Shown here piece by piece: positions 1 to 64,000 of a stretch of DNA of 64,000 nt. This stretch comes from Vicinamibacterales bacterium. Its GTDB lineage: Bacteria; Acidobacteriota; Vicinamibacteria; Vicinamibacterales; 2-12-FULL-66-21. The DNA is taken from positions 62,001-126,000 of the forward strand of contig DASSPH010000107.1 in assembly GCA_035699745.1 (NCBI GenBank), in the 5' to 3' direction. Position numbers and translations under genes: made by a program. A model generated the notes under the pieces. It was not told the origin of the DNA. It did not search any database and saw nothing but the letters and a program-made list of their open reading frames with translations. Each line of letters begins with the position of its first letter. Within the stretch, counting starts at the first letter, position 1.

Positions 1-82
1 AGCTCTCCGCCCATAGTAGCACTGCCCCCTGCTCCCTTAGATACCGCTGCCGGGGGAATGTTCCATCCCGGGCCACCCTTGC

Positions 83-88
83 TAACAT
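83..88 (+). promoter_or_regulatory. -10 hexamer (TAACAT) of leaderless-type start for TPR gene
   Basis: TAACAT ends 6 nt before the GTG at 95. A GGAGG lies between them (89-93) but leaves only one base before the GTG, too close for a normal Shine-Dalgarno. A TTCCAT 16 nt upstream (61-66) could be a poor -35. The arrangement fits a leaderless mRNA; this is inference from spacing only. Confidence 0.4.
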
Positions 89-94
89 GGAGGC

Positions 95-1528
95 GTGAAA
101 CGGGTTCTGGCCGGCCTGGTCCTGCTCGGACTGAGCGCCGCCGGGGGGTATGGCTACACCCTCAGCGAGCGCGAACGGAACTTCCGCCAGAAGATTACGG
201 ACGGCGATTCGGCCGTGGCCCGCGACAACAGCGTCGCCGCCATCGAAGCGTACAGCGGCGCCATCGCGCTCAGGGAAGACGCGATGCTGGGGTATCTGAA
301 GCGCGGGCAGACCTACCGGCGCCGCGGCGAGTTCGACGCCGCCATCCGCGACCTGCGCAAGGCGTCGGAGCTGGATCCGACGGCGACCCTGCCGCTCGAG
401 GAACTCGGGGACGCCTACCTGGGCGACACCCCGCATCGCTACCGCTCGGCCGCGGAGCGGTTCGAGGCCTTCGTCCGCCTGGACAGCCGCGCGCCGCGCG
501 TGCTCTACAAGCTGGCGTTCGCGCGGTACCACGAGCGTCATTTCACCGCCGCCATCGAGGCGCTCCAGCGCGCGCTGGCGATCGACGATCGCCTTCCCGA
601 GGCGCACTACCTGCTGGGATTGTGCTACCGCGACGCGCAGCAGCCGGATGCGGCCCGCAAGGCGCTCGAGAAGGCGATCCAGCTGCAGCCGGCGCTGCTG
701 CACGCCCGCGAGGAGCTTGCGGATCTGTATCGAACGCTTGGCCGCACCAACGATCACCTGACGCAGCTCGAGAGCCTCGCGGCGCTGGATCCGAACCCTT
801 CGCGCGCCGTGGCGCTCGGACTCGCCTACGCGCGCGCCGGCCAGACGGAACGCGCGATCACGACGCTGGGCCAGACGGCGGAACGGCACCCTGAGGATCC
901 CTACGCTTACGTGGCGCTGGGACGGGTCTGGCTCGAGGTGGCGCAGGGGCGCAACGACCGTGTCGCGCTCAGGAAGGCGTTCGGCGCGCTCGAGGGAGCG
1001 GTTGGAAACGACGACAGCAGCGAGGCGCTGACGTTGTTCGGCCGCGTGCTGCTCCTGACCGCGGACGAGGAGAAGGAAACGGCGGAGCGCGTGCTCCTCG
1101 CCGCGACGCAGCGGGCGCCGGTGGATCCGCTGGCCTTCTACTATCTCGCGGAAGCGGGCGAGCGTCTCGGTCACTTCACGCTGGCGCGGCAGGCCCTGCT
1201 CGACTACGAGACGCTGCGAGGGGACACGGATCCGCGGCGGCGCAGCATCCTTGCGGCGCGCCTCGGCGATCTCTCACTGAAAGTGAACGACCCGGCGGCC
1301 GCAGCGGTCTACTTCTTCCGCGCCGCCGAGAACGAGGATGCGGCGCTGCTCGCACGCGCCGCGGACGCGCAACTGCGCGCCGGCGACAGGGACGCCGCGC
1401 TGGCGACGGCAGCGAAAGTGCTGGAGAAGGATCCGGCCAACGCGCTGGCCCAGTCGATCCTGCGAAGACACCTCCCGGCGAAAGCCGGAAGCCGCCCGCA
1501 GTCGAAAACAGACACGGACAGCAGGTAG
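95..1528 (+). CDS. Exported or membrane-anchored TPR-repeat protein
   Basis: The 477-residue product opens with a hydrophobic segment (about residues 4-22), then TPR-like helical pairs along almost its whole length. Examples are an A-Y-x-G-A-I-x-L unit near residue 50 and A-H-Y-L-L-G-L near 170. TPR arrays act as protein-interaction scaffolds; no catalytic motif is visible. The GTG start places the hydrophobic segment at the N-terminus, and no ATG lies in frame until well inside the repeats. The gene stands alone and converges on the permease operon, with a hairpin between them. Function unknown; a role in envelope assembly or secretion is only a guess. Confidence 0.8.
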   Translation: MKRVLAGLVLLGLSAAGGYGYTLSERERNFRQKITDGDSAVARDNSVAAIEAYSGAIALREDAMLGYLKRGQTYRRRGEFDAAIRDLRKASELDPTATLPLEELGDAYLGDTPHRYRSAAERFEAFVRLDSRAPRVLYKLAFARYHERHFTAAIEALQRALAIDDRLPEAHYLLGLCYRDAQQPDAARKALEKAIQLQPALLHAREELADLYRTLGRTNDHLTQLESLAALDPNPSRAVALGLAYARAGQTERAITTLGQTAERHPEDPYAYVALGRVWLEVAQGRNDRVALRKAFGALEGAVGNDDSSEALTLFGRVLLLTADEEKETAERVLLAATQRAPVDPLAFYYLAEAGERLGHFTLARQALLDYETLRGDTDPRRRSILAARLGDLSLKVNDPAAAAVYFFRAAENEDAALLARAADAQLRAGDRDAALATAAKVLEKDPANALAQSILRRHLPAKAGSRPQSKTDTDSR

Positions 1529-1548
1529 CTTCCGCCGTCAGGCGGAGG
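1529..1548. terminator. Hairpin between convergent genes
   Basis: CTTCCGCC, loop GTCA, GGCGGAGG gives an 8-bp stem (one G-T pair) directly after the TPR stop and 15 bp before the permease stop. There is no U-run, so it may be a bidirectional or processing hairpin rather than a classical intrinsic terminator. Confidence 0.5.
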
Positions 1549-1563
1549 CGTCAGGAGGCGGAC

Positions 1564-2358
1564 TCACAGCCGGCTCTTCGGATCGATCCGATCGCGCAAG
1601 CCATCTCCCAGGAAATTGAAGCCCAGCACGAGCGTGGCGATCGCGACGCCGGGAAAGATCGTCAAGTGCGGCGCATCGAACAGATGCGACCGCCCCGCAT
1701 CCAGCATCGTCCCCCAGCTCGGCGTCGGCGGCTGCACCCCCAGGCCGAGAAAGCTGAGAGACGCCTCGGCGATGATCGCGCCGGCCATCCCGAGGGTCGC
1801 CTGCACGATGACGGATGGAAACGCGGTCGGCAGCACGTGGCGCACGACCACCCGCGCCGGGCTCGCGCCGAGGGCGCGCGCCGCCTGCACGTATTCCAGC
1901 TCGCGGGCGCGCAGCGCCTGGCCGCGCACCAGACGCGCGTAGCCCACCCACCCGATCACGCACAGCGCGAGGATCACGTTCGTGAGACTTGGTCCGAGCA
2001 CGGCCACCAGAGCGATCGCCAGCAGGATGCCGGGGAACGCCATCAGGATGTCGATCGCCCGGGAGATCACGTCGTCGACGAGACCGCCGAAGTATCCGGC
2101 GACAGACCCGAGCGCCATGCCGATCAGGGACGACACGGTCACGACCGCCAGACCGACGAGCAGCGAGATCCGCGCGCCGGCGACGAGGCGCGCGAGGATG
2201 TCGCGCCCGAGCTCGTCGAGCCCGAACGGGTGCCGGCGGCTGGGCGGCTCCAGCCGCTCGGCGAGCGTCTGCGATGCCGGATCGTACGGCGTGAGCGACG
2301 GACCGAGCGCCGCCGCGGCGACGGCCAGCAGCACGATGAAGAGACCGACCTTGATCAT
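1564..2358 (-). CDS. dppC: ABC transporter permease, DppC/OppC type
   Basis: The 264-residue product is an inner-membrane permease subunit of a di/oligopeptide or nickel-type ABC importer. It has an N-terminal transmembrane helix, the family's R-H-P-F-G-L-D-E-L-G-R-D segment near residue 42, about five further helices, and the EAA-type loop A-A-R-A-L-G-A-S near residues 158-165 that contacts the ATPase. The ATG at 2358 overlaps the stop of the upstream permease by 4 bp, so the pair is translationally coupled. The same reading frame stays open for 1568 codons antisense to upstream genes, but only this segment reads as a permease. No ATPase or binding-protein gene is adjacent, so the substrate is not known. 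Confidence 0.9.
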   Translation of the reverse strand: MIKVGLFIVLLAVAAAALGPSLTPYDPASQTLAERLEPPSRRHPFGLDELGRDILARLVAGARISLLVGLAVVTVSSLIGMALGSVAGYFGGLVDDVISRAIDILMAFPGILLAIALVAVLGPSLTNVILALCVIGWVGYARLVRGQALRARELEYVQAARALGASPARVVVRHVLPTAFPSVIVQATLGMAGAIIAEASLSFLGLGVQPPTPSWGTMLDAGRSHLFDAPHLTIFPGVAIATLVLGFNFLGDGLRDRIDPKSRL

Positions 2359-3275
2359 TCGAACCTGATCCGGGGATCGAGGAAGCCGTAGGTGAGGTCG
2401 GTGATCAGGTTCATCGCCACGTAGGTCGCGGCGATGAACAGGATGCAGCCCTGCACCAGAGGATAGTCGCGCGTATTGATCGCCGTGATCAGCAGGCGGC
2501 CGATGCCGGGCCAGCCGAAGATCGTCTCCGTGATGATGGTGCCGGTGAGCACCGCGCCGAACTGCAGGCCGATGATGGTGACGACCGGGATCAGGCTGTT
2601 GCGGAACGCGTGGCGCAGCACGGCGCGCCCGCGCGACAGTCCGCGCGCCCGCGCCGCCAGCACGTACAGCTCGCGCAGTTCTTCGATGACGGACGATCGC
2701 GTCATGCGCGCGAGAATCGCCGCCAGCGCGGTACCGAGCGTCACGGACGGCAGGATCAGGTGCCATGGGGTTCCCGAACCGGAGACCGGCAGCCATCCGA
2801 GCTTCACCGCGAACAGAATCGCGAGCAGCGGGCCCAGCCAGAAGCTCGGAATGCTGATGCCGGCGAGCGCCAGCGTCATCGCGGCGTGATCGGGAAAGCG
2901 GCCGCGGAACACCGCGGCGACGATGCCCAGCGGGATGGCCACCGCGATCGCCACCGCCATGGCGCACAGCGCAAGAATCGCGGTGTCTCCCAGGCGGCGG
3001 CCGATCTCCTGCGTGACCGGCTGCCCGGAGCGGAACGACTTGCCGAGATCGCCGCGGGCCACGCCCGACAGGAACGAGCCGTACTGGGTCAGCAGCGGCC
3101 GGTCGAGCCCGAGGCTGGTCCGCAGCCGCGTGACCTCCTCCGCCGACGCGCTCTCGCCGAGCATCGCCTGGGCGGGGTCGCCGGGCACGAGGTGGATCAG
3201 CGCGAACACGAGGGTCGCGACCCCGAGAATCACGGGGATGGTCAGGACGAGACGGCGCAGCAGGTAGCGGGACAT
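2355..3275 (-). CDS. dppB: ABC transporter permease, DppB/OppB type
   Basis: The 306-residue product pairs with the downstream DppC-like protein. It has the family N-terminus (M-S-R-Y-L-L-R-R-L), a periplasmic loop with G-D-P-A-Q-A-M-L-G, six predicted helices and an EAA-type loop (L-A-A-R-A-R-G-L-S) near residues 200-220. Length is typical for DppB. It starts 6 bp after the stop of the sigma-54 activator, so the three genes are probably one transcript. Import of peptides or a related small ligand is known for the family; the actual substrate cannot be read from sequence. Confidence 0.92.
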   Translation of the reverse strand: MSRYLLRRLVLTIPVILGVATLVFALIHLVPGDPAQAMLGESASAEEVTRLRTSLGLDRPLLTQYGSFLSGVARGDLGKSFRSGQPVTQEIGRRLGDTAILALCAMAVAIAVAIPLGIVAAVFRGRFPDHAAMTLALAGISIPSFWLGPLLAILFAVKLGWLPVSGSGTPWHLILPSVTLGTALAAILARMTRSSVIEELRELYVLAARARGLSRGRAVLRHAFRNSLIPVVTIIGLQFGAVLTGTIITETIFGWPGIGRLLITAINTRDYPLVQGCILFIAATYVAMNLITDLTYGFLDPRIRFE

Positions 3276-3281
3276 CGCGCG

Positions 3282-6200
3282 CTAGGATTCTACGATCCCC
3301 AGGCGCTTGATGATCTTCGCCAGCCCCTGCCGCGTCACCCCGAGCTGCGCCGCGGCGCGGCTGCGCCGGCCGCCGGCACGGGCCAGCGCGGCGCGCACGA
3401 AGCGGCGCTCGAAGTCGTCGCGTGCGTCTTCGATTCGCGCCGTTTTCACCGTCGCCCCCGCGATGTGCACCGGCAGCAGCGCTGCGGGCAGGCGGCCGCG
3501 GCGCGGTCCGTGGACGGCGAGCGCCGCAATCACGTTCTGCAGCTCCCGGACGTTGCCGGGCCAGTCGTAGCGCGCCAGCGCCCCGACCACCTCGGGCCCG
3601 AGCGTCGCGCGGGTGCCGACGCGCGCGGCCGCCTCGCGCCAGATCCGCTCCACCAGCCAGGGCACGTCGTCCGGCCGATCGCGCAGCGGCGGGATCACAA
3701 TCCGGATCACGTCGAGCCTGAAGCGGAGGTCGGCGCGAAATCGCCCCGCGCGCACCTCCGCGTCCAGCGGGCGGTTGGTGGCGGCGACGACCCGGGTATC
3801 GATTCGCCGCGCCATGTTCTCGCCGACGCGGCGGATCTCCCCTTCCTGCAGGACGCGCAGGAGCTTGGCTTGCGCGCGTGGCGTGAGCTCCGCGGCCTCG
3901 TCGAGAAACAGCGTCCCCTGATCCGCTTCCTCGAAGAGGCCGGGACGCTCCGAGACGGCGCCGGTGAACGCGCCGCGGGCATGGCCGAACAGCTCCGCTT
4001 CGAGCAGGTCGTCGGCCAGCGCGGCGCAGTTCACGGCGCACAACTTCCTGGCACGCCTGGCGCTGCGGGCGTGAATCGCCCGCGCGACGAGCTCCTTTCC
4101 GCTCCCGCTCTCCCCTTCGATCAGCACCGGATACGGCGCGATGGCGGCGCGGCGGATCGCGTCGCGCACGCGTTCGGCGGAGGGTCCCGGCCCGAGCAGC
4201 TCGTCCGGGTAGCTCGCTTCGGGCGCGACCGGCCCCTTGGGAACGATGTGAAGCGTGCGCAGCAGCGGCGCGGCAGCGACGGCCGCGGTTCGCAGGACGT
4301 CCCTGACGCGCGGGACCGGCGGCCGGGCGCCCCGGACCCAACGCACCGCGAGCGCGCCGAGAATCGACGCGCCGGCGAGGATTGGCTCCGCCGCCGACGG
4401 GGTCGCGCCGTCGTCCAGCAGCGTGCCCGCGCCGTCGAGCACCGCGCGGGTCACGGTCTCTTCGCCGTTCCACGTGCGTCCCGCGCTGGCGACGACGCTG
4501 CCCAGTACAGCGGAGCGGATGACCACGGAACAGGCGTCCAGCGAGGAATGCAGGTCGATGGCGATCCCTTGGAGGGCTGCCGGCTCGTCGGGCGCATCGT
4601 GAATCACCGTGACGAGCGCGCGGAAGCAGTGAATCAGATCGGTCGAGCGAGGGGCGACGGAGACGATCGCCGCGTCTTCCAGCGTCGCGGCGTGAAGCGC
4701 GGCGCGGATGCACGCGCCGGAGAGGACCGGCAGCCGCTTCGCCGCGCGCAGCAGCCGATCGCGCATCGCCGGGTTGCGGACGCCGCACTGTTCCAGACAG
4801 GCCAGTACCTCGGCGGCCACGCGCAGCCGGCGCGCCGGTGAGCGCGCGGCACGCGCGAACGCCTCGGCGGCGGCGGCGTGCTCCCGCACGGCGGCCAGCG
4901 ATCCCATGGCCGCCTGCACCTGCGCCATGGCGAGGTGGGCGGCAGACCCGGCCTCGGCGTCCTCGCCCGCGGCGGCGATGGCGCGGGTCGCGGCCCGCGC
5001 GGCGCCGGCGAGATCGCCGTGCAGCCGCGCGATCACCGAGAGAAGGGCGGAATCCGCCTCGCCGAGCGCGTCCTCCGCGGCATCGATGCGGCCGCGCAGC
5101 ATCAACGCCTCGGCCAGCCACCGCCGCGCGCTCGCCTGTGGCGAACGATCGGCGAGGCAGGCGGTGCGAAAGAGGCCCTCCGCGTCGGCGATGCGCCCCT
5201 GCTCGAGCAGCGCGCGGCCGGATCCGATCATCGCGCGCGCCGCGAACGCGCCATCCTTCGCCCAGCCCTGGGCGCGCTGAAATGCGGCGAACGCGTCGGC
5301 GGGCCGTCCGCGATCGAGATACAGCTCGCCGAGCGCGCAGCCGGCCCCGGCGGCCTCTGCCTCCGCGCCGCGGGCCGCGAGCGCGCCCGCACAGCGCTCC
5401 AGGACTCGCGCCGCGCGCGCGTGCCGTCCGCGGCGCACCAGCGCGTCCGCGGCTTCGACGGCGCGCTGCAGCCGCGCGACCCCGCCGGAGGCCGGGCGCG
5501 CCACCGCCGGCGCCACGCGGGGATTCACCGCGTACCCGGGCGCGCTCTCGTGCACCCACGACACCGCGCGCCACTCCGTCCCGCGCCGGTTCGACAATGC
5601 CTCGATCAGCGCACCGGGCAGTCCGGCGCGGCCGTCGATCGCGGCGCGCACCTCCGCGGCCGTCGGACCGGATTCCGGATCGAGATAGATCGCACTCGTC
5701 AGCTCTCGCGTCATCAAAGGCTCCAGGCCGACCGATCCCGCACCGGCAGGATGGCGGCAGAAACGAATCCACACGTGGCGCCGTGCCCCCGCAGACGACG
5801 CCAGCGCGAGCAGCGGCGGCAGCGACGTCTCGCGCGACAGCCAGTCGATCACGCACACGTGCCGTGCCGGCACGAGCAGTTCGTCGAGTGCGCCGAACCG
5901 GCTGTCGGCGACCAGATAGCCGGCGAGCCGCGCCGCTCGGGCGATCTGCACGCGTGCCGTCCGCAACCCGGTGCCGACCGATCCGCAGACCGCCAGCTCG
6001 GTCACGCCGGGCGGTCCCGTGCTTTCCAGCACCGTCCGCACCGTGTCGAAGGCTCGCCGCGGCTGCAGGCGGACGCCGACCGGCCGGCGGTGTCCGCCGG
6101 ATGCCGTGTCGATCGCCGGCCGCACGTTGCGCGCCGCCGCCGCGGCATCGAGCTCGATCCCGCACGAGCGCAGGAACCGCACCAGGTGCAGCGCCGACGT

Positions 6201-6449
6201 GCGCGCGTCGATCCCCGAACAGTGCAGCGCCGGCAGGCTCGCGTGCGCTTCGAACCAGCCGTCTGCGCACGCGCCGTAGTCGACGAGCGGCCGCAGCAGC
6301 GGATGGCGCACCGCGAAGAGTCGATCGCAGAGCGCCGCGCGCGTCGCGGTCCGCGCCGCACGCTCGATCGTGAGACAGACGGCCTCGCCGGTCGCGAGAT
6401 CGACGACGTCATCTTCGGTGGTCAGAAAGCGATCCGCGACCAGAGGCAT
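3282..6449 (-). CDS. Sigma-54 activator with degenerate STAND/TPR/GAF-like N-terminal half
   Basis: This 1055-residue protein ends in a canonical bacterial enhancer-binding module: Walker A G-E-S-G-S-G-K-E near residue 782, the sigma-54-contacting GAFTGA near 824, a Walker B-like T-L-F-L-D-E-A, and a C-terminal Fis-type helix-turn-helix (about 1020-1050, [12 protein letters not shown]). The first 700 residues are unusual. A short kinase-like start is followed by G-S-V-G-T-G-L-R-T (156-164), where the P-loop Lys is Leu, and a Walker B-like V-C-V-I-D (198-202). An Ala-rich helical repeat region (about 300-600) and a GAF-like segment (about 620-760) come next. It is first in an operon with two peptide permeases. 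Likely a ligand-responsive activator; its targets are unknown. Confidence 0.9.
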
Positions 6450-6554
6450 GGCTGCGTGAATGCGCCGCGGCGTTGCAAGAAGACGACCGCCGGCAATCGT
6501 TCGAAGAATCGCGGAATGTGCCGGCGGCGCACGCCGGAGAACGCAGAAACTTCG

Positions 6555-6562
6555 TATACAAT
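6555..6562 (+). promoter_or_regulatory. -10 region (TATACAAT) ahead of aroC
   Basis: TATACAAT ends 9 nt before the aroC ATG, and the 9 nt between contain no Shine-Dalgarno. This is consistent with a leaderless or very short-leader transcript. No convincing -35 hexamer was found 16-18 nt upstream. Confidence 0.45.
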
Positions 6563-6571
6563 TTCTGGCGG

Positions 6572-7783
6572 ATGCTGCGATTTCTCACTGCCGGTGAATC
6601 GCACGGGCGCGCGCTCGTGGTGATTCTCGAAGGACTGCCGGCAGGGCTTCCGATCGACGTCGACGCCCTCGCGCGCGACCTCCGGCGCCGCCAGGGCGGC
6701 TACGGACGCGGCCGCCGCATGGCCATCGAATCGGATCGCGCGGAGATCGTGTCCGGCGTCCGCGCCGGCGAGACCATCGGCGGGCCGATCGCGATGACGA
6801 TCGAGAACCGCGACTGGGTGAACTGGCAGTACACGATGCGGACCACGGCGGAGGCGCCTGTCGACGCCGGCGGTGCGCGCCGCGCGCCGGTGACGCGTCC
6901 GCGCCCCGGTCACGCGGATCTCGCCGGCGGCGCCAAGTACGAACGGGACGATCTGCGCGACATCCTCGAGCGCGCCAGCGCCCGCGAGACCGCCGCGCGC
7001 GTGGCGGCGGGCGCCCTCGCGCGGCAGCTGCTCGCCTACACCGGCATCCGCCTCACCAGCCACGTGTTCATCATCGGCAGCCACACCCTCGCGGATCGCG
7101 GCGCGGTCGATTTCGCCCGCGCCAGCGCGCTGCCCGACGACGCGCCGCTGCGCTGCGTCGATCCGGATCTCGAGCGCCAGATGATCGCCGAGATCGATCG
7201 CGCCCGTGAGGCCGGCGATACGATCGGCGGCGCCTTCGAGGTCATCGCCACCGGGGTGCCGGTCGGTCTGGGCAGCTACGTCCAGTGGGACCGCAAACTC
7301 GACGGACGCCTCGCGCAGGCGCTGATGTCGATTCCGGCGATCAAGGCGGTGGGCGTCGGCATCGGGCCGGACGCGGCGTCGCGCCCCGGCTCGCGCGTGC
7401 ACGACGAGATCGTCACCGGCGACCCGTCCCGCCCCACCGGGCTCGGCCGTCCGACCAACAATGCCGGCGGCCTCGAAGGCGGCGTCACCAACGGCGAGGA
7501 CGTCCGCGTCTCCGCTTACATGAAGCCGATCTCGACGCTGATGAAGCCGCTGCGTTCGGTCGATCTCGCCACCATGACGGAGTCCCCCGCCGCGATCGAG
7601 CGCAGCGACGTATGCGCCGTCCCCGCCGCCGCCGTCGTCGGCGAAGCCATGGTGGCGCTCGTGCTCGCCGACGCGCTGCTCGAACGCTTCGGCGGCGACT
7701 CCGTGGCCGCGCTGCGGCGCGCCATGACCGCCGCCGACAGCATGCTGCGTGCGCGCTTCGCTCCCGTCGACAGTCAGCCGTGA
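6572..7783 (+). CDS. aroC: Chorismate synthase
   Basis: This FMN-dependent enzyme converts 5-enolpyruvylshikimate-3-phosphate to chorismate, the branch point to aromatic amino acids, folate and quinones. The 403-residue product starts [12 protein letters not shown], the classic N-terminus. It carries the conserved [10 protein letters not shown] segment (about 296-305) and [11 protein letters not shown]. An in-frame ATG at 6473 would add 33 residues unlike the family, so the ATG at 6572 is preferred. It heads a long co-oriented housekeeping cluster (def follows after 32 bp). A pabB-pabC fusion that uses chorismate lies at 56-57.7 kb. Confidence 0.97.
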
Positions 7784-7815
7784 ACGCGACGAGCCGCCGC
7801 GGGCGCGCGTAGAAG

Positions 7816-8325
7816 ATGATTCGTCCCATCCTGCGCTACGGGGAGCGGCCGCTGCACACGCCTGCCGCCGAGGTCGTCTCATTCGACGACGACTTCCAGC
7901 GTCTCGTCGATGACATGATCGAGACGATGTACGCGGCGCCGGGCATAGGTCTCGCGGCCACGCAGATCGGGGTGTCGCTGCGGGTATTCGTCATCGATCT
8001 GTCGCTGGGGCGGTCGAGCGGCGAGCTGATCGTCATGGTTAATCCGGCGTTCGTGACGCGCGAGGGCACGCAGCTCGAGGAAGAAGGCTGCCTCAGCGCG
8101 CCCGGGTTCAACGCCACCGTCGTCCGCCCGCAGCGCGTCGTCGTCACCGGCCTGGACCGGTACGGGCAGGAGCAGACGATCGAAGGCAAGGACCTGCTGG
8201 CGCGGGCGTTCCAGCACGAGATCGATCACCTCGACGGCATCGTCTTCATCGACCGGCTGCGCGGCATCAAACGCGATCTGATCGTGCGCAAGATCCAGAA
8301 GCTGAAGAAGTCGGGCAAGTGGTGA
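7816..8325 (+). CDS. def: Peptide deformylase
   Basis: This cytosolic metalloenzyme removes the N-formyl group from nascent proteins. All three family motifs are present in the 169-residue product: G-I-G-L-A-A-T-Q-I-G (motif 1, about 43-52), E-E-G-C-L-S (motif 2, metal Cys, about 93-98) and Q-H-E-I-D-H-L-D-G (motif 3, metal His pair and catalytic Glu, about 133-141). The C-terminus is Lys-rich. The stop overlaps the start of fmt, the conserved partner that formylates initiator Met-tRNA. Confidence 0.97.
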   Translation: MIRPILRYGERPLHTPAAEVVSFDDDFQRLVDDMIETMYAAPGIGLAATQIGVSLRVFVIDLSLGRSSGELIVMVNPAFVTREGTQLEEEGCLSAPGFNATVVRPQRVVVTGLDRYGQEQTIEGKDLLARAFQHEIDHLDGIVFIDRLRGIKRDLIVRKIQKLKKSGKW

Positions 8326-9431
8326 AGCCGCTCCGCATCGTGTTTTTCGGGACGCCGGCGTTCGCGGTGCCCTCGCTCGAGGCGTTGATCGCGTCCCGGC
8401 ATGCGGTGGTCGCCGTGGTGTCGCAGCCGGATCGTCCGAAGGGGCGCGGCCACCAGCTTCAGCCGACGCCGACGAAAGCCGTCGCCGCCGCGCACGGCAT
8501 CCCCGTGCTGCAGCCGGCGAAGATCCGCGAGCCGGCCTTTCTCGATCGCGTCCGCGCCGTGGAGGCGGATCTCGGCGTCGTGGTGGCGTTCGGGCGCATC
8601 CTGCCGGATGCCCTGCTCGCGATCCCGCCGCTCGGCATGATCAACGTGCATGCGTCCGTGCTGCCGCGCTATCGCGGCGCGGCCCCGATTCAGCGCGCGG
8701 TGCTGGCCGGCGATGCGGAGACCGGCGTGACGATCATGCGCGTCGAGCCGGAGCTCGACGCCGGCCCGACGTTCGCGGTCGCAACCGTCCCGATCCCGTC
8801 CGACGCGACCAGCGGCGACATGGAGGGCGTGCTCGCGGTGCTCGGCGCAAGGCTGCTCGTCCCCGTCGTCGACGATCTGGCGATGGGGCGGGCCGTGGAG
8901 ACGCCGCAGGATCACGCGCGCGCGACGCACGCCGCGAAGATCACCAAGGAGGAAGGGACGATCGACTGGACGCAGCCCGCGGCCGTCGTGCACAACCGCG
9001 TACGGGGACTCCAGCCCTGGCCCCTCGCTTCTACCCGCCTCGGCTCGGACCGCATCGTCCTGCGCCGCACCCGTCCGCTGTCTCTGTCCCTGTCCCCGGG
9101 GGTCAGGTCTGCAAACGGGCAGTTCGGGGGTGCCAGGTCTACAAACGGGCAGTTCGGGGGTCAGGCCCCGGAACTGCCCGATTCCAGACCTGGCACCCCC
9201 GAACTGCCCGTTTCCAGACCTGGCACCCCGGAGCGCCCGTTTGCAGACCTGACCCCCGGATCGGCGCCCGGCACCATCGTTCGGGCGGCGGGGGACGAGA
9301 TCGTCGTCGCCTGCGGCGACGGGACGGCGCTGCAGATCCTCGAGCTCCAGCCCGAAGGACGCCGCACCATGACGGCGCGGGAGTTCCTCGCCGGGCGCGC
9401 CGTGTCGGCCGGCGACCGCTTCCACCCGTGA
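8322..9431 (+). CDS. fmt: Methionyl-tRNA formyltransferase with in-frame palindromic insert
   Basis: Fmt transfers a formyl group from 10-formyl-THF to initiator Met-tRNA. The 369-residue product shows I-V-F-F-G-T-P-x-F-A-V-P at the N-terminus, the catalytic N-V-H-A-S-V-L-P-R-Y-R-G-A-A-P-I segment near residues 107-122, and the C-terminal tRNA-binding domain (V-R-G-L-Q-P-W-P near 228). Between two parts of that domain, about 55 residues rich in Gly, Pro and Ser (about 259-313) are encoded by a 164-bp inverted-repeat element. It keeps the frame open, and the conserved L-E-L-Q-P-E-G-R-R-x-M tail follows. Two GTG codons (8319, 8322) are possible starts; 8322 gives the GTGA overlap with def. Confidence 0.95.
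   Translation: MKPLRIVFFGTPAFAVPSLEALIASRHAVVAVVSQPDRPKGRGHQLQPTPTKAVAAAHGIPVLQPAKIREPAFLDRVRAVEADLGVVVAFGRILPDALLAIPPLGMINVHASVLPRYRGAAPIQRAVLAGDAETGVTIMRVEPELDAGPTFAVATVPIPSDATSGDMEGVLAVLGARLLVPVVDDLAMGRAVETPQDHARATHAAKITKEEGTIDWTQPAAVVHNRVRGLQPWPLASTRLGSDRIVLRRTRPLSLSLSPGVRSANGQFGGARSTNGQFGGQAPELPDSRPGTPELPVSRPGTPERPFADLTPGSAPGTIVRAAGDEIVVACGDGTALQILELQPEGRRTMTAREFLAGRAVSAGDRFHP
9096..9259. repeat. Palindromic repeat element inserted in frame within fmt
   Basis: The 164-bp block has perfect 25-bp inverted termini (9096-9120 and 9235-9259). Inside are two forward units of about 28-30 bp built on TCAGGTCT..AAACGGGCAGTTC (about 9098-9125 and 9126-9155). Three reverse-complement units follow (about 9171-9200, 9201-9229, 9230-9257). 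Together they could fold into one long hairpin. No stop codon occurs in the fmt frame. No target duplication or transposase is seen here. It resembles REP/RPE-type palindromic elements that spread without their own protein. Confidence 0.9.
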
Positions 9432-10771
9432 TCGCGCCCGCCCGGATCGCGGCGTACGAAACCGTGCTCGCCGTCGCCGCGGGACGCGCGGACCTGCCCG
9501 CCGCGCTGGCGCACGCACGCGGCAGGCTCGGCGACGAGCGCGATCGTGCGCTCGCCGGAGAGATCGCCACCGGCACGCTCCGGTGGCAGGGGGCCTTCGA
9601 TCACGTCATCGCGCAATTCGCCGGACGCCCCGTCGCCAGGCTCGATCCCGAGATCGTCGCCATTCTGCGGACCGGGATGTTTCAGCTCCTGCACCTGGAT
9701 CGCGTGCCCGCGGCCGCGGTGGTGGACGATGCGGTGAACCTCGCGAGGAAGGCGGGCAAGAAGAGCGCCGCCGGGTTCGTCAACGCGCTGCTCCGGCGCG
9801 TGTCGCGGGAACGGGCCCGCCTGCCGATCCCCGAGGCGCCGCCGATCGACGTGCTGTCGGTGTCGCTCTCCCACCCGCGCTGGCTGTCGGCGCGCTGGCT
9901 GGAGCGGCACGGCTTCGATGCCGCCGCGCGCTGGGCCCGGTTCGACAACAGTCCGGCGCCGCTGACGCTGCGAGTGAACACGCTGAAAACGACCGCGGAG
10001 GCGCTGGTGCGCGATCTGGCTGAGGCGGGCGTCGCCACGGAGCCCGGCCGGTTCGCGCCGAACGCACTGGTCGTCACCGGCGGCAATCCCCTGCTGACGC
10101 CGCTCGCGCACGGCGGCGCGTTCGTCGTGCAGGACGAAGCCTCGCAGCTCGTCGGGGAATACGTGGATGCGGCGGGCGGCGAGACGATTCTCGACGCCTG
10201 CGCCTCGCCCGGGGGGAAGACGACGCAGATGGCGGCGGCGATGGGCGGACGCGGAACGATCGTCGCGGCCGACGTGCGCGGACGCCGGGTCGATCTGCTG
10301 GCGCGAACGGTCGCGCAGTCCGGCGCCCGCAACATCCGCGTGATCCAGGCAGACGCCCGCGCCGTGCCCGCGGGGCCGGCGGCGTTCGATGCGGTGCTGC
10401 TGGACGCGCCGTGCTCGGGGCTCGGCATCATCCGCCGCGATCCGGACGTCCGCTGGCGGCGGACCGAGGGGGATCTGGCGGTCTTCGCCGAGCGGCAGCG
10501 GGAAATGCTCGACTCGCTCGCGGCGGTCGTCCGTCCGGGCGGCCGCATCGTCTACTCCACGTGCTCGAGCGAGCCGGACGAGAACGCGGCGGTGGTCGGC
10601 GGCTTCCTGTCGGCCCATCCGGGATTTCGGCGGGAGGTTCCGCCCCGGTTCGCCGCGAGCCCGGTGCTGGCGGCGCTGCTCGACGGGGAGGGGGCGCTCG
10701 AGACCCTGCCGTTCCGGGACGGGCTGGAGGCGTTCTACGCGGTCCGGATGGTCCGGACCACGGGGTGGTAA
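9428..10771 (+). CDS. rsmB: 16S rRNA (cytosine-967 C5) methyltransferase
   Basis: The 447-residue protein joins an N-terminal NusB-like RNA-binding domain (about 1-140) to a Rossmann methyltransferase. SAM-binding L-D-A-C-A-S-P-G-G-K-T-T is near residues 255-266. The two catalytic cysteines lie in D-A-P-C-S-G-L-G (about 326-333) and Y-S-T-C-S-S-E-P-D-E-N (about 376-386). It methylates C967 of 16S rRNA with SAM. The GTG start overlaps the fmt stop (GTGA), and fmt-rsmB linkage is widely conserved. Confidence 0.96.
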   Translation: MIAPARIAAYETVLAVAAGRADLPAALAHARGRLGDERDRALAGEIATGTLRWQGAFDHVIAQFAGRPVARLDPEIVAILRTGMFQLLHLDRVPAAAVVDDAVNLARKAGKKSAAGFVNALLRRVSRERARLPIPEAPPIDVLSVSLSHPRWLSARWLERHGFDAAARWARFDNSPAPLTLRVNTLKTTAEALVRDLAEAGVATEPGRFAPNALVVTGGNPLLTPLAHGGAFVVQDEASQLVGEYVDAAGGETILDACASPGGKTTQMAAAMGGRGTIVAADVRGRRVDLLARTVAQSGARNIRVIQADARAVPAGPAAFDAVLLDAPCSGLGIIRRDPDVRWRRTEGDLAVFAERQREMLDSLAAVVRPGGRIVYSTCSSEPDENAAVVGGFLSAHPGFRREVPPRFAASPVLAALLDGEGALETLPFRDGLEAFYAVRMVRTTGW

Positions 10772-10774
10772 AGT
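10769..10774 (+). promoter_or_regulatory. -10-like TAAAGT overlapping the rsmB stop
   Basis: TAAAGT includes the rsmB TAA and ends 9 nt before the ATG of the PASTA gene, with no Shine-Dalgarno between (TAACTGTTT). It could give a leaderless internal transcript for the second half of the cluster. Hypothetical. Confidence 0.35.
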
Positions 10775-10783
10775 TAACTGTTT

Positions 10784-11515
10784 ATGGCGATTTCCACGCG
10801 GGTCTGGGGGGCCGGTAAACGGCTGCTCGTGGCCGGCGGCCTGTTCCTCACCTACGTGCTGTTCTTCGCCGCCGCCATGCGCCTGGCGATCAAGGCGCGC
10901 GACGTGGTGGTGCCGGCGTTGGACGGCAGGACGGTGACCGAGGCGACGGCGATCCTTCAGTCCGCCGGCTTGAACCTGAAGGTCGAGGAGGCCCGGCGGC
11001 CCGACCCGAAAGTGCCCGCCGGACAGATCCTGAGCCAGGACCCGCAGCCCGGGGCGTCGACGCGGCGCGAGCGCAGCGTGAAGGTGTGGGTCAGCGGCGG
11101 ACCGCAGGCCGCCACGGTGCCCGCACTGGTCGGCGAATCGGAACGCACCGCGCAGCTCCGCGCGGCGCAGGACGGGCTGCAGCTGGCGTCGATCGCGGAA
11201 ATCCGTTCCGGCGACTACACCGCCGGTACGGTCGTCGCGCAGAATCCGGCGCCGAAGCAGCGCACGCCGACGGGCGCGCAAATGGCGCTCCTGATCAACC
11301 GCGGCGAACGCGGCGCGACCTACGTCATGCCCGATCTGATCGGCGTGAACGGCGATCGCGCCGCCGACCTGCTGCGCTCCCGCGGCTTTCGGGTGTCGGT
11401 CGTCGGCGACCATCCGTATCCGGGCGTGCCCGCCGGCATCGTGCTGCGGCAGAGTCCCCAGGGGGGCTTTCAGATCGGCCCCAGCGATCCGATCTCGCTC
11501 GAGGTGAGTCGCTGA
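10784..11515 (+). CDS. Membrane-anchored triple-PASTA protein (no kinase domain)
   Basis: The 243-residue product has a short cytoplasmic start, one transmembrane helix (about 15-33) and three extracytoplasmic PASTA repeats. These open V-V-V-P-A-L-D-G (about 42), A-T-V-P-A-L-V-G (about 108) and Y-V-M-P-D-L-I-G (about 181), each with the typical P-x-G-x-I/V-L/V-x-Q-x-P motif. PASTA domains bind peptidoglycan fragments. In Firmicutes the slot between rsmB and rpe holds the Ser/Thr kinase PrkC; here only the anchor and PASTA part is present. Any signalling role would need another protein. Position in the cluster suggests co-expression with rpe. Confidence 0.9.
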   Translation: MAISTRVWGAGKRLLVAGGLFLTYVLFFAAAMRLAIKARDVVVPALDGRTVTEATAILQSAGLNLKVEEARRPDPKVPAGQILSQDPQPGASTRRERSVKVWVSGGPQAATVPALVGESERTAQLRAAQDGLQLASIAEIRSGDYTAGTVVAQNPAPKQRTPTGAQMALLINRGERGATYVMPDLIGVNGDRAADLLRSRGFRVSVVGDHPYPGVPAGIVLRQSPQGGFQIGPSDPISLEVSR

Positions 11516-11517
11516 GC

Positions 11518-12201
11518 ATGCAGCCCGCCGGTACGCTTCAGATTGCCCCGTCGCTGCTCTCCGCCGATTTCGCGGCGCTCGGCGAGGCCATCGCCGCCGC
11601 GGAGCGGGGCGGCGCGGATCTGATCCATGTCGACGTGATGGACGGACACTTCGTGCCGAACATCACCATCGGCCCGCCGGTCGTGAAGTCGCTGAAGCGG
11701 GTCTCGCGGCTTCCGCTCGACGTCCACCTGATGATCGAGGAGCCGGACCGGTACATCGACGCGTTCGTGTGCGCGGGCGCGAACAGCGTCACGGTTCACG
11801 CCGAGGCGGCGGTCCACCTGCATCGCACGGTTCACTTGATCCGATCCCTCGGAGCCAAGGCGGGCGTGGCGCTGAACCCGGCGACGCCGGTGGGCGCGCT
11901 GGAGGAGATTGCCGGCGACGTGGACTACGTCCTCGTGATGACGGTGAATCCGGGGTTCGGCGGCCAGACCTTCATCCCGCGGTCGGAGTCTAAAGTGCGT
12001 GCCGTCCGCGAACTGCTGCGCCGCGCCGGGAGCCGCGCGCCGATCGAGGTGGACGGCGGCATCGACGTCCACACCGCGCCGGGGATCGTCGCCGCCGGCG
12101 CAGACATCCTGGTGGCAGGCAACGCGATCTTCGGATCCGCGGATCCGGTACGCGCGATTCACGATCTCCGCGCCGCCGCGCGTGCGGCGGTCGGCTCGTG
12201 A
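11518..12201 (+). CDS. rpe: Ribulose-phosphate 3-epimerase
   Basis: This 227-residue TIM-barrel enzyme interconverts ribulose-5-phosphate and xylulose-5-phosphate in the pentose phosphate pathway. Signatures are A-P-S-L-L-S-A-D-F, H-V-D-V-M-D-G-H-F-V-P-N (metal and catalytic Asp), D-V-H-L-M-I-E, V-N-P-G-F-G-G-Q and the second catalytic Asp in E-V-D-G-G-I. The ATG at 11518 lies 2 bp after the PASTA stop and matches the family N-terminus. It overlaps the next gene by 4 bp. Confidence 0.97.
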   Translation: MQPAGTLQIAPSLLSADFAALGEAIAAAERGGADLIHVDVMDGHFVPNITIGPPVVKSLKRVSRLPLDVHLMIEEPDRYIDAFVCAGANSVTVHAEAAVHLHRTVHLIRSLGAKAGVALNPATPVGALEEIAGDVDYVLVMTVNPGFGGQTFIPRSESKVRAVRELLRRAGSRAPIEVDGGIDVHTAPGIVAAGADILVAGNAIFGSADPVRAIHDLRAAARAAVGS

Positions 12202-12596
12202 TGCCGGCGTCGGTCTCCACCCTTCGGGTTCGCTACGCCGAAACCGATAAGATGGGGGTTGTCTACTACGCGAACTATCTCGTCTGGTTCGAAGTGGGAC
12301 GCGCCGATCTGCTGCGATCGCTCGGCTGGACCTACCGCGAGATGGAAACCGAAGGCATCTCCCTGCCGGTGATCGAAGCGCATTGCGAGTATCTGCGCCC
12401 GGCGCGGTACGATGACGAGATCGAGGTGAGGACGGAAGGGCGGATGCTGTCACCCGTTCGGATGGAGTTTCGTTACCAGATCGTGAAAGCGGCCGACCAG
12501 ACCGTCGCCGCCGCCGGACGCACCGTGCACGCCTCGCTCGATCCGTCGGGGCGCCCCTGCCGGCTGCCGGCGCGCGTGCGGGAGGCGTTCGCATGA
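12198..12596 (+). CDS. ybgC: YbgC-type acyl-CoA thioesterase (4HBT hotdog fold)
   Basis: The 132-residue hotdog-fold protein has the 4HBT signature R-Y-A-E-T-D-K-M-G-V-V-Y-Y-A-N-Y near residues 13-28; the Asp is catalytic in relatives. Family members hydrolyse short acyl-CoA or acyl-ACP thioesters, and in many Gram-negatives the gene sits with tol-pal envelope genes. Here a sugar epimerase and bamD follow, also envelope functions. The GTG at 12198 gives a 4-bp overlap with rpe; the ATG at 12201 is an alternative. Confidence 0.9.
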   Translation: MMPASVSTLRVRYAETDKMGVVYYANYLVWFEVGRADLLRSLGWTYREMETEGISLPVIEAHCEYLRPARYDDEIEVRTEGRMLSPVRMEFRYQIVKAADQTVAAAGRTVHASLDPSGRPCRLPARVREAFA

Positions 12597-13540
12597 AGGC
12601 GCTGGTCACCGGCGCGGCGGGGTTCATCGGCTCGCATCTCGCTTCCGCCCTGCTCGACGGCGGAGCGACGGTGGTCGGCGTCGACGCCTTCACCGACTAC
12701 TACGGCCGTGCGCTCAAGGAGCGCAATCTCGACGAGAACCGGCGCCGGTCCGGCTTCCGGTTCGTCGAAGCGGCGCTGCAGGATACCGACCTGGCGGCGC
12801 TGCTCGACGGAATGACGCACGTCTTCCACCTCGCCGCCCAGGCCGGCGTGCGCAAGAGCTGGGGGCGCGACTTCCGCACCTATACCGACAACAACGTCGA
12901 CGCGACGCAGAAGCTGCTCGAGGCGTGCGTCGGCCGCCCGCTCCACCGGTTCGTGCACGCGTCGAGCTCGTCGGTGTACGGCGACCGCGCGCCGATTCCG
13001 ATGAAGGAAGACGCGCTGCCGCAGCCGGTATCACCTTACGGGGTCACCAAGATGGCGGCCGAGCAGTTGGGCTATCTGTACCACGTGAACTACGGCGTTC
13101 CGGCCGTGGCGATGCGCTACTTCACCGTGTACGGGCCGCGGCAGCGCCCCGACATGGCGTTCAACCGCTTCATCCGCGCCGCGCTGGACGGCAAGCCGAT
13201 CACGCTCTACGGCGACGGTGAACAGACGCGCGACTTCACGTTCGTGGCCGACGCCGTCGCGGCGACGGTCGCGGCCGGCGAGCGCGGCGTGCCGGGAACC
13301 GCCTACAACATCGGCGGCGGCGCGCGCGTCTCGATGAACCAGGTGCTGCAGATCATCGAACGCGTGCACGGCCGTGCGCTGACCGTGAACCGCGAACCGG
13401 CGCAGAAGGGGGACATGCGCGACACCTACGCCGACACGTCCCTGGCGCGCCGCGACCTGGGATTCGCCCCGACGGTTTCGCTCGAAGAAGGGATCCGGGC
13501 CGAGTACGAGTGGCTGGCGAAGTCACCGGCGCTCGCATGA
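12593..13540 (+). CDS. NAD-dependent sugar-nucleotide epimerase/dehydratase (UDP-glucuronate 4-epimerase-like)
   Basis: This 315-residue extended short-chain dehydrogenase has the NAD-binding T-G-A-A-G-F-I-G (7-14), active-site S-S-S-S-V-Y-G (about 123-129) and the catalytic pair Y-G-V-T-K (about 149-153). The segment A-G-V-R-x-S-W is typical of UDP-glucuronate 4-epimerases, as is R-Y-F-T-V-Y-G-P-R-Q-R-P-D-M-A. A nucleotide-sugar role for surface polysaccharide is likely; the exact substrate is not certain. It overlaps ybgC and bamD by 4 bp each. Confidence 0.9.
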   Translation: MKALVTGAAGFIGSHLASALLDGGATVVGVDAFTDYYGRALKERNLDENRRRSGFRFVEAALQDTDLAALLDGMTHVFHLAAQAGVRKSWGRDFRTYTDNNVDATQKLLEACVGRPLHRFVHASSSSVYGDRAPIPMKEDALPQPVSPYGVTKMAAEQLGYLYHVNYGVPAVAMRYFTVYGPRQRPDMAFNRFIRAALDGKPITLYGDGEQTRDFTFVADAVAATVAAGERGVPGTAYNIGGGARVSMNQVLQIIERVHGRALTVNREPAQKGDMRDTYADTSLARRDLGFAPTVSLEEGIRAEYEWLAKSPALA

Positions 13541-14337
13541 CACCCATGACGAAGTTGAGATTCTCCATCGTGATCCTGCTTGCGGCGCTGGCGTCTGCCT
13601 GCGCGAGCGGCGGCCCGCGGCAGCCCCCCGCGGGTACGACCGAGCCGGACAAGTTCCTCTTCGAGCGCGGCACCGACAACCTCGGGCGCAAGCGCTGGAT
13701 CTACGCGCGCGAGTACTTCCGGCAGCTCGTCGACAGCTATCCGACCAGCCGCTATCGCGCCGACGCCAAACTCGGGATCGGCGACTCGTATCTCGGCGAG
13801 CGGTCCGCGGAGTCGTACGTGCTCGCGATCAACGAGTATCGCGAGTTCCTGAACTTCTATCCGACCCACGAGCGGGCGCACTACGCCCAGTACCAGCTCG
13901 CGATGGCGTACTTCAACCAGATGCGCTCGCCGATGCGGGACCAGACGGAGACGCGCGACGCGATCCGCGAGCTGACGACCTACGTGACCCGCTTCGCCGA
14001 CAAGCCGCTGATCGGCGAAGCACGGCAGAAGCTCCGCGCCGCGAAGGACCGCCTGGCCGACTGGGACGTCGGCGTCGCCGTCCACTACTACCGCATCAAG
14101 TGGTACCCCGGAGTGATCAACCGTCTCCAGCCGCTGTTGAAGGAAGACCCCGAGTACACCCGCCGCGACTCGGTCTTCTGGTACCTCGGGGAGTCGTTCC
14201 TCAAGGTCCAGCGCCCGGCCGAGGCGCTGCCCTACTACGAGCGGCTGCTCAAGGAATTCGAGCAGAGCGAGCATCTCGACGACGCGCAGAAGCGGGTGGC
14301 GGAGATCAAGGCGGCGCAGCCCGCCATCGCGAAATAG
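13537..14337 (+). CDS. bamD: BamD-like outer membrane assembly lipoprotein
   Basis: The 266-residue product has a signal peptide with lipobox A-S-A-C (Cys near residue 21). TPR-like pairs follow: W-I-Y-A-R-E-Y-F-R-Q-L-V-D-S-Y-P, then repeats with E-F-L-N-F-Y-P-T-H and A-Y-F-N-Q-M-R. This is the architecture of BamD/YfiO, the lipoprotein that works with BamA to insert outer-membrane beta-barrels. The ATG at 13537 overlaps the epimerase stop by 4 bp and gives a compact signal peptide. The gene implies a Gram-negative envelope. Confidence 0.9.
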   Translation: MTPMTKLRFSIVILLAALASACASGGPRQPPAGTTEPDKFLFERGTDNLGRKRWIYAREYFRQLVDSYPTSRYRADAKLGIGDSYLGERSAESYVLAINEYREFLNFYPTHERAHYAQYQLAMAYFNQMRSPMRDQTETRDAIRELTTYVTRFADKPLIGEARQKLRAAKDRLADWDVGVAVHYYRIKWYPGVINRLQPLLKEDPEYTRRDSVFWYLGESFLKVQRPAEALPYYERLLKEFEQSEHLDDAQKRVAEIKAAQPAIAK

Positions 14338-14401
14338 ACTTTCCGCCCGGGAGGTTTGGCCTTAGGATACGTGCGGACGCGCCAGCCATTGGAGGGTAGA
14401 G

Positions 14402-15628
14402 ATGCCCGTGTCCCGCCGCGGTTTCCTTCGCATCGCCGGGACGGCTGACGCCGCCCTCTTCTCGGGTGCAGTGATCTCGGCACGAGGGCTCGAAGCCCAT
14501 CTCGCCGAGGCGCAGGCCCAGGGGCAGCGCGCCCGCCCCGTGCTTCCCCCCGGGGTCGACGAAATCCGCATCAGCAGCAACGAGAATCCGCTCGGCCCTG
14601 GCAGGGCGGCGCTCGAGGCCATGCTCCGCAAGTTCCCCGAGGCGGGCCGCTACCCTTTCAACAGCACGCCTGCGGACGCGGATCTCGCCGCGGCAATCGC
14701 CGCCAGGCACAAAGTCAAGACCGAGAGCATCGTCGTCGGCGCCGGATCGCAGGAGATTCTGAAGAACGCCGTACGCGCGTTCGTCGGTCCCGCGCGCGGC
14801 CTCGTGACGGCGCTGCCGACGTTCGAGAACTGCACCAACTACGCGAAGCGCCACAACCTCCCGCTCACCGAAGTGCGCGTCGATTCCGCGCTCCGGCTCG
14901 ACGTCGAAGGGATGATTGCCGCCGCGCCCAGGGGCGGTCCCGAAGCGGCCGGTCCGGCCGGACTGGTCTTCTTCAACAACCCGAACAACCCGACCGCCAC
15001 GGTGCACGGCGCCAAGACGGTCGCCGACATGGTTGAACGGATCCGCGCCGCATCGCCCGACACCGTGATCCTCATCGACGAGGCGTACCACGAGTACGTG
15101 ACCGACCCGTCGTATGCGACGGCGATCCCGCTGGCGCTGTCGACGCCGAACGTGATCGTGGCACGCACCTTCTCGAAGGCGTACGGGATGGCCGGGATGC
15201 GCATCGGCTACGCCGTCGGCACCGCCGACACGATCAAGCGGCTCGCCCGCTTCAAGATGCCGTACAACATCAGCGTCTTCGGCGTCGCCGCGGCGATCGC
15301 GGCGCTCGGCGACAACCGCCATCTCGAGGACGAGCGCAGGCGCAACACCGCCGTCCGCGCCTTCACGGCGAAGGCGCTGCAGGACATGGGAGCGAAGCCG
15401 GCCGACTCGCAGGGGAACTTCCTGTTCGTCGACATCGGCGGTCCGGTGAAGGATTTCCGCGAGGCGTGTGCGAAGGCCGGAGTGATGGTCGGCCGCGACT
15501 TCCCGCCCTACGAAAAGAGCCACTGCCGGATTTCGATCGGTACGCTCGACGAGATGAAGAAGGCGGTCGAGGTCTTCCGTGCCGTACTCAAACCGTTGAC
15601 GACGAGCGCCCAGAAAGACGTGAGGTAA
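14402..15628 (+). CDS. Tat-exported PLP aminotransferase, HisC-like (copy 1)
   Basis: This 408-residue fold-type I aminotransferase resembles histidinol-phosphate aminotransferase: S-S-N-E-N-P-L-G-P-G, N-N-P-N-N-P-T-A, L-I-D-E-A-Y and the PLP Lys in T-F-S-K-A-Y-G-M-A-G (near residue 259). It begins with a twin-arginine signal, S-R-R-G-F-L-R-I-A-G, followed by a hydrophobic run and A-x-A-like sites, so it should fold with PLP in the cytoplasm and be exported. A strong GGAGG lies upstream of the ATG. No his biosynthesis genes are nearby. The substrate is unknown. It forms a tandem pair with the next gene, 9 bp away. Confidence 0.9.
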   Translation: MPVSRRGFLRIAGTADAALFSGAVISARGLEAHLAEAQAQGQRARPVLPPGVDEIRISSNENPLGPGRAALEAMLRKFPEAGRYPFNSTPADADLAAAIAARHKVKTESIVVGAGSQEILKNAVRAFVGPARGLVTALPTFENCTNYAKRHNLPLTEVRVDSALRLDVEGMIAAAPRGGPEAAGPAGLVFFNNPNNPTATVHGAKTVADMVERIRAASPDTVILIDEAYHEYVTDPSYATAIPLALSTPNVIVARTFSKAYGMAGMRIGYAVGTADTIKRLARFKMPYNISVFGVAAAIAALGDNRHLEDERRRNTAVRAFTAKALQDMGAKPADSQGNFLFVDIGGPVKDFREACAKAGVMVGRDFPPYEKSHCRISIGTLDEMKKAVEVFRAVLKPLTTSAQKDVR

Positions 15629-15637
15629 GGGGCCGCC

Positions 15638-16804
15638 ATGCTGACACGACGCCGCTTCGTGCACACTCTCGGGCTCGGCGCCGCCGCCTGCGTCGGTGCG
15701 CGCGGGCGGGAGAACGCCATCTGGTCGGCGCTCGAAACCCCGCTCGAAGCGGTCGAGCGCGGCGTGATCTGTCTCTCGAGCAACGAGAACCCGCTCGGTC
15801 CCGGTCCCGCGGTCCTCGACGCCATCAAAGCGGCGTTCGGCCCCGCGGGAGCGACGCCGGGGCGCTACTCCGGCAGCGCGCGCGACCTGATCGACGCCCT
15901 GGCGACACGCCTCGCCGTGAAGCCGGAGAACATCGTGCTCGGCTGCGGCTCGACGCAGATCCTGCGCTCGTGCACGCACCTGTTCACGGCGAAGGACAAG
16001 CCGCTGGTCGGCACCATTCCAACCTACGAGGAGTGCGCCGGCTACGCCGAGATGATGGGACATCCCGTCCGTCCGGTTGCGCTCGACGCCAGCCTCGAGG
16101 TCGATCTCGGGACGCTCGCGGCCGCGGCGAAGGGGTCGGGGCTGGTGTTCTACTGCAATCCGAACAACCCCACCGCCACGTACGTCGGCGCCCGTGCGAC
16201 CCGCGAGTTCCTCGCCCGCGTCAACCGCGAGTCGCCGGACACGACAGTGCTGGTCGACGAGGCCTACTACGACTACGTCACCGATCCGGATCACGCGACG
16301 CACATTCCGATCGCGGTGGAGAACCCGCGCGTGATCGTCGCGCGCACGTTCTCGAAGGCCTACGGCATGGCCGGCCTGCGGATCGGCTACGCCGTGGGGC
16401 ATCCCGAGACGATCAAGCAGATGGCCGAATGGGATGCGGGCTCGGGCACCAGCTCGCTCAACGTCCTCGCGATGCGCGCGGCGATCGCCGCCACGGAGCG
16501 CGAGGAGTCCTTCGTCGCCAGCGAACGCGCCCGCAACAAGGACGTGCGCGACTTCACGATGAAGTGGTTCGCCGACCGCGGCATGACGCCCACCCGCTCG
16601 CAGGCCAACTTCATGTTCGTCAACATCGGCCGCCCGGTGAAGGAATTCCGCGACGCCTGCGCCAGGCAGGGGGTCAAGGTCGCGCGCGACTTCCCGCCGT
16701 TCGAGAAGACGCACTGCCGCATCTCGTTCGGGACGATGGACGAGATGAAGAAGGCTGTCGCGGTGTTCGACCGGATCCTCGGGAAGAAGGCCGCCGCCGC
16801 GTAG
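15638..16804 (+). CDS. Tat-exported PLP aminotransferase, HisC-like (copy 2)
   Basis: This 388-residue paralogue of the preceding gene keeps the same core: S-S-N-E-N-P-L-G-P-G, C-N-P-N-N-P-T-A-T, L-V-D-E-A-Y-Y-D-Y-V and the PLP Lys in T-F-S-K-A-Y-G-M-A-G (near residue 240). Its N-terminus also has a twin-arginine motif (T-R-R-R-F-V-H-T-L-G) before a hydrophobic Ala-rich stretch. The two copies share the A-R-D-F-P-P / H-C-R-I-S C-terminal signature. Tandem duplication followed by divergence is likely. Together they may process an amino compound in the periplasm; this is inference. Confidence 0.9.
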   Translation: MLTRRRFVHTLGLGAAACVGARGRENAIWSALETPLEAVERGVICLSSNENPLGPGPAVLDAIKAAFGPAGATPGRYSGSARDLIDALATRLAVKPENIVLGCGSTQILRSCTHLFTAKDKPLVGTIPTYEECAGYAEMMGHPVRPVALDASLEVDLGTLAAAAKGSGLVFYCNPNNPTATYVGARATREFLARVNRESPDTTVLVDEAYYDYVTDPDHATHIPIAVENPRVIVARTFSKAYGMAGLRIGYAVGHPETIKQMAEWDAGSGTSSLNVLAMRAAIAATEREESFVASERARNKDVRDFTMKWFADRGMTPTRSQANFMFVNIGRPVKEFRDACARQGVKVARDFPPFEKTHCRISFGTMDEMKKAVAVFDRILGKKAAAA

Positions 16805-16811
16805 ACCGGGC

Positions 16812-17528
16812 TCAACGGACGGCGTTCGAGATCCGCACCGCCGCTTCCCGAAGCGCCTCGTCGCCCGCGAGAACGAATCCCTGCGTCGGCAGCGCGAGCT
16901 GCTCCAGGCTGCTGCGGCGGGCGTTCACGACGCGAATCCATTCCGCATCGCCGGCCGGCGGAGGAGGCATCTGCGCGGTCCGTACCGTCCCAAGATCCAA
17001 CGCGATCAGCCGGACGTCGCGGCGCCACGCCTCTCTCAGAAAGTCGCTGGTCTCGTCGACGGCGCCGTCGATCACGTCGAACCCGTTGCCGATGTAGAGC
17101 ATGATGCACGGGCGCGGGTCGTGCTGCGGCGCAATCGACAGGAGCGCGGCGGCGGCTTTCATGGTGACCTGCGCCCTGTAAGCGAGCTCCCCCGCGGCTT
17201 CCGGCATGCGCCGGACGTCGGCGAACCTGATTGCGCTGCCGCTGATGCGTCGGACACCCTGTTCGAGATCGGCCTTGCCGGCGAGCAAGCCGATCGAGAG
17301 GCGCGACGGCCCGGTCGTTCGGGCCGCGAAGGCATCCTCCTCCCGGACCAGATCTCTCACCAGCGACGCGAGCCAGGTTCGAACCACGCCGGTCGTTCGG
17401 AAGTCGATGTGAAGGTCATCGACGAGGAACAGCCACACCACGCCGGGGCTGCGACCCGCCGTGGCTGCCGCCGGCAGCACGGCGCCGGCCGCCAGACACG
17501 CCGCGATGGCGCACGCGGCAATCTTCAT
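16812..17528 (-). CDS. Small secreted VWA-like protein
   Basis: The 238-residue product has a signal peptide (M-K-I-A-A-C-A-I..A-A-A) and then V-V-W-L-F-L-V-D-D-L-H-I-D-F, a beta-strand and loop like the first strand of VWA domains. A later strand reads C-I-M-L-Y-I-G-N-G. The MIDAS DxSxS is replaced by D-D-L-H-I, so metal binding is doubtful. It resembles the 'VWFA-related' secreted family of Acidobacteria. The ATG at 17528 overlaps the stop of the upstream NHL gene by 4 bp, and the gene is last in that operon. Its role is unknown; it may bind or present the propeller proteins. Confidence 0.7.
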   Translation of the reverse strand: MKIAACAIAACLAAGAVLPAAATAGRSPGVVWLFLVDDLHIDFRTTGVVRTWLASLVRDLVREEDAFAARTTGPSRLSIGLLAGKADLEQGVRRISGSAIRFADVRRMPEAAGELAYRAQVTMKAAAALLSIAPQHDPRPCIMLYIGNGFDVIDGAVDETSDFLREAWRRDVRLIALDLGTVRTAQMPPPPAGDAEWIRVVNARRSSLEQLALPTQGFVLAGDEALREAAVRISNAVR

Positions 17529-18625
17529 CGGCGGTTCTGGCTTCGTACGTATTTCTTCACGGCGCGCGGTCCGACCTCCGCCCCGTAGACGTTCCCGGCG
17601 CGGTCCACCGCGACTCCTTCGGCGCCGCTCGTACTGCTGGCACAGGGCGCGTCTGGAGCGGGCCGCTGATCCGGCTTGCAGGTCGGCCAGGGATCCGGAA
17701 TGAACCAGCGGATCGACCCGTCCTTCGCGCTGCCGATGCGGATGCCGCGCTTCCACTCGCCGTGCGCCGGGTTCACCGACCCGGACTCGGAATCGGCGAC
17801 ATAGATGTTGTCGTCGCGATCGATGGCGATGCCGCTCGGGCGGCTGAACTGCGTCCACTCCGCCAGATAGGTGCCGTCCTGATCGAGGATCTGGATCCGG
17901 TTGTTGCTGCGATCGCCGACGAACAGCCGTCCCTTCGAGTCCATCGCCAGCGCGTGCGGCTGATCGAACTCGCCTGGTCCCTTCCCGAACCTGCCGAAGC
18001 TCCTGATGAACCTGCCGGTGCGATCGAACTTGAGGATCCGCGCGTTCGATCCCTCCGCCGACGAGTGTCCTTCAGACACGAAGATGTCGCCGTTCGGCGC
18101 GACCAGCACGTCGTTGGGCTGATAGAAGTACTCGGCGTCGCGCCCGCCGCCCGCCTTGCCGAGCGTCATCAACAGCTTTCCCTGAGGACTGTACTTGAAG
18201 ACCTGGTGGCCGATCAGCGTCGCCGGTGCCGGAAGCAGCGGTGAGTCCGCCGGCGCGCCGCGCGCGCGTCTCGGACGGTTGTCCTGCCCGTCGGTGATCC
18301 AGACGTTCCCGTCACGATCCACGTGAAACCCGTGCGGGAAGATCATCGTCCCCGCGCCGAAGCTGGCGAGCAGCCTGCCGGACGCGTCGAACTTGAGAAT
18401 GGGATCGAGCGTCGAGCCGAGGCACGTATTCGCGCCGCAGCGCTCCCCGACCCAGATCGACGTCCCGTCCCGGTCGACGTCCACCGCGCTCGTCGCCCCC
18501 CACACACGCCCGTCGGGCAGTGTGAAATGATGCGCGATCGTCTGGTACGGGTTCGGGAGATCGTTGGTCGGCGCCTGCGCGGCGGTCGCCAGCACGGCGG
18601 ACGCGAGTGCCGCCGCCAGCGTCAC
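17525..18625 (-). CDS. Secreted NHL-repeat beta-propeller protein (third in operon)
   Basis: The 366-residue product has a signal peptide and several NHL blades, each with a G-N/D-I/V-x-V-x-D/E strand: W-I-T-D-G-Q-D-N-R, I-F-V-S-E-G-H, L-F-V-G-D-R-S-N-N-R and I-Y-V-A-D-S-E-S-G. Such six-bladed propellers often bind ligands or act as lyases (peptidyl-amidating-lyase-like). The N-terminal part has a Cys pair, C-G-A-N-T-C. A GTG at 18625 gives a clean signal peptide; the region before it has no better start and this choice is uncertain. It lies 23 bp after the second propeller gene. Confidence 0.85.
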   Translation of the reverse strand: MTLAAALASAVLATAAQAPTNDLPNPYQTIAHHFTLPDGRVWGATSAVDVDRDGTSIWVGERCGANTCLGSTLDPILKFDASGRLLASFGAGTMIFPHGFHVDRDGNVWITDGQDNRPRRARGAPADSPLLPAPATLIGHQVFKYSPQGKLLMTLGKAGGGRDAEYFYQPNDVLVAPNGDIFVSEGHSSAEGSNARILKFDRTGRFIRSFGRFGKGPGEFDQPHALAMDSKGRLFVGDRSNNRIQILDQDGTYLAEWTQFSRPSGIAIDRDDNIYVADSESGSVNPAHGEWKRGIRIGSAKDGSIRWFIPDPWPTCKPDQRPAPDAPCASSTSGAEGVAVDRAGNVYGAEVGPRAVKKYVRSQNRR

Positions 18626-18648
18626 GACCAGCCGCTCGCGAGTGTGCC

Positions 18649-19827
18649 CTACCTGCCTGGCCACACGGTCCCCTGATCCAGCCTGGTCACGGGCGCCAGC
18701 CCCTTGTACACGAACTTCTGCAGCCGCCGTCCCTCGTAGGTCTCGACCGTATACATGTTTCCCTTCGAGTCCAGCGCGATGCTGTGGACCCCGAAGAACT
18801 GGCCCGGCTGCCGGCCGCCGTCGCCGAACGACGTGAGAATCTCCAGCGAGTCGCGCAGCATGACGTAGACCTTCTCGTTCTTGCCGTCCGCCAGGAACAA
18901 GTACTTCTGCTCCGGATCCTTCGAGAATGCGACGTCCCAGACCGAACCGTCGCCGAGGGTGTTGGCCGCGATGAACTTTTCCTTGACGAACGTTCCGTCG
19001 GAGCGGAACACCTGAAGCCGATCGTTCGGGCGATCGCAGACGTAGACGAAGCCGTCGTGCGACAGATCCGCGCAGTGCACCGGCGTGCGGAACTGCCTGG
19101 CCGGCGGCGCCTTGGGGTCGTAATTGCCCGGATTGGTATCGTCCGGCTTGTTGCCGTACGCTCCCCAGTACCGCTTGAACTTCCCGGTGTCGGCGTCGAT
19201 CACCACGACGCGCCTGTTGCCGTAGCCGTCGGCGATGTAGGCCTCGTTCGCTCCGGCGTCGACGAAGATCTTCGCCGGCCGCCCGAAGTTCTCCGTGTCG
19301 TTGCTGCCCTTGTTCTGCCCCGGCTTGCCAATCTGCATCAGGAACTTGCCGGCTCTGGTGAACTTCACCACGTGCGCGTCGTTGCCTTCGTTGGCGCCGA
19401 TCCACACGTTGCCTTTGTGGTCCACCGCGATGCCGTGGTTCGACGCCGGCCAGTCGTAGCCCTCGGCGGGACCTCCCCAGTGACCGACCACGTTGCCGGC
19501 CGGATCGAACTCGAGAACGGGCGGCGCCTTCACGCAGCACGACGCCGTCGGCGGGTTCTGACTGGCGGCCGCCTCGTTGGCGCCGAGCAGGTTGTCGCGG
19601 TGCACGATCCAGACGTGATCCTGGTCGTCGACCGTCACGCCGATGACCTGTCCGAGCACCCAGTTGTTGGGCAGCCGCTTCGGCCACAGCGGATCGACTT
19701 CGAACCGGGGCGCCATCGCGGCGCGCTTCGCCTGCGTTTCCGCCGCCCGGGCGGCGGTTCGTTCGGCGAGTCCGAGCGCGGCGAGCGCGGCGGCGAAGGA
19801 AAGGCCGATGAGAACGTCCCGCGTCAC
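18649..19827 (-). CDS. Secreted NHL-repeat beta-propeller protein (second in operon)
   Basis: The 392-residue product starts at a GTG that overlaps the previous stop (GTGA), with an N-terminal hydrophobic segment. The mature N-terminus F-E-V-D-P-L-W-P-K-R-L-P closely matches that of the first propeller, as do D-H-V-W-I-V-H-R and S-C-C-V-K-A-P-P-V-L-E-F-D with vicinal cysteines. At least five blades follow (V-W-I-G-A-N-E-G, A-Y-I-A-D-G-Y-G-N-R, V-Y-V-C-D-R-P-N-D-R and others). It and the first propeller are clear paralogues. Function unknown. Confidence 0.87.
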   Translation of the reverse strand: MTRDVLIGLSFAAALAALGLAERTAARAAETQAKRAAMAPRFEVDPLWPKRLPNNWVLGQVIGVTVDDQDHVWIVHRDNLLGANEAAASQNPPTASCCVKAPPVLEFDPAGNVVGHWGGPAEGYDWPASNHGIAVDHKGNVWIGANEGNDAHVVKFTRAGKFLMQIGKPGQNKGSNDTENFGRPAKIFVDAGANEAYIADGYGNRRVVVIDADTGKFKRYWGAYGNKPDDTNPGNYDPKAPPARQFRTPVHCADLSHDGFVYVCDRPNDRLQVFRSDGTFVKEKFIAANTLGDGSVWDVAFSKDPEQKYLFLADGKNEKVYVMLRDSLEILTSFGDGGRQPGQFFGVHSIALDSKGNMYTVETYEGRRLQKFVYKGLAPVTRLDQGTVWPGR

Positions 19828-20999
19828 CGCCCGCCTCCCTTCGGCACGAATTTCTGCACGCGCTTTCCTTCGAGCGTCTCGCCGGTGTAGACGTTGCCCC
19901 TCGAGTCGACGGCGACGCTGCCGACGCTGTAGAACGTTCCCGGATAGCGGCCGCCGCCGCCGAAGCTGCCGACCACCTCGAGGGTGTCGCGGCGCAGGAT
20001 GAAGACCTTCTGATCGTGGCCGTCGGCGACGAACAGGAACCGCTGCTGCGGATCGGCCGACAGCGCCAGATCCCACACCGATCCGGTGCCGCGCGTCTCC
20101 CTGGCGACAATGCCCTGCTTCAGCGGCTTGCCGGACCTGTCGAACGCCTGGACGCGATTGTTGCCGCGGTCGCAGACGTACACCGTCCCGTCCCTGGCGA
20201 TCTCGACGCAGCTGACGGTGCGGAACTCACCGTCACCCGATCCCCCCCACTGCCGCTTGTACGCACCGGTCGCGGCGTCGAACACGACGACGCGACGGTT
20301 GACGAAACCGTCCGCGACGTAGACTTCGCTGGCGGCCGCATCGACCGCGATGCCCGCCGGCCGGTTGAGCGCCGTCGTGCTGTCGTTGCCGCCCGGCGCG
20401 CCCGCCTTGCCGATCTGGAGCAGGAACTCTCCGGTGCGCGAGAACTTCAGCACGTGAGCGTCGACGGGGCGCGCCGGCGCGTCCGCGGGGCGGTTCTGCG
20501 AGGCCGCTGCGCCCGCTGCCGGCGCCGGCGTCGTGGAGCGCCCCGGACGGGCGTTGGCGCTGCCGGGGATCTCCGGCGGACCTGCAGCGGCGATCCACAC
20601 GTTGCCCCTGGCGTCGACGGTGATTCCTCCCGGCGACACCGGCCAGTCGTAGTTGTCGCCGCGGCCGCCCCAATGACTGACGAGGTTGCCGGCGGCGTCG
20701 AATTCCAGCACCGGCGGTGCCGGCACGCAGCACTCGTCCGCCGTCCTGGGGGTGGTCGCCGCGCCGATCTCCGTCCGTGCGGTCATCGAATCGTAGCCGC
20801 GATGCACTACCCAGACGTGGTCGCGGGCGTCGACGGCGACGCCCGTCACCGAGCCGAGCAGCCAGTGATTCGGGAGCGGCCTGGGCCAGAGCGGATCCAC
20901 CTCGTAGGCAGGGCCGGTCGTCTGCAGACCGGCGGCGCGAACTGCGAAGGCCGACACGATGGCGAGCGCCATGACGCCGGAAGGTGCCGATCTGCTCAT
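19824..20999 (-). CDS. Secreted NHL-repeat beta-propeller protein (first in operon)
   Basis: The 391-residue product begins with a hydrophobic signal segment (about 1-25), then Y-E-V-D-P-L-W-P-R-P-L-P and D-H-V-W-V-V-H-R, shared with the second propeller. Vicinal cysteines occur in D-E-C-C-V-P-A-P-P-V-L-E-F-D. A Pro/Ala/Arg-rich insert of about 35 residues (about 150-185) interrupts one blade. The ATG has a good GGAGAG 7 bp upstream and a -10 TATACT about 30 bp upstream, so this start is firm. It is the promoter-proximal gene of a four-gene operon of exported proteins and is divergent from the HupE-like gene. Confidence 0.88.
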   Translation of the reverse strand: MSRSAPSGVMALAIVSAFAVRAAGLQTTGPAYEVDPLWPRPLPNHWLLGSVTGVAVDARDHVWVVHRGYDSMTARTEIGAATTPRTADECCVPAPPVLEFDAAGNLVSHWGGRGDNYDWPVSPGGITVDARGNVWIAAAGPPEIPGSANARPGRSTTPAPAAGAAASQNRPADAPARPVDAHVLKFSRTGEFLLQIGKAGAPGGNDSTTALNRPAGIAVDAAASEVYVADGFVNRRVVVFDAATGAYKRQWGGSGDGEFRTVSCVEIARDGTVYVCDRGNNRVQAFDRSGKPLKQGIVARETRGTGSVWDLALSADPQQRFLFVADGHDQKVFILRRDTLEVVGSFGGGGRYPGTFYSVGSVAVDSRGNVYTGETLEGKRVQKFVPKGGGR

Positions 21000-21030
21000 G
21001 TTTCAGCTCTCCGCTGAGTCCGCGACGCGC

Positions 21031-21038
21031 AGTATACT
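21031..21038. promoter_or_regulatory. Palindromic shared -10 (AGTATACT) for divergent genes
   Basis: AGTATACT is its own reverse complement, so TATACT reads on both strands. On the plus strand the hexamer ends 7 nt before the GTG at 21046, a leaderless arrangement. On the minus strand about 31 nt separate it from the ATG at 20999, which has its own GGAGAG. One symmetric element may therefore fire both promoters. Confidence 0.55.
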
Positions 21039-21045
21039 CCGCGCC

Positions 21046-22410
21046 GTGCGGTGGACAGACCGGCTTGGCGCGGCCGCGGCCGCGGTCGCGCTTCTCCTCT
21101 GCGTGCCGGGCGCGGCGCGGGCGCACGACATTCCGGCGTCGGTCGTGGTGCAGGCGTTCGTGCGGCCGCAGCAGCACACGCTGCGCGTGCTGGTCCGCGT
21201 TCCGCTCGCCGCCATGCGCGACGTCGAGTTTCCCCTCACGCCGGACGGGCTGCTCGACATCGCGCGCGGCGATCAGGTCCTGCGCGACGCGGCGATGCTC
21301 TGGATTGCGCGCGACCTCGAGGTCTACGAAGAGAACACCCGCCTGGACGTCCCGCGGATCGCCGCCGTGCGCGTCTCGCTGCCGTCCGACCGCTCGTTCG
21401 TCACGTATGAACGCGCGCTGGCGCACGTCACCGGACCGCCGCTGCGGCCCGACACGGCGGTGATCTGGAACCAGGCGCTGTTCGACGTGCTGCTCGAGTA
21501 CGGCGTGCGCTCCGACCGCAGCGCGTTCTCGATCCGCCCGGCGCTGGCGCGGCTCGGCGTCCGCGTCGTCACCGTGCTGCGCTACCAGCCGCCGGCGGGC
21601 GCCGAACGCGCCTTCGAGTACGCCGGCGATCCGGGGCTGCTCCGGCTCGATCCGCGCTGGCACCAGGCGGCGTGGCGGTTCGTGCAGCTCGGGTTCGCGC
21701 ACATTCTCGACGGCACGGATCACCTGCTGTTCCTCTTCTGCCTGGTGATCCCGTTCCGCCGCTTCGGCGCGCTCGTGCTCATCGTCACCGCTTTCACCAT
21801 CGCGCACTCGATCACGCTCATCGCCGCGGCGTCCGGGCTGGCGCCCGATGCGCTGTGGTTCGCACCGCTGGTCGAGACCGCCATCGCGGGCTCGATCCTC
21901 TACATGGCGCTCGAGAACATCGCCGGCGCGACCAACGTGCAGCGCCGGTGGCTGATCGCGTTCGCGTTCGGCCTGGTCCACGGGTTCGGGTTCTCGTTCG
22001 CGCTGCGGGAGACGCTGCAGTTCGCCGGCTCGCACCTCCTCACGTCGCTGCTCGCGTTCAACCTGGGCGTCGAGGCCGGCCAGCTCTTCGTGCTCGCGAT
22101 GCTGGTGCCGGCGCTGCAGCTGCTGTTCCGGTTCGTCGTCGCCGAGCGGGTCGGCACGATCATGCTGTCGGCGCTCGTGGCGCACACCGGCTGGCACTGG
22201 ACGGCGGAGCGATGGGATCGGCTGCGGCAGTTCGAGGCGCCGGCGCTGTCGATCGCCGGCGTGACCGGCGTGCTGCGGTGGCTGATCCTGATGGTCGCGG
22301 CGGCGGCGGTCGTCTGGCTGATCAGGCTGGGGGCGCGCAGGAAACGGACCGCCGCAATGGACTACCGGCCGAACCCGGAACCGGCGCACGAGACACGCGA
22401 ACCTGTGTAG
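21046..22410 (+). CDS. HupE/UreJ-family membrane protein with N-terminal periplasmic domain
   Basis: The 454-residue product has a signal peptide ending A-R-A-H-D, a periplasmic beta-rich domain (about 25-205), and six or seven helices of the HupE/UreJ type. These carry conserved His motifs: F-A-H-I-L-D-G-T-D-H-L-L-F, I-A-H-S-I-T-L, V-H-G-F-G-F-S-F and A-H-T-G-W-H-W. HupE relatives are nickel/cobalt transporters, but this larger subfamily is uncharacterised. An upstream ATG (20959) would overlap the promoter and spoil the signal peptide, so GTG 21046 is chosen. The PQQ dehydrogenase gene follows after 70 bp. Confidence 0.85.
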   Translation: MRWTDRLGAAAAAVALLLCVPGAARAHDIPASVVVQAFVRPQQHTLRVLVRVPLAAMRDVEFPLTPDGLLDIARGDQVLRDAAMLWIARDLEVYEENTRLDVPRIAAVRVSLPSDRSFVTYERALAHVTGPPLRPDTAVIWNQALFDVLLEYGVRSDRSAFSIRPALARLGVRVVTVLRYQPPAGAERAFEYAGDPGLLRLDPRWHQAAWRFVQLGFAHILDGTDHLLFLFCLVIPFRRFGALVLIVTAFTIAHSITLIAAASGLAPDALWFAPLVETAIAGSILYMALENIAGATNVQRRWLIAFAFGLVHGFGFSFALRETLQFAGSHLLTSLLAFNLGVEAGQLFVLAMLVPALQLLFRFVVAERVGTIMLSALVAHTGWHWTAERWDRLRQFEAPALSIAGVTGVLRWLILMVAAAAVVWLIRLGARRKRTAAMDYRPNPEPAHETREPV

Positions 22411-22480
22411 CGGCACGCTCGAGCGAGGGCGCGCAGGGGACCGCGGGGCGACGCCCCCGGATGATCGAAGGAGTTGGACG

Positions 22481-24700
22481 ATGACCCGAATGGCTGTCCG
22501 ATCGGCGTCGATGGTGCTCCTGCTCGCGGCCGCCGGCGTCGCGTGGACGGGATTGCGGCTCTCGGGCCAGGCGGCGCGCGGCGCGGCGACGGCCGGACCG
22601 GGGTCCTTCGTGGCGTCCACGGCGAAGGGAGACTGGCCCAGCTACACGGGCGACACGCGCGGCTCGCGCTATTCGCCGCTGGCACAGATCACGGCGGAGA
22701 ACTTCAACGATCTCGAGGTGGCGTGGCGGTTCAAGACCGACAGCCTCGGCACCCGTCCCGAGTACAAGCTGGAAGGGACGCCGCTGGTCGTGAACGGCAT
22801 CATGTACACCACGGCCGGCACGCGGCGGTCGGTGATCTCGCTGGATGCGGCGACAGGAGAGCTGCTGTGGGTCCATCGCTACCCTGAGGGGACGCGCGGG
22901 GCGAACGCGCCGCGCCAGCTCTCCGGCCGCGGACTCGCCTACTGGACCGACGGCCGCGGCGACGAGCGCATCATCTACTTCACGCCGGGCTACCGGATGA
23001 TTGCGCTGCACGCCAGGACCGGCCAGCCGGTCAGGACGTTCGGCACCGACGGCGTCGTCGATCTCAAGGTCGGCGCGGTGTTCGGCAACCGTCAACCGAT
23101 CGATCTCGAGACCGGAGAGATCGGCATCCACTCGACGCCGGTGGTGGTGAAGAACGTCGTGCTGGTCGGCTCGTCCATGAAGGAAGGCATGACGGTCACG
23201 ACCCACAACAACACCAAAGGGCTGGCGCGCGCCTACGACGCGCGGACCGGGAAGCTGCTCTGGACGTTCCACACGATTCCGCGTCCCGGCGAGTTCGGCA
23301 GCGAGACCTGGCTGGACAACTCGTGGGCGGTGAACGGCAATGCCGGCATCTGGACGCAGATCAGCGTCGACGAGGAGCTGGGCCTCGTCTACCTCCCGGT
23401 CGAGACGCCCACGTCGGACTTCTACGGCGGCAAGCGGCCGGGCAACAACCTGTTCGGCGAGAGCCTGGTCTGCGTCGATCTCGCGACCGGCAGGCGCAGG
23501 TGGCATTTCCAGTTCGTGCATCACCCGATCTGGAACGACGACATGTCCTCGGCGCCGCTCATCGCCGACGTCACGGTCGACGGAACGCCGCGCAAGGTCG
23601 TCGCCGTGCCGAGCAAGCAGGCGTGGCTGTATGTCTTCGATCGGGTGACCGGCGAGCCGATCTGGCCGATCGAGGAGAAGCCGGTGCCGAAGGGAGACGT
23701 TCCCGGGGAGTGGTATGCCCCGACGCAGCCACATCCGCCTGCCGCGCTGATGTACGGCCGCAACACCGTCACCGAAGACGATCTGATCGATTTCACGCCG
23801 GAGCTGCGCGCGCAGGCGAAGAAGCAGCTGGAACGCTACAAGTGGCTGCCCGGCGTCGTCTATACGCCGCCGATCGTCGGGAACACCAGCGGGCTGCTCG
23901 GCGCGATCAACATCGGCCACATCAACGGCGGCACGAACTGGCCGGGCGGCGGCTACGATCCCGAGCTGCGCACCGTGTTCGTTCACGCCAACACCTCGTC
24001 GGTGCAGTCGGGCTCGGTCGCCCCACCGCCCCCGGGATTCTCTGACCTTCCCTATCAGGACGGCGTCGTCGGACAGCCGTTCCGGCTGCGCGAAGCGGCG
24101 GGGACGGGGACCTATGCGGACGTCTCGCAGCGCGCGCGCGGCGGGCAGCCGGGCGGCCAGGCCGCGGGCGCGGCGCAGGCGGGCACGGCGACGCCGGCGG
24201 CGCCCGCCTCGGGACGCGGCGGTGGCGGCGGCGAGGGCGGCGGCGGGCTGACGGTGCAGGGGCTCTCGATCATCAAGCCGCCCTACAGCGTCCTGGCGGC
24301 GATCGATCTGGACAAGGGTGCGGTGAAATGGCGCGTGCCGCACGGTGAAACTCCCGACGTCGTCCGCAATCATCCGCTGCTCAAGGGAATGAACATTCCG
24401 CGCACCGGGCAGGGATCGAGTGTCGGACTCGTGATCACGAAGACGCTGGTGGTGCTCGGCGAGTCGCAGTTCACGACGCTGCCGGATCGCCCGCGCGGCG
24501 CGATGCTCCGCGCCTACGACAAGGGCACCGGCAAGGAAGTCGGCGCCGTGTTCATGCCGGCGCCGCAGAGCGGCTCGCCGATGACGTACCTGGCGAAGGG
24601 AAAGCAGTACATCGTGGTCGCGGTCAGCGGCGGGCCCTACTCCGGCGAGTACCTTGCGTTCGCGCTGCCAGGCGATGCTGCCGGCGCGAAGCAGCAATGA
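22481..24700 (+). CDS. PQQ-dependent dehydrogenase (quinoprotein, membrane or periplasmic)
   Basis: The 739-residue eight-bladed quinoprotein propeller has a signal sequence, then W-P-S-Y-T-G-D-T-R-G-S-R-Y-S-P-L and tryptophan-docking blade motifs (A-A-T-G-E-L-L-W, A-R-T-G-K-L-L-W-T-F). It also has H-H-P-I-W-N-D-D, typical of glucose/alcohol-dehydrogenase-type quinoproteins. A Gly/Ala-rich linker of about 50 residues (about 545-590) is low complexity. An AAGGAG sits 8 bp before the ATG. The cytochrome c downstream (4-bp overlap) is a natural electron acceptor. The substrate alcohol or sugar is not predictable. No PQQ synthesis genes are in the window. Confidence 0.88.
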   Translation: MTRMAVRSASMVLLLAAAGVAWTGLRLSGQAARGAATAGPGSFVASTAKGDWPSYTGDTRGSRYSPLAQITAENFNDLEVAWRFKTDSLGTRPEYKLEGTPLVVNGIMYTTAGTRRSVISLDAATGELLWVHRYPEGTRGANAPRQLSGRGLAYWTDGRGDERIIYFTPGYRMIALHARTGQPVRTFGTDGVVDLKVGAVFGNRQPIDLETGEIGIHSTPVVVKNVVLVGSSMKEGMTVTTHNNTKGLARAYDARTGKLLWTFHTIPRPGEFGSETWLDNSWAVNGNAGIWTQISVDEELGLVYLPVETPTSDFYGGKRPGNNLFGESLVCVDLATGRRRWHFQFVHHPIWNDDMSSAPLIADVTVDGTPRKVVAVPSKQAWLYVFDRVTGEPIWPIEEKPVPKGDVPGEWYAPTQPHPPAALMYGRNTVTEDDLIDFTPELRAQAKKQLERYKWLPGVVYTPPIVGNTSGLLGAINIGHINGGTNWPGGGYDPELRTVFVHANTSSVQSGSVAPPPPGFSDLPYQDGVVGQPFRLREAAGTGTYADVSQRARGGQPGGQAAGAAQAGTATPAAPASGRGGGGGEGGGGLTVQGLSIIKPPYSVLAAIDLDKGAVKWRVPHGETPDVVRNHPLLKGMNIPRTGQGSSVGLVITKTLVVLGESQFTTLPDRPRGAMLRAYDKGTGKEVGAVFMPAPQSGSPMTYLAKGKQYIVVAVSGGPYSGEYLAFALPGDAAGAKQQ

Positions 24701-25125
24701 CGCGTGCGGCGGCATTTGGACTGCTGCTCTGGGTCGCGGCGCTTGCGCCGGCGCTCTCCGGCCAGCCGGGCACGCGAACCGTCTGGGACGGCGTGTATAC
24801 GGAGGAACAGGCGAAGCGCGGCGAGGCTCTGTACATGACGCGCTGCGTCCATTGCCACGGAACGACGCTCGGCGGCGCCGTCGACGGCGCCGCGGCGCTC
24901 ACCGGCGCCACCTTCAACGGCAACTGGAACGGCGTCTCGCTCGACTTGATGCTCGACCGGGTCCGCACGACGATGCCGGTGGACAATCCGGCGACGCTCA
25001 GCCGCCAGCAGACGGCGGACCTGCTGGCGTTCGTGTTCAATGCGAACAAGTTCCCGCCCGGCAGGACGGAACTGCCCCGCCAGGCCGAGATGCTCGCGCT
25101 GATTCAGTTCAAAGCGACGAGATGA
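24697..25125 (+). CDS. Small periplasmic c-type cytochrome
   Basis: The 142-residue product has a signal peptide and one heme-binding C-V-H-C-H (about 50-54). A candidate axial Met lies in T-T-M-P-V-D-N-P (near residue 92), and the C-terminal helix A-D-L-L-A-F-V-F-N-A-N is typical of class I cytochromes. It overlaps the PQQ dehydrogenase by 4 bp, so it very likely accepts electrons from that enzyme. Confidence 0.92.
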   Translation: MTRAAAFGLLLWVAALAPALSGQPGTRTVWDGVYTEEQAKRGEALYMTRCVHCHGTTLGGAVDGAAALTGATFNGNWNGVSLDLMLDRVRTTMPVDNPATLSRQQTADLLAFVFNANKFPPGRTELPRQAEMLALIQFKATR

Positions 25126-25130
25126 GCGCT

Positions 25131-25159
25131 CAGTTCTCAGCGGCTGAACGCTGAAACTG
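25131..25159. terminator. Hairpin between convergent cytochrome c and pgsA genes
   Basis: CAGTTCTCAGCG, a 6-nt loop and CGCTGAAACTG form an 11-bp stem with one bulge in the 35-bp convergent gap. There is no U-tract. It probably serves both strands. Confidence 0.5.
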
Positions 25160-25160
25160 T

Positions 25161-25712
25161 CTACAGCCCTGACTGGGCGAAGCGGCGGTAGTAGTCGATG
25201 CCGGAGATCGTGGCGGCGAGCATCGCAATCCACAGCGCGATGATGCCGATCACGTAGAACTGCTGCAGCTGATCCTGGCCGAGGATCAGGGCGAGAATCG
25301 CGATCACTTCCGCGACCATCTTGAACTTGCCGAGCGGCGACGCGGCGATCACCATGCCCTTGCCGTGCGCGATGCTGCGGAGCACGGTGACGGCGAACTC
25401 GCGGCCGAGGATCACCGCGACCATCCACGCCGGCGCGAGATCGAGCTGCACCAGCGAGATCAGCGCGGCGGTGATGAGCAGCTTGTCGGCCAGCGGGTCC
25501 ATCAGCTGCCCGAGCGTGGTGATCTGCTTGCGCCGGCGCGCCAGGTAGCCGTCGAGCACGTCGGTGAGGGAGGCGACGCCAAAGATCGCCGCGCCGACCA
25601 GCTCCTTCGGGATCCCCAGGATCATCCGCCCCTCGAACTTCGTCAGCAGCACCACCACGAGCAGCGGCACGAGAAAAATCCTGCCGACGGTCAGGGCGTT
25701 CGGGAGGTTCAT
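25161..25712 (-). CDS. pgsA: CDP-diacylglycerol-glycerol-3-phosphate 3-phosphatidyltransferase
   Basis: This 183-residue integral membrane enzyme makes phosphatidylglycerophosphate, precursor of phosphatidylglycerol and cardiolipin. The CDP-alcohol phosphotransferase motif is intact: D-V-L-D-G-Y-L-A-R, eight residues, then G-Q-L-M-D-P-L-A-D-K. About five helices flank it. The N-terminus M-N-L-P-N-A-L-T-V-G-R is typical. The -10 lies 10 bp before the ATG in a palindrome shared with the divergent nucleotidyltransferase gene. Confidence 0.95.
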   Translation of the reverse strand: MNLPNALTVGRIFLVPLLVVVLLTKFEGRMILGIPKELVGAAIFGVASLTDVLDGYLARRRKQITTLGQLMDPLADKLLITAALISLVQLDLAPAWMVAVILGREFAVTVLRSIAHGKGMVIAASPLGKFKMVAEVIAILALILGQDQLQQFYVIGIIALWIAMLAATISGIDYYRRFAQSGL

Positions 25713-25714
25713 TC

Positions 25715-25744
25715 TTGGCGCGATTCTATCAAAAGCATAGAATC
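25715..25744. promoter_or_regulatory. Divergent promoter with 8-bp inverted repeat
   Basis: GATTCTAT, 7 nt, ATAGAATC (25722-25744) is a perfect inverted repeat. Each arm supplies a TAGAAT -10: plus strand 25738-25743, 11 nt before the ATG at 25755; minus strand 25728-25723, 10 nt before the ATG at 25712. On the plus strand TTGGCG (25715-25720) lies exactly 17 bp upstream as a -35. Confidence 0.6.
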
Positions 25745-25754
25745 AAGGATTGAC

Positions 25755-26807
25755 ATGAAGGCCATCCTGCTCGCCGGAGGCAAAGGGACGCGGCTGCGCC
25801 CGATGACGGTGCACACGCCGAAGCCGATCGTTCCGATCCTGAACCGGCCGTTTCTCTATTACCAGATCGATCAACTGAAACAGATTGCGGAGATCGACGA
25901 GGTCATCCTCAGCCTGAACTATCAACCGCGCCGCATCGAGGAGATCTTCGGCGAGGGACAGGGGCTCGGGCTGCGCATCCGCTACGTCGTCGAACCGATG
26001 CCGCTCGGCACCGGCGGCGCCATCCGCTATGCCGGCGACTCGCTGACCGAATCGGTCGTCGTGTTCAACGGCGACGTGCTGACCCAGGTGGATCTCGCGG
26101 CGGTCCTGCGGCTGCACCGCGAGCGCAAAGCCAAGGCGACGATCGTGCTGACGCCGGTCGACAACCCGCGCGCCTACGGACTGGTCGAGACCGATCGGGA
26201 CGGCAACATCCGCCGCTTCCTGGAGAAGCCGGGGGAAGACGAGATCACCTGCAATACGATCAACGCCGGCATCTACGTTCTCGAGCCGGACACCTTCGAC
26301 CGCATCCCGAAAGACACTGCGTGGTCGATCGAGCGCAGCTTCTTCCCGTCCCTGATCGAGCGCGGCGAGACCTTCGTCGCCTACGTCTACGACGGCTACT
26401 GGATCGACATCGGCACGCCGGCGAAGTACCTGCAGGTGCACCGCGACATCATGGACGGCCGCTACTCCGCTCCACCGTTCAGCGGCGGCCCGGCCGCCTG
26501 GATCTCACCGGAGGCCCGTGTCGACGAGCAGGCGCACGTGGAAGGTCCGTGCTTCATCGACGAGGGAGCGGTCATCAAGGCGGGCGCGAAGATTCTGCCC
26601 TACGCCGTGATCGGCAAGCAGACGCATGTCGACGAAGGGGCCACGGTGGACGGATCGATCGTCTGGCCGAACGGCTGGATCGGCCCCGACGCGGTGGTGC
26701 GCGGCTCGATCCTCGGCCGCAACTGCCACGTCGGCCGCAGCGCGGTCATCGAATCCCCCTCCGTGCTCGGAGACAAAACGGTGATCACCGACTTCAGCAG
26801 GATCTGA
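25755..26807 (+). CDS. Mannose-1-phosphate guanylyltransferase-like nucleotidyltransferase
   Basis: The 350-residue sugar-nucleotide pyrophosphorylase has the nucleotide-binding L-L-A-G-G-K-G-T-R-L-R-P-M-T near the N-terminus, V-F-N-G-D-V-L (metal Asp, near 107) and F-L-E-K-P. A left-handed beta-helix tail (about 250-345, repeats such as A-V-I-K-A-G-A-K-I) follows. The downstream phosphomannomutase supports GDP-mannose synthesis, though glucose-1-phosphate cannot be excluded. AAGGA lies 5 bp before the ATG. The product likely feeds cell-surface glycan. Confidence 0.9.
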   Translation: MKAILLAGGKGTRLRPMTVHTPKPIVPILNRPFLYYQIDQLKQIAEIDEVILSLNYQPRRIEEIFGEGQGLGLRIRYVVEPMPLGTGGAIRYAGDSLTESVVVFNGDVLTQVDLAAVLRLHRERKAKATIVLTPVDNPRAYGLVETDRDGNIRRFLEKPGEDEITCNTINAGIYVLEPDTFDRIPKDTAWSIERSFFPSLIERGETFVAYVYDGYWIDIGTPAKYLQVHRDIMDGRYSAPPFSGGPAAWISPEARVDEQAHVEGPCFIDEGAVIKAGAKILPYAVIGKQTHVDEGATVDGSIVWPNGWIGPDAVVRGSILGRNCHVGRSAVIESPSVLGDKTVITDFSRI

Positions 26808-26823
26808 TCCACAGCGCACACGA

Positions 26824-26858
26824 CCGAACCTCGAACCTCGAACCTCGGATCTCGAACA
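26824..26858. repeat. Heptanucleotide tandem repeat (CTCGAAC-like) before phosphomannomutase
   Basis: Five 7-bp units read CCGAACC, TCGAACC, TCGAACC, TCGGATC, TCGAACA and run to within 1 bp of the ATG. Two units are identical and the others differ by one or two bases. The repeat occupies the ribosome-binding region and no Shine-Dalgarno is visible. Length change by slippage would alter spacing there. Confidence 0.8.
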
Positions 26859-26859
26859 T

Positions 26860-28218
26860 ATGACCATCAACCCAGCGATCTTCAAGGCCTACGACGTCCG
26901 CGGCCTCTATCCCCAGGAAGTCAACGAGGATGCGGCGCGGCGGATCGGCCGCGGCTTCGTCGCCTATCTCGACGCGACCCGCATCGCCGTCTCGCGCGAC
27001 ATGCGCCTGTCCTCCCCTTCGATGGCCGCCGCTTTCATCGAAGGGGCCCTCGAGCAGGGAGCCGACGTCGTCGACTACGGACTGATGGGCACGGACATGC
27101 TCTACTACGCCGTCGCCCGCGATGGACACGACGGGGGCGTGCAGATCACCGCCTCGCACAACCCGAAGGAATACAACGGCATCAAGATGGTGCGGAAGGA
27201 GGCGTTCCCCCTGTCGGGCGAGTCGGGGATCAACGACATCCGCGACATGATCGCGCAGAACCGGCTGCCCGCGCCGGCAGCGAAGCGCGGGACGCTGTCG
27301 CAGTCGAACGTCGTCGACGACTACGTGAAGCACGTGCTGTCGTTCATCGACGTGTCGATCGTCAAGCCGTTCAACGTGGTGCTCGACGCCGGCAGCGGGA
27401 TCGCCGGCATGGTCGCGCCGCTGCTCTTCAGGCACATCCCGACGCGCAAGCTGACCACGCTCTGCTTCGACGTCGACGGCACCTTCCCGAACCACGAAGC
27501 CAACCCGCTGATCGAGGAAAACCGCCGCGACATCACCGAGCGGGTGATCGCGGAGCAGGCCGACATCGGGATCGCCTGGGACGGCGATGCCGACCGCTGC
27601 TTCTTCCTCGACGGCGACGGCGAGTTCGTCGCCGGCGACTTCGTCACCGCGCTGCTCGCCGAGGCGTTCCTGATCAAGCATCCGGGGGCAAAGATCGTCT
27701 ACGACGTCCGCGCCAGCTACGCCGTCAAGGACACCGCCGCGAAGTACGGGAGCGAGGCGTTGATGAACCGCGTCGGGCACGCCTTCTTCAAACGCCGCAT
27801 GCGCGAAGACAACGCCATCTTCGGCGGCGAGGTCACCGGGCACTACTATTTCCGCGACAACTTCTACGCCGACAACGGCTTCATTCCGGCGCTGCTGATT
27901 CTCGAGCTGATGTCGCGCAAGGGGCAGACGCTGCGCGAGCTGCTGGCGCCGCTGCGCGAGAAGTACTTCATCTCGGGCGAGATCAACACCAAGGTCGCGG
28001 ACATGCGGAAGGCGGCGGCGAAGATCGACGGCCTGGCGGCCAAGTACAGCGCCGGCAAGGTCTATTCGCTCGACGGCGTGTCGGCCGAGTTCCCCGACTG
28101 GCACTTCAACGTGCGCGGGTCGAACACCGAGCCGATGCTCCGGCTCAATCTCGAGGCGACGACGCAGAAGCTGATGGAGGAAAAGCGCGACGAGGTGCTC
28201 GCGTTCATCCGGTCGTGA
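26860..28218 (+). CDS. manB: Phosphomannomutase/phosphoglucomutase
   Basis: The 452-residue alpha-D-phosphohexomutase interconverts mannose-6-phosphate and mannose-1-phosphate (or the glucose pair). The catalytic phosphoserine loop is T-A-S-H-N-P (about 105-110), the Mg site is D-G-D-A-D-R-C (about 243-249), and the sugar-phosphate loop is R-G-S-N-T-E-P near the C-terminus. It follows a GDP-mannose-type pyrophosphorylase by 52 bp, giving a complete fructose-6-phosphate-side route to an activated hexose except for the isomerase. Confidence 0.95.
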   Translation: MTINPAIFKAYDVRGLYPQEVNEDAARRIGRGFVAYLDATRIAVSRDMRLSSPSMAAAFIEGALEQGADVVDYGLMGTDMLYYAVARDGHDGGVQITASHNPKEYNGIKMVRKEAFPLSGESGINDIRDMIAQNRLPAPAAKRGTLSQSNVVDDYVKHVLSFIDVSIVKPFNVVLDAGSGIAGMVAPLLFRHIPTRKLTTLCFDVDGTFPNHEANPLIEENRRDITERVIAEQADIGIAWDGDADRCFFLDGDGEFVAGDFVTALLAEAFLIKHPGAKIVYDVRASYAVKDTAAKYGSEALMNRVGHAFFKRRMREDNAIFGGEVTGHYYFRDNFYADNGFIPALLILELMSRKGQTLRELLAPLREKYFISGEINTKVADMRKAAAKIDGLAAKYSAGKVYSLDGVSAEFPDWHFNVRGSNTEPMLRLNLEATTQKLMEEKRDEVLAFIRS

Positions 28219-28224
28219 CTCAGG

Positions 28225-28243
28225 GGGGCCGCGAGCCGGCCCC
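28225..28243 (+). terminator. GC-rich hairpin after the phosphomannomutase gene
   Basis: GGGGCC, 7 nt, GGCCCC immediately follows the stop and is trailed by GTCTCTC, a weak pyrimidine run. It is a plausible terminator. Confidence 0.45.
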
Positions 28244-28309
28244 GTCTCTCGAACCGGACAGTCGGGAGCGCCGGTGGGGTGACGCCTGCCGGCCTCGGCC
28301 GACAGGTCC

Positions 28310-28338
28310 TTGAGAGCAGCGCGCGACGCTGCTAAAAT
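28310..28338 (+). promoter_or_regulatory. Sigma-70-type promoter of the tRNA-Gly gene
   Basis: TTGAGA (28310-28315), a 17-bp spacer and TAAAAT (28333-28338) lie 10 bp upstream of the mature tRNA start. This is the best consensus promoter in the window and gives a reference for the -10 and -35 used by this organism. Confidence 0.8.
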
Positions 28339-28348
28339 CGGAACAGAC

Positions 28349-28422
28349 GCGGGCTTAGCATAGTGGTAATGTCCTGGCTTCCCAAGCCAGTTAGACGGGT
28401 TCGATCCCCGTAGCCCGCTCCA
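28349..28422 (+). tRNA. tRNA-Gly (anticodon CCC)
   Basis: The 74-nt sequence folds as a standard cloverleaf. The acceptor stem GCGGGCT pairs with AGCCCGC and is followed by T and an encoded CCA (28420-28422). The anticodon stem CTGGC/GCCAG encloses the loop TTCCCAA, giving anticodon CCC for GGG codons. The T-arm has GGTTCGATCC. It is a single gene with its own promoter. Confidence 0.97.
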
Positions 28423-28450
28423 ACTTTCACGCTCCCGTGATCACGCGGAA

Positions 28451-28474
28451 GTTGTCCTGCCGACCCGTGACAAC
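28451..28474. terminator. Weak hairpin between tRNA and minus-strand ORF
   Basis: GTTGTC (28451-28456) and GACAAC (28469-28474) are inverted arms with a 12-nt loop. A 10-bp palindrome CGTGATCACG lies just upstream (28436-28445). Either could end the tRNA transcript. No U-run. Confidence 0.3.
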
Positions 28475-28486
28475 GGCCGAGCCGCC

Positions 28487-28828
28487 TCAATCCCGCACGA
28501 TGCGATACTGAAAGACCCGGTTGTTTGCGTCGAACCGCACGACAAGCCACTCGGAATCGATGCTGATGAACCCGCGCTCGGGGCCGAGCCAGTAAACCAG
28601 GTCCCAGTCGGAGAAGTAGTCCGTTTTCGGCGGCTCGCCCAGCATGGCGACCACCTCAGGCCGGGTCTTGCCCGACAACATCCGGCGCGCCACGATGCGG
28701 TCAGCCATGGCCAGCCGTATGCCTTCCTCCATTTGTGTCTGGTCGTTCCACGCAACCGGGTCGAATGGTCGACCAGACGGCCAGAGCACCCACGTCACAG
28801 CGGCCACCGCAACCACGGTGAGGGTCAC
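28487..28828 (-). CDS. Hypothetical membrane-anchored protein with BamE/SmpA-like motif
   Basis: The 113-residue product has one N-terminal transmembrane or signal helix (about 1-17). A small domain follows containing S-G-K-T-R-P-E-V-V-A-M-L-G-E-P-P, which resembles the helix-then-LGxP turn of BamE/SmpA-fold proteins, and then beta-strands (L-V-V-R-F-D-A-N-N-R-V-F-Q-Y). There is no lipobox Cys. The GTG start at 28828 is uncertain, because the frame is open upstream with a purine-rich stretch that could serve an earlier non-ATG start. It is a single gene. Function unknown. Confidence 0.65.
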   Translation of the reverse strand: MTLTVVAVAAVTWVLWPSGRPFDPVAWNDQTQMEEGIRLAMADRIVARRMLSGKTRPEVVAMLGEPPKTDYFSDWDLVYWLGPERGFISIDSEWLVVRFDANNRVFQYRIVRD

Positions 28829-28915
28829 GATGATTATTCGGCGTCGTGTAGCCAGCGTGCCGGTGTCTCCTCAGCGCATGTGTCCCGCGTGTCTCGTTGC
28901 TGACGGATCGGCGGC

Positions 28916-30730
28916 TCAGCGATCGACCCTGATCGCGACCAGCGTTTTCTTCTGCTCCGATCCGGACGCCCGCGTCAGCTCGACGACGTAATCGCCGGCG
29001 CCGAGCGGGGCCAGCGTGATGTCAGCGGTGAGCCAGCGCTGTCCGGCGGCATCGGTGCGCTCGCTCACGCCGACCGGCACCACCGTCCTGGCGCCGTTGC
29101 GGTCCAGCAGCACCCCGCTCCAGACCGGATCGCCGGCCGCCGCTTCCATCTCGAGGCGCACCCGTGAGCTGCGGGGGAAGACGCGGCCGTTCGCGGGCGT
29201 CAGCACGTTGCCCGTCATCGGACCGCGATGGAAGATCATCGGTTCCCCTTCGCCGCGCCTGGTCGCCCGCCCCTGGGCCCGCGCGTCGATCTCGATGGCG
29301 CCAAGCGCCTTCGTCAGCGCCGCTTTCGTATCGGGGACCGGCCCGCTGGCCGAGGCGCGGGCGGCGTCGACTTCCTCCTTCGTCGCGGCGCGGTACCCGT
29401 TGCGCGAGCGGACCTCGATCCCCGGCCGCCTGGAGCGCACCTTGATGCTGCGGAACTTGCCGTCCAGTCTGCTGTTGGTCGAGTAGTAGCCGAGCAGATA
29501 GTAGGACGTCAGATCGGCGGCGACGCGCCGAAGCTGCATGCGCAGGTCGTTGCTGTTCAGCAGCGCCAGTCCGTCGGTGTTGAGCGCGAGCGTGTGCAGC
29601 GATTCCTGCCGCCGCACCAGCTGCGCGTGATCGGCGATCGGGCCGAGCGGCTTGCGCGGCCCCATCGGCGTGTCGAATGCCGGCAGTCCGCGGGGATCGA
29701 TGGGATAGAAGCTGACGTTGCTGCGGTTGGCGTCGCCGAACAGGTTCCGGAACATCAACTCGTTGTCCACCATCGCGAGCTCGGCGCGCTCCTTCTCGCA
29801 CTCCGTGCGATCGCTCGGCTGGAAGCCGCCGTTGTTGACCCGCGTGGTCAGGCCGCCGGCGGGACCGACGCCGACCGGCGGCGGACCTCCGGGAATCGGG
29901 TCCGCCTGGTTGCCCTGGCTGTCGGTGCGCAGGAGCGTCATCGACGGATCGGGCCGGAACAGTTTCCAGCCGTCGGTGACCGTGATCACCGCAGTCCGCC
30001 CTTCGCGGATCGCGCCCATGTGGCGGATGAGATCCTGGAGGCTGTCGAGCACCAGCCGCTCCCGGCGCCGATCGATCATCTTCTGCGCCAGATACGAGGG
30101 GTACGGCTCATTTTCCTTGGTCGGCGGGTAACACTGCGCGTACAGCTCCTCCCGCTCGTCCAGCAGGATCGACTCCCGTCTGCCCCACGTCCAGTTCCGG
30201 CGCAAGCCCTCCTCGATCACCTGCGTGCGGCGGCCGAACGTGATCTGCGACGGGCTCATGGTCGGCGTCATGATGCCGACGAGATCGTCCGCGCTCATGA
30301 TGCGCGTCATCAGCTCGATCAGCGGCTCCTTGATCCTGAACGCCCCCTCGTAGCCGACGTGCTCGGTATCCAGATAGAGGACGAACACGCGCCGGCGCGG
30401 ATCGGCGGCCAGCTGGTTCGCCTGCTGCACCGACGACGGCTCGACCAGCGTGTCGGTCGGTCCCGCGGGGGTGACGACGATGTGCTCGAAGCTGTCGATC
30501 TTCTGCGGGGCGTTGTCCTCGAGGACCTCGAAGTCCTCGGCCTTCAGGTCCTGCACGGGCGCGCCGTCCTTCGTCGCATAGACGTCGACCCGGACCAGGT
30601 TCGTCTCCGTGCGGAATCGAGGAGGCTGTGGCGGCGCCGGGGCTTGTTGCTGCCGGGTGAGGACCGCGTCCCCGGCCAGAAGAACCAGACCGGCGGCGGC
30701 GACGGCGACGGATCGCGCGAATGGAGACAC
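28916..30730 (-). CDS. Secreted VWFA-related domain protein
   Basis: The 604-residue product has a signal peptide after the GTG at 30730. An N-terminal beta-sandwich like that of acidobacterial VWA proteins follows (F-R-T-E-T-N-L-V-R-V-D-V, D-F-E-V-L-E-D), then a VWA-like core beginning V-F-V-L-Y-L-D-T-E-H-V. The MIDAS DxSxS is replaced by D-T-E-H-V. Later strands include A-V-I-T-V-T-D-G-W and S-Y-Y-L-L-G-Y-Y-S, a very typical signature of this family. An ATG at 30805 would add 25 Arg-rich residues, so the GTG is preferred. Function is unknown throughout the family. Confidence 0.85.
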   Translation of the reverse strand: MSPFARSVAVAAAGLVLLAGDAVLTRQQQAPAPPQPPRFRTETNLVRVDVYATKDGAPVQDLKAEDFEVLEDNAPQKIDSFEHIVVTPAGPTDTLVEPSSVQQANQLAADPRRRVFVLYLDTEHVGYEGAFRIKEPLIELMTRIMSADDLVGIMTPTMSPSQITFGRRTQVIEEGLRRNWTWGRRESILLDEREELYAQCYPPTKENEPYPSYLAQKMIDRRRERLVLDSLQDLIRHMGAIREGRTAVITVTDGWKLFRPDPSMTLLRTDSQGNQADPIPGGPPPVGVGPAGGLTTRVNNGGFQPSDRTECEKERAELAMVDNELMFRNLFGDANRSNVSFYPIDPRGLPAFDTPMGPRKPLGPIADHAQLVRRQESLHTLALNTDGLALLNSNDLRMQLRRVAADLTSYYLLGYYSTNSRLDGKFRSIKVRSRRPGIEVRSRNGYRAATKEEVDAARASASGPVPDTKAALTKALGAIEIDARAQGRATRRGEGEPMIFHRGPMTGNVLTPANGRVFPRSSRVRLEMEAAAGDPVWSGVLLDRNGARTVVPVGVSERTDAAGQRWLTADITLAPLGAGDYVVELTRASGSEQKKTLVAIRVDR

Positions 30731-30911
30731 GGCGTACCTCGCGTGCGGACGAAGGGCTGGCGTCGGGGAGTGTACTACACGCCGACGTGAGCCGCATCGA
30801 AACATGCCAGCCGGTCCTGCGGGGCGGGCACGATCGTCAACGATCCGTCATGCGCCGGTCTGGCGCCGGATTTGTAACTGCCAGCCCGTTCAACCAGACC
30901 GGAGGCGGACG

Positions 30912-31085
30912 ATGCGGAAAGCCGACGAGTGGACGATCGAACGGTGGAGAACCGAACCGCGGCTGAGCGGCCTCGAGTTCCCCGACCCCACCATCGATCA
31001 GGCGCCCCCGCTTTGGAAGGATCTCACGCTCGCCTCCGTCGTCGCCGTTCTGTTGTGGGCAGCGGCGGCGGTGGTGTTCAGGTAG
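30912..31085 (+). CDS. Small C-tail-anchored membrane protein
   Basis: This 57-residue ORF has a GGAGG 7 bp before the ATG and a polar, Trp-rich N-terminus (D-E-W-T-I-E-R-W-R-T-E). One transmembrane helix lies at the extreme C-terminus (about 39-55, L-A-S-V-V-A-V-L-L-W-A-A-A-A-V-V-F). The strong ribosome site and the helix make it likely real despite its size. Its stop overlaps the next convergent ORF by 8 bp. Function unknown. Confidence 0.65.
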   Translation: MRKADEWTIERWRTEPRLSGLEFPDPTIDQAPPLWKDLTLASVVAVLLWAAAAVVFR

Positions 31086-31329
31086 CCGAGTCGTCGGCGA
31101 CGTCGTTCCAGCCCTGGACGCGGAGCCGTTCGCGGTAGGCCCGCGCCCAGTTCATCGCCATCCATTCTTCCTGGAACATCTCCGTGACCACGATGTCGCG
31201 GCCGTGGACGACCTGTACCTCGACCGGCATGCCGGCGGCGAACAGGACACATCGCACATCCGTCGTACGGCGCTTCATGCACCAGACGACGCGCGCACCA
31301 GGCTGCACGGCGTAGTCAGACACCAACAC
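31078..31329 (-). CDS. Hypothetical small soluble protein
   Basis: The 83-residue ORF encodes a mixed alpha/beta protein without signal or membrane segments. It begins M-L-V-S-D-Y-A-V-Q-P and ends with a helix around E-E-W-M-A-M-N-W-A-R-A-Y-R-E-R-L. One Cys is in W-C-M-K-R-R and another in V-R-C-V-L-F. It is not recognised. It lies divergent from the flavoprotein gene, with about 28-43 bp between the starts, and convergent with the small tail-anchored ORF. Confidence 0.5.
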   Translation of the reverse strand: MLVSDYAVQPGARVVWCMKRRTTDVRCVLFAAGMPVEVQVVHGRDIVVTEMFQEEWMAMNWARAYRERLRVQGWNDVADDSAT

Positions 31330-31359
31330 CTGCTCAGTTAGCGGGGAACGGGCGCAGTG

Positions 31360-31365
31360 TACGCT
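31360..31365 (+). promoter_or_regulatory. -10-like TACGCT of leaderless-type flavoprotein start
   Basis: TACGCT ends 6 nt before the GTG at 31372. TTAGCG (31338-31343) lies 16 bp upstream as a poor -35. No Shine-Dalgarno precedes either possible start. Confidence 0.3.
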
Positions 31366-31371
31366 GCTGCG

Positions 31372-32658
31372 GTGGATTTTTTCAAGCTGGGCTGTGATGT
31401 CGCCGTGGTCGGCGCCGGGGCGGCCGGACTCGCGGCGGGCATCTTCACCCGGCGGGACTCCCCCCGGCTGAGCGTCGCGGTGCTGGACGGCTCACCGCGG
31501 CCGGGGGCGAAAATCCTGGTCAGCGGCGGCACGCGCTGCAACGTCACGAACAGCGTCGTCACCGACGGGGACTTCTGGGGCGGGAAGCGCACCATCGTCC
31601 GGCGCGTGCTGAACGCCCTGCCGGTGGCCGACACCGTGCGCTTCTTCGAGGAGATCGGCGTTCCGCTGCACGAGGAGCCGGGTGGGAAGCTCTTCCCGGA
31701 TTCCAACCGCGCGCGGGACGTGCTCGACGCGCTGCTGCGCGAGCTGGCGCGCCGCGGCGGCCGGCTCCAGCCGGCGGCGCGCGTGTCGGCGGTTCGCAAG
31801 GCCAATGGCGGGTTCGAGCTGCAGACCTCCGCCGGCCCGCTCAACGCGCGGGTCGTCGTGCTGGCCACCGGGGGCCGGTCGCTGCCGAAGACCGGCAGCG
31901 ACGGCGCCGGCTACGAGCTGGCGCGGACCCTCGGGCACTCGCTCGTCGCACAGACGCCGGCGCTCGTGCCGCTGGTGCTCGAGCCGCACGGCATCCACGC
32001 TGCCCTGTCCGGCACCGCGGTCGACGTCGAACTCTCCGTCTGGGTCGACGGCGCGATCGCCACGCGCTTGTCGGGGGCGCTGCTCTTCACCCACTTCGGG
32101 GTCAGCGGTCCCGTCGTCCTGAACGCGTCGCGGCACTGGGCTCGCGCGCGCGTGGAGCAGCGCGACGCGCGGGTGACCGTCAACTTCCGCTCCGGCTCCC
32201 CCTTCGATGCGGTCGACCGCGAATGGATCGACGCGGCGCGCGACCGTCCACACGCCACGCTGCGCGGCTTCCTCTCGTCGCACCTGCCGGAGAAGCTCGC
32301 CGGCGCGATGCTCGGCGTGCTCGGCCTCCCGGCCGACGGCCAGCTGTCGTCGCTCACCCGCGACGATCGCCGGCGCCTGGTCCACGCGCTCGTCGCATGG
32401 CCCCTCCCGGTCATCGACACACGCGGCTACAACTACGCGGAGGTCACCGCCGGCGGCGTGCGCCTCGACGAGATCCACCCGCAGACGATGGAGTCCCGCG
32501 TCTGTCCCGGACTGTTTCTGGTGGGTGAGATCCTGGACGTGGACGGCCGGATTGGCGGGTTCAATTTCCAGTGGGCGTGGTCGTCGGCGCGCGCCGCGGC
32601 ACGCGGAATTCGATTGTCCGAAGCCGGGACGCCGCTGACCGGCGCCGAACGGCCGTGA
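31372..32658 (+). CDS. FAD-dependent oxidoreductase, HI0933/BaiN family
   Basis: The 428-residue flavoprotein opens with the FAD dinucleotide-binding motif V-V-G-A-G-A-A-G-L-A-A-G. It carries the family's S-G-G-T-R-C-N-V-T-N, an A-T-G-G-R-S-L-P-K-T-G-S-D-G motif and a C-terminal G-L-F-L-V-G-E-I-L-D-V-D-G with N-F-Q-W-A-W. The family reduces enone or similar substrates, or acts in unidentified redox steps; its usual role is poorly defined. The GTG at 31372 is chosen because the upstream GTG (31357) would overlap the likely -10. It is monocistronic. Confidence 0.9.
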   Translation: MDFFKLGCDVAVVGAGAAGLAAGIFTRRDSPRLSVAVLDGSPRPGAKILVSGGTRCNVTNSVVTDGDFWGGKRTIVRRVLNALPVADTVRFFEEIGVPLHEEPGGKLFPDSNRARDVLDALLRELARRGGRLQPAARVSAVRKANGGFELQTSAGPLNARVVVLATGGRSLPKTGSDGAGYELARTLGHSLVAQTPALVPLVLEPHGIHAALSGTAVDVELSVWVDGAIATRLSGALLFTHFGVSGPVVLNASRHWARARVEQRDARVTVNFRSGSPFDAVDREWIDAARDRPHATLRGFLSSHLPEKLAGAMLGVLGLPADGQLSSLTRDDRRRLVHALVAWPLPVIDTRGYNYAEVTAGGVRLDEIHPQTMESRVCPGLFLVGEILDVDGRIGGFNFQWAWSSARAAARGIRLSEAGTPLTGAERP

Positions 32659-32740
32659 TCCCCGGATCCGCGCGGATCGTCCCGTTTTCCGCGGGTTTGG
32701 TCCCTGGCGGCGCGGCACCGCGGTTGCTCGAGCGCCCCTC

Positions 32741-35176
32741 ATGATCCAGGACTTCCGGCTTGCCGCCCGCACGCTCTTCCGCTCGCCCGGCTTCACGCTG
32801 ACGGCCGCGTCGACGCTGGCGCTCGGCATCGGCGTGACGTCGCTGATGTTCGGCGTCGTCAACGCCGTGCTGCTGCGTCCGCTGCCGTATCCCGAACAGG
32901 ACCGGCTGATGCTGGTGTTCAACGTGAGCACGAACGCCCCGGAGATGAACACGATCCGGGCGACGCCGCTCGACTTCGAAGACTACCGCGCGCGCGCCCG
33001 CACGTTCGAGGCGATGGCGGGCCACATCGGCACCGGGTTCACGTTCAGCGGCAGCGGGGACCCGGAACTGGTGATCGGACAAGTGGTCACGCCGGACTTC
33101 TTCAAGGTGCTCGGCGTCGCGCCCGCGGCGGGCCGCACGTTTGCCGCGGACGAGTTCACGCCCGGCAAGGAAAACGTCGTCGTCCTTTCGCACGGCTTGT
33201 GGCGCCGCCGGTTCGGCGGGCAGCCGTCGGCGATCGGCTCGACGGTCACGATCAACGGCAAGCCGTGGACGATCGCCGGCGTGATGCCGGCGGGGTTCGA
33301 GTACCCGTCTCCGCGCTACGCCCTGTGGGTGCCGCTCCCCTCGCCGCGGACGGCGGACATGCCTCCGCTGAACCGCGCCTCGCACTACATGCAGATCGTC
33401 GGGCGGCTGAAGCCGGGCGTGTCGCACGAACAGGCGAACGCGGAGATCGCGTCGATTGCCTCGGCGCTGGCGGCGCAGTACCCGGACACGAACGCGGCCA
33501 TGGCCGCACGTGCCGTGTCGCTCGACGACTTCACCGTCCGCGACGTCAAGATGCCGCTGTACGTGCTGCTCGGGGCGGTGGGCCTCGTCGTGCTGATCGC
33601 GTGCGCGAACGTGACGAATCTGCTCCTCGCCCGCGCCACGGCGCGCCACCGCGAGGTGGCGATACGCCAGGCGCTGGGCGCCGCGCGCTGGCCGCTCGTG
33701 CGTCAGTTCCTCGCCGAGACCGCCGTGTTGTATGCGCTCGGCGCCGGCGGCGCGCTCGCGCTCGCGAGTTGGGGAATCTCGGCGCTCGTCGCGCTCGGAC
33801 CCGCCGACATCCCGCGCATCTCCGAGGCGGTGCTGGACGGCCGGGTGCTTGCGGCGACGCTGGCGTTGTCGTTCGCGACCGCGCTGATGTTCGGTCTCGC
33901 CCCCGCGCTGCAGGGGGCCGCGGGCGATCCGGCGGACGCGCTGCGGGCCGGGGGCCGCAGCGTGAGCGCCGGGCGGGGGCGTCAGCGGTTCCGCGTCGTG
34001 CTTGTCGTCGGCGAGGTGGCGCTCTCGGTAGTGCTGCTGATCGGCGCCGGCGTGACGCTCCACAGCCTGGTCCGCCTCACCTCGGTCGACCATGGGTTCG
34101 ACGCTGACGGGCAGCTCACGTTCTCGGCGGTGCTGTCGCCGCGCCGCTATGCGGACGCGAGTGCGATGACCGCCGCCGCCGATCGGCTTCTCGACGGGGT
34201 TGCGGCGATTCCCGGAGTCGCCACCGCCGGCGCCACCACTGCGCTGCCGCTCAGCGGGCAGAACATCGAGAATGGATTCTCGGTCGACGGCTATACGCCG
34301 CGTACGGCAGACGACGACCCGGTGGCCGGCATGCGGGGCGTCACCGGCGACTACTTCGCGGCACTGGGCGCACGGCTGACGGCGGGGCGGACATTCACCG
34401 CCGCGGACCGCACCGGATCGCAGCCGGTCGCGGTGGTGAACGAGGGATTCGCCCGGCGGTATCTCGGCGGCCGCAATGCCATCGGGGCCCGCGTGCGCGA
34501 GAACGGGCTGCGCGAATGGCGCACCGTCGTGGGCGTGATCGCCGATATCAAACATGCCGGCCCGGCCGCCGAGGCGCGCCCCGAGGTCAGCATCCCCTAC
34601 GCACAGCTCGAGCCGGGGTTCATGACGACCTGGTCGCGCGGGCTGTACTTCGTGGTCAAAGGACAGGCCCAGGCAACCGCGCTCGTGCCGCAGATCCGCC
34701 GCGCGTTCGCGGCCGTCGATCCCGGCATGTCGCTCAACGACGTGCAGTTGATGTCGGAGCTGGCATCCGAGGCGGTCTCGGAGCCGCGCTTCCGGACCAT
34801 TCTGCTCGGCACGTTCGCGGCGCTCGCCATCACGCTGGCGAGCATCGGCGTCTTCGGCGTGCTCGCCTACTTCGTCGCGCAGCGGACGCGCGAAATCGGC
34901 ATCCGCGTCGCGCTCGGGGCAAGCTCCCGCGACATCCTGCGGATGATCGTGGGCCGCGGGCTGGCGATCGCCGGCATCGGCCTGGCGATCGGACTTGCCG
35001 GCGCGATTCCGCTCACGCGCGCGATCCAGTCGCTGCTGTTCGAGGTGACGCCCCTGGACCCGGCGACGATCGCGCTGGTCGTGCTCGGTCTCGCCCTGGT
35101 CGCCGGCCTCGCCAGTTACCTTCCGGCGCGCCGCGCCCTGCGCATCGAGCCCATGACGGCGCTGAATCTCGAATAG
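32741..35176 (+). CDS. Acidobacterial duplicated orphan permease (FtsX/MacB-type)
   Basis: The 811-residue product is a fusion of two MacB-like halves. Each has a helix-anchored periplasmic MacB_PCD domain and an FtsX-like three-helix module; the FtsX segments are near 280-400 and 690-805. The N-terminus D-F-R-L-A-A-R-T-L-F-R-S-P-G-F-T and S-T-L-A-L-G-I-G are diagnostic of the ADOP group. No ATPase is encoded next to it, as is usual for these orphan permeases. Loss of ATPase partnership or use of a distant one is unresolved in the family. It is transcribed alone. Confidence 0.93.
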   Translation: MIQDFRLAARTLFRSPGFTLTAASTLALGIGVTSLMFGVVNAVLLRPLPYPEQDRLMLVFNVSTNAPEMNTIRATPLDFEDYRARARTFEAMAGHIGTGFTFSGSGDPELVIGQVVTPDFFKVLGVAPAAGRTFAADEFTPGKENVVVLSHGLWRRRFGGQPSAIGSTVTINGKPWTIAGVMPAGFEYPSPRYALWVPLPSPRTADMPPLNRASHYMQIVGRLKPGVSHEQANAEIASIASALAAQYPDTNAAMAARAVSLDDFTVRDVKMPLYVLLGAVGLVVLIACANVTNLLLARATARHREVAIRQALGAARWPLVRQFLAETAVLYALGAGGALALASWGISALVALGPADIPRISEAVLDGRVLAATLALSFATALMFGLAPALQGAAGDPADALRAGGRSVSAGRGRQRFRVVLVVGEVALSVVLLIGAGVTLHSLVRLTSVDHGFDADGQLTFSAVLSPRRYADASAMTAAADRLLDGVAAIPGVATAGATTALPLSGQNIENGFSVDGYTPRTADDDPVAGMRGVTGDYFAALGARLTAGRTFTAADRTGSQPVAVVNEGFARRYLGGRNAIGARVRENGLREWRTVVGVIADIKHAGPAAEARPEVSIPYAQLEPGFMTTWSRGLYFVVKGQAQATALVPQIRRAFAAVDPGMSLNDVQLMSELASEAVSEPRFRTILLGTFAALAITLASIGVFGVLAYFVAQRTREIGIRVALGASSRDILRMIVGRGLAIAGIGLAIGLAGAIPLTRAIQSLLFEVTPLDPATIALVVLGLALVAGLASYLPARRALRIEPMTALNLE

Positions 35177-35195
35177 GCGCAGCTCGGCGGGGTCC

Positions 35196-35211
35196 CTCGT
35201 CCCGGGACGAG
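35196..35211. terminator. 16-bp perfect palindrome between convergent genes
   Basis: CTCGTCCCGGGACGAG sits in the 37-bp gap between the ADOP permease and the methyltransferase. A short stem around the central CCCGGG is possible. It may act as a bidirectional terminator; no U-run is present. Confidence 0.3.
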
Positions 35212-35213
35212 CG

Positions 35214-35834
35214 TCAGGACGGCTTCCGCGCGACGACGAACACCGACCGGGCGTCTGTCGCGGCCGACACGATCTCGAAGCCGGCGGCTTTCAGCTCGGC
35301 CGCCAGCGTTTCGGCACTGATGCCGTGGTGGCCGTCCTCGCCGCGCTTCCCGGGGGCCGCTTCGCCGCCGGGCGGCGGCGTGAAATCGATGATCGCGAGC
35401 CTGCCGCCCGGCTTCAGCGAATCCCGAAGGCTGGCGTTCATCGCCGGCGGATCGCCGAAGTGGTGATACACGTTGCGCATGAAGATCGCGTCGCAGCACT
35501 GCGCCGGGAAGTTCGTCTGCGTCGGGTGCCCCTCGAGCACGGTCACCTGCTGGAGGCCGGCCTTCGCGGCGGCCTGTTCGATCGTCTTGACGCGATCCTT
35601 GTTGACCTCGTTGCTGAACACCCTCCCCGAGTCCCCGACCGCTTTCGCCATGGCGACGGTCAGCTCGCCATCGCCGGCGCCAATCTCGCCGACGACGCTG
35701 CCGGGACGGATGTCGAGGGCCCGAACGAGGCGCTCGGCGTCGGTGGCATTCTGCGCCGGGCTCTGAGCCGACGCGGCGACGGCGGCGATTGCCGCCGCGA
35801 GCAGAACGATCGGAAAGCGTTTCCACGGCGTCAT
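35214..35834 (-). CDS. Class I SAM-dependent methyltransferase with signal peptide
   Basis: The 206-residue product has an N-terminal signal sequence (about 1-23, ending A-S-A-Q) and a Rossmann methyltransferase fold: motif I V-G-E-I-G-A-G-D-G-E (about 48-57), V-F-S-N-E-V-N and L-K-P-G-G-R-L-A-I-I-D-F. The R-N-V-Y-H-H-F motif is typical of ubiquinone/small-molecule methyltransferases. Export is odd because SAM is cytoplasmic; the hydrophobic stretch might instead anchor the enzyme to the inner membrane, or the periplasmic form may bind another ligand. Both readings are inference. Confidence 0.8.
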   Translation of the reverse strand: MTPWKRFPIVLLAAAIAAVAASAQSPAQNATDAERLVRALDIRPGSVVGEIGAGDGELTVAMAKAVGDSGRVFSNEVNKDRVKTIEQAAAKAGLQQVTVLEGHPTQTNFPAQCCDAIFMRNVYHHFGDPPAMNASLRDSLKPGGRLAIIDFTPPPGGEAAPGKRGEDGHHGISAETLAAELKAAGFEIVSAATDARSVFVVARKPS

Positions 35835-35892
35835 GCGGCATTGGACGTCGCCGCGCGCGTCCCGGTTTGTGGTTCGCCGCGCGCGGAGGCGG

Positions 35893-35898
35893 TAAAGT
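35893..35898 (+). promoter_or_regulatory. -10-like TAAAGT ahead of HhH lipoprotein gene
   Basis: TAAAGT ends 7 nt before the GTG at 35906, with no Shine-Dalgarno between. It fits the leaderless arrangement seen elsewhere in the window. Confidence 0.45.
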
Positions 35899-35905
35899 TG
35901 TTCGG

Positions 35906-36202
35906 GTGAAGCGGCTCGCCCTCATCGGCGTCGCGCTGGTGCTGCTCGTCGTGACCGGCTGCGCGCAGAATCCCCGTTCGTCCTCGCCGGGACGCGATCC
36001 GTCCCTCGTGGATCTCAACGCCGCGACCGCGGCGCAACTGCAGCGCCTGCCCGGCATCACGGCGGTCTACGCGAGGCGGATCATCGCCAACCGGCCGTAC
36101 AAGGTGAAGCACGAACTCGAGACGCGCAAGATCCTGCCGCCGTCCGTCTATGCGCGGATCCGCGATCGCGTCATCGCCATCGAGCGGATCCCGGATCTGT
36201 AA
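35906..36202 (+). CDS. Lipoprotein with ComEA-like helix-hairpin-helix
   Basis: The 98-residue product has a signal peptide with lipobox V-T-G-C (Cys near residue 18). After a short linker, a ComEA-type helix-hairpin-helix follows: V-D-L-N-A-A-T-A-A-Q-L-Q-R-L-P-G-I, then Y-A-R-R-I-I-A-N-R-P-Y. ComEA binds DNA for uptake, but is normally anchored by a transmembrane helix. A lipid anchor suggests location on a membrane leaflet facing the periplasm. The GTG at 35906 is the only start giving a clean signal. No other com genes are near. DNA binding is inferred, not shown. Confidence 0.8.
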   Translation: MKRLALIGVALVLLVVTGCAQNPRSSSPGRDPSLVDLNAATAAQLQRLPGITAVYARRIIANRPYKVKHELETRKILPPSVYARIRDRVIAIERIPDL

Positions 36203-36215
36203 GCCGGTTACAGAT
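36195..36215 (+). terminator. Hairpin overlapping the lipoprotein stop codon
   Basis: ATCTGTAA, loop GCCGG, TTACAGAT is a perfect 8-bp inverted repeat whose left arm includes the TAA stop (36200-36202). It lacks a U-run but is placed to end or stabilise the transcript. Confidence 0.5.
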
Positions 36216-36223
36216 TCCGCGCT

Positions 36224-36249
36224 CGTGTAAATTCGTCGTGTAAGTTCGT
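36224..36249. repeat. Tandem 13-bp direct repeats
   Basis: CGTGTAAATTCGT (36224-36236) is followed at once by CGTGTAAGTTCGT (36237-36249), differing at one base. Period 13 is not helical, so it is unlike a simple two-site operator. It lies upstream of the next hypothetical ORF. Confidence 0.7.
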
Positions 36250-36354
36250 TCGACCGCGAGCAGGAACGCTGCAGGTGTGCGCCTTCTCCGCACATTCGCC
36301 GGCCGCGCGCGATCCCCCTGTCCGTCAATGCGTTGCGCACCACGCGGGTAGCCA

Positions 36355-36816
36355 GTGCCCGGCGGCGCGGTCTTTGGACCACTCTCCGGCGTGGAAGCAA
36401 CCAGCATCGTCCCGACGCCAGTCGATGTACCTGCGCGGTTGTCTCAGGCGCAGAAGCGCGAACTGCTCGGCCAGTCCGTGGCCGCCGTCATCACGACGGC
36501 GCTGATCGCCGCCCCCCTCATCCTCCCCCCGTCCGGCAGCGCACCCGTCTCGTCCGAGGCGCCGCTGCCGGCGCAATCCTACGCGGAGATGGTCCCGTCC
36601 GTCGTGGTGGCGGACGGGACGCTTTCCTCGCCCGTCGTCGAACCGCGCCGCCGGGCGGCGCGGCCGCGAGTGGAGCGCAGCGGCACCATGGCGGCGGCGA
36701 TCGCGCCGAGCCGGGGTGACGTGAGAAAGACGCTGCCTCGCAAGCTCACGGGTTGGCTCACCGGGGATGGCAGCGTCACCGTGCGGCCGTTCCCCACCGT
36801 CGTCGCGATTCAGTAG
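36355..36816 (+). CDS. Hypothetical membrane protein
   Basis: The 153-residue ORF has a hydrophobic segment A-V-I-T-T-A-L-I-A-A-P-L-I-L (about 44-57) after a polar helix (L-S-Q-A-Q-K-R-E-L). A Pro/Arg-rich middle follows, then a C-terminus with K-L-T-G-W-L-T-G-D-G. It is not recognised. The start is uncertain (GTG 36355 or GTG 36391). Open minus-strand frames overlap it, but the membrane-like composition favours this one. It ends 8 bp before the convergent diheme oxidase stop. Confidence 0.45.
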   Translation: MPGGAVFGPLSGVEATSIVPTPVDVPARLSQAQKRELLGQSVAAVITTALIAAPLILPPSGSAPVSSEAPLPAQSYAEMVPSVVVADGTLSSPVVEPRRRAARPRVERSGTMAAAIAPSRGDVRKTLPRKLTGWLTGDGSVTVRPFPTVVAIQ

Positions 36817-36824
36817 AGGCGGGA

Positions 36825-38006
36825 TCAGAGCGAGCGCAGGAACGCCCGCAGCGCCGCGCGGTCGGCGTCCGACAGACGCTCGAACCCGCGGCGCGCGAGC
36901 TCCGCTTCGCCGCCGTGGCGGCGGATCGCGTCTTCCGGCGTGGCCGCGGACCCGTCGTGCAGCAGCGGCCGGCGCAGGCGCAGCCCCCACAGCGCCGGCG
37001 TGCGGATTTCGTCCGACGCCGCGACACCCTGGCGAATGCCGTCGCCGGTCCCGATGTCGTGCAGCAGCAGATCGGAGAAGAGCGGCACGACCTTGCGGTG
37101 AAAGACCGGATTCGCGCTGGGGCCGGTCTGCAACGCCGGCACGTGGCAGGCGGCGCAGCCGATCGCGGTGAACACCTGCTCGCCGGCGCGGACCTCGTCG
37201 TCCACGCCGCCGCGCGCCACCGGCGCGAGCAGCCGCATGAAGCTCGCGAAGTTGTCGATGCCGCGCCGCCGCGTCAGCGGATCGCGGATGTCCTCGGGGT
37301 CGGGAAAGCGATCGCACAGCCGCATCTGCGCCGCGGAGACGCCGTAGGCGACTTCGGCGGGGAACAGATCGTTGGTGATGCCCATCTCGTTGCGATAGGC
37401 ATCCGCGCCGAACGCGAGGAGCGTGGCGTGCTGTGCCTTCCACCCGAACCGTCCGACGCGGCGCTCGCCGCTGGCGACGTCGGTGACGAGCGCGGCGCGT
37501 CCGCTGACGCCGTCGCGATCGCGATCGGCCGGATCTTCGAGCGCGCGCAGCGTCTCGTCGGGAATCGCTTCCACGAGTCCGGCGCCGAAGAGCGGGATCG
37601 GCACGCGGCGCGCGAACACGTTCGCCTCGACCGGCACCATCGGCTGACAGCCGTGGCCCGGAACGGAGAACAGGTGGAACAACGTCTCGCCCGAGGCGTC
37701 GAGCGTCTCGAACTCCCCTTGCGCGTTCCGCCGGCCGGCGCGGATCTCGGCGATGAGGCCGCCGCCGCCGATGGCGGGCACGTTGTGGCAGACGGCGCAG
37801 CTGGTGCCGTTGAACGCCGGGCCGAGCCCTTCTTCCGCGGCTTCCACTTCCGTGAAGTCGTCGAGGCCCAGACGGAACTCCTCGAATTCGACCGCGGTGA
37901 TGCCCGCCAGCGGGGCCCCCGGCCCGCCCGATGGCGATTGCGCGGCGGCGATCGCGGCGGCAAGGACGAGCGCCGCGACGGCGATGGCGCCGAGCGGGCG
38001 CGTCAT
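36825..38006 (-). CDS. Di-heme cytochrome c oxidoreductase (DUF1111, 'thiol oxidoreductase' family)
   Basis: The 393-residue secreted protein has a signal peptide after the ATG at 38006 and two heme c sites: C-A-V-C-H (about 71-75) and C-A-A-C-H (near 290). Family motifs include N-G-T-S-C-A-V-C-H-N and G-R-F-G-W-K-A-Q near residue 185. It resembles di-heme peroxidase-like proteins that appear with metal-transport or anaerobic redox loci; substrate unknown. It overlaps the upstream cupredoxin gene by 4 bp and is last in the porin-cupredoxin-diheme operon. Confidence 0.9.
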   Translation of the reverse strand: MTRPLGAIAVAALVLAAAIAAAQSPSGGPGAPLAGITAVEFEEFRLGLDDFTEVEAAEEGLGPAFNGTSCAVCHNVPAIGGGGLIAEIRAGRRNAQGEFETLDASGETLFHLFSVPGHGCQPMVPVEANVFARRVPIPLFGAGLVEAIPDETLRALEDPADRDRDGVSGRAALVTDVASGERRVGRFGWKAQHATLLAFGADAYRNEMGITNDLFPAEVAYGVSAAQMRLCDRFPDPEDIRDPLTRRRGIDNFASFMRLLAPVARGGVDDEVRAGEQVFTAIGCAACHVPALQTGPSANPVFHRKVVPLFSDLLLHDIGTGDGIRQGVAASDEIRTPALWGLRLRRPLLHDGSAATPEDAIRRHGGEAELARRGFERLSDADRAALRAFLRSL

Positions 38007-38389
38007 TCGGCGATCAGGGTGCCGCGCATGAACGCGTGCCCTGCTCCACACACCTTCGAGCACTCGAAGACATAGCGCCCCGGTTTCGGCGGCACGAAGG
38101 TCACGGTGGCGGTCCCCTTGCCGCGCTTGGGGATCGTCACGTTGATGTCGGTGCCGAGAATCCGGAAGCCGTGGTCGGTGTCTTCGCTGCGCAGATGGAA
38201 CTCCACCGGCGTCTCGGCTTTGACGCGGAACTGCGACGGGGAGAAGCTGAACCGCTCGGCGTCGATCTCGATCACCTGCGGCGGGTCCTGCGGCGCCGCG
38301 CCGGCGCCGGCGCGCGCCGATACGGCAAGCGAGGACACCATCAGGAGCAGAACGCCATGCAGAAATACGCGGGGCATCAGAACCACCAT
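38003..38389 (-). CDS. Stand-alone cupredoxin with CuA-type motif
   Basis: The 128-residue exported cupredoxin has a signal peptide and strands E-I-D-A-E-R-F-S-F-S-P and V-E-F-H-L-R-S-E-D-T-D-H-G-F. It ends near C-S-K-V-C-G-A-G-H-A-F-M, matching the CxxxCxxxHxxM spacing of the binuclear CuA site of cytochrome oxidase subunit II and nitrous oxide reductase, with the upstream His in D-H-G-F. No oxidase subunit I is nearby, so it may be a soluble electron carrier for the di-heme protein. Met1 or Met5 may be the start; either is compatible with the overlap with the porin stop. Confidence 0.88.
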   Translation of the reverse strand: MVVLMPRVFLHGVLLLMVSSLAVSARAGAGAAPQDPPQVIEIDAERFSFSPSQFRVKAETPVEFHLRSEDTDHGFRILGTDINVTIPKRGKGTATVTFVPPKPGRYVFECSKVCGAGHAFMRGTLIAE

Positions 38390-39519
38390 CCCAGGCCGAT
38401 GTTCAGCGAATCGGGCGCCTTGAGCACGGCGCTGCGGTTGCGCACGATCGAGTAGTCGAGCTTCACGGCGACGTCCGGATCCGGCCAGTAGGTGAAGCCG
38501 GTCACGATGGCGTCGCGGTCGAGACTCTTGAGCGGCAGATAGCCGGCCGGCATGCGGAACTGGGTGTCGAAATTCTCGTAGCGCGCGAACAGGCCGATGT
38601 CGCCGAACGACGCGCCGGAGACGACCCGATATCCCGCTTCACCGTAGAAGCCGCGCAGCCGGCGCGCGATGTTCGGATCGATCCCGATCGCGCGGCCGAG
38701 CGCATCGTTCAGCTCGGCGGCATGGTCGATGCCGACGTGCGCGAACTGGCCGCGCAGCTCGAGGCGATCGCGCGAGTAGCGCACGTCCGCCTCGGTGACG
38801 GTGACCGGCACTTCGAACCGCGGACGGAACGCGAATCCCGAGCGGCCGCTCCAGACGCTGGCACCGGCGGTGAGCCCCCGGACGCCGGCGTACTCGAGGC
38901 GGCCGGTGAGCGCCGGACGGCCGATGTTGGTCTCGGCCCCCTTCTGCAGTCCGCCGCGAATCCCTTCGTCCGCGCTGAACCGGCTGGCGTCGAGCGGCGA
39001 GGTGACGAATGCGCGATAGCGCCAGCCGCGTCCGACTTCGCCGTGCACCCCGGCACCCACCTCGAACCAGGTCGTCGGCACGATGACGGTATCGACGAAC
39101 GGCCGCTCGACGCCGTAGTAGATCGGCGGCTCGTGGCGCTCGTTGATGATCCCCACCGGCATCAGCATCATCCCGGCGCGGACGTTCAGCGCCCGCGACA
39201 GCATGAAATCGACGTACGCCTGTTCGAGCTCCAGCTCGCCGGCGTCCTCCAGCCCCTCGACGATGGCGTGTTCCAGCTCGAGCTCGCCGACGAACCGGAT
39301 GCGGTCGCTGAAGCGGTGCGTCACCAGCAGCACGAAGCGATGGAAGTCGAGCTGCCCGTCGCGCAGCTCCGGCTTGTTGAAATGGAATTCCATGTAGCCG
39401 GAGAGCGCCGTCGCCCGCTCCGCGGGCGGCGGGGCCGGCGGCGTCTGCGCCGCGGCCGGCGCTGCGGCGATCGAACCGAGAAGCAGGAGGACGCGGGCTG
39501 TGTGTGTCAGAGGATTCAG
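38377..39519 (-). CDS. Outer-membrane porin-like protein, unusual (CTG) start
   Basis: The product of about 380 residues has a signal peptide ending A-P-A-A-A-Q, then a long beta-rich barrel with alternating hydrophobic strands (R-F-V-L-L-V-T-H-R-F-S-D-R, F-V-G-E-L-E-L-E-H), closing with the aromatic C-terminus L-G-W-W-F. No in-frame ATG or GTG precedes the signal segment. CTG 39519 or CTG 39510 just downstream of the promoter is the likely start; the alternative upstream TTG (39558) is the -35 itself. The stop overlaps the cupredoxin gene. A substrate (phosphate-selective or general) is not assignable. Confidence 0.8.
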   Translation of the reverse strand: MNPLTHTARVLLLLGSIAAAPAAAQTPPAPPPAERATALSGYMEFHFNKPELRDGQLDFHRFVLLVTHRFSDRIRFVGELELEHAIVEGLEDAGELELEQAYVDFMLSRALNVRAGMMLMPVGIINERHEPPIYYGVERPFVDTVIVPTTWFEVGAGVHGEVGRGWRYRAFVTSPLDASRFSADEGIRGGLQKGAETNIGRPALTGRLEYAGVRGLTAGASVWSGRSGFAFRPRFEVPVTVTEADVRYSRDRLELRGQFAHVGIDHAAELNDALGRAIGIDPNIARRLRGFYGEAGYRVVSGASFGDIGLFARYENFDTQFRMPAGYLPLKSLDRDAIVTGFTYWPDPDVAVKLDYSIVRNRSAVLKAPDSLNIGLGWWF

Positions 39520-39520
39520 A

Positions 39521-39558
39521 ATGTAGCTGAGACTACATCCTGGCGCGCCGCGTGTCAA
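39521..39558 (-). promoter_or_regulatory. TTGACA promoter with DtxR-like palindromic operator
   Basis: On the minus strand TTGACA (39558-39553) is followed after 17 bp by TAGTCT (39535-39530), driving the porin operon. The palindrome ATGTAG, 6 nt, CTACAT (39521-39538) covers the -10 and start region. The divergent gene encodes a DtxR/MntR-type regulator, an obvious candidate to bind it. The inverted repeat is short (6-bp arms). Confidence 0.6.
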
Positions 39559-39584
39559 ATGGCCGGGCTGGCGGCGGCGTGCGG

Positions 39585-39590
39585 TATGCT
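39585..39590 (+). promoter_or_regulatory. -10-like TATGCT of the DtxR-type gene
   Basis: TATGCT ends 8 nt before the ATG at 39599, with no Shine-Dalgarno (GAGCGGCG is poor). It is a leaderless-type arrangement about 47 bp downstream of the operator palindrome. Confidence 0.4.
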
Positions 39591-39598
39591 GAGCGGCG

Positions 39599-40042
39599 AT
39601 GAAACGGACATCGGGTGCGGTCCGCACCGCGGAACTGCAGGCCCGCGCCCTGCGGCAGACGCGGCGCAAGCACTCACGCGAAACGGCGGAAGACTACGTC
39701 GAAGCGATCGCCGAACTGACCGCCAGCACCGGCGAAGCCCGCGCCGTGGATCTCGCGCGCCGGCTCGGCGTCTCGCACGTCACGGTCATCCGCACGGTGG
39801 CGCGGCTGCAGCGCGACGGCTACACCTCGAGCCAGCCGTATCGCGCGATCTTCCTCACCGCCCGCGGCGCGCGGCTCGCCCGCCAGTCGCGCGAGCGGCA
39901 CGAGCTGGTCGTCGACTTCCTGCGCTCGCTCGGCATCCCCGAGGCGGTCGTGCAAGAGGATGCGGAGGGGATCGAGCACCACGTCAGCGCGCAGACCCTC
40001 GCCGCGTTCCGCCGTCACCTGCAGCGGTCAGGCCGGTCGTAG
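39599..40042 (+). CDS. mntR: DtxR/MntR-family metal-dependent regulator
   Basis: The 147-residue protein starts with the DtxR-type winged helix: S-R-E-T-A-E-D-Y-V-E-A-I, A-V-D-L-A-R-R-L-G-V-S-H-V-T-V-I-R-T-V-A-R-L (helix-turn-helix, about 47-68). The dimerisation/metal region is rich in Glu and His (A-V-V-Q-E-D-A-E-G-I-E-H-H-V). It lacks the SH3-like third domain of DtxR, so its length matches MntR. Such proteins repress metal uptake genes when bound to Mn or Fe. It is divergent from the porin-cupredoxin-diheme operon and overlaps the convergent TauE gene by 15 bp. Confidence 0.9.
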   Translation: MKRTSGAVRTAELQARALRQTRRKHSRETAEDYVEAIAELTASTGEARAVDLARRLGVSHVTVIRTVARLQRDGYTSSQPYRAIFLTARGARLARQSRERHELVVDFLRSLGIPEAVVQEDAEGIEHHVSAQTLAAFRRHLQRSGRS

Positions 40043-40753
40043 CACCATCCACGCGCCGAGCGCGAGCAGCAGCAGCGCGACCACGATCCTGAACACCCGC
40101 TCCGGAATCCGCGGCAGCAGCCGCATGCCCGCCACCGTGCCGAGCAGCACGCCGGCGGTCGCGAGGCCGATGAGCCAGGCCATCGACACCAGCCGCGGCC
40201 ATTCACCCGCCAGGTACACCGGCAGCCGCGCGGCGTCCACGATCAGGCCGACGGCGGTCGCGGTCGCGACGAATGCGCGCTTGTCCGTCTCGAACGCCAG
40301 CAGCGCAGCCGAACGGATGCCCCCCTGGTTTCCCACCATGCCGCCCAGCAGACCCGACAGCGCGCCGACGAACCACGCCGTGCGCCGGCCGAGCCGCACG
40401 CGCGACATGAATCCGGTGAGCTCGGAGCAGCCGACGAACAGCAGCAGGCCGCCGAAGACGATGGCGAGCGCCCGGCTGGACGCCCACGCATGCAGCAGCG
40501 CCCCGGCCAGGCCGCCGGCGGCGCTCGTCGCGCCGAACCACACGAAGATCCGCCGATCGAGGCGGCTCCGCAGCAGCCAGAAGCGCAGCGCGGTGCCCGC
40601 GACGTGAGGGATCGCCACCGCCGCCACCGCCAGCTTGGCGTCCACCCGGAGCGCCAGCAGCGGCGTCAGCACGCTGCCGATGCCGAACCCGGCGAGCGCG
40701 GCGATCATCCCGGCGAGCAGCGCTCCCGCCGATACCGCCAGCTCGTACCACAT
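40028..40753 (-). CDS. TauE/SafE-family membrane transporter
   Basis: The 241-residue protein has about eight helices and the internal-repeat motifs of the TauE/SafE family: A-A-L-A-G-F-G-I-G-S-V-L-T-P, G-L-L-G-G-M-V-G-N-Q-G-G-I. The family exports sulfite or organosulfur anions, though many members have no known substrate. It follows the copper ATPase by 19 bp in the same operon, and a role in copper or sulfur stress is inferred. It overlaps the DtxR-type gene at its 3' end by 15 bp. Confidence 0.9.
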   Translation of the reverse strand: MWYELAVSAGALLAGMIAALAGFGIGSVLTPLLALRVDAKLAVAAVAIPHVAGTALRFWLLRSRLDRRIFVWFGATSAAGGLAGALLHAWASSRALAIVFGGLLLFVGCSELTGFMSRVRLGRRTAWFVGALSGLLGGMVGNQGGIRSAALLAFETDKRAFVATATAVGLIVDAARLPVYLAGEWPRLVSMAWLIGLATAGVLLGTVAGMRLLPRIPERVFRIVVALLLLALGAWMVLRPA

Positions 40754-40772
40754 CAGGGATTCACGCCGGGGG

Positions 40773-43172
40773 TCACAACGACACGCGCCGCAGGCGCAGC
40801 GCGTTGCCGATCACCGACACGGAGCTGAACGTCATGGCGGCGCTCGCGATCATCGGGCTGAGGAGGAGCCCGAACACGGGATACAGCACGCCGGCCGCGA
40901 CCGGCACGCCGATCACGTTGTAGACGAAGGCGAAGAACAGGTTCTGCCGGATGTTCGTCATCGTCGCGCGGCTGAGGCGCCGGGCGCGGACGATGCCGGC
41001 CAGGTCTCCTTTGACGAGCGTGACGCCCGCGCTTTCGATCGCGACGTCCGTGCCGGTGCCCATCGCGATGCCCACGTCAGCCTGGGCGAGCGCCGGCGCG
41101 TCGTTGATGCCGTCGCCCGCCATCGCGATGCGGCCGCCGCCGCGCTGCAGCTCGCGCACCACCTCCGCTTTGCGCGCCGGCAGGACGTCCGCTTCGACGC
41201 GGTCGATGTTCACGGCGCGCGCGACGTGGTCCGCCGTCGCCCGGCTGTCTCCGGTGAGCATCACCACCCGGATGCCGTCCTCGTGCAGCGCCTTGATCGC
41301 GTCCGCCGCCCCCTTCTTGATCGGATCCGCCACCGCCAGCACGCCCGCCGCCGCGCCGTCGATGGTGACGAACATCGCCGTCTGTCCCTGCGTGCGCAGC
41401 TGCTCCGCCTGCTGCGCGAAGCCGCCGGGGTCGATGCGCCTGGTCTCGAGGTGGGTGAGATTGCCGACCGAGACGTCCCGGCCGGCGACATGCCCCGCGA
41501 CCCCCTGACCGGTCGTCGACTGGAACCCGGCGACCTTTTCGAACGCCAGTCCGCGTTCCTGCGCCGCGGCCGCGATTGCCGTGGCGAGCGGGTGCTCGCT
41601 CACGTGCTCCACGCTCGCGGCAAGCCGCAGCAGCTCGTTCGCATCGACGCCCGGCGCCGGAATCACGTTCACCAGCCGCGGGCGTCCTTCAGTCAGCGTC
41701 CCGGTCTTGTCGACGACGAGGGTCGTCACCTTCTCGAGGACCTCGAGCGCTTCCGCGTCGCGGAACAGCACGCCCGCTTCCGCTCCTCGGCCCGTGCCGA
41801 CCATGATCGACATCGGCGTCGCCAGCCCGAGCGCGCACGGGCAGGCGATGATCAGGACCGCCACCGCGTTGACCAGCGCATGCGCCAGTCGCGGATCCGG
41901 TCCCCACGTCGACCACACGACGAACGTGACGAGCGCCACGCCGATGACGATCGGCACGAACCACGCCGACACCGTGTCGGCCAGCCGTTGGATCGGCGCG
42001 CGCGACCGCTGCGCCTCTCCGACCATGCGGACGATCTGGGCGAGCAGCGTGTCCGCGCCGACGCGGCGCGCCTCCATCACCACGCTGCCGGTGCCGTTCA
42101 CCGTCCCGCCGGTGACGGGGGATCCGGCGATCTTCTCCACCGGGATTGGCTCGCCGGTCACCATCGACTCGTCCACGGTGGTGTGGCCGTCGACGACGAC
42201 GCCGTCCACGGGGATCCGCTCGCCGGGCCGGACGCGCAGCCGATCGCCCGGATGCACGTGCTCGAGCGGAATGTCGGCCTCGGCGCCGTCCGCGCCGATC
42301 CGGCGCGCCGTCTTCGGCGCGAGCCCCAGCAGGTTGCGGATCGCGGCGCCGGTGCGGCCTCGCGCGCGCAGTTCGAGCACCTGTCCGAGCAGCACGAGGA
42401 CGACGATGACCGCGGCGGGTTCGAAGTAGACCGCCACCTGCCCGTGCATCCGAGACGCCTCGGGGAACACCCCCGGCGCGATCGTTCCGACGACGCTGTA
42501 GACGAACGCCGCGCCGACGCCGAGCGCGATCAGCGTGAACATGTTCAGGTGACGGCTGACGATCGAGGCCCAGCCGCGCTCGAAGAACGGCAGGCCGCCC
42601 CAGAGCACGACCGGCGCGGCGAATGCCATCTCGATCCAGTTCCTCCAGCCGTGCGGGAGCAGCGTCTGCAGCGGATCTCCGGGCAGCAGCTCCGACACCA
42701 TGAACGCCAGAATCGGCAGGGTCAGCGCAAACGAGATGCGGAGCCGCCGCGTCATGTCGTCCAGCTCGGGGTTCCCCTCGTCGACCGAAGCGTCGACGGG
42801 CTCCAGCGCCATGCCGCAGATCGGACACGACCCCGGTCCGATCTGGCGGATCTCGGGGTGCATGGGACAGGTGTATTCCGTCTGCGCGGCGGGAGCCCCG
42901 TGCGCCGGCCCGGCGTGCGCCGCGGGCTGAGGCGGCGCCGCCGGCGGCCCGGCTGGCGCAGCCGGATGCTTGCGGTGCAGCGTCACCGGCGCGGCCATCG
43001 CCGCAGGCGGGCGCCCGGGCCCCAGATAGAGGTCCGGATTGGCGTCGAACCTGGCTTGACAGCCTTTCGAACAGAAATAGTAGGTCTTGCCCGCGTGCAG
43101 GCTCGATCCCGCGGCCTTCGCGGGATCGACCACCATGCCGCAGACGACGTCGCGCTCCATGTGCGTCTCCAT
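40773..43172 (-). CDS. copA: Copper-translocating P1B-type ATPase with N-terminal YHS and heavy-metal domains
   Basis: The 799-residue pump starts with a YHS domain ([17 protein letters not shown]) and a [14 protein letters not shown] heavy-metal-binding domain (about 97-123). The catalytic core has T-G-E-P phosphatase, D-K-T-G-T-L-T phosphorylation (about 497) and S-E-H-P-L-A motifs. The transport site C-P-C in TM6 and Y-N-V-I-G / M-T-F-S-S in the last helices fit Cu(I)-exporting P1B-1 pumps. It sits between the Cys-tailed sigma factor gene (34 bp upstream) and a TauE gene. Confidence 0.95.
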
Positions 43173-43206
43173 TCTCCGCTTCTCTGCCAGGGAAACGCAG
43201 CAGCGG

Positions 43207-43770
43207 TCAGTTCATTACATGCGCGCGGCAGGTGCAATCGACGCAGCCGTGCTCGGCACAGGTGCCGCAGGACTGCGTCACCCGCTTGCGGAGCGCCTCG
43301 CGGGCGCGAAAGACGCGCACGCCGGCATTGCTGGCGGTCAGCCGACGGGTCTCGGCGAAGGTCTTGACCGGCAGCCCCTCGACGTCGACGCTGCGCAGCA
43401 CGTCGGCGTATTCGGGCTTCAGCGTCGCGGCGAGCCGCGTCACGCACGCGCAGATCTCCGCGGCCATGTCCGGCGCCGGCTCGTGCCGGGTCTCCAACTC
43501 CCTGGCAAAGGCCTCCATCGCCCGGCCGGCGGCCCCGCGCCGCCGGTGATAGTCGATCGCGGCGTTGCGCAAGGTTCGATAGAACCACGGCACGATCGCT
43601 TCGTCCTGCAGCGTCTCGACGCGCTCGAGATTGCGCGTGAACGCCTCCTGGAGAATGTCTTCGGCGGCGCCGCGATCGCCCACCTTGCGCTCGAGGTACC
43701 GCAGGAACGCGCGATGATTCTCGAGCAGCGTCTGCAGCGCGGCGGGCGGGTCGGCAGCGTCCTCTGGCAT
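43207..43770 (-). CDS. ECF sigma factor with C-terminal Cys-rich metal-binding tail (CorE-like)
   Basis: The 187-residue sigma-70-family protein has region 2 ([22 protein letters not shown]) and region 4 with a helix-turn-helix ([21 protein letters not shown]). The C-terminus carries [14 protein letters not shown], five cysteines. In Myxococcus, CorE sigma factors use a similar Cys-rich tail to sense copper. No anti-sigma gene is adjacent, and the neighbours are copper export and oxidation genes. It starts at 43770, 6 nt after its own TATACT -10, and leads the operon with copA and the TauE gene. Confidence 0.85.
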
Positions 43771-43776
43771 CCGATC

Positions 43777-43803
43777 AGTATAGGGCGCGCGACGGGCTAT
43801 ACT
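43777..43803. promoter_or_regulatory. Divergent promoter palindrome of the copper island
   Basis: AGTATAG (43777-43783) and CTATACT (43797-43803) are perfect 7-bp inverted arms 13 bp apart. Each arm holds a TATACT -10 pointing outward, 6 nt before the sigma gene's ATG (minus) and 6 nt before the GTG of the small exported protein (plus). Both gene starts fit leaderless transcription from symmetric promoters. Confidence 0.6.
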
Positions 43804-43809
43804 CGAACG

Positions 43810-44196
43810 GTGCGGGATCGTTGGCACCGGTTGACGGCGGCGGCGCTCGTGTTCCTGTTCGCGATGTGCGCGGGCGCGGATGTGTTGTGCGCGGCGCCGT
43901 GCCGCACCGCCGCCCAGCCGGTCGGCGACACCTCGTCCGCACCCGCCGCTCACTGCCAGTCGATGCCCTCACCTGCCGACGCGGTGCGATTCACCCCGGC
44001 GAACTCCTGCACGGGCGAACATGGCGTGCTGGCGCCGGCAGAGGTCACGTCGCGCCGCGCCGTCGCCGACACCCCGGCCGCGCTGCCGCTGCCGTCGTCA
44101 CTCTGGCCGCACCTCGGGCACTCCCTGTTCGACGGGACGGCGGCCCGCGCGCCGCATCCCGGCTCATCCGGTCCGCGTCCTCCGCTCCGCATCTGA
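43810..44196 (+). CDS. Small exported protein of the copper island
   Basis: The 128-residue product has a signal-like segment (L-T-A-A-A-L-V-F-L-F-A-M-C-A-G-A) and a short mature chain with C-A-A-P-C-R, A-H-C-Q-S-M and C-T-G-E-H. It has a low-complexity Pro/Ala tail with W-P-H-L-G-H. The Cys, His and Met residues could bind copper, but no family is recognised. It is placed between the CorE-like sigma gene and the multicopper oxidase, reading in the same direction as the oxidase (93 bp away). The GTG 6 nt after TATACT is the chosen start. Confidence 0.65.
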   Translation: MRDRWHRLTAAALVFLFAMCAGADVLCAAPCRTAAQPVGDTSSAPAAHCQSMPSPADAVRFTPANSCTGEHGVLAPAEVTSRRAVADTPAALPLPSSLWPHLGHSLFDGTAARAPHPGSSGPRPPLRI

Positions 44197-44289
44197 TCGT
44201 CCCGCTCGCCTGACCTCGCGCTCCGGGTGCGCGCGCCTGTAATGCGCCCGCCGGCGGTGCGTGATCCATTCAGCCGTTGAGAGGGAGAC

Positions 44290-46029
44290 ATGCGGGAACA
44301 CGAGATTTCGAGAAGAACGTTCGTCACGGGGCTCGCCGCCGGCGGCGCGCTCGCGGCCGCAGGCGTGTGGCAGCCGCGGCTGTCGGCGCAGACCGGCGCC
44401 GCGCGCGAGTTGTCCGGCAGCACGTTCGACCTGCGCATCGGAGAGACTCCGGTGGATTTCACCGGCCGGGGGCGGATCGCCTATACCGTCAACGGATCGC
44501 TGCCCGCGCCGACGCTGCGGTGGCGCGAAGGGGACACCGTCACGCTGCGCGTGCACAACGCGCTCGCGCACGAGGACACGTCGATTCACTGGCACGGCAT
44601 CCTGCTGCCCGCCAGCATGGACGGCGTTCCAGGACTGAGCTTCGCGGGAATCCGTCCAGGTGAGACCTTCACCTACCGGTTCACGGTGAAGCAGCACGGC
44701 ACCTACTGGTACCACAGCCACTCCGGCTTCGATGAGCAGCGCGGTCTGTATGGGGCGTTGATCATCGACCCGGCGTCGCCCGGGCGCCGCTCCTGCGACC
44801 GCGAGCACGTGGTGCTGCTCTCCGACTGGACCGACGCGGATCCGCGGACCGTTCTCGCTAAGTTGAAGAAGCAGTCCGACTACTTCAATCGCAACCAGCG
44901 CACGGTCGGCGACTTCGTGCGCGACGTGCGCCGGCAGGGGCTCGGGGCGGCGCTCGCGGACAGGCGCATGTGGAACCAGATGCGGATGAAGTCCACGGAT
45001 CTCGCCGACGTGACCGGCAGCACCTACACGTATCTGATGAACGGCGCGGCGCCGAACGCCAACTGGACCGGACTCGTCGCGCGCGGCGAGCGGGTGCTGC
45101 TGCGGTTCATCAACGGATCGGCGCAGACCTACTTCGACGTGCGCATTCCCGGCCTCAAGTTGACCGTCGTCGCGGCCGACGGCCAGCCGGTGCGGCCCGT
45201 CGAAGTGGACGAGTTCCGCATCGCCACGGCCGAGACCTACGACGTCATCGTCGAACCTTCGGATCAGGACGCGTACACGATCTTCGCGCAGTCGCTGGAT
45301 CGGAGCGGCTTCGCCGCCGGCACGCTCGCCGTCCGCGCCGGACTCCGTGCGGCGGTTCCCCCGCTCGATGCCCGGCAGGAATTGACGATGGCGGACATGG
45401 GACACGGCGCCGCCGCGCCCGCTGCTGCGGATCCACACGCCGGGCACCACATGCCGCAGCCGGACCCTCATGCCGGGCACGCGATGCCGGCGGCGGAGGC
45501 GGCCGTTCAGCAGCACCCGCCCACCGAGCGCGGCAATCCGCTGGTCGACATGCAGGCGATGCATCCGGTGCCGCGGCTGGACGATCCGGGCGTCGGCCTT
45601 CGCGGCAACGGCCGGCGCGTGCTCACCTACGCCGACCTGCAGAGCGCGTTCGATGACCCGGACGGCCGGGAGCCGGTGCGGACGATCGAGATGCACCTCA
45701 CCGGGCACATGGAGAAGTTCACCTGGTCGATCGACGGCGTGGAGTTCGCCGATGCGCACCCGGTCCATCTGAAGTACGGCGAGCGCGTCCGAATCGTGCT
45801 GGTGAACGACACGATGATGTCGCACCCCATTCACCTTCATGGCATGTGGAGCGACCTCGAGGACGAGCAGGGGGCCTTCAAAGTGCGCAAGCACACCATC
45901 GACATGCCACCCGGCACGAGGCGCAGCTATCGCGTCCGCGCCGACGCGCTCGGCCGGTGGGCGTTCCATTGTCATCTGCTCTACCACATGGAGTCGGGAA
46001 TGTTTCGTGAAGTGCGGGTGGAAGAATGA
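44290..46029 (+). CDS. pcoA: Tat-exported multicopper oxidase (CopA/PcoA type)
   Basis: The 579-residue periplasmic oxidase detoxifies Cu(I). A twin-arginine signal S-R-R-T-F-V-T-G is present, then all copper motifs: H-W-H-G-I-L and W-Y-H-S-H-S-G in the first domain, H-P-I-H-L-H-G-M-W and H-C-H-L-L-Y-H-M-E near the C-terminus. A Met/His-rich linker (about 372-425, repeats such as A-D-P-H-A-G-H-H-M) resembles the Cu-binding loops of the CopA resistance family. GAGGGAG precedes the ATG. It overlaps the copB gene by 4 bp. Confidence 0.95.
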   Translation: MREHEISRRTFVTGLAAGGALAAAGVWQPRLSAQTGAARELSGSTFDLRIGETPVDFTGRGRIAYTVNGSLPAPTLRWREGDTVTLRVHNALAHEDTSIHWHGILLPASMDGVPGLSFAGIRPGETFTYRFTVKQHGTYWYHSHSGFDEQRGLYGALIIDPASPGRRSCDREHVVLLSDWTDADPRTVLAKLKKQSDYFNRNQRTVGDFVRDVRRQGLGAALADRRMWNQMRMKSTDLADVTGSTYTYLMNGAAPNANWTGLVARGERVLLRFINGSAQTYFDVRIPGLKLTVVAADGQPVRPVEVDEFRIATAETYDVIVEPSDQDAYTIFAQSLDRSGFAAGTLAVRAGLRAAVPPLDARQELTMADMGHGAAAPAAADPHAGHHMPQPDPHAGHAMPAAEAAVQQHPPTERGNPLVDMQAMHPVPRLDDPGVGLRGNGRRVLTYADLQSAFDDPDGREPVRTIEMHLTGHMEKFTWSIDGVEFADAHPVHLKYGERVRIVLVNDTMMSHPIHLHGMWSDLEDEQGAFKVRKHTIDMPPGTRRSYRVRADALGRWAFHCHLLYHMESGMFREVRVEE

Positions 46030-46820
46030 GCCGGCGCGCTCTGGTTCCGCTCTCGATCGCGGTGCTGTGCGGCGCACTCGCCGCGACTGCCTCCGCGCAG
46101 CAGCCGCTCCCGAAGGAGCCGATCCCGCCGGTGACGGAGGCCGACCGCGAGGCCGCCTTTCCACAAGGGCTCGACGGGCACGCGGTCCACGATCGCCGCA
46201 TCAACTACTTCGTGCTGTTCGATCAGCTCGAGTGGCAGAGCGGATCGGGCCGCGGACTGAACCTCGACAACACCACGTGGATCGGCGGCGACATCGATCG
46301 CGTCTGGCTGCGCGGCGAGATGGACGCCGACGAGGGGCGCGTCGATCACGCGTCAGTGCACGCGCTCTGGGGTCACAGCATCTCGCGATGGTGGGATGTG
46401 GTCGCCGGCGTGCGTCAGGACTTTCGCCCCGGCGATCCGCGGACCATGGCCGCCGTCGGCATCCAGGGACTCGCGCCCTACTGGTTCGACGTGCAGGCGA
46501 CCGCGTACGTGGGAGGCGGAGGACGCACCTCGGTCCGCCTCGAAGCCGAGTACGACATGCTGCTGACCAATCGCCTCATCGCGCAGCCGCTCGTCGAGAT
46601 CGAGCTCCATGGCAAGACGGATCCGGCGCGGCAGATCGGTGCCGGCCTGAGCACGATCGAAACAGGCGTGCGCGTGCGCTACGAATTCCGGCGGGAGCTC
46701 GCGCCGTACATCGGCGTGACGTGGTCGAGAAAGACGTTCGGCACCGCCGATTTTGCGCGAGCCGTCGGCGAGGATCCGAGCCGCGTCCGCATGACCGTGG
46801 GCCTGAGGACCTGGTTCTAG
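46026..46820 (+). CDS. copB: Copper resistance outer-membrane protein CopB-like
   Basis: The 264-residue product has a signal peptide and a beta-rich barrel: F-D-Q-L-E-W-Q-S-G, W-G-H-S-I-S-R-W-W-D, G-V-T-W-S-R-K-T-F-G-T-A and the C-terminal T-V-G-L-R-T-W-F. It matches the CopB/PcoB family, usually partnered with the CopA oxidase, and lacks a long Met-rich N-terminal tract. It shares a 4-bp overlap with the oxidase. It ends 4 bp before the convergent heme protein stop. Confidence 0.92.
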   Translation: MSRRALVPLSIAVLCGALAATASAQQPLPKEPIPPVTEADREAAFPQGLDGHAVHDRRINYFVLFDQLEWQSGSGRGLNLDNTTWIGGDIDRVWLRGEMDADEGRVDHASVHALWGHSISRWWDVVAGVRQDFRPGDPRTMAAVGIQGLAPYWFDVQATAYVGGGGRTSVRLEAEYDMLLTNRLIAQPLVEIELHGKTDPARQIGAGLSTIETGVRVRYEFRRELAPYIGVTWSRKTFGTADFARAVGEDPSRVRMTVGLRTWF

Positions 46821-46824
46821 GCGC

Positions 46825-49497
46825 TCACTGGCCGCCGCGCAGCAGCTGCGTGAGCTCGGGGATCGTCCACGGACGCGCGCGTCCGGCAGTGTCGCGGCGC
46901 GTGCGCGCGACGTCGGCCGGCGCAATCGGCGCCGCGGTGTGGCCCCATTCGCGCCGGATGTAGGTCAGCACGGCAGCGATCTCCTCATTGCTCAGCACGC
47001 TGCCGAGCGGCGGCATGAGCGCGACCGCCCCTTCCTTGCCGTGCAGCACGATGCGCGCGGGGATCGTCGGGTTGGCGGCCAGCGCGAACTCGGATCCGAT
47101 GAGCGGCGGCGCCAGTTTTTCGAGGCCGCGGCCGTCCGCCTGATGACACGGCTGGCACAGGTTCTGGTACGTCGCCCGGCCGGCGTCGAACCGGGCCTGC
47201 TGCTCGGCCGTCAGCGGGGTGACGGGCGGCCCGGCAGACGGCTTTCCCGGCCATTCGAGCCGGGCGAGGACGTCCGCGGCGCGCGAGGCGAGCTCACCGG
47301 ACTTCGCCGCGGCGACTGCGGCCAGCGCCGGTTCGCGCGTGAGCTTCACCGGCGGACGGGCGGCGCCCCGCCCGCGGCCCCGTCCGGCCTGGAGCCCGGC
47401 GGATCGCGCCGCCAGCTCGTTGTCTGCCTCGGTCGCCTGGTTCGGAAACGCGGCCGCGCCGCCCGGACCCGCGCGGCCGCCCGGGCAGGTCGGACACGGC
47501 GCGTCTGGAGGCGGCGTCCCCCGGCCGCGCCCCCGGCCGGCTCCGCCGGGCGCCGCGGCGCCGAGCAGCGCCACTTCCGCCCCGCGCAGCAGCGCCGAGC
47601 GTTGCCACATCGGGCGGGCGCCGTCGGCAATCGCATCGAACACGCGCTGCAAGGCCGCATCGTCGCCGGCCGCGACCAGCGTCGCGGTCAGCATCGTCAT
47701 GGCAGCCGCGCGCTGCGGCGTCTCGTCGCCGGCCCGCAGCAGCATCTCGAGGACGGCGAACTCGCTGCCGCGCAGGCCGCTGAGCGCCGCATCCATCGCC
47801 ACCGGATCCAGCGCGTGCCGCTCCAGCAACGAGGCGATCGCGGGTTCCTTCGCGCCGCGCGGCAGCTCCCCCGCCGACGCCGCCAACTGCTGCCGGACGC
47901 CCCAGTCAGGGTCGGACATCAGCGCGAGCGCCGCGCCCTGCATCGCCGCGTCTGCCTGCCGGAGCCAGCGTTCGGACAATCGGAGCGCCGACACGCGGAC
48001 GTCGCGCGACGGATGCGCGAGCGCCTGCGTCACGAGCCCGGCGTCGAGGCTGTCGAGGCCGTCGAGCGTCCACAGTGCGTGCAGGCGCGTGCGCGGTGCC
48101 GGCGCCTCGGCCGCGAGCTTCTTCAGCGGCTCGACGGCAGCGCTGTCGGCGCGCTGCACGAGCAGTTGCTGGGCCGTGTCCCGCCACCAGCCGTTGGGGT
48201 GCGACAGCGTGTCGATCAGCGACGCCGTGGTCGCGCGGCTCAGCGAGGGGCTCGGTCCGCGGCGCGTGCTCTCGTGCACGACGCGCCAGATGCGGCCGTG
48301 CCTCAACGGCTGTTCCAGCGCGCGAGACAGAATCTGATCGCGCAGGTACTCGGTGATGTAGGCGCGGTGCTGGACGACCCCGCGATACATGTCGACCACG
48401 TAGAGCGTGCCGTCGGGTGCGGACGAGAGAAACACCGGCCTGAACCGCTCGTCGGTGGACGCCAGGAACTCCGATCGCTCGTAGGCCTTCCGCCCCCGCA
48501 GCGTCGTCCCGTCGTCGCTGACCACGACACGGCTGACGACGTTGCCGGCGGGCTCGGCGAGGAAGACGTTTCCGTACAGCTCCGCCGGCAGCCGGTCCCC
48601 CCGATAGACGGTGGGCGCGCAGACGGCGGTGAAGTGCGCGAGTGTCCCGTCCGGTCGCAGAATGCCGGCCTGGTACCCGCGATTCACGCCGGGAGTGGGG
48701 CGCGCGGGCCATACCTCGTTCAGGTCGGTGTTCGGCGCGCCGAGGAACTCGTAGCTGCCGCGGGTGCGCGTCAGCGCCGTGCTGCGGGCGTAATAAGGCG
48801 TCGGCACGAGATCCACGTGCAGCGCCGACTCGTTCGAGTTCCTGAAGATGCGCCCGGCATCGTCCTGCGAGGCGCCCCACTGCCCCCGGGCGATCGTCCG
48901 GCGGACTTCGAACGTGCCGTTCCTGAACCGCAGGTAGGTATCGACTTCCGACGTGTGAATCCAGTTGTCGAGCGCCCACAGCAGCGTGTTCGCGTTGTGC
49001 TCGACGTTGGCCTCGCGGCGGCCGTAGGCCGCGGTCACCGGCTCCTTCGTGTCCGCCTTGCCGTCGCCGTTGGTGTCGCGCATGTACCAGAGGTTCGGCG
49101 GCTCGGCGACGAGCACCCCTTTGTCGAGCACCTTCAGCGCGCGCGGCAGGACGAGTCCCTCGGCGAAGACCGTGCGCTTGTCCATGCGGCCGTCGCGATT
49201 GGCGTCTTCGAGCATCACCACGCGCCCGCTCGGGTCGTGCTCGCTGGTCGCGCGGATGTCCGTCATGTAGCCGAGCATCTCGATCGCCCAGAGCCGTCCG
49301 TCGGCGTCCCAGTCGATCACCACCGGATCCTGGATGAGCGGCTCGCTGGCGACGAGCTCGAGGCGATAGCCCGCCGGCAGCTTCATCGTGTCGAGCTCGT
49401 CGGCGGGCGACAACACCGGGGCCTCGCGGGTCGCCGCGCGCTGCAGGTCGGCGCCTGCCGCGAGCAGCAGAACGATGCCGATTGTCCAAAGCCTCAT
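46825..49497 (-). CDS. PVC-type membrane-bound dehydrogenase-like protein with HEAT repeats and c-type heme
   Basis: The 890-residue exported protein begins with a signal peptide and a propeller-like dehydrogenase domain (D-W-D-A-D-G-R-L-W-A-I-E, G-T-L-Y-V-V-D-M-Y-R-G-V-V-Q-H-R). A HEAT-like helical region follows (about 440-640), then a Gly/Arg/Pro-rich linker with P-C-P-T-C-P (about 660-710), and a C-terminal c-type cytochrome with C-Q-P-C-H (about 779-783). Related proteins in Planctomycetes and Acidobacteria are thought to oxidise sugars or alcohols, substrate unknown. The ATG at 49497 is preceded by a TATGAT -10 only 9 nt away. Confidence 0.85.
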   Translation of the reverse strand: MRLWTIGIVLLLAAGADLQRAATREAPVLSPADELDTMKLPAGYRLELVASEPLIQDPVVIDWDADGRLWAIEMLGYMTDIRATSEHDPSGRVVMLEDANRDGRMDKRTVFAEGLVLPRALKVLDKGVLVAEPPNLWYMRDTNGDGKADTKEPVTAAYGRREANVEHNANTLLWALDNWIHTSEVDTYLRFRNGTFEVRRTIARGQWGASQDDAGRIFRNSNESALHVDLVPTPYYARSTALTRTRGSYEFLGAPNTDLNEVWPARPTPGVNRGYQAGILRPDGTLAHFTAVCAPTVYRGDRLPAELYGNVFLAEPAGNVVSRVVVSDDGTTLRGRKAYERSEFLASTDERFRPVFLSSAPDGTLYVVDMYRGVVQHRAYITEYLRDQILSRALEQPLRHGRIWRVVHESTRRGPSPSLSRATTASLIDTLSHPNGWWRDTAQQLLVQRADSAAVEPLKKLAAEAPAPRTRLHALWTLDGLDSLDAGLVTQALAHPSRDVRVSALRLSERWLRQADAAMQGAALALMSDPDWGVRQQLAASAGELPRGAKEPAIASLLERHALDPVAMDAALSGLRGSEFAVLEMLLRAGDETPQRAAAMTMLTATLVAAGDDAALQRVFDAIADGARPMWQRSALLRGAEVALLGAAAPGGAGRGRGRGTPPPDAPCPTCPGGRAGPGGAAAFPNQATEADNELAARSAGLQAGRGRGRGAARPPVKLTREPALAAVAAAKSGELASRAADVLARLEWPGKPSAGPPVTPLTAEQQARFDAGRATYQNLCQPCHQADGRGLEKLAPPLIGSEFALAANPTIPARIVLHGKEGAVALMPPLGSVLSNEEIAAVLTYIRREWGHTAAPIAPADVARTRRDTAGRARPWTIPELTQLLRGGQ

Positions 49498-49506
49498 CTC
49501 TGCGCC

Positions 49507-49536
49507 ATCATAATTCGGTACACTATTCAGTACACT
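49507..49536. promoter_or_regulatory. Divergent -10 elements (TATGAT, TACACT) between the heme protein and prfC
   Basis: On the minus strand TATGAT (49512-49507) ends 9 nt before the ATG at 49497. On the plus strand TACACT (49531-49536) ends 6 nt before the prfC ATG at 49543. A second TACACT copy lies 12 bp upstream (49519-49524). Neither start has a Shine-Dalgarno. Confidence 0.5.
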
Positions 49537-49542
49537 CTTCCG

Positions 49543-51171
49543 ATGACCAGTCCGACGCCAGAGGTGCCGGCGGGCGCCGAGGCGCTCGGCGAGATCGAAA
49601 CCCGGGCGCGCGAGATCGCGCGGCGCCGCACCTTCGCCATCATTTCCCATCCCGACGCGGGCAAGACGACGCTGACGGAAAAGCTGCTGCTGTACGCGGG
49701 CGCGATCGAGCTGGCGGGGGCGGTGCGGGGGCGGAAGTCGCAGCGCCACGCGGTGTCGGACTTCATGGAGATGGAACAGCAGCGCGGGATCTCGATCAGC
49801 GCCGCGGCCCTCGAATTCGAGCTCGACGGCCATCACGTGACGCTGCTGGACACGCCGGGCCACCAGGATTTCAGCGAAGACACCTACCGCACGCTCCTGG
49901 CCGTCGACAGCGTCGTGATGGTGCTGGACGCCGCCAAGGGGATCGAGCCGCAGACGCGGAAGCTGTTCGAGGTCTGCCGCCAGCGCGGACTCCCGGTCCT
50001 CACGTTCATCAACAAGCTGGACCAGCCGTCGCTCGATCCGTTCGAGCTCCTCGATCAGATCGAACGCGTGCTGGGGATTGCGGCGGCGCCGATGAACTGG
50101 CCGCTGGGGGACGGCGTCGATTTCGCCGGTGTGTACGACCTGGAGAAGAACACCGTTCTCCTCTACGAGCGCGGCGCGCGCGGACAGCGCACCGAGCCGG
50201 TCACGGTCGAGGATCCGACCGACGCGGCGCTGGGGGAGATGATCGGCGCCGAACGGCAGCGCCACCTGATCGACGCGGTCGAGATGATCTCCGGCGCCGG
50301 AACGCGCTTCGATCTGGAGGCGTACCGGGCCGAGCGGCAGACGCCGGTGTTCTTCGGCAGCGCGTTGAATGACTTCGGCGTCGAGCCGTTCCTCCGCGCG
50401 CTGCTGGCGCTCGCCCCCAGCCCGGCGCCGCGGCCGGCCGAGCACGGGACCGTCCACCCGGCGGACCCCGACTTCTCGGGGTTCGTGTTCAAGATGCAGG
50501 CGAACATGAATCCGCGCCACCGCGATCGCGTCGCCTTCGTCCGCGTCTGTTCGGGGCGTCTGTCGAAGGACATGGCCGCGGTGAACGAGCGGCAGGGCAC
50601 GACGATCCGGCTGTCGCGCGTCTACCGGTTCTTCGGACGCGATCGTGAGACGGTGCCGGAGGCATATCCGGGGGACGTCATCGGCCTGGTCAATCCCGGG
50701 CGGCTGGCGATCGGGGACACGATCTACTCCGGCCGGCGGGTGAAGTTCCCGCCCATTCCGCAGTTCCCCGCCGAACGGTTCGCCTACCTGCGTCCGGCGG
50801 ACGTCCGGCACAAGCGGTTCGACGAGGCCGTGCAGCAGCTCGAGGAGGAAGGGCTGATGCAGGTCTTCACGCCGCAGACCGGGCTTCGCCACCCGATCGT
50901 CGGGGTGGTCGGTGCGCTCCAGTTCGACGTCATCGAGGCGCGGCTGCAGTCGGAGTACGGCATCAAGGCGGTTCTCGAGCCGCTGCCCCACGTCACGGCC
51001 CGCTGGCCGCTGCCGCAGTCGGAAAGCGCCAGGCCGCTGTCGCTGACCACCTCGGGCGCGCTGCCGCTGAAGGATCGGCTCGACCGCGACGTCATCCTGT
51101 TCGAGTCGGTCTGGGAGCTGCGCTACGTGTCGGAGGCAAACCCCGACTACAAGTTCGTGGACACGCTGTAG
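49543..51171 (+). CDS. prfC: Peptide chain release factor 3
   Basis: This 542-residue translational GTPase recycles RF1/RF2 from the ribosome. G1 is S-H-P-D-A-G-K-T-T-L-T-E (near 35-46), G3 D-T-P-G-H-Q-D-F-S-E-D-T-Y, G4 F-I-N-K-L-D. The RF3-specific M-N-W-P-L-G and the C-terminal H-P-I-V-G-V-V-G-A-L-Q-F-D-V are present. The open frame extends far upstream, but the ATG at 49543 matches the family start and has a TACACT -10 6 nt away. Confidence 0.96.
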   Translation: MTSPTPEVPAGAEALGEIETRAREIARRRTFAIISHPDAGKTTLTEKLLLYAGAIELAGAVRGRKSQRHAVSDFMEMEQQRGISISAAALEFELDGHHVTLLDTPGHQDFSEDTYRTLLAVDSVVMVLDAAKGIEPQTRKLFEVCRQRGLPVLTFINKLDQPSLDPFELLDQIERVLGIAAAPMNWPLGDGVDFAGVYDLEKNTVLLYERGARGQRTEPVTVEDPTDAALGEMIGAERQRHLIDAVEMISGAGTRFDLEAYRAERQTPVFFGSALNDFGVEPFLRALLALAPSPAPRPAEHGTVHPADPDFSGFVFKMQANMNPRHRDRVAFVRVCSGRLSKDMAAVNERQGTTIRLSRVYRFFGRDRETVPEAYPGDVIGLVNPGRLAIGDTIYSGRRVKFPPIPQFPAERFAYLRPADVRHKRFDEAVQQLEEEGLMQVFTPQTGLRHPIVGVVGALQFDVIEARLQSEYGIKAVLEPLPHVTARWPLPQSESARPLSLTTSGALPLKDRLDRDVILFESVWELRYVSEANPDYKFVDTL

Positions 51172-51227
51172 GGGCCGAGGGGCTCCGGGAACGCGCGCGA
51201 GGGTTCCTGCATCCAATAGTCAGGACC

Positions 51228-51893
51228 ATGTCAGCCCCAGCAGATGCCCTGCTCGCCTCCCGCACGGCGGACGGCGACGAGGAAGCGTTCGAAGCGCTGA
51301 TGCGGCGCTTCAATCAGAAGCTCTTCCGCGTCGCCCGCTCGATCCTGAAGAACGACGCGGATGCCGAAGACGTCCTGCAGGAGGCGTATCTGCAGGCCTA
51401 CCGCCGCATGAGCGATTTCCGCGGCGACGCCCAGCTCGGCACGTGGCTCACGCGCATCGTCATCAACCAGGCGCTCATGCGGCTGCGCGCAGACAAGCGG
51501 GATCGCGTCGTGGTCTCGTTCAGCGGCAGCGGGGACGACGAGCGGGACCTCGGGGCCGAGATCGCGGACGAGAAGGCGGAGTCGCCGACCGACGCGGCGC
51601 TCCGCGGAGAGATCCGCCGGCTGCTCGAACATCATATCGACGCGCTGCCGATGCCGATGCGCACCGTGCTCGTCATGCGCGACGTCGAGGAGATGTCCGT
51701 GCAGGAGACGGCCGACTGCCTGGGCATTCCGCCGGCCACGGTGCGGACGCGGCTGTTTCGCGCCAGAGCGATGCTGCGCGACATGCTGGCGCGCGACACC
51801 GATGCCGCAACCCTCGGCCTGTTCGGCTTCGACGGGGTGCGCTGCGACCGCATCGTCGCCGGCGTGCTGGCGCGCATCCGCGCGGCAGGCTGA
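51228..51893 (+). CDS. ECF-type sigma factor (no anti-sigma gene)
   Basis: The 221-residue sigma factor has region 2 (D-A-E-D-V-L-Q-E-A-Y-L-Q-A-Y-R-R-M) and region 4 (E-E-M-S-V-Q-E-T-A-D-C-L-G-I-P-P-A-T-V), followed by a tail of about 45 residues. It is followed by DUF4142 and cupredoxin genes, making a three-gene group with all products after the sigma factor exported. No anti-sigma gene is seen. Sigma regulation by another route or by the tail is possible. Confidence 0.88.
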   Translation: MSAPADALLASRTADGDEEAFEALMRRFNQKLFRVARSILKNDADAEDVLQEAYLQAYRRMSDFRGDAQLGTWLTRIVINQALMRLRADKRDRVVVSFSGSGDDERDLGAEIADEKAESPTDAALRGEIRRLLEHHIDALPMPMRTVLVMRDVEEMSVQETADCLGIPPATVRTRLFRARAMLRDMLARDTDAATLGLFGFDGVRCDRIVAGVLARIRAAG

Positions 51894-51954
51894 ACGCCCC
51901 GGGGGGAACATCCGCGCTCCGCCCTGCATCGAATGAGCAGGAAAAGGAGCCCGA

Positions 51955-52473
51955 ATGAAGACAGCACTCATCGCGGCCGGCGCTTTCTGCCTCTGCGCCG
52001 CCGCCGCATCCGCACAAACGATCAACGACGCGCAGATCGCGTCGATCGTCGTTACCGCCAACCAGGTCGACGTCGACGCCGGCAGGCTCGCCGCGGCCAC
52101 CACGCAGAACGCCGAAGTGAAGAAGTTCGCGCAACTGATGGTCACCGACCATAGCGGCGTCAACCGGCAGGCGGTGGATCTGGCGGCGAAGCTGAAGGTG
52201 ACGCCGCAGGACAACGACACGAGCAGGAGCCTCAAGGCCGGCGGCGAGAAGAACGTGGCGCACCTGAAGACGCTCAAAGGGGCGGCGTTCGACAAGGCCT
52301 ACGTCGATCACGAGGTCACGTATCACCAGTCCGTGCTCGACGCCCTGGACAAGACGCTGATCCCCAACGCCGCCAATGCGGAGCTGAAGGCGCTGCTCGT
52401 CAAGGTGCGGCCGGCCTTCGTGGCGCATCTCGAGCACGCGAAGCACCTGCAGGGATCCCTGGGGAAGCCATGA
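51955..52473 (+). CDS. Exported DUF4142 (ferritin-like) protein
   Basis: The 172-residue product has a signal peptide (A-A-A-A-S-A-Q) and a four-helix DUF4142 domain with helix one containing Q-I-A-S-I-V-V-T-A-N-Q-V and repeated acid/His residues (M-V-T-D-H-S-G-V-N, D-H-E-V-T-Y-H-Q-S-V). DUF4142 proteins are induced by stress in many soil bacteria; the fold suggests metal or oxidant handling. AAGGAG lies 6 bp before the ATG. It overlaps the cupredoxin gene by 4 bp. Confidence 0.9.
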   Translation: MKTALIAAGAFCLCAAAASAQTINDAQIASIVVTANQVDVDAGRLAAATTQNAEVKKFAQLMVTDHSGVNRQAVDLAAKLKVTPQDNDTSRSLKAGGEKNVAHLKTLKGAAFDKAYVDHEVTYHQSVLDALDKTLIPNAANAELKALLVKVRPAFVAHLEHAKHLQGSLGKP

Positions 52474-52817
52474 CCGCGCGAGCCCTGGCGCTGCCGATCC
52501 TCGCAATGGCCTTCGCCGCGTGGATCGGCGGCGCCGCGCTCGACGCCCAGCGCGGCCCGGCGCGGAAACGAGGGACGCACACGGTCACCATCGACGGTGC
52601 GCAGTTCAGTCCGGCGACGCTGACCGTGAAAGCCGGTGACACCGTCGTGTGGGTGAACAAGGACATCCTCGCGCACACCGCGACGGCGGCGAAGGGAGCC
52701 TTCGATTCGAACGTGATTCAGCCGGGGAAGTCGTGGCGCTTCGTGGCGAAGGCGAAGGGACGGTTTCCCTATACCTGCGCGTTCCACCCGATGAACGGCA
52801 CGCTGATCGTCCGTTAG
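52470..52817 (+). CDS. Plastocyanin/amicyanin-like cupredoxin
   Basis: The 115-residue exported blue copper protein has a signal peptide, then V-T-I-D-G-A-Q-F-S-P and the copper ligands His in I-L-A-H-T-A-T (about 70), Cys and His in Y-T-C-A-F-H-P-M (about 101-106) and the Met. It can carry electrons in the periplasm. It overlaps the DUF4142 gene and converges with the VWA gene (4-bp stop overlap). Confidence 0.92.
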   Translation: MTARALALPILAMAFAAWIGGAALDAQRGPARKRGTHTVTIDGAQFSPATLTVKAGDTVVWVNKDILAHTATAAKGAFDSNVIQPGKSWRFVAKAKGRFPYTCAFHPMNGTLIVR

Positions 52818-53746
52818 CCTCCGAAATAGCCGGCGCGCGCCTTCACCGTGATGGCCGGGCGCCGGACTTTCACGTCGATCCGCCGCCACTGCGGATCGTC
52901 GGCGGCCTCGATCCCCAGCAGATACTGGTGACGCAGATCGGCGACGAGCGCCGCCGCGGCCATCACCGTCTGGCCGACCGAGCTCGCAAACGCGAACTGG
53001 CCGCCCGTCCACGCCGCCAGGTCGCGCAGGTCGGCGGCATCGGCTTCGCGGGCGGCGGCGCGGTGAGCCGCCTCGAACTGCTCGGACGGCGGAACCGTGG
53101 CGACGACATAGACGGGCACGTCGATCGACGCGGCGATGCCGGACACTTCACCCGCCGACAGGCGGCTGCTCGTATCGGCGCCATCGGTCAGCACGACGAT
53201 GGCTTTGCTCGATCCGGCGCGCCCGGCCAGCCGCCTCGCGGTCGCGGCCGTGGCGTCGTAGAGGGACGTCGATCCGAACGGCTCGAACTCGTCGAGGCCG
53301 TCGGCCAGGCTCTTGATGTCGCGCGTGAAGCCGCGGCGCTCGTGCAGCGCCTCGTCGAACGCGAACAGGGCGACTTCGTCCCGCCCGCCCACCAGCTGCG
53401 CCAGCACCGAGTCGTAGGCCTGCCGCGCCATCGCCACCTTGCCGCTCAACCGCATGCTGCCGCTCATGTCCACGAGGATCGCGAGGGTAATCGGGGACTC
53501 GCGATCGGCGCGCAGCGACAGGACGCGGCGGAGCTGGCCGTTGTCGCGGATCTCGAAGTCTTCAGGCTTGAGGCCGGTGACCAGCTTGCCCTGGCGATCG
53601 CGGACCGACGCGTTGATCGTCACCACGTCGAGCGCGCTGCGGAACGTCGCGCGCGGCGCCTGAGGGTCCTGCGCCGACGACGCTGCCGGCACACCGGCGC
53701 ACAGGGCCGCGATCGCCGCGGCGGCGGCAAAATGTCTGATGGACAT
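52814..53746 (-). CDS. Secreted VWA-domain protein (TIGR03436-like)
   Basis: The 310-residue product has a signal peptide (A-S-S-A-Q) and a beta-sandwich start (V-T-I-N-A-S-V-R-D-R-Q-G-K-L-V-T-G). A VWA domain with intact MIDAS follows: I-L-V-D-M-S-G-S-M-R-L-S-G-K (DxSxS, near 92-100) and later V-V-L-T-D-G-A-D-T. Unlike the other two VWA-like proteins of this window its metal site is complete. It is monocistronic and convergent with the cupredoxin gene. Role unknown in this family. Confidence 0.9.
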   Translation of the reverse strand: MSIRHFAAAAAIAALCAGVPAASSAQDPQAPRATFRSALDVVTINASVRDRQGKLVTGLKPEDFEIRDNGQLRRVLSLRADRESPITLAILVDMSGSMRLSGKVAMARQAYDSVLAQLVGGRDEVALFAFDEALHERRGFTRDIKSLADGLDEFEPFGSTSLYDATAATARRLAGRAGSSKAIVVLTDGADTSSRLSAGEVSGIAASIDVPVYVVATVPPSEQFEAAHRAAAREADAADLRDLAAWTGGQFAFASSVGQTVMAAAALVADLRHQYLLGIEAADDPQWRRIDVKVRRPAITVKARAGYFGG

Positions 53747-53859
53747 GGTCGTACACTCCGCTCGGACGCGAGCGAATCGGACGCAAGCTGCTGGGGAGGC
53801 CAGGATTGTAGCACGAACGGCGCGCGCCGCAGCCGCCGTGCAACGGCGTGAAGTTGTTG

Positions 53860-53865
53860 TAGACT
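53860..53865 (+). promoter_or_regulatory. -10-like TAGACT ahead of response regulator
   Basis: TAGACT ends 10 nt before the ATG, and the intervening CTCCGCCCCC cannot pair with the anti-Shine-Dalgarno. It fits a short-leader or leaderless transcript. Confidence 0.45.
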
Positions 53866-53875
53866 CTCCGCCCCC

Positions 53876-54274
53876 ATGCCCGACCGGTCGCGCGGCGGCG
53901 GAAAGCCGCCCCTAATCCTCGTGGTCGACGACAACCTCGACGCCCGCGAGATGTACTGCACGTACCTGCGGCACGAGGGGTTCGACTGCATCGAGGCGGA
54001 GGACGGCGCGGAAGCGCTGCGTCTCACACGCGCCCATCGTCCGGTGGTCGTGCTGATGGACGCCACGATGCCTGGCGTGGACGGCTGGCAGGCGATCCAG
54101 CAGCTGCGCTCCGAGCCGGAGCTTCGCGGCACGGCGGTGGTCATGCTGACCGCGCACGCGTTCGACGAGCATCGCCGCCGCGCCGAGGCGGTCGGCGCCG
54201 ACGCGTTCCTCGCCAAGCCGGTGCTGCCCGACGAACTCGCCAACCAGATCCGCGACCTGCTGCGCCTCGCCTGA
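53876..54274 (+). CDS. Single-domain response regulator
   Basis: The 132-residue receiver has the acidic pair D-D-N in V-V-D-D-N-L-D-A-R, the phosphoacceptor Asp in L-M-D-A-T-M-P-G-V-D-G-W (near 60), the conserved Thr in M-L-T-A-H-A and Lys in L-A-K-P-V. There is no output domain, so it acts through protein interaction or phosphorelay. No histidine kinase is next to it. A small membrane ORF and a hydrolase follow in the same direction. Confidence 0.93.
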   Translation: MPDRSRGGGKPPLILVVDDNLDAREMYCTYLRHEGFDCIEAEDGAEALRLTRAHRPVVVLMDATMPGVDGWQAIQQLRSEPELRGTAVVMLTAHAFDEHRRRAEAVGADAFLAKPVLPDELANQIRDLLRLA

Positions 54275-54317
54275 CCGGAGCGGGCGCGAGCGACAAGCCG
54301 CCAAGTGTGGAGGAACG

Positions 54318-54434
54318 ATGAATTCCCTGAGTTTCACCGTCGTCGGCCTGCTCATGGTGGCGGTCCAGGCCGCCTACTACTTCGCGATCGTCTACTTCGC
54401 GACGCGACTCGCGATCCGTCACGAGCGGCGGTAA
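54318..54434 (+). CDS. 38-residue membrane microprotein
   Basis: This short ORF starts at an ATG with a good GGAGGA 5 bp upstream and encodes a hydrophobic helix (about 7-30: V-V-G-L-L-M-V-A-V-Q-A-A-Y-Y-F) with a basic tail (A-I-R-H-E-R-R). Its TAA overlaps the ATG of the hydrolase (TAATG), so the two are coupled. Size, ribosome site and helix suggest a real inner-membrane microprotein. No homologue is known to me. Confidence 0.55.
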   Translation: MNSLSFTVVGLLMVAVQAAYYFAIVYFATRLAIRHERR

Positions 54435-56026
54435 TGGTGCGCCTGTCTTCCCGGCTCCGTCCGCTGCCCGCGCTCGTCTTCTTCGTGCTGACCGCCGCGG
54501 CGGCATCCGCGCAGCCCGCGCCGCTCGACGCGCTGTGGACGCCGGAGCGGCTGCAGAAGATCCGCGACCGCTCGACGCTGAATCTGCAGATCGTCCCGCG
54601 CACGGGCTATTACGAGGTGTTCTACGACTCGGAGGCGGGGGACGCGAAGTGGGCCGACAGCGGTCCGCCGTACGCGGTGCACACCGGGGGGACGATTCGG
54701 ATCCACGGCTACCTGGCGGCGCCGGCCGGTCCCGCGCCGCGTCCCGCGCTCGTCGTCGGACACGGGCACGGCGGGCACGGCGATCCGGACGTGCCGCGGG
54801 CGCTCGCCGCACTCGGCTACGGCGCGTTCTCCATCGACGGACCGCGTTCGGGGCTGTCGACCGGCGGCCCGGAAGATACCGAGCAGGCCTGGATTTCCGT
54901 CGAGGAGCAGGCCAATTCTCCGTCGCCCGACGTCAGCTTTCTCTATCATTGGGCCTACGCGGGCATGCGCGCGCTGACGGTACTCGAAGCGCTGGCAACG
55001 ATCCCCGGCAACCCGCTGCACATCGACGCCTCACGCCTCGGCATCGTCGGCGCCTCGATGGGCGGGCAGCTCACCTACTACGTGAACGGCATCGACGACC
55101 GCGTCAAGGCAGCGGTGGGCATCGCGGTGGCGGGCGACTGGCGGAACGTGATGCAGTACGAGGGAGCCTGGCTGTATCACGGCCTCTACTACTACACGCG
55201 GGATGGAATGCCGTCGGGACAGGATGCGCTGAACGCGATCGCCGGCTGCGACGATCCGACGCTGCAGACGTTTCTCGACTACTTCGATCCGATCCGGTAT
55301 GCCCCGACGCAGCACGGCCCGCTGCTGACGATCGTCGGCTCGCACGATCAGTACTTCGTCGCGCCGGGGATCAACACCACCTTCGACGCGGTCGAGTCCG
55401 CGGGCACTTCCGATCGCTTCATCAAGCGGTTGTTCATCGCCCCCAACGGCAAGCACGGCGTCGTGGACGGTCCCGACGCGGTGTCGACGATTCTCACCCT
55501 GATCGGCACGATCGACGGCTGGCTGAAGTATGCCTTCGAAGCCGGCCCGGTTCCGGTACAGACACCGACGCTGACGACGGCGGCCGGGGGATCGTGGATG
55601 GCATTCCGCGTCGCCACGACGGCGGGCGCGGCGCCCGTGCTCGGGATCCGGCTGCACGTCGCCTCGCAAATGGACAGCGTGCCCGACCTCGCCTGCGACT
55701 TCGCCACGGTGCCGACCTTCCGGCTCGGATCCGATTTCTACGGATTCGTGCCGATCGGGCAGGCGATGCCGTGCGGTCCGCCGCTCACGCCCGCCAACGT
55801 CGTGTACTTCGCATCCGCCACCGACACGGCAGGCTATACGGCAAGCTCGAAGCTGCACTACCGCGGCAGCGAGATGGCGTTCGGCCAGGGATTCGTGCCG
55901 CGCATCGAGCATTGGCGCGGCGACGACTTCCCGGTCCCGCCCGCACCGGTCTGCGGCGGCGTGGGGCTGCCGCCACTGTCTGCTACGGCGTCATGGTCGC
56001 ACGCGTCCAGCCGCTCACGGAATTGA
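54434..56026 (+). CDS. Secreted alpha/beta hydrolase (esterase or acylpeptide-hydrolase-like)
   Basis: The 530-residue product has a signal peptide (V-F-F-V-L-T-A-A-A-A-S-A-Q). A lipase/esterase domain follows with oxyanion H-G-H-G-G-H-G and nucleophile elbow G-A-S-M-G-G (Ser near 206), plus G-S-H-D-Q-Y-F (likely Asp) and N-G-K-H-G-V (likely His). A separate beta-rich C-terminal part (about 370-520) follows. The start at 54434 is coupled to the microprotein. It overlaps the convergent pabBC gene by 44 bp. Substrate unknown. Confidence 0.85.
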   Translation: MVRLSSRLRPLPALVFFVLTAAAASAQPAPLDALWTPERLQKIRDRSTLNLQIVPRTGYYEVFYDSEAGDAKWADSGPPYAVHTGGTIRIHGYLAAPAGPAPRPALVVGHGHGGHGDPDVPRALAALGYGAFSIDGPRSGLSTGGPEDTEQAWISVEEQANSPSPDVSFLYHWAYAGMRALTVLEALATIPGNPLHIDASRLGIVGASMGGQLTYYVNGIDDRVKAAVGIAVAGDWRNVMQYEGAWLYHGLYYYTRDGMPSGQDALNAIAGCDDPTLQTFLDYFDPIRYAPTQHGPLLTIVGSHDQYFVAPGINTTFDAVESAGTSDRFIKRLFIAPNGKHGVVDGPDAVSTILTLIGTIDGWLKYAFEAGPVPVQTPTLTTAAGGSWMAFRVATTAGAAPVLGIRLHVASQMDSVPDLACDFATVPTFRLGSDFYGFVPIGQAMPCGPPLTPANVVYFASATDTAGYTASSKLHYRGSEMAFGQGFVPRIEHWRGDDFPVPPAPVCGGVGLPPLSATASWSHASSRSRN

Positions 56027-57737
56027 CGATCCAGACTGCAGTCGCGGCGGCCAGATCGTCCGGCGTGATGCGGGCGATTTGGATCTCGCCTCTGTCGAGC
56101 AGTTCGGCGCGAAACGTGCCGGCGAGCAGTCCGCATTCGACGGGCGGCGTGACTTTTCGTCCGGCAATCTCGGCGACGACGTTGTGCGTGGTGGCTTCGG
56201 TGACCTCGCCGGCGGCGTTCCAGAGGATGACGACGTCCGCATCGGGACGCGACGCGCGCGCCGCGTCGTAGACATCGCGCCGCGTCGTCTTGTGGTAGAG
56301 GAACACGTCGAGGGCGTCGATCGGGCCCGGGGCGAGCGCCGCGCGAACCGCCGCCGGACCGGGGATCAAATCGCTGACGTCGCAAGCGGCGGCGCCGCTA
56401 CGGCCGACGCGCAGCCGCACGCGCGCCGGAGCGGTCCGGCCGCGAACCGCGGCGGCGAGCGCGGCGTCCAGCTCTTCACGCCGCAGCGGAACGCCGAAAT
56501 AGCGCGCCGAGTCCGTGAGGCGCGCGAGGTGACGATCGAGCAGCGCGTATCCGTCCGCCGCGGTCCATTTCATCGTCTCGAGCAGTTCGAACGCCCCGGC
56601 ATCTGCCCGGGACGCGCCGCTGGTGAGAATCGCCGACTTCAGCAGACACTCCGCGTACTCGTCGCGATCGGTCGAGTCCCACACGATCCCGCTGCCGACG
56701 CCGAATTCCGCCCGGCGCGCGGCTTTGTCGATCGTCACCGTTCTGATCGCGACGTTGAAGTGCGCGTCTCCCGCCGGCGTCATGCACCCGATCGCACCGG
56801 TGTAGATGCCGCGCGGGGCCGTCTCGAGCGCCCGGATGATACCCATGGAGCTGTGCTTGGGCGCGCCGGTCACCGATCCGGACGGAAACAGCGCCTGGAA
56901 GATGCGGGACAGGCGCGGACGCGCCGGTTGATCGAGCTCCGCCGTCACTTCCGATGTCATCTGCCAGTGAGCCGGATAGCGTTCGACGTCGTATAGCGAC
57001 GTGACCGCGACACTGCCGTACCGGGCGATCCGTCCGAGATCGTTGCGGACCATGTCCACGACCATGACGTTCTCGGCGCGGTTCTTCTCCGACTCGCGCA
57101 GCCGCCGCGCTTGCCGCTCGTCGTCTTCGGTGTAGAGGCCCCGCCGCGCCGTCCCCTTCATCGGCCGGCAAGTGAGCCGTCCGTCCACCAGCGAGAAGAA
57201 CAGCTCCGGCGACGCCGAACAGATGGCATGCGCGTCCGTCTCGACGTAAGCGCCCCACTGCCCTGCCTGCGCACCGGCGAGGCGGCGCATCAGCGATGCC
57301 GGGTCGCCGCCGAACGACGCGCCGAGACGGAACGTGAAGTTGATCTGGTAGGTGTCGCCGCCGGCGATCCGTTCCTTGATCGCCTGGATCGCGCTGTCGT
57401 ACTGCCCCCGGTCGATCGACGGCTGCCAGGCGCCGGCCCGGTGCCCGCATCCGTCCGGCAGGGCGTCGAGCGTGCTGACGTTGGCGGGACGAAACAGACC
57501 GAAGCAGACGAGCGGCAGATCCATGGCCCGCGGCCCGACTGGCAGACCGAACGCGGCCGCCGCTTCATACGACACGAAGCCGGCGGCGAACAGACGCTCG
57601 CGCCGGACGCGCTCTTCGATCGTGTCGAGACATGCCGTTACCGCGCCGGCGCCGTCCGCATGGACGATCGCAACGGGATCCACGAAGCGGCGCCACGGCC
57701 CGCCCCAGGGCGTCTGGATGATGGCCTCGAATGCCAC
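55983..57737 (-). CDS. pabBC: Fused aminodeoxychorismate synthase component I and aminodeoxychorismate lyase
   Basis: The 584-residue protein joins PabB (about 1-370: R-P-M-K-G-T-A-R-R-G, S-P-E-L-F-F-S, N-x-R-A-E-N-V-M-V-V-D-M-V-R-N-D-L-G-R, F-P-S-G-S-V-T-G-A-P-K) to PabC-like lyase (about 380-584). The lyase carries the PLP Lys in Y-H-K-T-T-R-R-D and E-A-T-T-H-N-V. Together with a PabA glutamine amidotransferase, not seen in the window, it converts chorismate to 4-aminobenzoate for folate. The fusion is known in several lineages. The start is a GTG. It overlaps the hydrolase end antisense by 44 bp. Confidence 0.93.
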   Translation of the reverse strand: MAFEAIIQTPWGGPWRRFVDPVAIVHADGAGAVTACLDTIEERVRRERLFAAGFVSYEAAAAFGLPVGPRAMDLPLVCFGLFRPANVSTLDALPDGCGHRAGAWQPSIDRGQYDSAIQAIKERIAGGDTYQINFTFRLGASFGGDPASLMRRLAGAQAGQWGAYVETDAHAICSASPELFFSLVDGRLTCRPMKGTARRGLYTEDDERQARRLRESEKNRAENVMVVDMVRNDLGRIARYGSVAVTSLYDVERYPAHWQMTSEVTAELDQPARPRLSRIFQALFPSGSVTGAPKHSSMGIIRALETAPRGIYTGAIGCMTPAGDAHFNVAIRTVTIDKAARRAEFGVGSGIVWDSTDRDEYAECLLKSAILTSGASRADAGAFELLETMKWTAADGYALLDRHLARLTDSARYFGVPLRREELDAALAAAVRGRTAPARVRLRVGRSGAAACDVSDLIPGPAAVRAALAPGPIDALDVFLYHKTTRRDVYDAARASRPDADVVILWNAAGEVTEATTHNVVAEIAGRKVTPPVECGLLAGTFRAELLDRGEIQIARITPDDLAAATAVWIVNSVSGWTRATMTP

Positions 57738-57903
57738 GCGATCATTGTGTGCCGCTCAGCGCCGTTTGGGGACTTTTGCGCGCGCGGTGAAAGATTTCCC
57801 GTCGCGCCGCTGGCGGCAAGAGGAGATCGGCCGTCACGGCTCTCGCTGCGGGTGTCCTGCTTCTTGCACCACTTCACGCAGACACTCGCAACGGAGGTGT
57901 ACG

Positions 57904-58815
57904 GTGACGGCCATCACGCAGATTCTCTGCCCCGTCGATTTCTCTCCGGTCTCGCGCCGGGCGCTCGACCACGCGCTCGGGGTCGCGCGGTGCTACGGAT
58001 CCGCCGTGACCGCCCTGCACGTCGTCGCGCCGGCGCCGGTCGTCGTTCCCGTCCCGTACTATGTCGGAGCGGAGGTCGCACCGCCGATGAGGCTCCCGCC
58101 GGTGGACCGCGAAAAGGTCGCGGCGGCGCTCCAGTCGTTCGTCGCGGACGAGCAGGCCGGCGGGACACGGGCGGCCGCCCTCATCACCGAGGCGCCGGAC
58201 GTCTATCGGGAGATCCTGACGCAGGCCGACCGGCTCGACGCGGACCTGATCGTGCTCGGAACCCATGGCCGGTCCGGTTTCGAGCGGCTGTTTCTCGGCT
58301 CGACGACCGAGAAGGTGCTGAGGAAGGCGCGCCGCCCCGTCCTGACGGTCCCGCCGCACGCCCCCGACGTGATGCCGCGCGGTCCGGCGCCGTTCACGCG
58401 AATCGTCTGCGCCGTCGATTTCTCCGAGTGCTCGGGTGTGGCGCTCGACTACGCCCTGTCGCTGGCGCGCGAGAGCAAAGCGGCGCTGACGCTGCTGCAC
58501 GTCCTGCAGACGCATCCCCTGTACGCGGACTTCTCGCCCCCGGCCGCCATCGATCTGCAGGCGTGGACGCGTGAGGCGTGCGCCCGGCTGAAGGCAATGG
58601 TCTCCGACCCCGACCGCGCCGCCTGCCCGGTCACCGAGGTCTCGCGCGAGGGGATCCCTCACCGCGAGATCGTCGGTCTCGCCGACGCGCTCGAAGCCGA
58701 CCTGATCGTGATGGGCGTTCGCGGCCGCGGCGCGACGGACCTGCTGCTCTTCGGTTCGACGACGCACCACGTCATCCGCGAGGCACGATGTGCCGTGCTG
58801 ACGCTGCACAGTTGA
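57904..58815 (+). CDS. uspA: Tandem universal stress protein
   Basis: The 303-residue product contains two Usp domains. Each starts I-L-C-P-V-D-F-S / I-V-C-A-V-D-F-S and ends with an ATP-binding G-T-H-G-R-S-G-F-E-R-L-F-L-G-S-T / G-V-R-G-R-G-A-T-D-L-L-L-F-G-S-T. These bind ATP and respond to starvation or redox stress. ACGGAGGTGT precedes the GTG. It is convergent with a P-type ATPase gene and starts a stress block. Confidence 0.93.
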   Translation: MTAITQILCPVDFSPVSRRALDHALGVARCYGSAVTALHVVAPAPVVVPVPYYVGAEVAPPMRLPPVDREKVAAALQSFVADEQAGGTRAAALITEAPDVYREILTQADRLDADLIVLGTHGRSGFERLFLGSTTEKVLRKARRPVLTVPPHAPDVMPRGPAPFTRIVCAVDFSECSGVALDYALSLARESKAALTLLHVLQTHPLYADFSPPAAIDLQAWTREACARLKAMVSDPDRAACPVTEVSREGIPHREIVGLADALEADLIVMGVRGRGATDLLLFGSTTHHVIREARCAVLTLHS

Positions 58816-58848
58816 GGCATTCCTGTTGTCTGGCTCGGACGCGCGCGC

Positions 58849-61323
<2,475 letters not shown>

Positions 61324-61339
61324 GGAGCGGTGCGTGCGC

Positions 61340-61996
61340 TCAACGCACGATGTTCAGGCGATTGTCGACGCTCGACACGCCGGGCGCCGACCACGCCGCC
61401 TCGACCGCTTCGTAGCGCTCGCGCGGCGACCTGACGTTGCCGGTGAGAATGACGCGGCCGTCCTGCGCCTCGACGCGGATGCCCCGCGCCTCGAGGTCGG
61501 CATGACGATGCAGCGCCTCGACAATCCGCGCCCGCACGTCTGCCGGCGAGAGCTTCGGCCGGATCTCGATCTCGTTGCTGATCCCGCGCACGCCGCGGAG
61601 CTGGTCCACCGCTCTCTCGGCCGCCACCTTCTGGAACATCCATTCCACGCCCCCGACCAGCGTAATGTGGCCGTCTCGAACCGTCACGCCGATGCCGTGC
61701 GGAACGTCGCTGTGGGCGTCGAGCGCCTGCACGGCGTCGCGCGCGATGTCGGCGTCGATGCGTTCGTCGGCAATCTTCACCTGGAGGTCGTTGGCGATGC
61801 CGCGGACGCCGTAGACACGGCTGGCGGAGCGTTCGGCGGCGATCTTGGCGCTGTAGGACTCCACGTATCCGGTCAGCGTGACGATCCCATCCTGCGCCGA
61901 CACCCCGACCATCGCGTCGTCGACGGAGGGTTCCCACGCGAGCTGCCGGCTGACCGCCTCAGCCAGATCGCGGTCCAACTGTGTAATCGTAGTCAT
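61340..61996 (-). CDS. Triple-BON-domain protein
   Basis: The 218-residue protein contains three BON domains (about 5-75, 82-145, 152-218). Each has the characteristic G-x-V-x-L-x-G-x-V strand ([27 protein letters not shown]). BON domains bind phospholipid or peptidoglycan. It has no signal peptide, unlike OsmY, so it is probably cytoplasmic or membrane-associated. AAGGAG is 9 bp before the ATG at 61996. It forms an operon with the ATPase and VIT1 genes. Confidence 0.92.
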
Positions 61997-62012
61997 GGTC
62001 CCTGCTCCTTCA

Positions 62013-62603
62013 TTACCCGTCCCGCAGCAGCGATGCCGCCGCCGCGCCGCTGCCGTACGCGGCCAGCGCCACCGATCCGCCGAGCAAGAGCATCTCCAGT
62101 CCGCCGACCCACCACCGATCAGCGGTGACCATGGCGCGCAGCGCGCCGACGGTGAACAGCATCGCAAAGGTGAGCACGACGGACAACGCGAACGCAAGCT
62201 CCACGCCGATGGTGAACGGCGCCAGCGGCACGGCGCCGGCGGCGACGAACGCCAGCAGCGTCATCGCGCCGTGTCTCGCGGGATGCGCCTCTTCCGGCAG
62301 GCGTTGCTGGGCGGCCAGCGCGCTCTCGTGAGCGCGGATGCTCAGGTAGTTCCCCACGCCCATCGAGAGTCCGTCGGCAAAGAGGTTGGCGCTGCCGAGG
62401 ATGAGCATCGCGCGCGGCGACAGCCCGCCTCCGACGGCGCCGACCACGACGGCGAAGGTGGTGATGAGACCGTCGTTCGCGCCATAGACGACGTCGCGGA
62501 TGTAATGCCGGACGATCGCCAATGCGCCGACCGGCTCGCCGTCGCTCCGCTGCGCGCGCCGAAGACGCCGGATGACCAGACCCTCGAAGATCGGTAGTCG
62601 CAC
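62013..62603 (-). CDS. VIT1/CCC1-family iron/manganese transporter
   Basis: The 196-residue protein has five helices and VIT1 features: [33 protein letters not shown]. Helix two has D-G-L-S-M-G. The metal-binding region between helices 2 and 3 is short, as in nodulin-21/CCC1 forms. The start is the GTG at 62603, preceded by GAGGGAG. It leads the stress operon (BON, then P-type ATPase). Iron or Mn efflux or storage is likely. Confidence 0.85.
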
Positions 62604-62811
62604 AGAAACTCCCTCGACCCGCCCAGGGAGCAGGAGGGATGCCACTTGCGCCGCGGGCATCTCGCGTCAGATTGCCGCGGCGCGCGGCGAAAATTCAGCA
62701 GCACGGCGGGATATTCCCCACCGCCGCGGGCGTCGCCCGGACGCCCCGTGCGCCGGTTTCGCCGCGAGGCCGGCGGCAGGGTTCGTGCGTTCTGCAGCCC
62801 GAGGGCACATC

Positions 62812-64000
62812 ATGCGAACTGCTGCAGCACACGAGATTGAGGGATCCGTCAGCCGCGGCTTCGAACCCGTGCGGAGGGCGTTCGAAGACAACTTCGCGCG
62901 GCGGGCAGAGTTGGGCGGCGCCTGCTGTGTGTATCGCGGCGGGGAGAAGATCGTCGATCTCTGGGGCGGGTCGCGCAACGAACAGACGGGCGAGCCGTGG
63001 GAGCGCGACACGATGGTCGTCGTCCACTCCGCGACCAAGGGGCTGGCGGCGATGACGCTGGCGATTGCGCACTCGCGCGGCTGGCTGGACTACGAGGAGC
63101 GGGTCGCGGCGTACTGGCCCGAGTTCGCTCAGAACGGCAAGGAACGGATCACGGTGCGGCAGCTCCTCGCGCACCAGGCCGGGCTGTTCGCCTTCGACGA
63201 GCCGGTCGATCGCGATGTCGTCGCGGACCTCGATCGCCTGGCGGCGGTGATGGCGAGACACAAGCCGGCGTGGGAGCCGGGGTCGCGACAGGCGTACCAT
63301 GGCCTCACCCTCGGGTTCTACGAGGGGGAACTGCTCCGCCGCGTCGATCCGCGCCATCGGACGCTCGGTCAGTTCTTCCAGCAGGAGATCGCCGCCCCTC
63401 TCGGCGAAGACGTCTACATCCGGCTTCCCGAAGCGATCCCGAACACGCGTCTCGCCACGCTGACCGCGCCCACCCGGATCGAGATGCTCTTCGGCTTCCG
63501 GCCGCTGCGGCTCATGGTCGAGGGGTTCAAGCCCCATTCGAACATCCACCGCGCGCTGGCCGTGAATCCGGGCACATCCGTCTATTCCGACCAACGGCGG
63601 ATCTACGCGCGGAACCTCGAGGTGCCGTCGGGCGGCGCGGTCGGGACGGCGCGCGGCATCGCCCACGCGTATGGCGTCTTCGCCGACGGCGGACGCGAAC
63701 TGGGACTCCGGCAGGAGACGCTGGACCTGCTGGCGGCGCCGGCCGTTCCCTCGCAGCACGGATTCCATGACGAGTGCATCAAGGGGGAGGTGCAGTTCTC
63801 GCTCGGCTTCATGAAGCCGTGCGAGAACTGGCCGTTCGGCGGCCGGCGGGCGTTCGGCTCGCCCGGCGCGGGCGGCCCTCTCGGCTTTGCCGATCCTGAC
63901 GCCCGCATCGGCTACGCCTATGTGACCAGCCGCATGGGGACGACGTTCACCGGCGATCCGCGAGACGTGGCGCTCAGGGACGCGCTCTACCGCGCGCTGC
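62812..64000 (+). CDS. Class C beta-lactamase/esterase (EstB-like), 3' truncated by window end
   Basis: About 396 codons are visible and the frame runs off the window. The serine-hydrolase motif S-A-T-K (SxxK, near residue 73) and a Y-H-G-L-T following the tyrosine-type position suit class C beta-lactamases and family VIII esterases. The N-terminus is M-R-T-A-A-A-H without a signal peptide, and the gene has a large helical insert. It reads divergent from the VIT1 operon with 208 bp between; no obvious promoter or other gene lies in that gap. Activity as an esterase is more common in this family than lactamase. Confidence 0.88.
   Translation, partial: MRTAAAHEIEGSVSRGFEPVRRAFEDNFARRAELGGACCVYRGGEKIVDLWGGSRNEQTGEPWERDTMVVVHSATKGLAAMTLAIAHSRGWLDYEERVAAYWPEFAQNGKERITVRQLLAHQAGLFAFDEPVDRDVVADLDRLAAVMARHKPAWEPGSRQAYHGLTLGFYEGELLRRVDPRHRTLGQFFQQEIAAPLGEDVYIRLPEAIPNTRLATLTAPTRIEMLFGFRPLRLMVEGFKPHSNIHRALAVNPGTSVYSDQRRIYARNLEVPSGGAVGTARGIAHAYGVFADGGRELGLRQETLDLLAAPAVPSQHGFHDECIKGEVQFSLGFMKPCENWPFGGRRAFGSPGAGGPLGFADPDARIGYAYVTSRMGTTFTGDPRDVALRDALYRAL

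Follow-up and report, generated by a model that had tools for sequence, protein, structure and literature searches.

The region studied here is part of a window of 64,000 nucleotides (the whole stretch of DNA that was analysed) from a Vicinamibacterales bacterium. It includes the gene fmt, flanked by def and rsmB, both named from their translations and each overlapping it by a few bases (Table 1). The fmt frame (370 aa) stays open throughout a palindromic block of REP-like units, which encodes 55 residues (PGVRSANGQFGGARSTNGQFGGQAPELPDSRPGTPELPVSRPGTPERPFADLTPG), 10 of them Pro and 10 Gly. The original prediction of a 164-bp block with perfect 25-bp inverted ends was borne out, as was its claim that the frame is kept open within the C-terminal domain of Fmt with about 55 residues added; the insert is Gly/Pro-rich as proposed, but not notably Ser-rich.

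Table 1. Positions of the genes and repeat features at the fmt locus, numbered along the window
Feature	Position	Strand	Remarks
def	7816..8325		
fmt, methionyl-tRNA formyltransferase, host gene	8319..9431	+	TIGR00460, 301 bits; PF00551 and PF02911
rsmB	9428..10771		
Palindromic mosaic element in fmt, 2 forward and 3 reverse REP-like units	9096..9259	none	164 bp; absent from relatives
Left 25-bp terminus, CCGGGGGTCAGGTCTGCAAACGGGC	9096..9120	+	Perfect inverted copy at 9235-9259
Right 25-bp terminus	9235..9259	-	Perfect inverted copy of 9096-9120
Forward unit 1	9098..9127	+	
Forward unit 2	9128..9157	+	
Reverse unit 1	9166..9195	-	
Reverse unit 2	9196..9225	-	
Reverse unit 3	9225..9254	-	Complement holds a 27-bp unit sequence that recurs in three units of the C6 element

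The number and direction of the units, which are about 29-30 bp long (spacings 30, 30 and 29), agree with the original description, but the 25-bp termini proved to be portions of the outermost units and not separate ends. The large arms of the block (9095-9160 and 9166-9231) show 88% complementarity along 66 nt. As RNA, the block is predicted to fold at -147.8 kcal/mol; shuffled sequences average -77.4 (z = -13.8), and 0 of 200 matched it. With up to three mismatches allowed, the 16-mer GGTCAGGTCTGCAAAC occurs four times in the window (0.3 expected), every time inside the block, and no further occurrence of the unit was found in the rest of the window. An Rfam match to mir-8834 (9126-9237; 40.1 bits, gathering threshold 39) was rejected as a chance hit of a long hairpin just above threshold.

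An ancient Fmt domain, for which the same block would be expected at the same site in relatives, is ruled out: the block was looked for in fmt orthologues from 15 genomes, which belong to its family or order but to other genera, and was missing from all 15. Fourteen of these orthologues match our protein up to about residue 251 and again from about residues 308-316, skipping the intervening piece, and the fifteenth (G012) shows the same gap by alignment. The loop at this position measures 9-11 codons in four relatives read gap-free at the DNA level and at one further locus (L069), while the non-element sequence in the loop of our fmt amounts to 31 nt, indicating a net insertion of about 165 bp, that is, the element itself. 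No target duplication was evident when the loops were compared at the DNA level. In E. coli Fmt (1fmt) the insertion site aligns between residues 239 and 253, in the C-terminal domain; a single-sequence AlphaFold model of Fmt was uninformative (pLDDT 35). These results support the earlier proposal of a repeat inserted in frame at a variable loop of this domain, and since the relatives compared belong to other genera, they date the event only to after the genus split.

A search of the bacterium's own genome (G000; C-numbers are its contigs, with the fmt copy on C107) for further copies, as the original prediction had suggested, revealed a family of about 16 dispersed elements comprising 163 units with the core CAGGTCT. 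They lie on C6, C13 (two), C14, C15/C44, C16 (two), C24, C41, C43, C47, C81, C82, C83, C95 and C107. The tandem pattern CAGGTCTG-N18-24-CAGGTCTG was found 95 times, against 0 in the reversed control. Nearly all elements share one layout, in which a forward array is followed by a unit-free spacer and a reverse array; the exceptions are C14 and C41, where the units alternate more, and C83, with mostly reverse units. The GC-rich unit consensus is G[G/T]G[C/T]CAGGTCTGC(A/G)AACGGGC (units also written GGGGTCAGGTCTGCAAACGGGC), and column counts over the 163 units revealed neither a GTAG nor a CGTC tag. Single units of about 25-30 nt fold, in the forward sense, at only -5 to -11 kcal/mol and thus form no strong hairpin.

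In their variable part, units of the same arm have a likeness of 0.67. Opposite arms of one element score about 0.52-0.53 and resemble each other no better than arms from different elements or permuted arms (0.52; p = 0.15). The higher likeness within arms suggests that local tandem duplication lengthens each arm on its own. The permutation result (0.53 versus 0.52) gives no support to gene conversion as a process that homogenises paired arms. The fmt copy stands apart, with the highest arm likeness of all elements (0.83), and is probably young.

Several copies lie within 20 bp downstream of a stop codon. On C6 (L039:1401-1628) a tilS-like PP-loop gene has an open reading frame that continues into the element, so that its C-terminus may be repeat-encoded. 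One element on C16 directly adjoins the gene of a protein with a SLATT_4 domain, a putative defence effector membrane domain (L044:1850-2548).

Three further elements, on C43, C83 and C95, are each contained in an open frame whose third-position GC is of coding type before and after the element, so that the count of in-frame copies called for by the original prediction comes to four with fmt. The C43 copy (L048:1392-1698) adds about 88 codons to a membrane protein, so named from its sequence as no family was matched; this protein has 95 codons where its G002 homologue (55-57% identical) has 21 bp. A partial paralogue without the element lies directly upstream of the membrane protein gene. The C83 copy is found in an ABC-F ATPase, where it separates the C-terminal domain from the second ATPase domain, its empty site being defined by domain order only, and the C95 copy lies between domains of a PMT/TPR protein. 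Stop-free frames numbered 24 of 90 in the 15 elements tested, and the chance that four of four intragenic copies are in frame is about 1e-4 if frame and length are random (1/6 x 5/6 x 1/6 x 3/6 x (1/3)^4), a post hoc figure, as the intragenic copies were recognised by spanning frames. The neighbours of the remaining copies, where identified, are of different families, and no obvious split gene was seen around this subset.

Two other explanations of the fmt block were considered. It could be a true extension of Fmt maintained by selection, a disordered loop with a function whose repetitive make-up is accidental. The insert is indeed in frame and Gly/Pro-rich, and fmt is a single-copy gene (one full-length match in the genome), which means that the protein must function with it. 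However, the genome carries this DNA unit at 15 further sites, both intergenic and inside unrelated genes, and the block is present in no relative examined, making such an extension very improbable. The element could also act mainly as RNA, its hairpin of about 66 bp in the def-fmt-rsmB message setting the expression of fmt and rsmB through RNase III cutting or ribosome stalling. The great predicted stability of the hairpin and the tight operon of overlapping genes would be compatible with such a role, and so would the copies just after stop codons, which recall transcribed REPs (PMC3733652). Nevertheless, the in-frame copies inside genes seem tolerated rather than placed, and the fmt genes of relatives do without the element; we consider a primary RNA function quite unlikely. 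The encoded segment in Fmt is most likely a tolerated, solvent-exposed passenger.

One element of the family carries a gene. Between 10 forward and 6 reverse units on C44 (the locus L049) lies a Y1/HUH transposase gene of the IS200-like superfamily, whose product matches Y1_Tnp (C44:800-1129; PF01797, 41 bits, over the cut-off) and displays the HYH motif in its translation. The forward side consists of GGGGTCAG units and the reverse side mostly of a GTGCCAG variant. As read from the sequences (L049:1-1440 and L043:1-224), C15 and C44 share an exact overlap of about 105 bp at their starts, within the array, which implies that the two contigs are neighbours and that the forward array is longer than 10 units. 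The transposase-bearing element is thus itself the assembly break between C15 and C44.

Contig ends falling in such arrays raise the question of whether repeat sequence was misjoined into fmt by the assembler. The fmt copy, however, spans merely 164 bp, fmt runs on in frame with the operon order def, fmt, rsmB kept on both sides, and three other copies share the in-frame state, so that an assembly artefact appears exceedingly unlikely.

The genome has two more Y1 genes, on C42 and C69, and neither has such arrays next to it. Among 149 genomes of the order, the tandem pattern is present in number only in G000 (95) and G030 (49), all others having at most five occurrences. The Y1 gene of G030, 45% identical to ours, likewise lies between forward and reverse GGGGTCAGGTCTG units, together with another gene. 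In the order as a whole, 11 of 30 Y1 loci have terminal repeats with GGGGWSAS and at least 10 identical bases (control, 0 of 30), and they include six of the seven loci closest to the query. In other genomes of the order, at L130, L131, L134 and L129, Y1 transposases are flanked by GGGGTCAGATC-type inverted repeats (47 bp at L134), these loci representing diverse related transposase/repeat pairs. A C-terminal HTH_23 domain is weakly matched in our transposase (residues 291-325, E = 0.071) and in that of G030 (7.8e-4), both under the curated score. Against the NCBIfam model REP_Tyr_transpos (REP-associated tyrosine transposase) our protein scores 61 bits, under the curated cut-off of 80.

Judging from these sequence comparisons, the fmt block is very probably a non-autonomous, transposase-associated repeat of REP/BIME-like kind (TIRYT/TIRtron) that was inserted into fmt in this lineage. 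The C44 transposase would bind GGGGTCAGGTCT units and move a pair of inverted units in trans as single-stranded DNA, the binding, cleavage and mobility all being part of the proposed model. IS200-type enzymes work on single-stranded DNA, and movement in this form is consistent with no target duplication being evident. After insertion, the arms would lengthen separately via tandem duplication. Copies would gather chiefly right after stop codons, doing little harm there, and intragenic copies would survive only if their length is a multiple of three, their frame is stop-free and their site is a loop or linker.

The fmt block is a well-preserved case of a known event, the in-frame insertion of REP-like DNA. 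The Rickettsia RPEs were published before the intragenic REPs of 2013. The latter, also in frame, are found in tRNA synthetase, DnaE and uvrA genes (PMC3733652). New here are a TIRYT-type repeat in coding sequence, the architecture of converging arrays and the fmt site; the TIRYT group is little studied in the literature searched. Our observations connect palindromes inserted in frame into coding sequence with an identifiable and possibly active transposase group (TIRYT), in a bacterium whose genome is GC-rich and 6.3 Mb in size, and they display a clear pattern of growth, with separate expansion of the arms through tandem duplication. It thereby becomes possible to test outside Rickettsia, where the problem is best known, how a mobile palindrome can enter an essential protein and leave the cell alive. 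It seems unlikely, though conceivable, that this lineage draws new coding sequence continually from TIRYT-type repeats, with the copies in Fmt, the ABC-F ATPase and the membrane and TPR proteins kept because their segments or the message hairpin are now useful.

The original prediction had compared the block to the palindromic elements (RPEs) of Rickettsia. The outcome is alike, in that an essential gene, here fmt, is read in frame through a palindrome, as are three further genes in this genome. However, our unit is GC-rich and its consensus, with neither GTAG nor CGTC, has no tag in common with RPEs. Moreover, a cognate Y1/HUH transposase of TIRYT kind is identifiable here, while for CGTC-type repeats, to which Rickettsia RPE-4 and RPE-6 reportedly belong, no associated transposase is described (PMC3733652). 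The RPE reading is therefore disfavoured, to the point of being barely credible.

The GTAG REP/BIME/REPIN repeats and their RAYT transposases also resemble our family in their non-autonomous inverted units and clusters, in the related transposase sometimes found inside a cluster and in the copies just after genes (PMC2817692, PMC3116915). In contrast, our units have no GTAG tag and fold weakly when alone, and they form same-direction arrays converging on a spacer instead of alternating. Membership in the classic REP/RAYT class thus fails on the tag, the unit hairpin and the transposase score (61 versus 80 bits). The intragenic GTAG/CGTC REPs, such as that in uvrA of Opitutus terrae, add 20-82 residues in frame and similarly place palindromic repeats in essential or repair genes, but they belong to another repeat family and to other host genes (PMC3733652).

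The closest parallel is the TIRYT/TIRtron group, in which Y1 transposases are paired with terminal inverted repeats that contain GGGGWSAS (Di Nocera et al. 2013, PMC3733652). It has been tentatively equated with subclass 2.1, in which a C-terminal HTH is present, of the HTH_23/28 or Bac_DnaA_C type (PMC6006769). Our family differs in having a tandem array of about 29-bp units per side instead of one TIR, and in its four in-frame copies within genes, intragenic copies of TIR families not being described in the available portions of either account (PMC3733652, PMC6006769). Shared features are the Y1/HUH transposase, although the C-terminal HTH is only weakly matched in our protein, the flanking repeats starting with GGGGTCAG, a start common to terminal repeats of related transposases in the order, and the occurrence of dispersed and grouped repeats in the genome (16 elements, 163 units). 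The resemblance to repeats of soil Acidobacteria noted at the outset fits this picture, as the GGGGWSAS TIR group includes a well-defined acidobacterial set (PMC3733652). On sequence grounds, the element most likely belongs with the TIRYT/TIRtron group of GGGGWSAS repeats, rather than with the classic GTAG REPs or the RPEs of Rickettsia.

Follow-up and report, generated by a model that had tools for sequence, protein, structure and literature searches.

The window analyzed here, a stretch of 64,000 nucleotides from a soil acidobacterium of the order Vicinamibacterales, carries a copper gene cluster with two divergent arms (table 1). As the first-pass annotation had claimed, the gene for a sigma factor is followed on the minus strand by those for a YHS-CopA ATPase and a TauE-like transporter, and is divergent from genes encoding a small exported protein, a multicopper oxidase (MCO) and CopB on the plus strand. 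The MCO and CopB proteins strongly match the families of CopAB-type periplasmic copper resistance (TIGR01480 and PF05275), from which the cluster differs in that no two-component genes were found adjoining it, a predicted sigma promoter being present instead. The exported protein has no family match, and tblastn over the orthologue loci considered below found no homologue of it. The ATG of MCO is preceded by the Shine-Dalgarno-like (SD-like) sequence GAGAGGGAG, unlike the starts of the sigma and exported-protein genes, which appear to be leaderless. The true start of YHS-HMBD-CopA may be an in-frame ATG at 43160 with GGAG ahead of it, judging from the sequence and from comparison with two orthologue loci (L062 and L063). 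An MntR-like regulator scoring above the NCBIfam cut-off (39599-40042) adjoins the cluster, convergent with the TauE gene.

Table 1. Genes and predicted regulatory features of the copper cluster (window coordinates)
Feature	Position	Strand	Remarks
TauE/SafE-like transporter	40028..40753	-	19 nt past CopA
YHS-HMBD-CopA copper P-type ATPase	40773..43172	-	behind sigma gene
Predicted sigma promoter TGTAAT-N16-CGTT, CopA-TauE	43194..43219	-	PWM 13.5, second in window; -35 inside 3' end of sigma gene
CorE-like ECF sigma factor, 187 aa	43207..43770	-	CxC linker C107/C109; tail C168-x2-C171-x4-C176-x2-C179-x-C181
27-bp inverted repeat AGTATAG-N13-CTATACT, probably two divergent TATACT -10 boxes	43777..43803	.	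each box 6 nt before start codon
Small exported Cys/His-containing protein, 128 aa	43810..44196	+	putative leaderless GTG start; GC3 ~0.87
Predicted sigma promoter TGTAAT-N16-CGTG, MCO-CopB	44238..44263	+	PWM 22.8, best in window; 26 nt before MCO ATG, SD between
Copper resistance multicopper oxidase (TIGR01480), Tat signal	44290..46029	+	
CopB outer-membrane copper protein (PF05275)	46026..46820	+	

The sigma factor consists of sigma2 and sigma4 domains only (Pfam Sigma70_r2, 49.5 bits; Sigma70_r4_2, 22.3 bits, just short of the 25.7 cut-off; TIGR02937 above its cut-off), to which a C-terminal Cys-rich tail is added. The five cysteines proposed for this tail are all present, in the pattern CxxCx4CxxCxC (gaps of 2, 4, 2 and 1 residues). 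Since the tail cysteines of CorE from Myxococcus xanthus are numbered 181, 184, 189, 192, 194 and 206 (PMC3107203), the first five are spaced as in the window's protein. C168, C171, C179 and C181 correspond, with equal spacing, to the four cysteines of the Cys-rich domain (CRD; CorE 181, 184, 192 and 194) that did not vary among the CRD sigma factors known in 2011, a group of 21 to which Acidobacteria contributed four. C176 is the equivalent of CorE Cys189, which is required for copper activation in M. xanthus (PMC3107203) and was found in 11 of those 21 proteins, several of them showing synteny with copper genes.

To follow these residues among orthologues we used 39 loci of a first set, of which L053 and L065 are apparently one contig (equal length, same sites), so that 38 are distinct, and 36 further loci that were left out of the weight matrix used below. 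The tail pattern is intact in 39/39 loci of the first set, all retaining the Cys189 equivalent, and in 32/36 of the held-out loci. The linker between sigma2 and sigma4 carries a CxC (C107-A-C109) that is invariant in our alignment and constitutes a signature of the former ECF44 group (PMC8999054). CorE itself was left unclassified in the published scheme of ECF groups (PMC8999054). No anti-sigma gene lies beside the sigma gene, its neighbours being CopA, TauE, the exported protein, MCO and CopB. The other matches in the same genome are at most 35% identical, leaving this gene as the sole close copy. AlphaFold pLDDT falls below 50 for tail residues 169-187, and the model is thus silent on metal geometry. 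Tail spacing, CxC linker, lack of a linked anti-sigma gene and copper context together support the assignment of the protein, initially described as CorE-like, to the CorE-like ECF factors (former ECF44, in part ECF238).

The two arms are separated by what had been called a symmetric promoter. The 27-bp inverted repeat is indeed found exactly at 43777-43803, but the name does not fit, its arms being apparently generic leaderless -10 boxes, one for the sigma gene (43782-43777; ATG at 43770, minus strand) and the other for the exported protein (43798-43803; GTG at 43810, plus strand). These TATACT boxes account for six of the seven bases of each arm and, with the last T of the -10 element at -7, transcription would begin at the start codon itself; no clear match to a TTGACA -35 element was seen by eye upstream of them. 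When the 39-bp intergenic region was shuffled, a perfect 7-bp inverted repeat arose in 2.5% of cases, so that the symmetry alone is only mildly unusual. The arrangement TATACT-N6-RTG occurs 17 times in the 6.3-Mb genome versus twice for the reversed control, and each of the 15 TATACT-N6-start matches found elsewhere in it stands ahead of an ORF whose GC3 looks coding (0.86-0.94); these ORFs include, from reading of their translations, a TypA-like GTPase, a MoaE-like protein and a threonine dehydratase-like protein. When the spacing to ATG was varied from 1 to 14 nt genome-wide, the matches listed peaked at spacing 6, with 13, against 8 at spacing 7 and 9 at spacing 8. The repeat is therefore probably a pair of divergent leaderless -10 boxes, not the sigma factor's own site. 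At L063/L020, an inverted repeat (ATAGGCAGCAG / CTGCTGCCTAT) lies ahead of TATACT-N6-ATG, upstream of the sigma start.

A different sequence, TGTAA(T/G)-N16-CGT(C/G/T), emerged from the orthologue loci, where it was first recognised, as TGTAA(G/T)-N16-CGT(C/G), ahead of the small Cys-rich ORFs that adjoin the sigma genes. Its form TGTAAK-N16-CGTS has 33 sites in 29 of the 39 first-set loci versus a total of 27 over 17 other spacings (8 to 25; mean of 1.6 each), a count that is not independent because the pattern was drawn by eye from part of that set. In the held-out loci, a slightly wider pattern set after CGTT and AAC variants had appeared (TGTAAB-N16-CGTB) gave 33 sites in 26/36 loci versus a total of 15 over 17 other spacings, these loci being relatives of the first set and hence held out yet not phylogenetically independent. 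Ten loci in each set have no motif in the stretch read, some of them being cut by contig ends. The 16-nt spacers vary freely. Most sites are followed, at a distance of 17-52 nt, by the SD and start codon of a YHS-CopA, CopZ-like or metallothionein-like gene. The genes following the sites (named, outside the window, from protein starts and tblastn) encode mainly YHS-CopA, YHS proteins, CopZ-like HMA proteins and metallothionein-like peptides, and an SD precedes the majority. The nearest relatives resemble the window in having the site directly behind the sigma gene, with YHS proteins or YHS-CopA encoded next. This distribution indicates that the motif is likely to be the promoter of the CorE-like sigma family.

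We then scanned the window with a weight matrix (PWM) built from the orthologue loci, the window being excluded, although the site at 44238 had been spotted by eye beforehand. The two best matches (table 1), which are followed by a third scoring 10.3, point outward, one for each arm. In 100 order-2 Markov windows, none reaches the score of the MCO-CopB site, while scores of at least 13.5 average 0.15 sites per 64-kb window. The site on the CopA side scores modestly and departs from the consensus in its -10 (CGTT), and the MCO-CopB-side site is without direct orthologous support because no divergent MCO-CopB arm was seen adjoining the sigma gene in the nearest relatives. TGTAATG-N15-CGTK has three matches in the whole genome versus none in the control, two of the three being the window sites on which the pattern was shaped, so that the count shows rarity and not blind prediction. 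The claim of sigma control over both arms can thus be retained in part: the arms are probably controlled through separate outward promoters (44238-44263 and 43219-43194), not through the palindrome. The accompanying notion of a self-regulated circuit is unsupported: in the window the region ahead of the sigma gene contains no family motif, and this gene does not look autoregulated there.

Across 162 genomes of the order, the motif matches listed numbered 33 in 23 sigma-positive genomes, about 15 of them at sigma loci, and 91 in the 139 others. Merely having the motif is a weak sign that a genome has the sigma factor, since sigma-less genomes also have background matches (about 0.65 per genome); it is thus the position of a site that is informative, and a local regulon is predicted. 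Similar sites (TGTAATAG...CGCGTC; PWM 17.3 and 18.3) were observed near 3363 and 6266 of locus L126 (G000:C67:190500-200500), one before an ABC-permease-like gene and the other before a second ECF sigma and a protein with a zf-HC2-like N-terminus. This pair was left uncounted among the targets, as it is part of a different ECF system whose anti-sigma is apparently zf-HC2-like.

Among the closest known systems is CorE of M. xanthus (MXAN_3426; former ECF44), which shares the domain architecture, the five equally spaced cysteines, the absence of a linked anti-sigma and the vicinity of MCO and copper genes, its targets including copper ATPases and MCO. In the published CorE promoter, 16-18 nt separate the AAC of the -35 from a G in the -10, a spacing that agrees with TGTAAN-N16-CGT; the G also fits, but the -35 of the window type ends in AAT/AAG. 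The window's sigma factor further differs in lacking the sixth cysteine (C206, of minor role) and in belonging to an acidobacterium, with a predicted leaderless transcript, whereas CorE is myxobacterial. A further trait of the CorE-like group is an activity that depends on the redox state of copper. The TGTAAC form is found in alphaproteobacterial and Nitrospirota relatives. In particular, CRD sigmas on plasmids of Phenylobacterium zucineum and Roseobacter litoralis align at the four invariant tail cysteines and the CxC and have a TGTAAC/T-N16-CGTC motif nearby, but they carry another residue at the position of Cys189 (F in P. zucineum), and the neighbours in P. zucineum are mostly stress genes.

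Other explanations for the arrangement can be weighed against these data. The palindrome itself might be bound by the sigma factor, or by a dimeric repressor or activator, steering both arms symmetrically; its perfect repeat is centred between the two start codons and is mildly rare in shuffles (see above), but both arms show the TATACT-N6-start arrangement seen before other coding-like ORFs genome-wide, the motif conserved beside orthologues is a different sequence in another place, and the 27-bp repeat is absent from L019 and L020, the two relatives with upstream DNA compared. The genome-wide occurrence of such boxes led us to discard the palindrome as an operator or sigma site, and we regard symmetric control through it as very improbable. 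Only a little less improbable is that another regulator, a two-component system of the CopRS/CusRS type or a MerR-type protein, governs the copper response of the cluster while the sigma factor acts elsewhere. The genome has many sensor kinases, with 33 matches to the CzcS/SilS/CopS model (the best just below its cut-off), and five MerR-type matches, but no CsoR was found in it, none of the MerR proteins showed by eye a clear Cys pair of the CueR type, and none of those regulators lies inside the cluster, whereas the family-specific predicted sigma promoters do.

The sigma factor could instead respond to Zn/Cd or to some other metal or stress that acts on thiols, with copper induction being indirect. 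The distribution of tail cysteines sets the metal specificity of CorE-like factors, and CorE2 responds to Cd/Zn (PMC8999054); here the Cys189 equivalent, tied to copper gene synteny in the 2011 survey, is present and the predicted targets are copper genes, which makes this explanation unlikely.

Taking family features, promoter motif and leaderless boxes from the sequence, and inferring copper activation, sigma binding and polymerase exclusion, we consider it quite probable that a sigma factor whose basal supply comes from a leaderless promoter is activated by copper through its own tail and linker and drives both arms from TGTAAT-N16-CGT(G/T) promoters, the palindrome representing leaderless boxes. 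The generic leaderless promoter would provide the basal level of the protein; copper bound to the Cys-rich tail and the CxC linker would then switch it on without an anti-sigma factor, and the active form would bring RNA polymerase to the two motif promoters. The promoter beginning in the end of the sigma gene would thereby express CopA-TauE for cytoplasmic copper export, and that between the exported protein and MCO would express MCO-CopB for periplasmic oxidation and outer-membrane handling. The back-to-back -10 boxes of the palindrome would serve the starts of the sigma and exported-protein genes; with these divergent start sites 39 bp apart and overlapping, two polymerases could hardly bind together and would presumably be mutually exclusive.

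Many orthologue loci have a distinct kind of neighbour, namely Cys-rich ORFs of 22-47 aa (for example MKCNSCECGEVCVCVVCGCKRNA) beside the CorE-like sigma gene, usually directly behind a TGTAA-N16-CGT site. They are found in L066, L068, L070, L072, L074-L076, L078-L080, L083, L055 and L056 of the first set, and in L145-L147, L155, L157, L159, L163 and L165 of the held-out set. Eight of these ORFs gave no match in searches against Pfam and NCBIfam, and a literature search for metallothioneins tied to CorE or Acidobacteria found nothing relevant. In no first-set locus were YHS-CopA/CopZ and a metallothionein-like peptide both observed close to the sigma gene. We are slightly inclined to the view that the CorE-like sigmas of Acidobacteriota and some Myxococcota share the TGTAA-N16-CGT promoter, with an adjoining effector that is either YHS-CopA/CopZ or an unnamed metallothionein-like class of this size. 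Where the metallothionein-like ORF lies ahead of the sigma gene, read-through could autoregulate the latter.

The sigma factor of the window belongs to the CorE type already known, and what is added is probably the promoter and the target set across Acidobacteriota. CorE-like sigmas, for which the literature found reports experimental work in one myxobacterium, would thus gain a testable promoter and targets throughout this phylum. The case also illustrates how two leaderless promoters of the ordinary kind can give rise to a striking palindrome. The motif would allow target prediction in unstudied soil bacteria and leads to very small metallothionein-like peptides that are absent from Pfam and NCBIfam.
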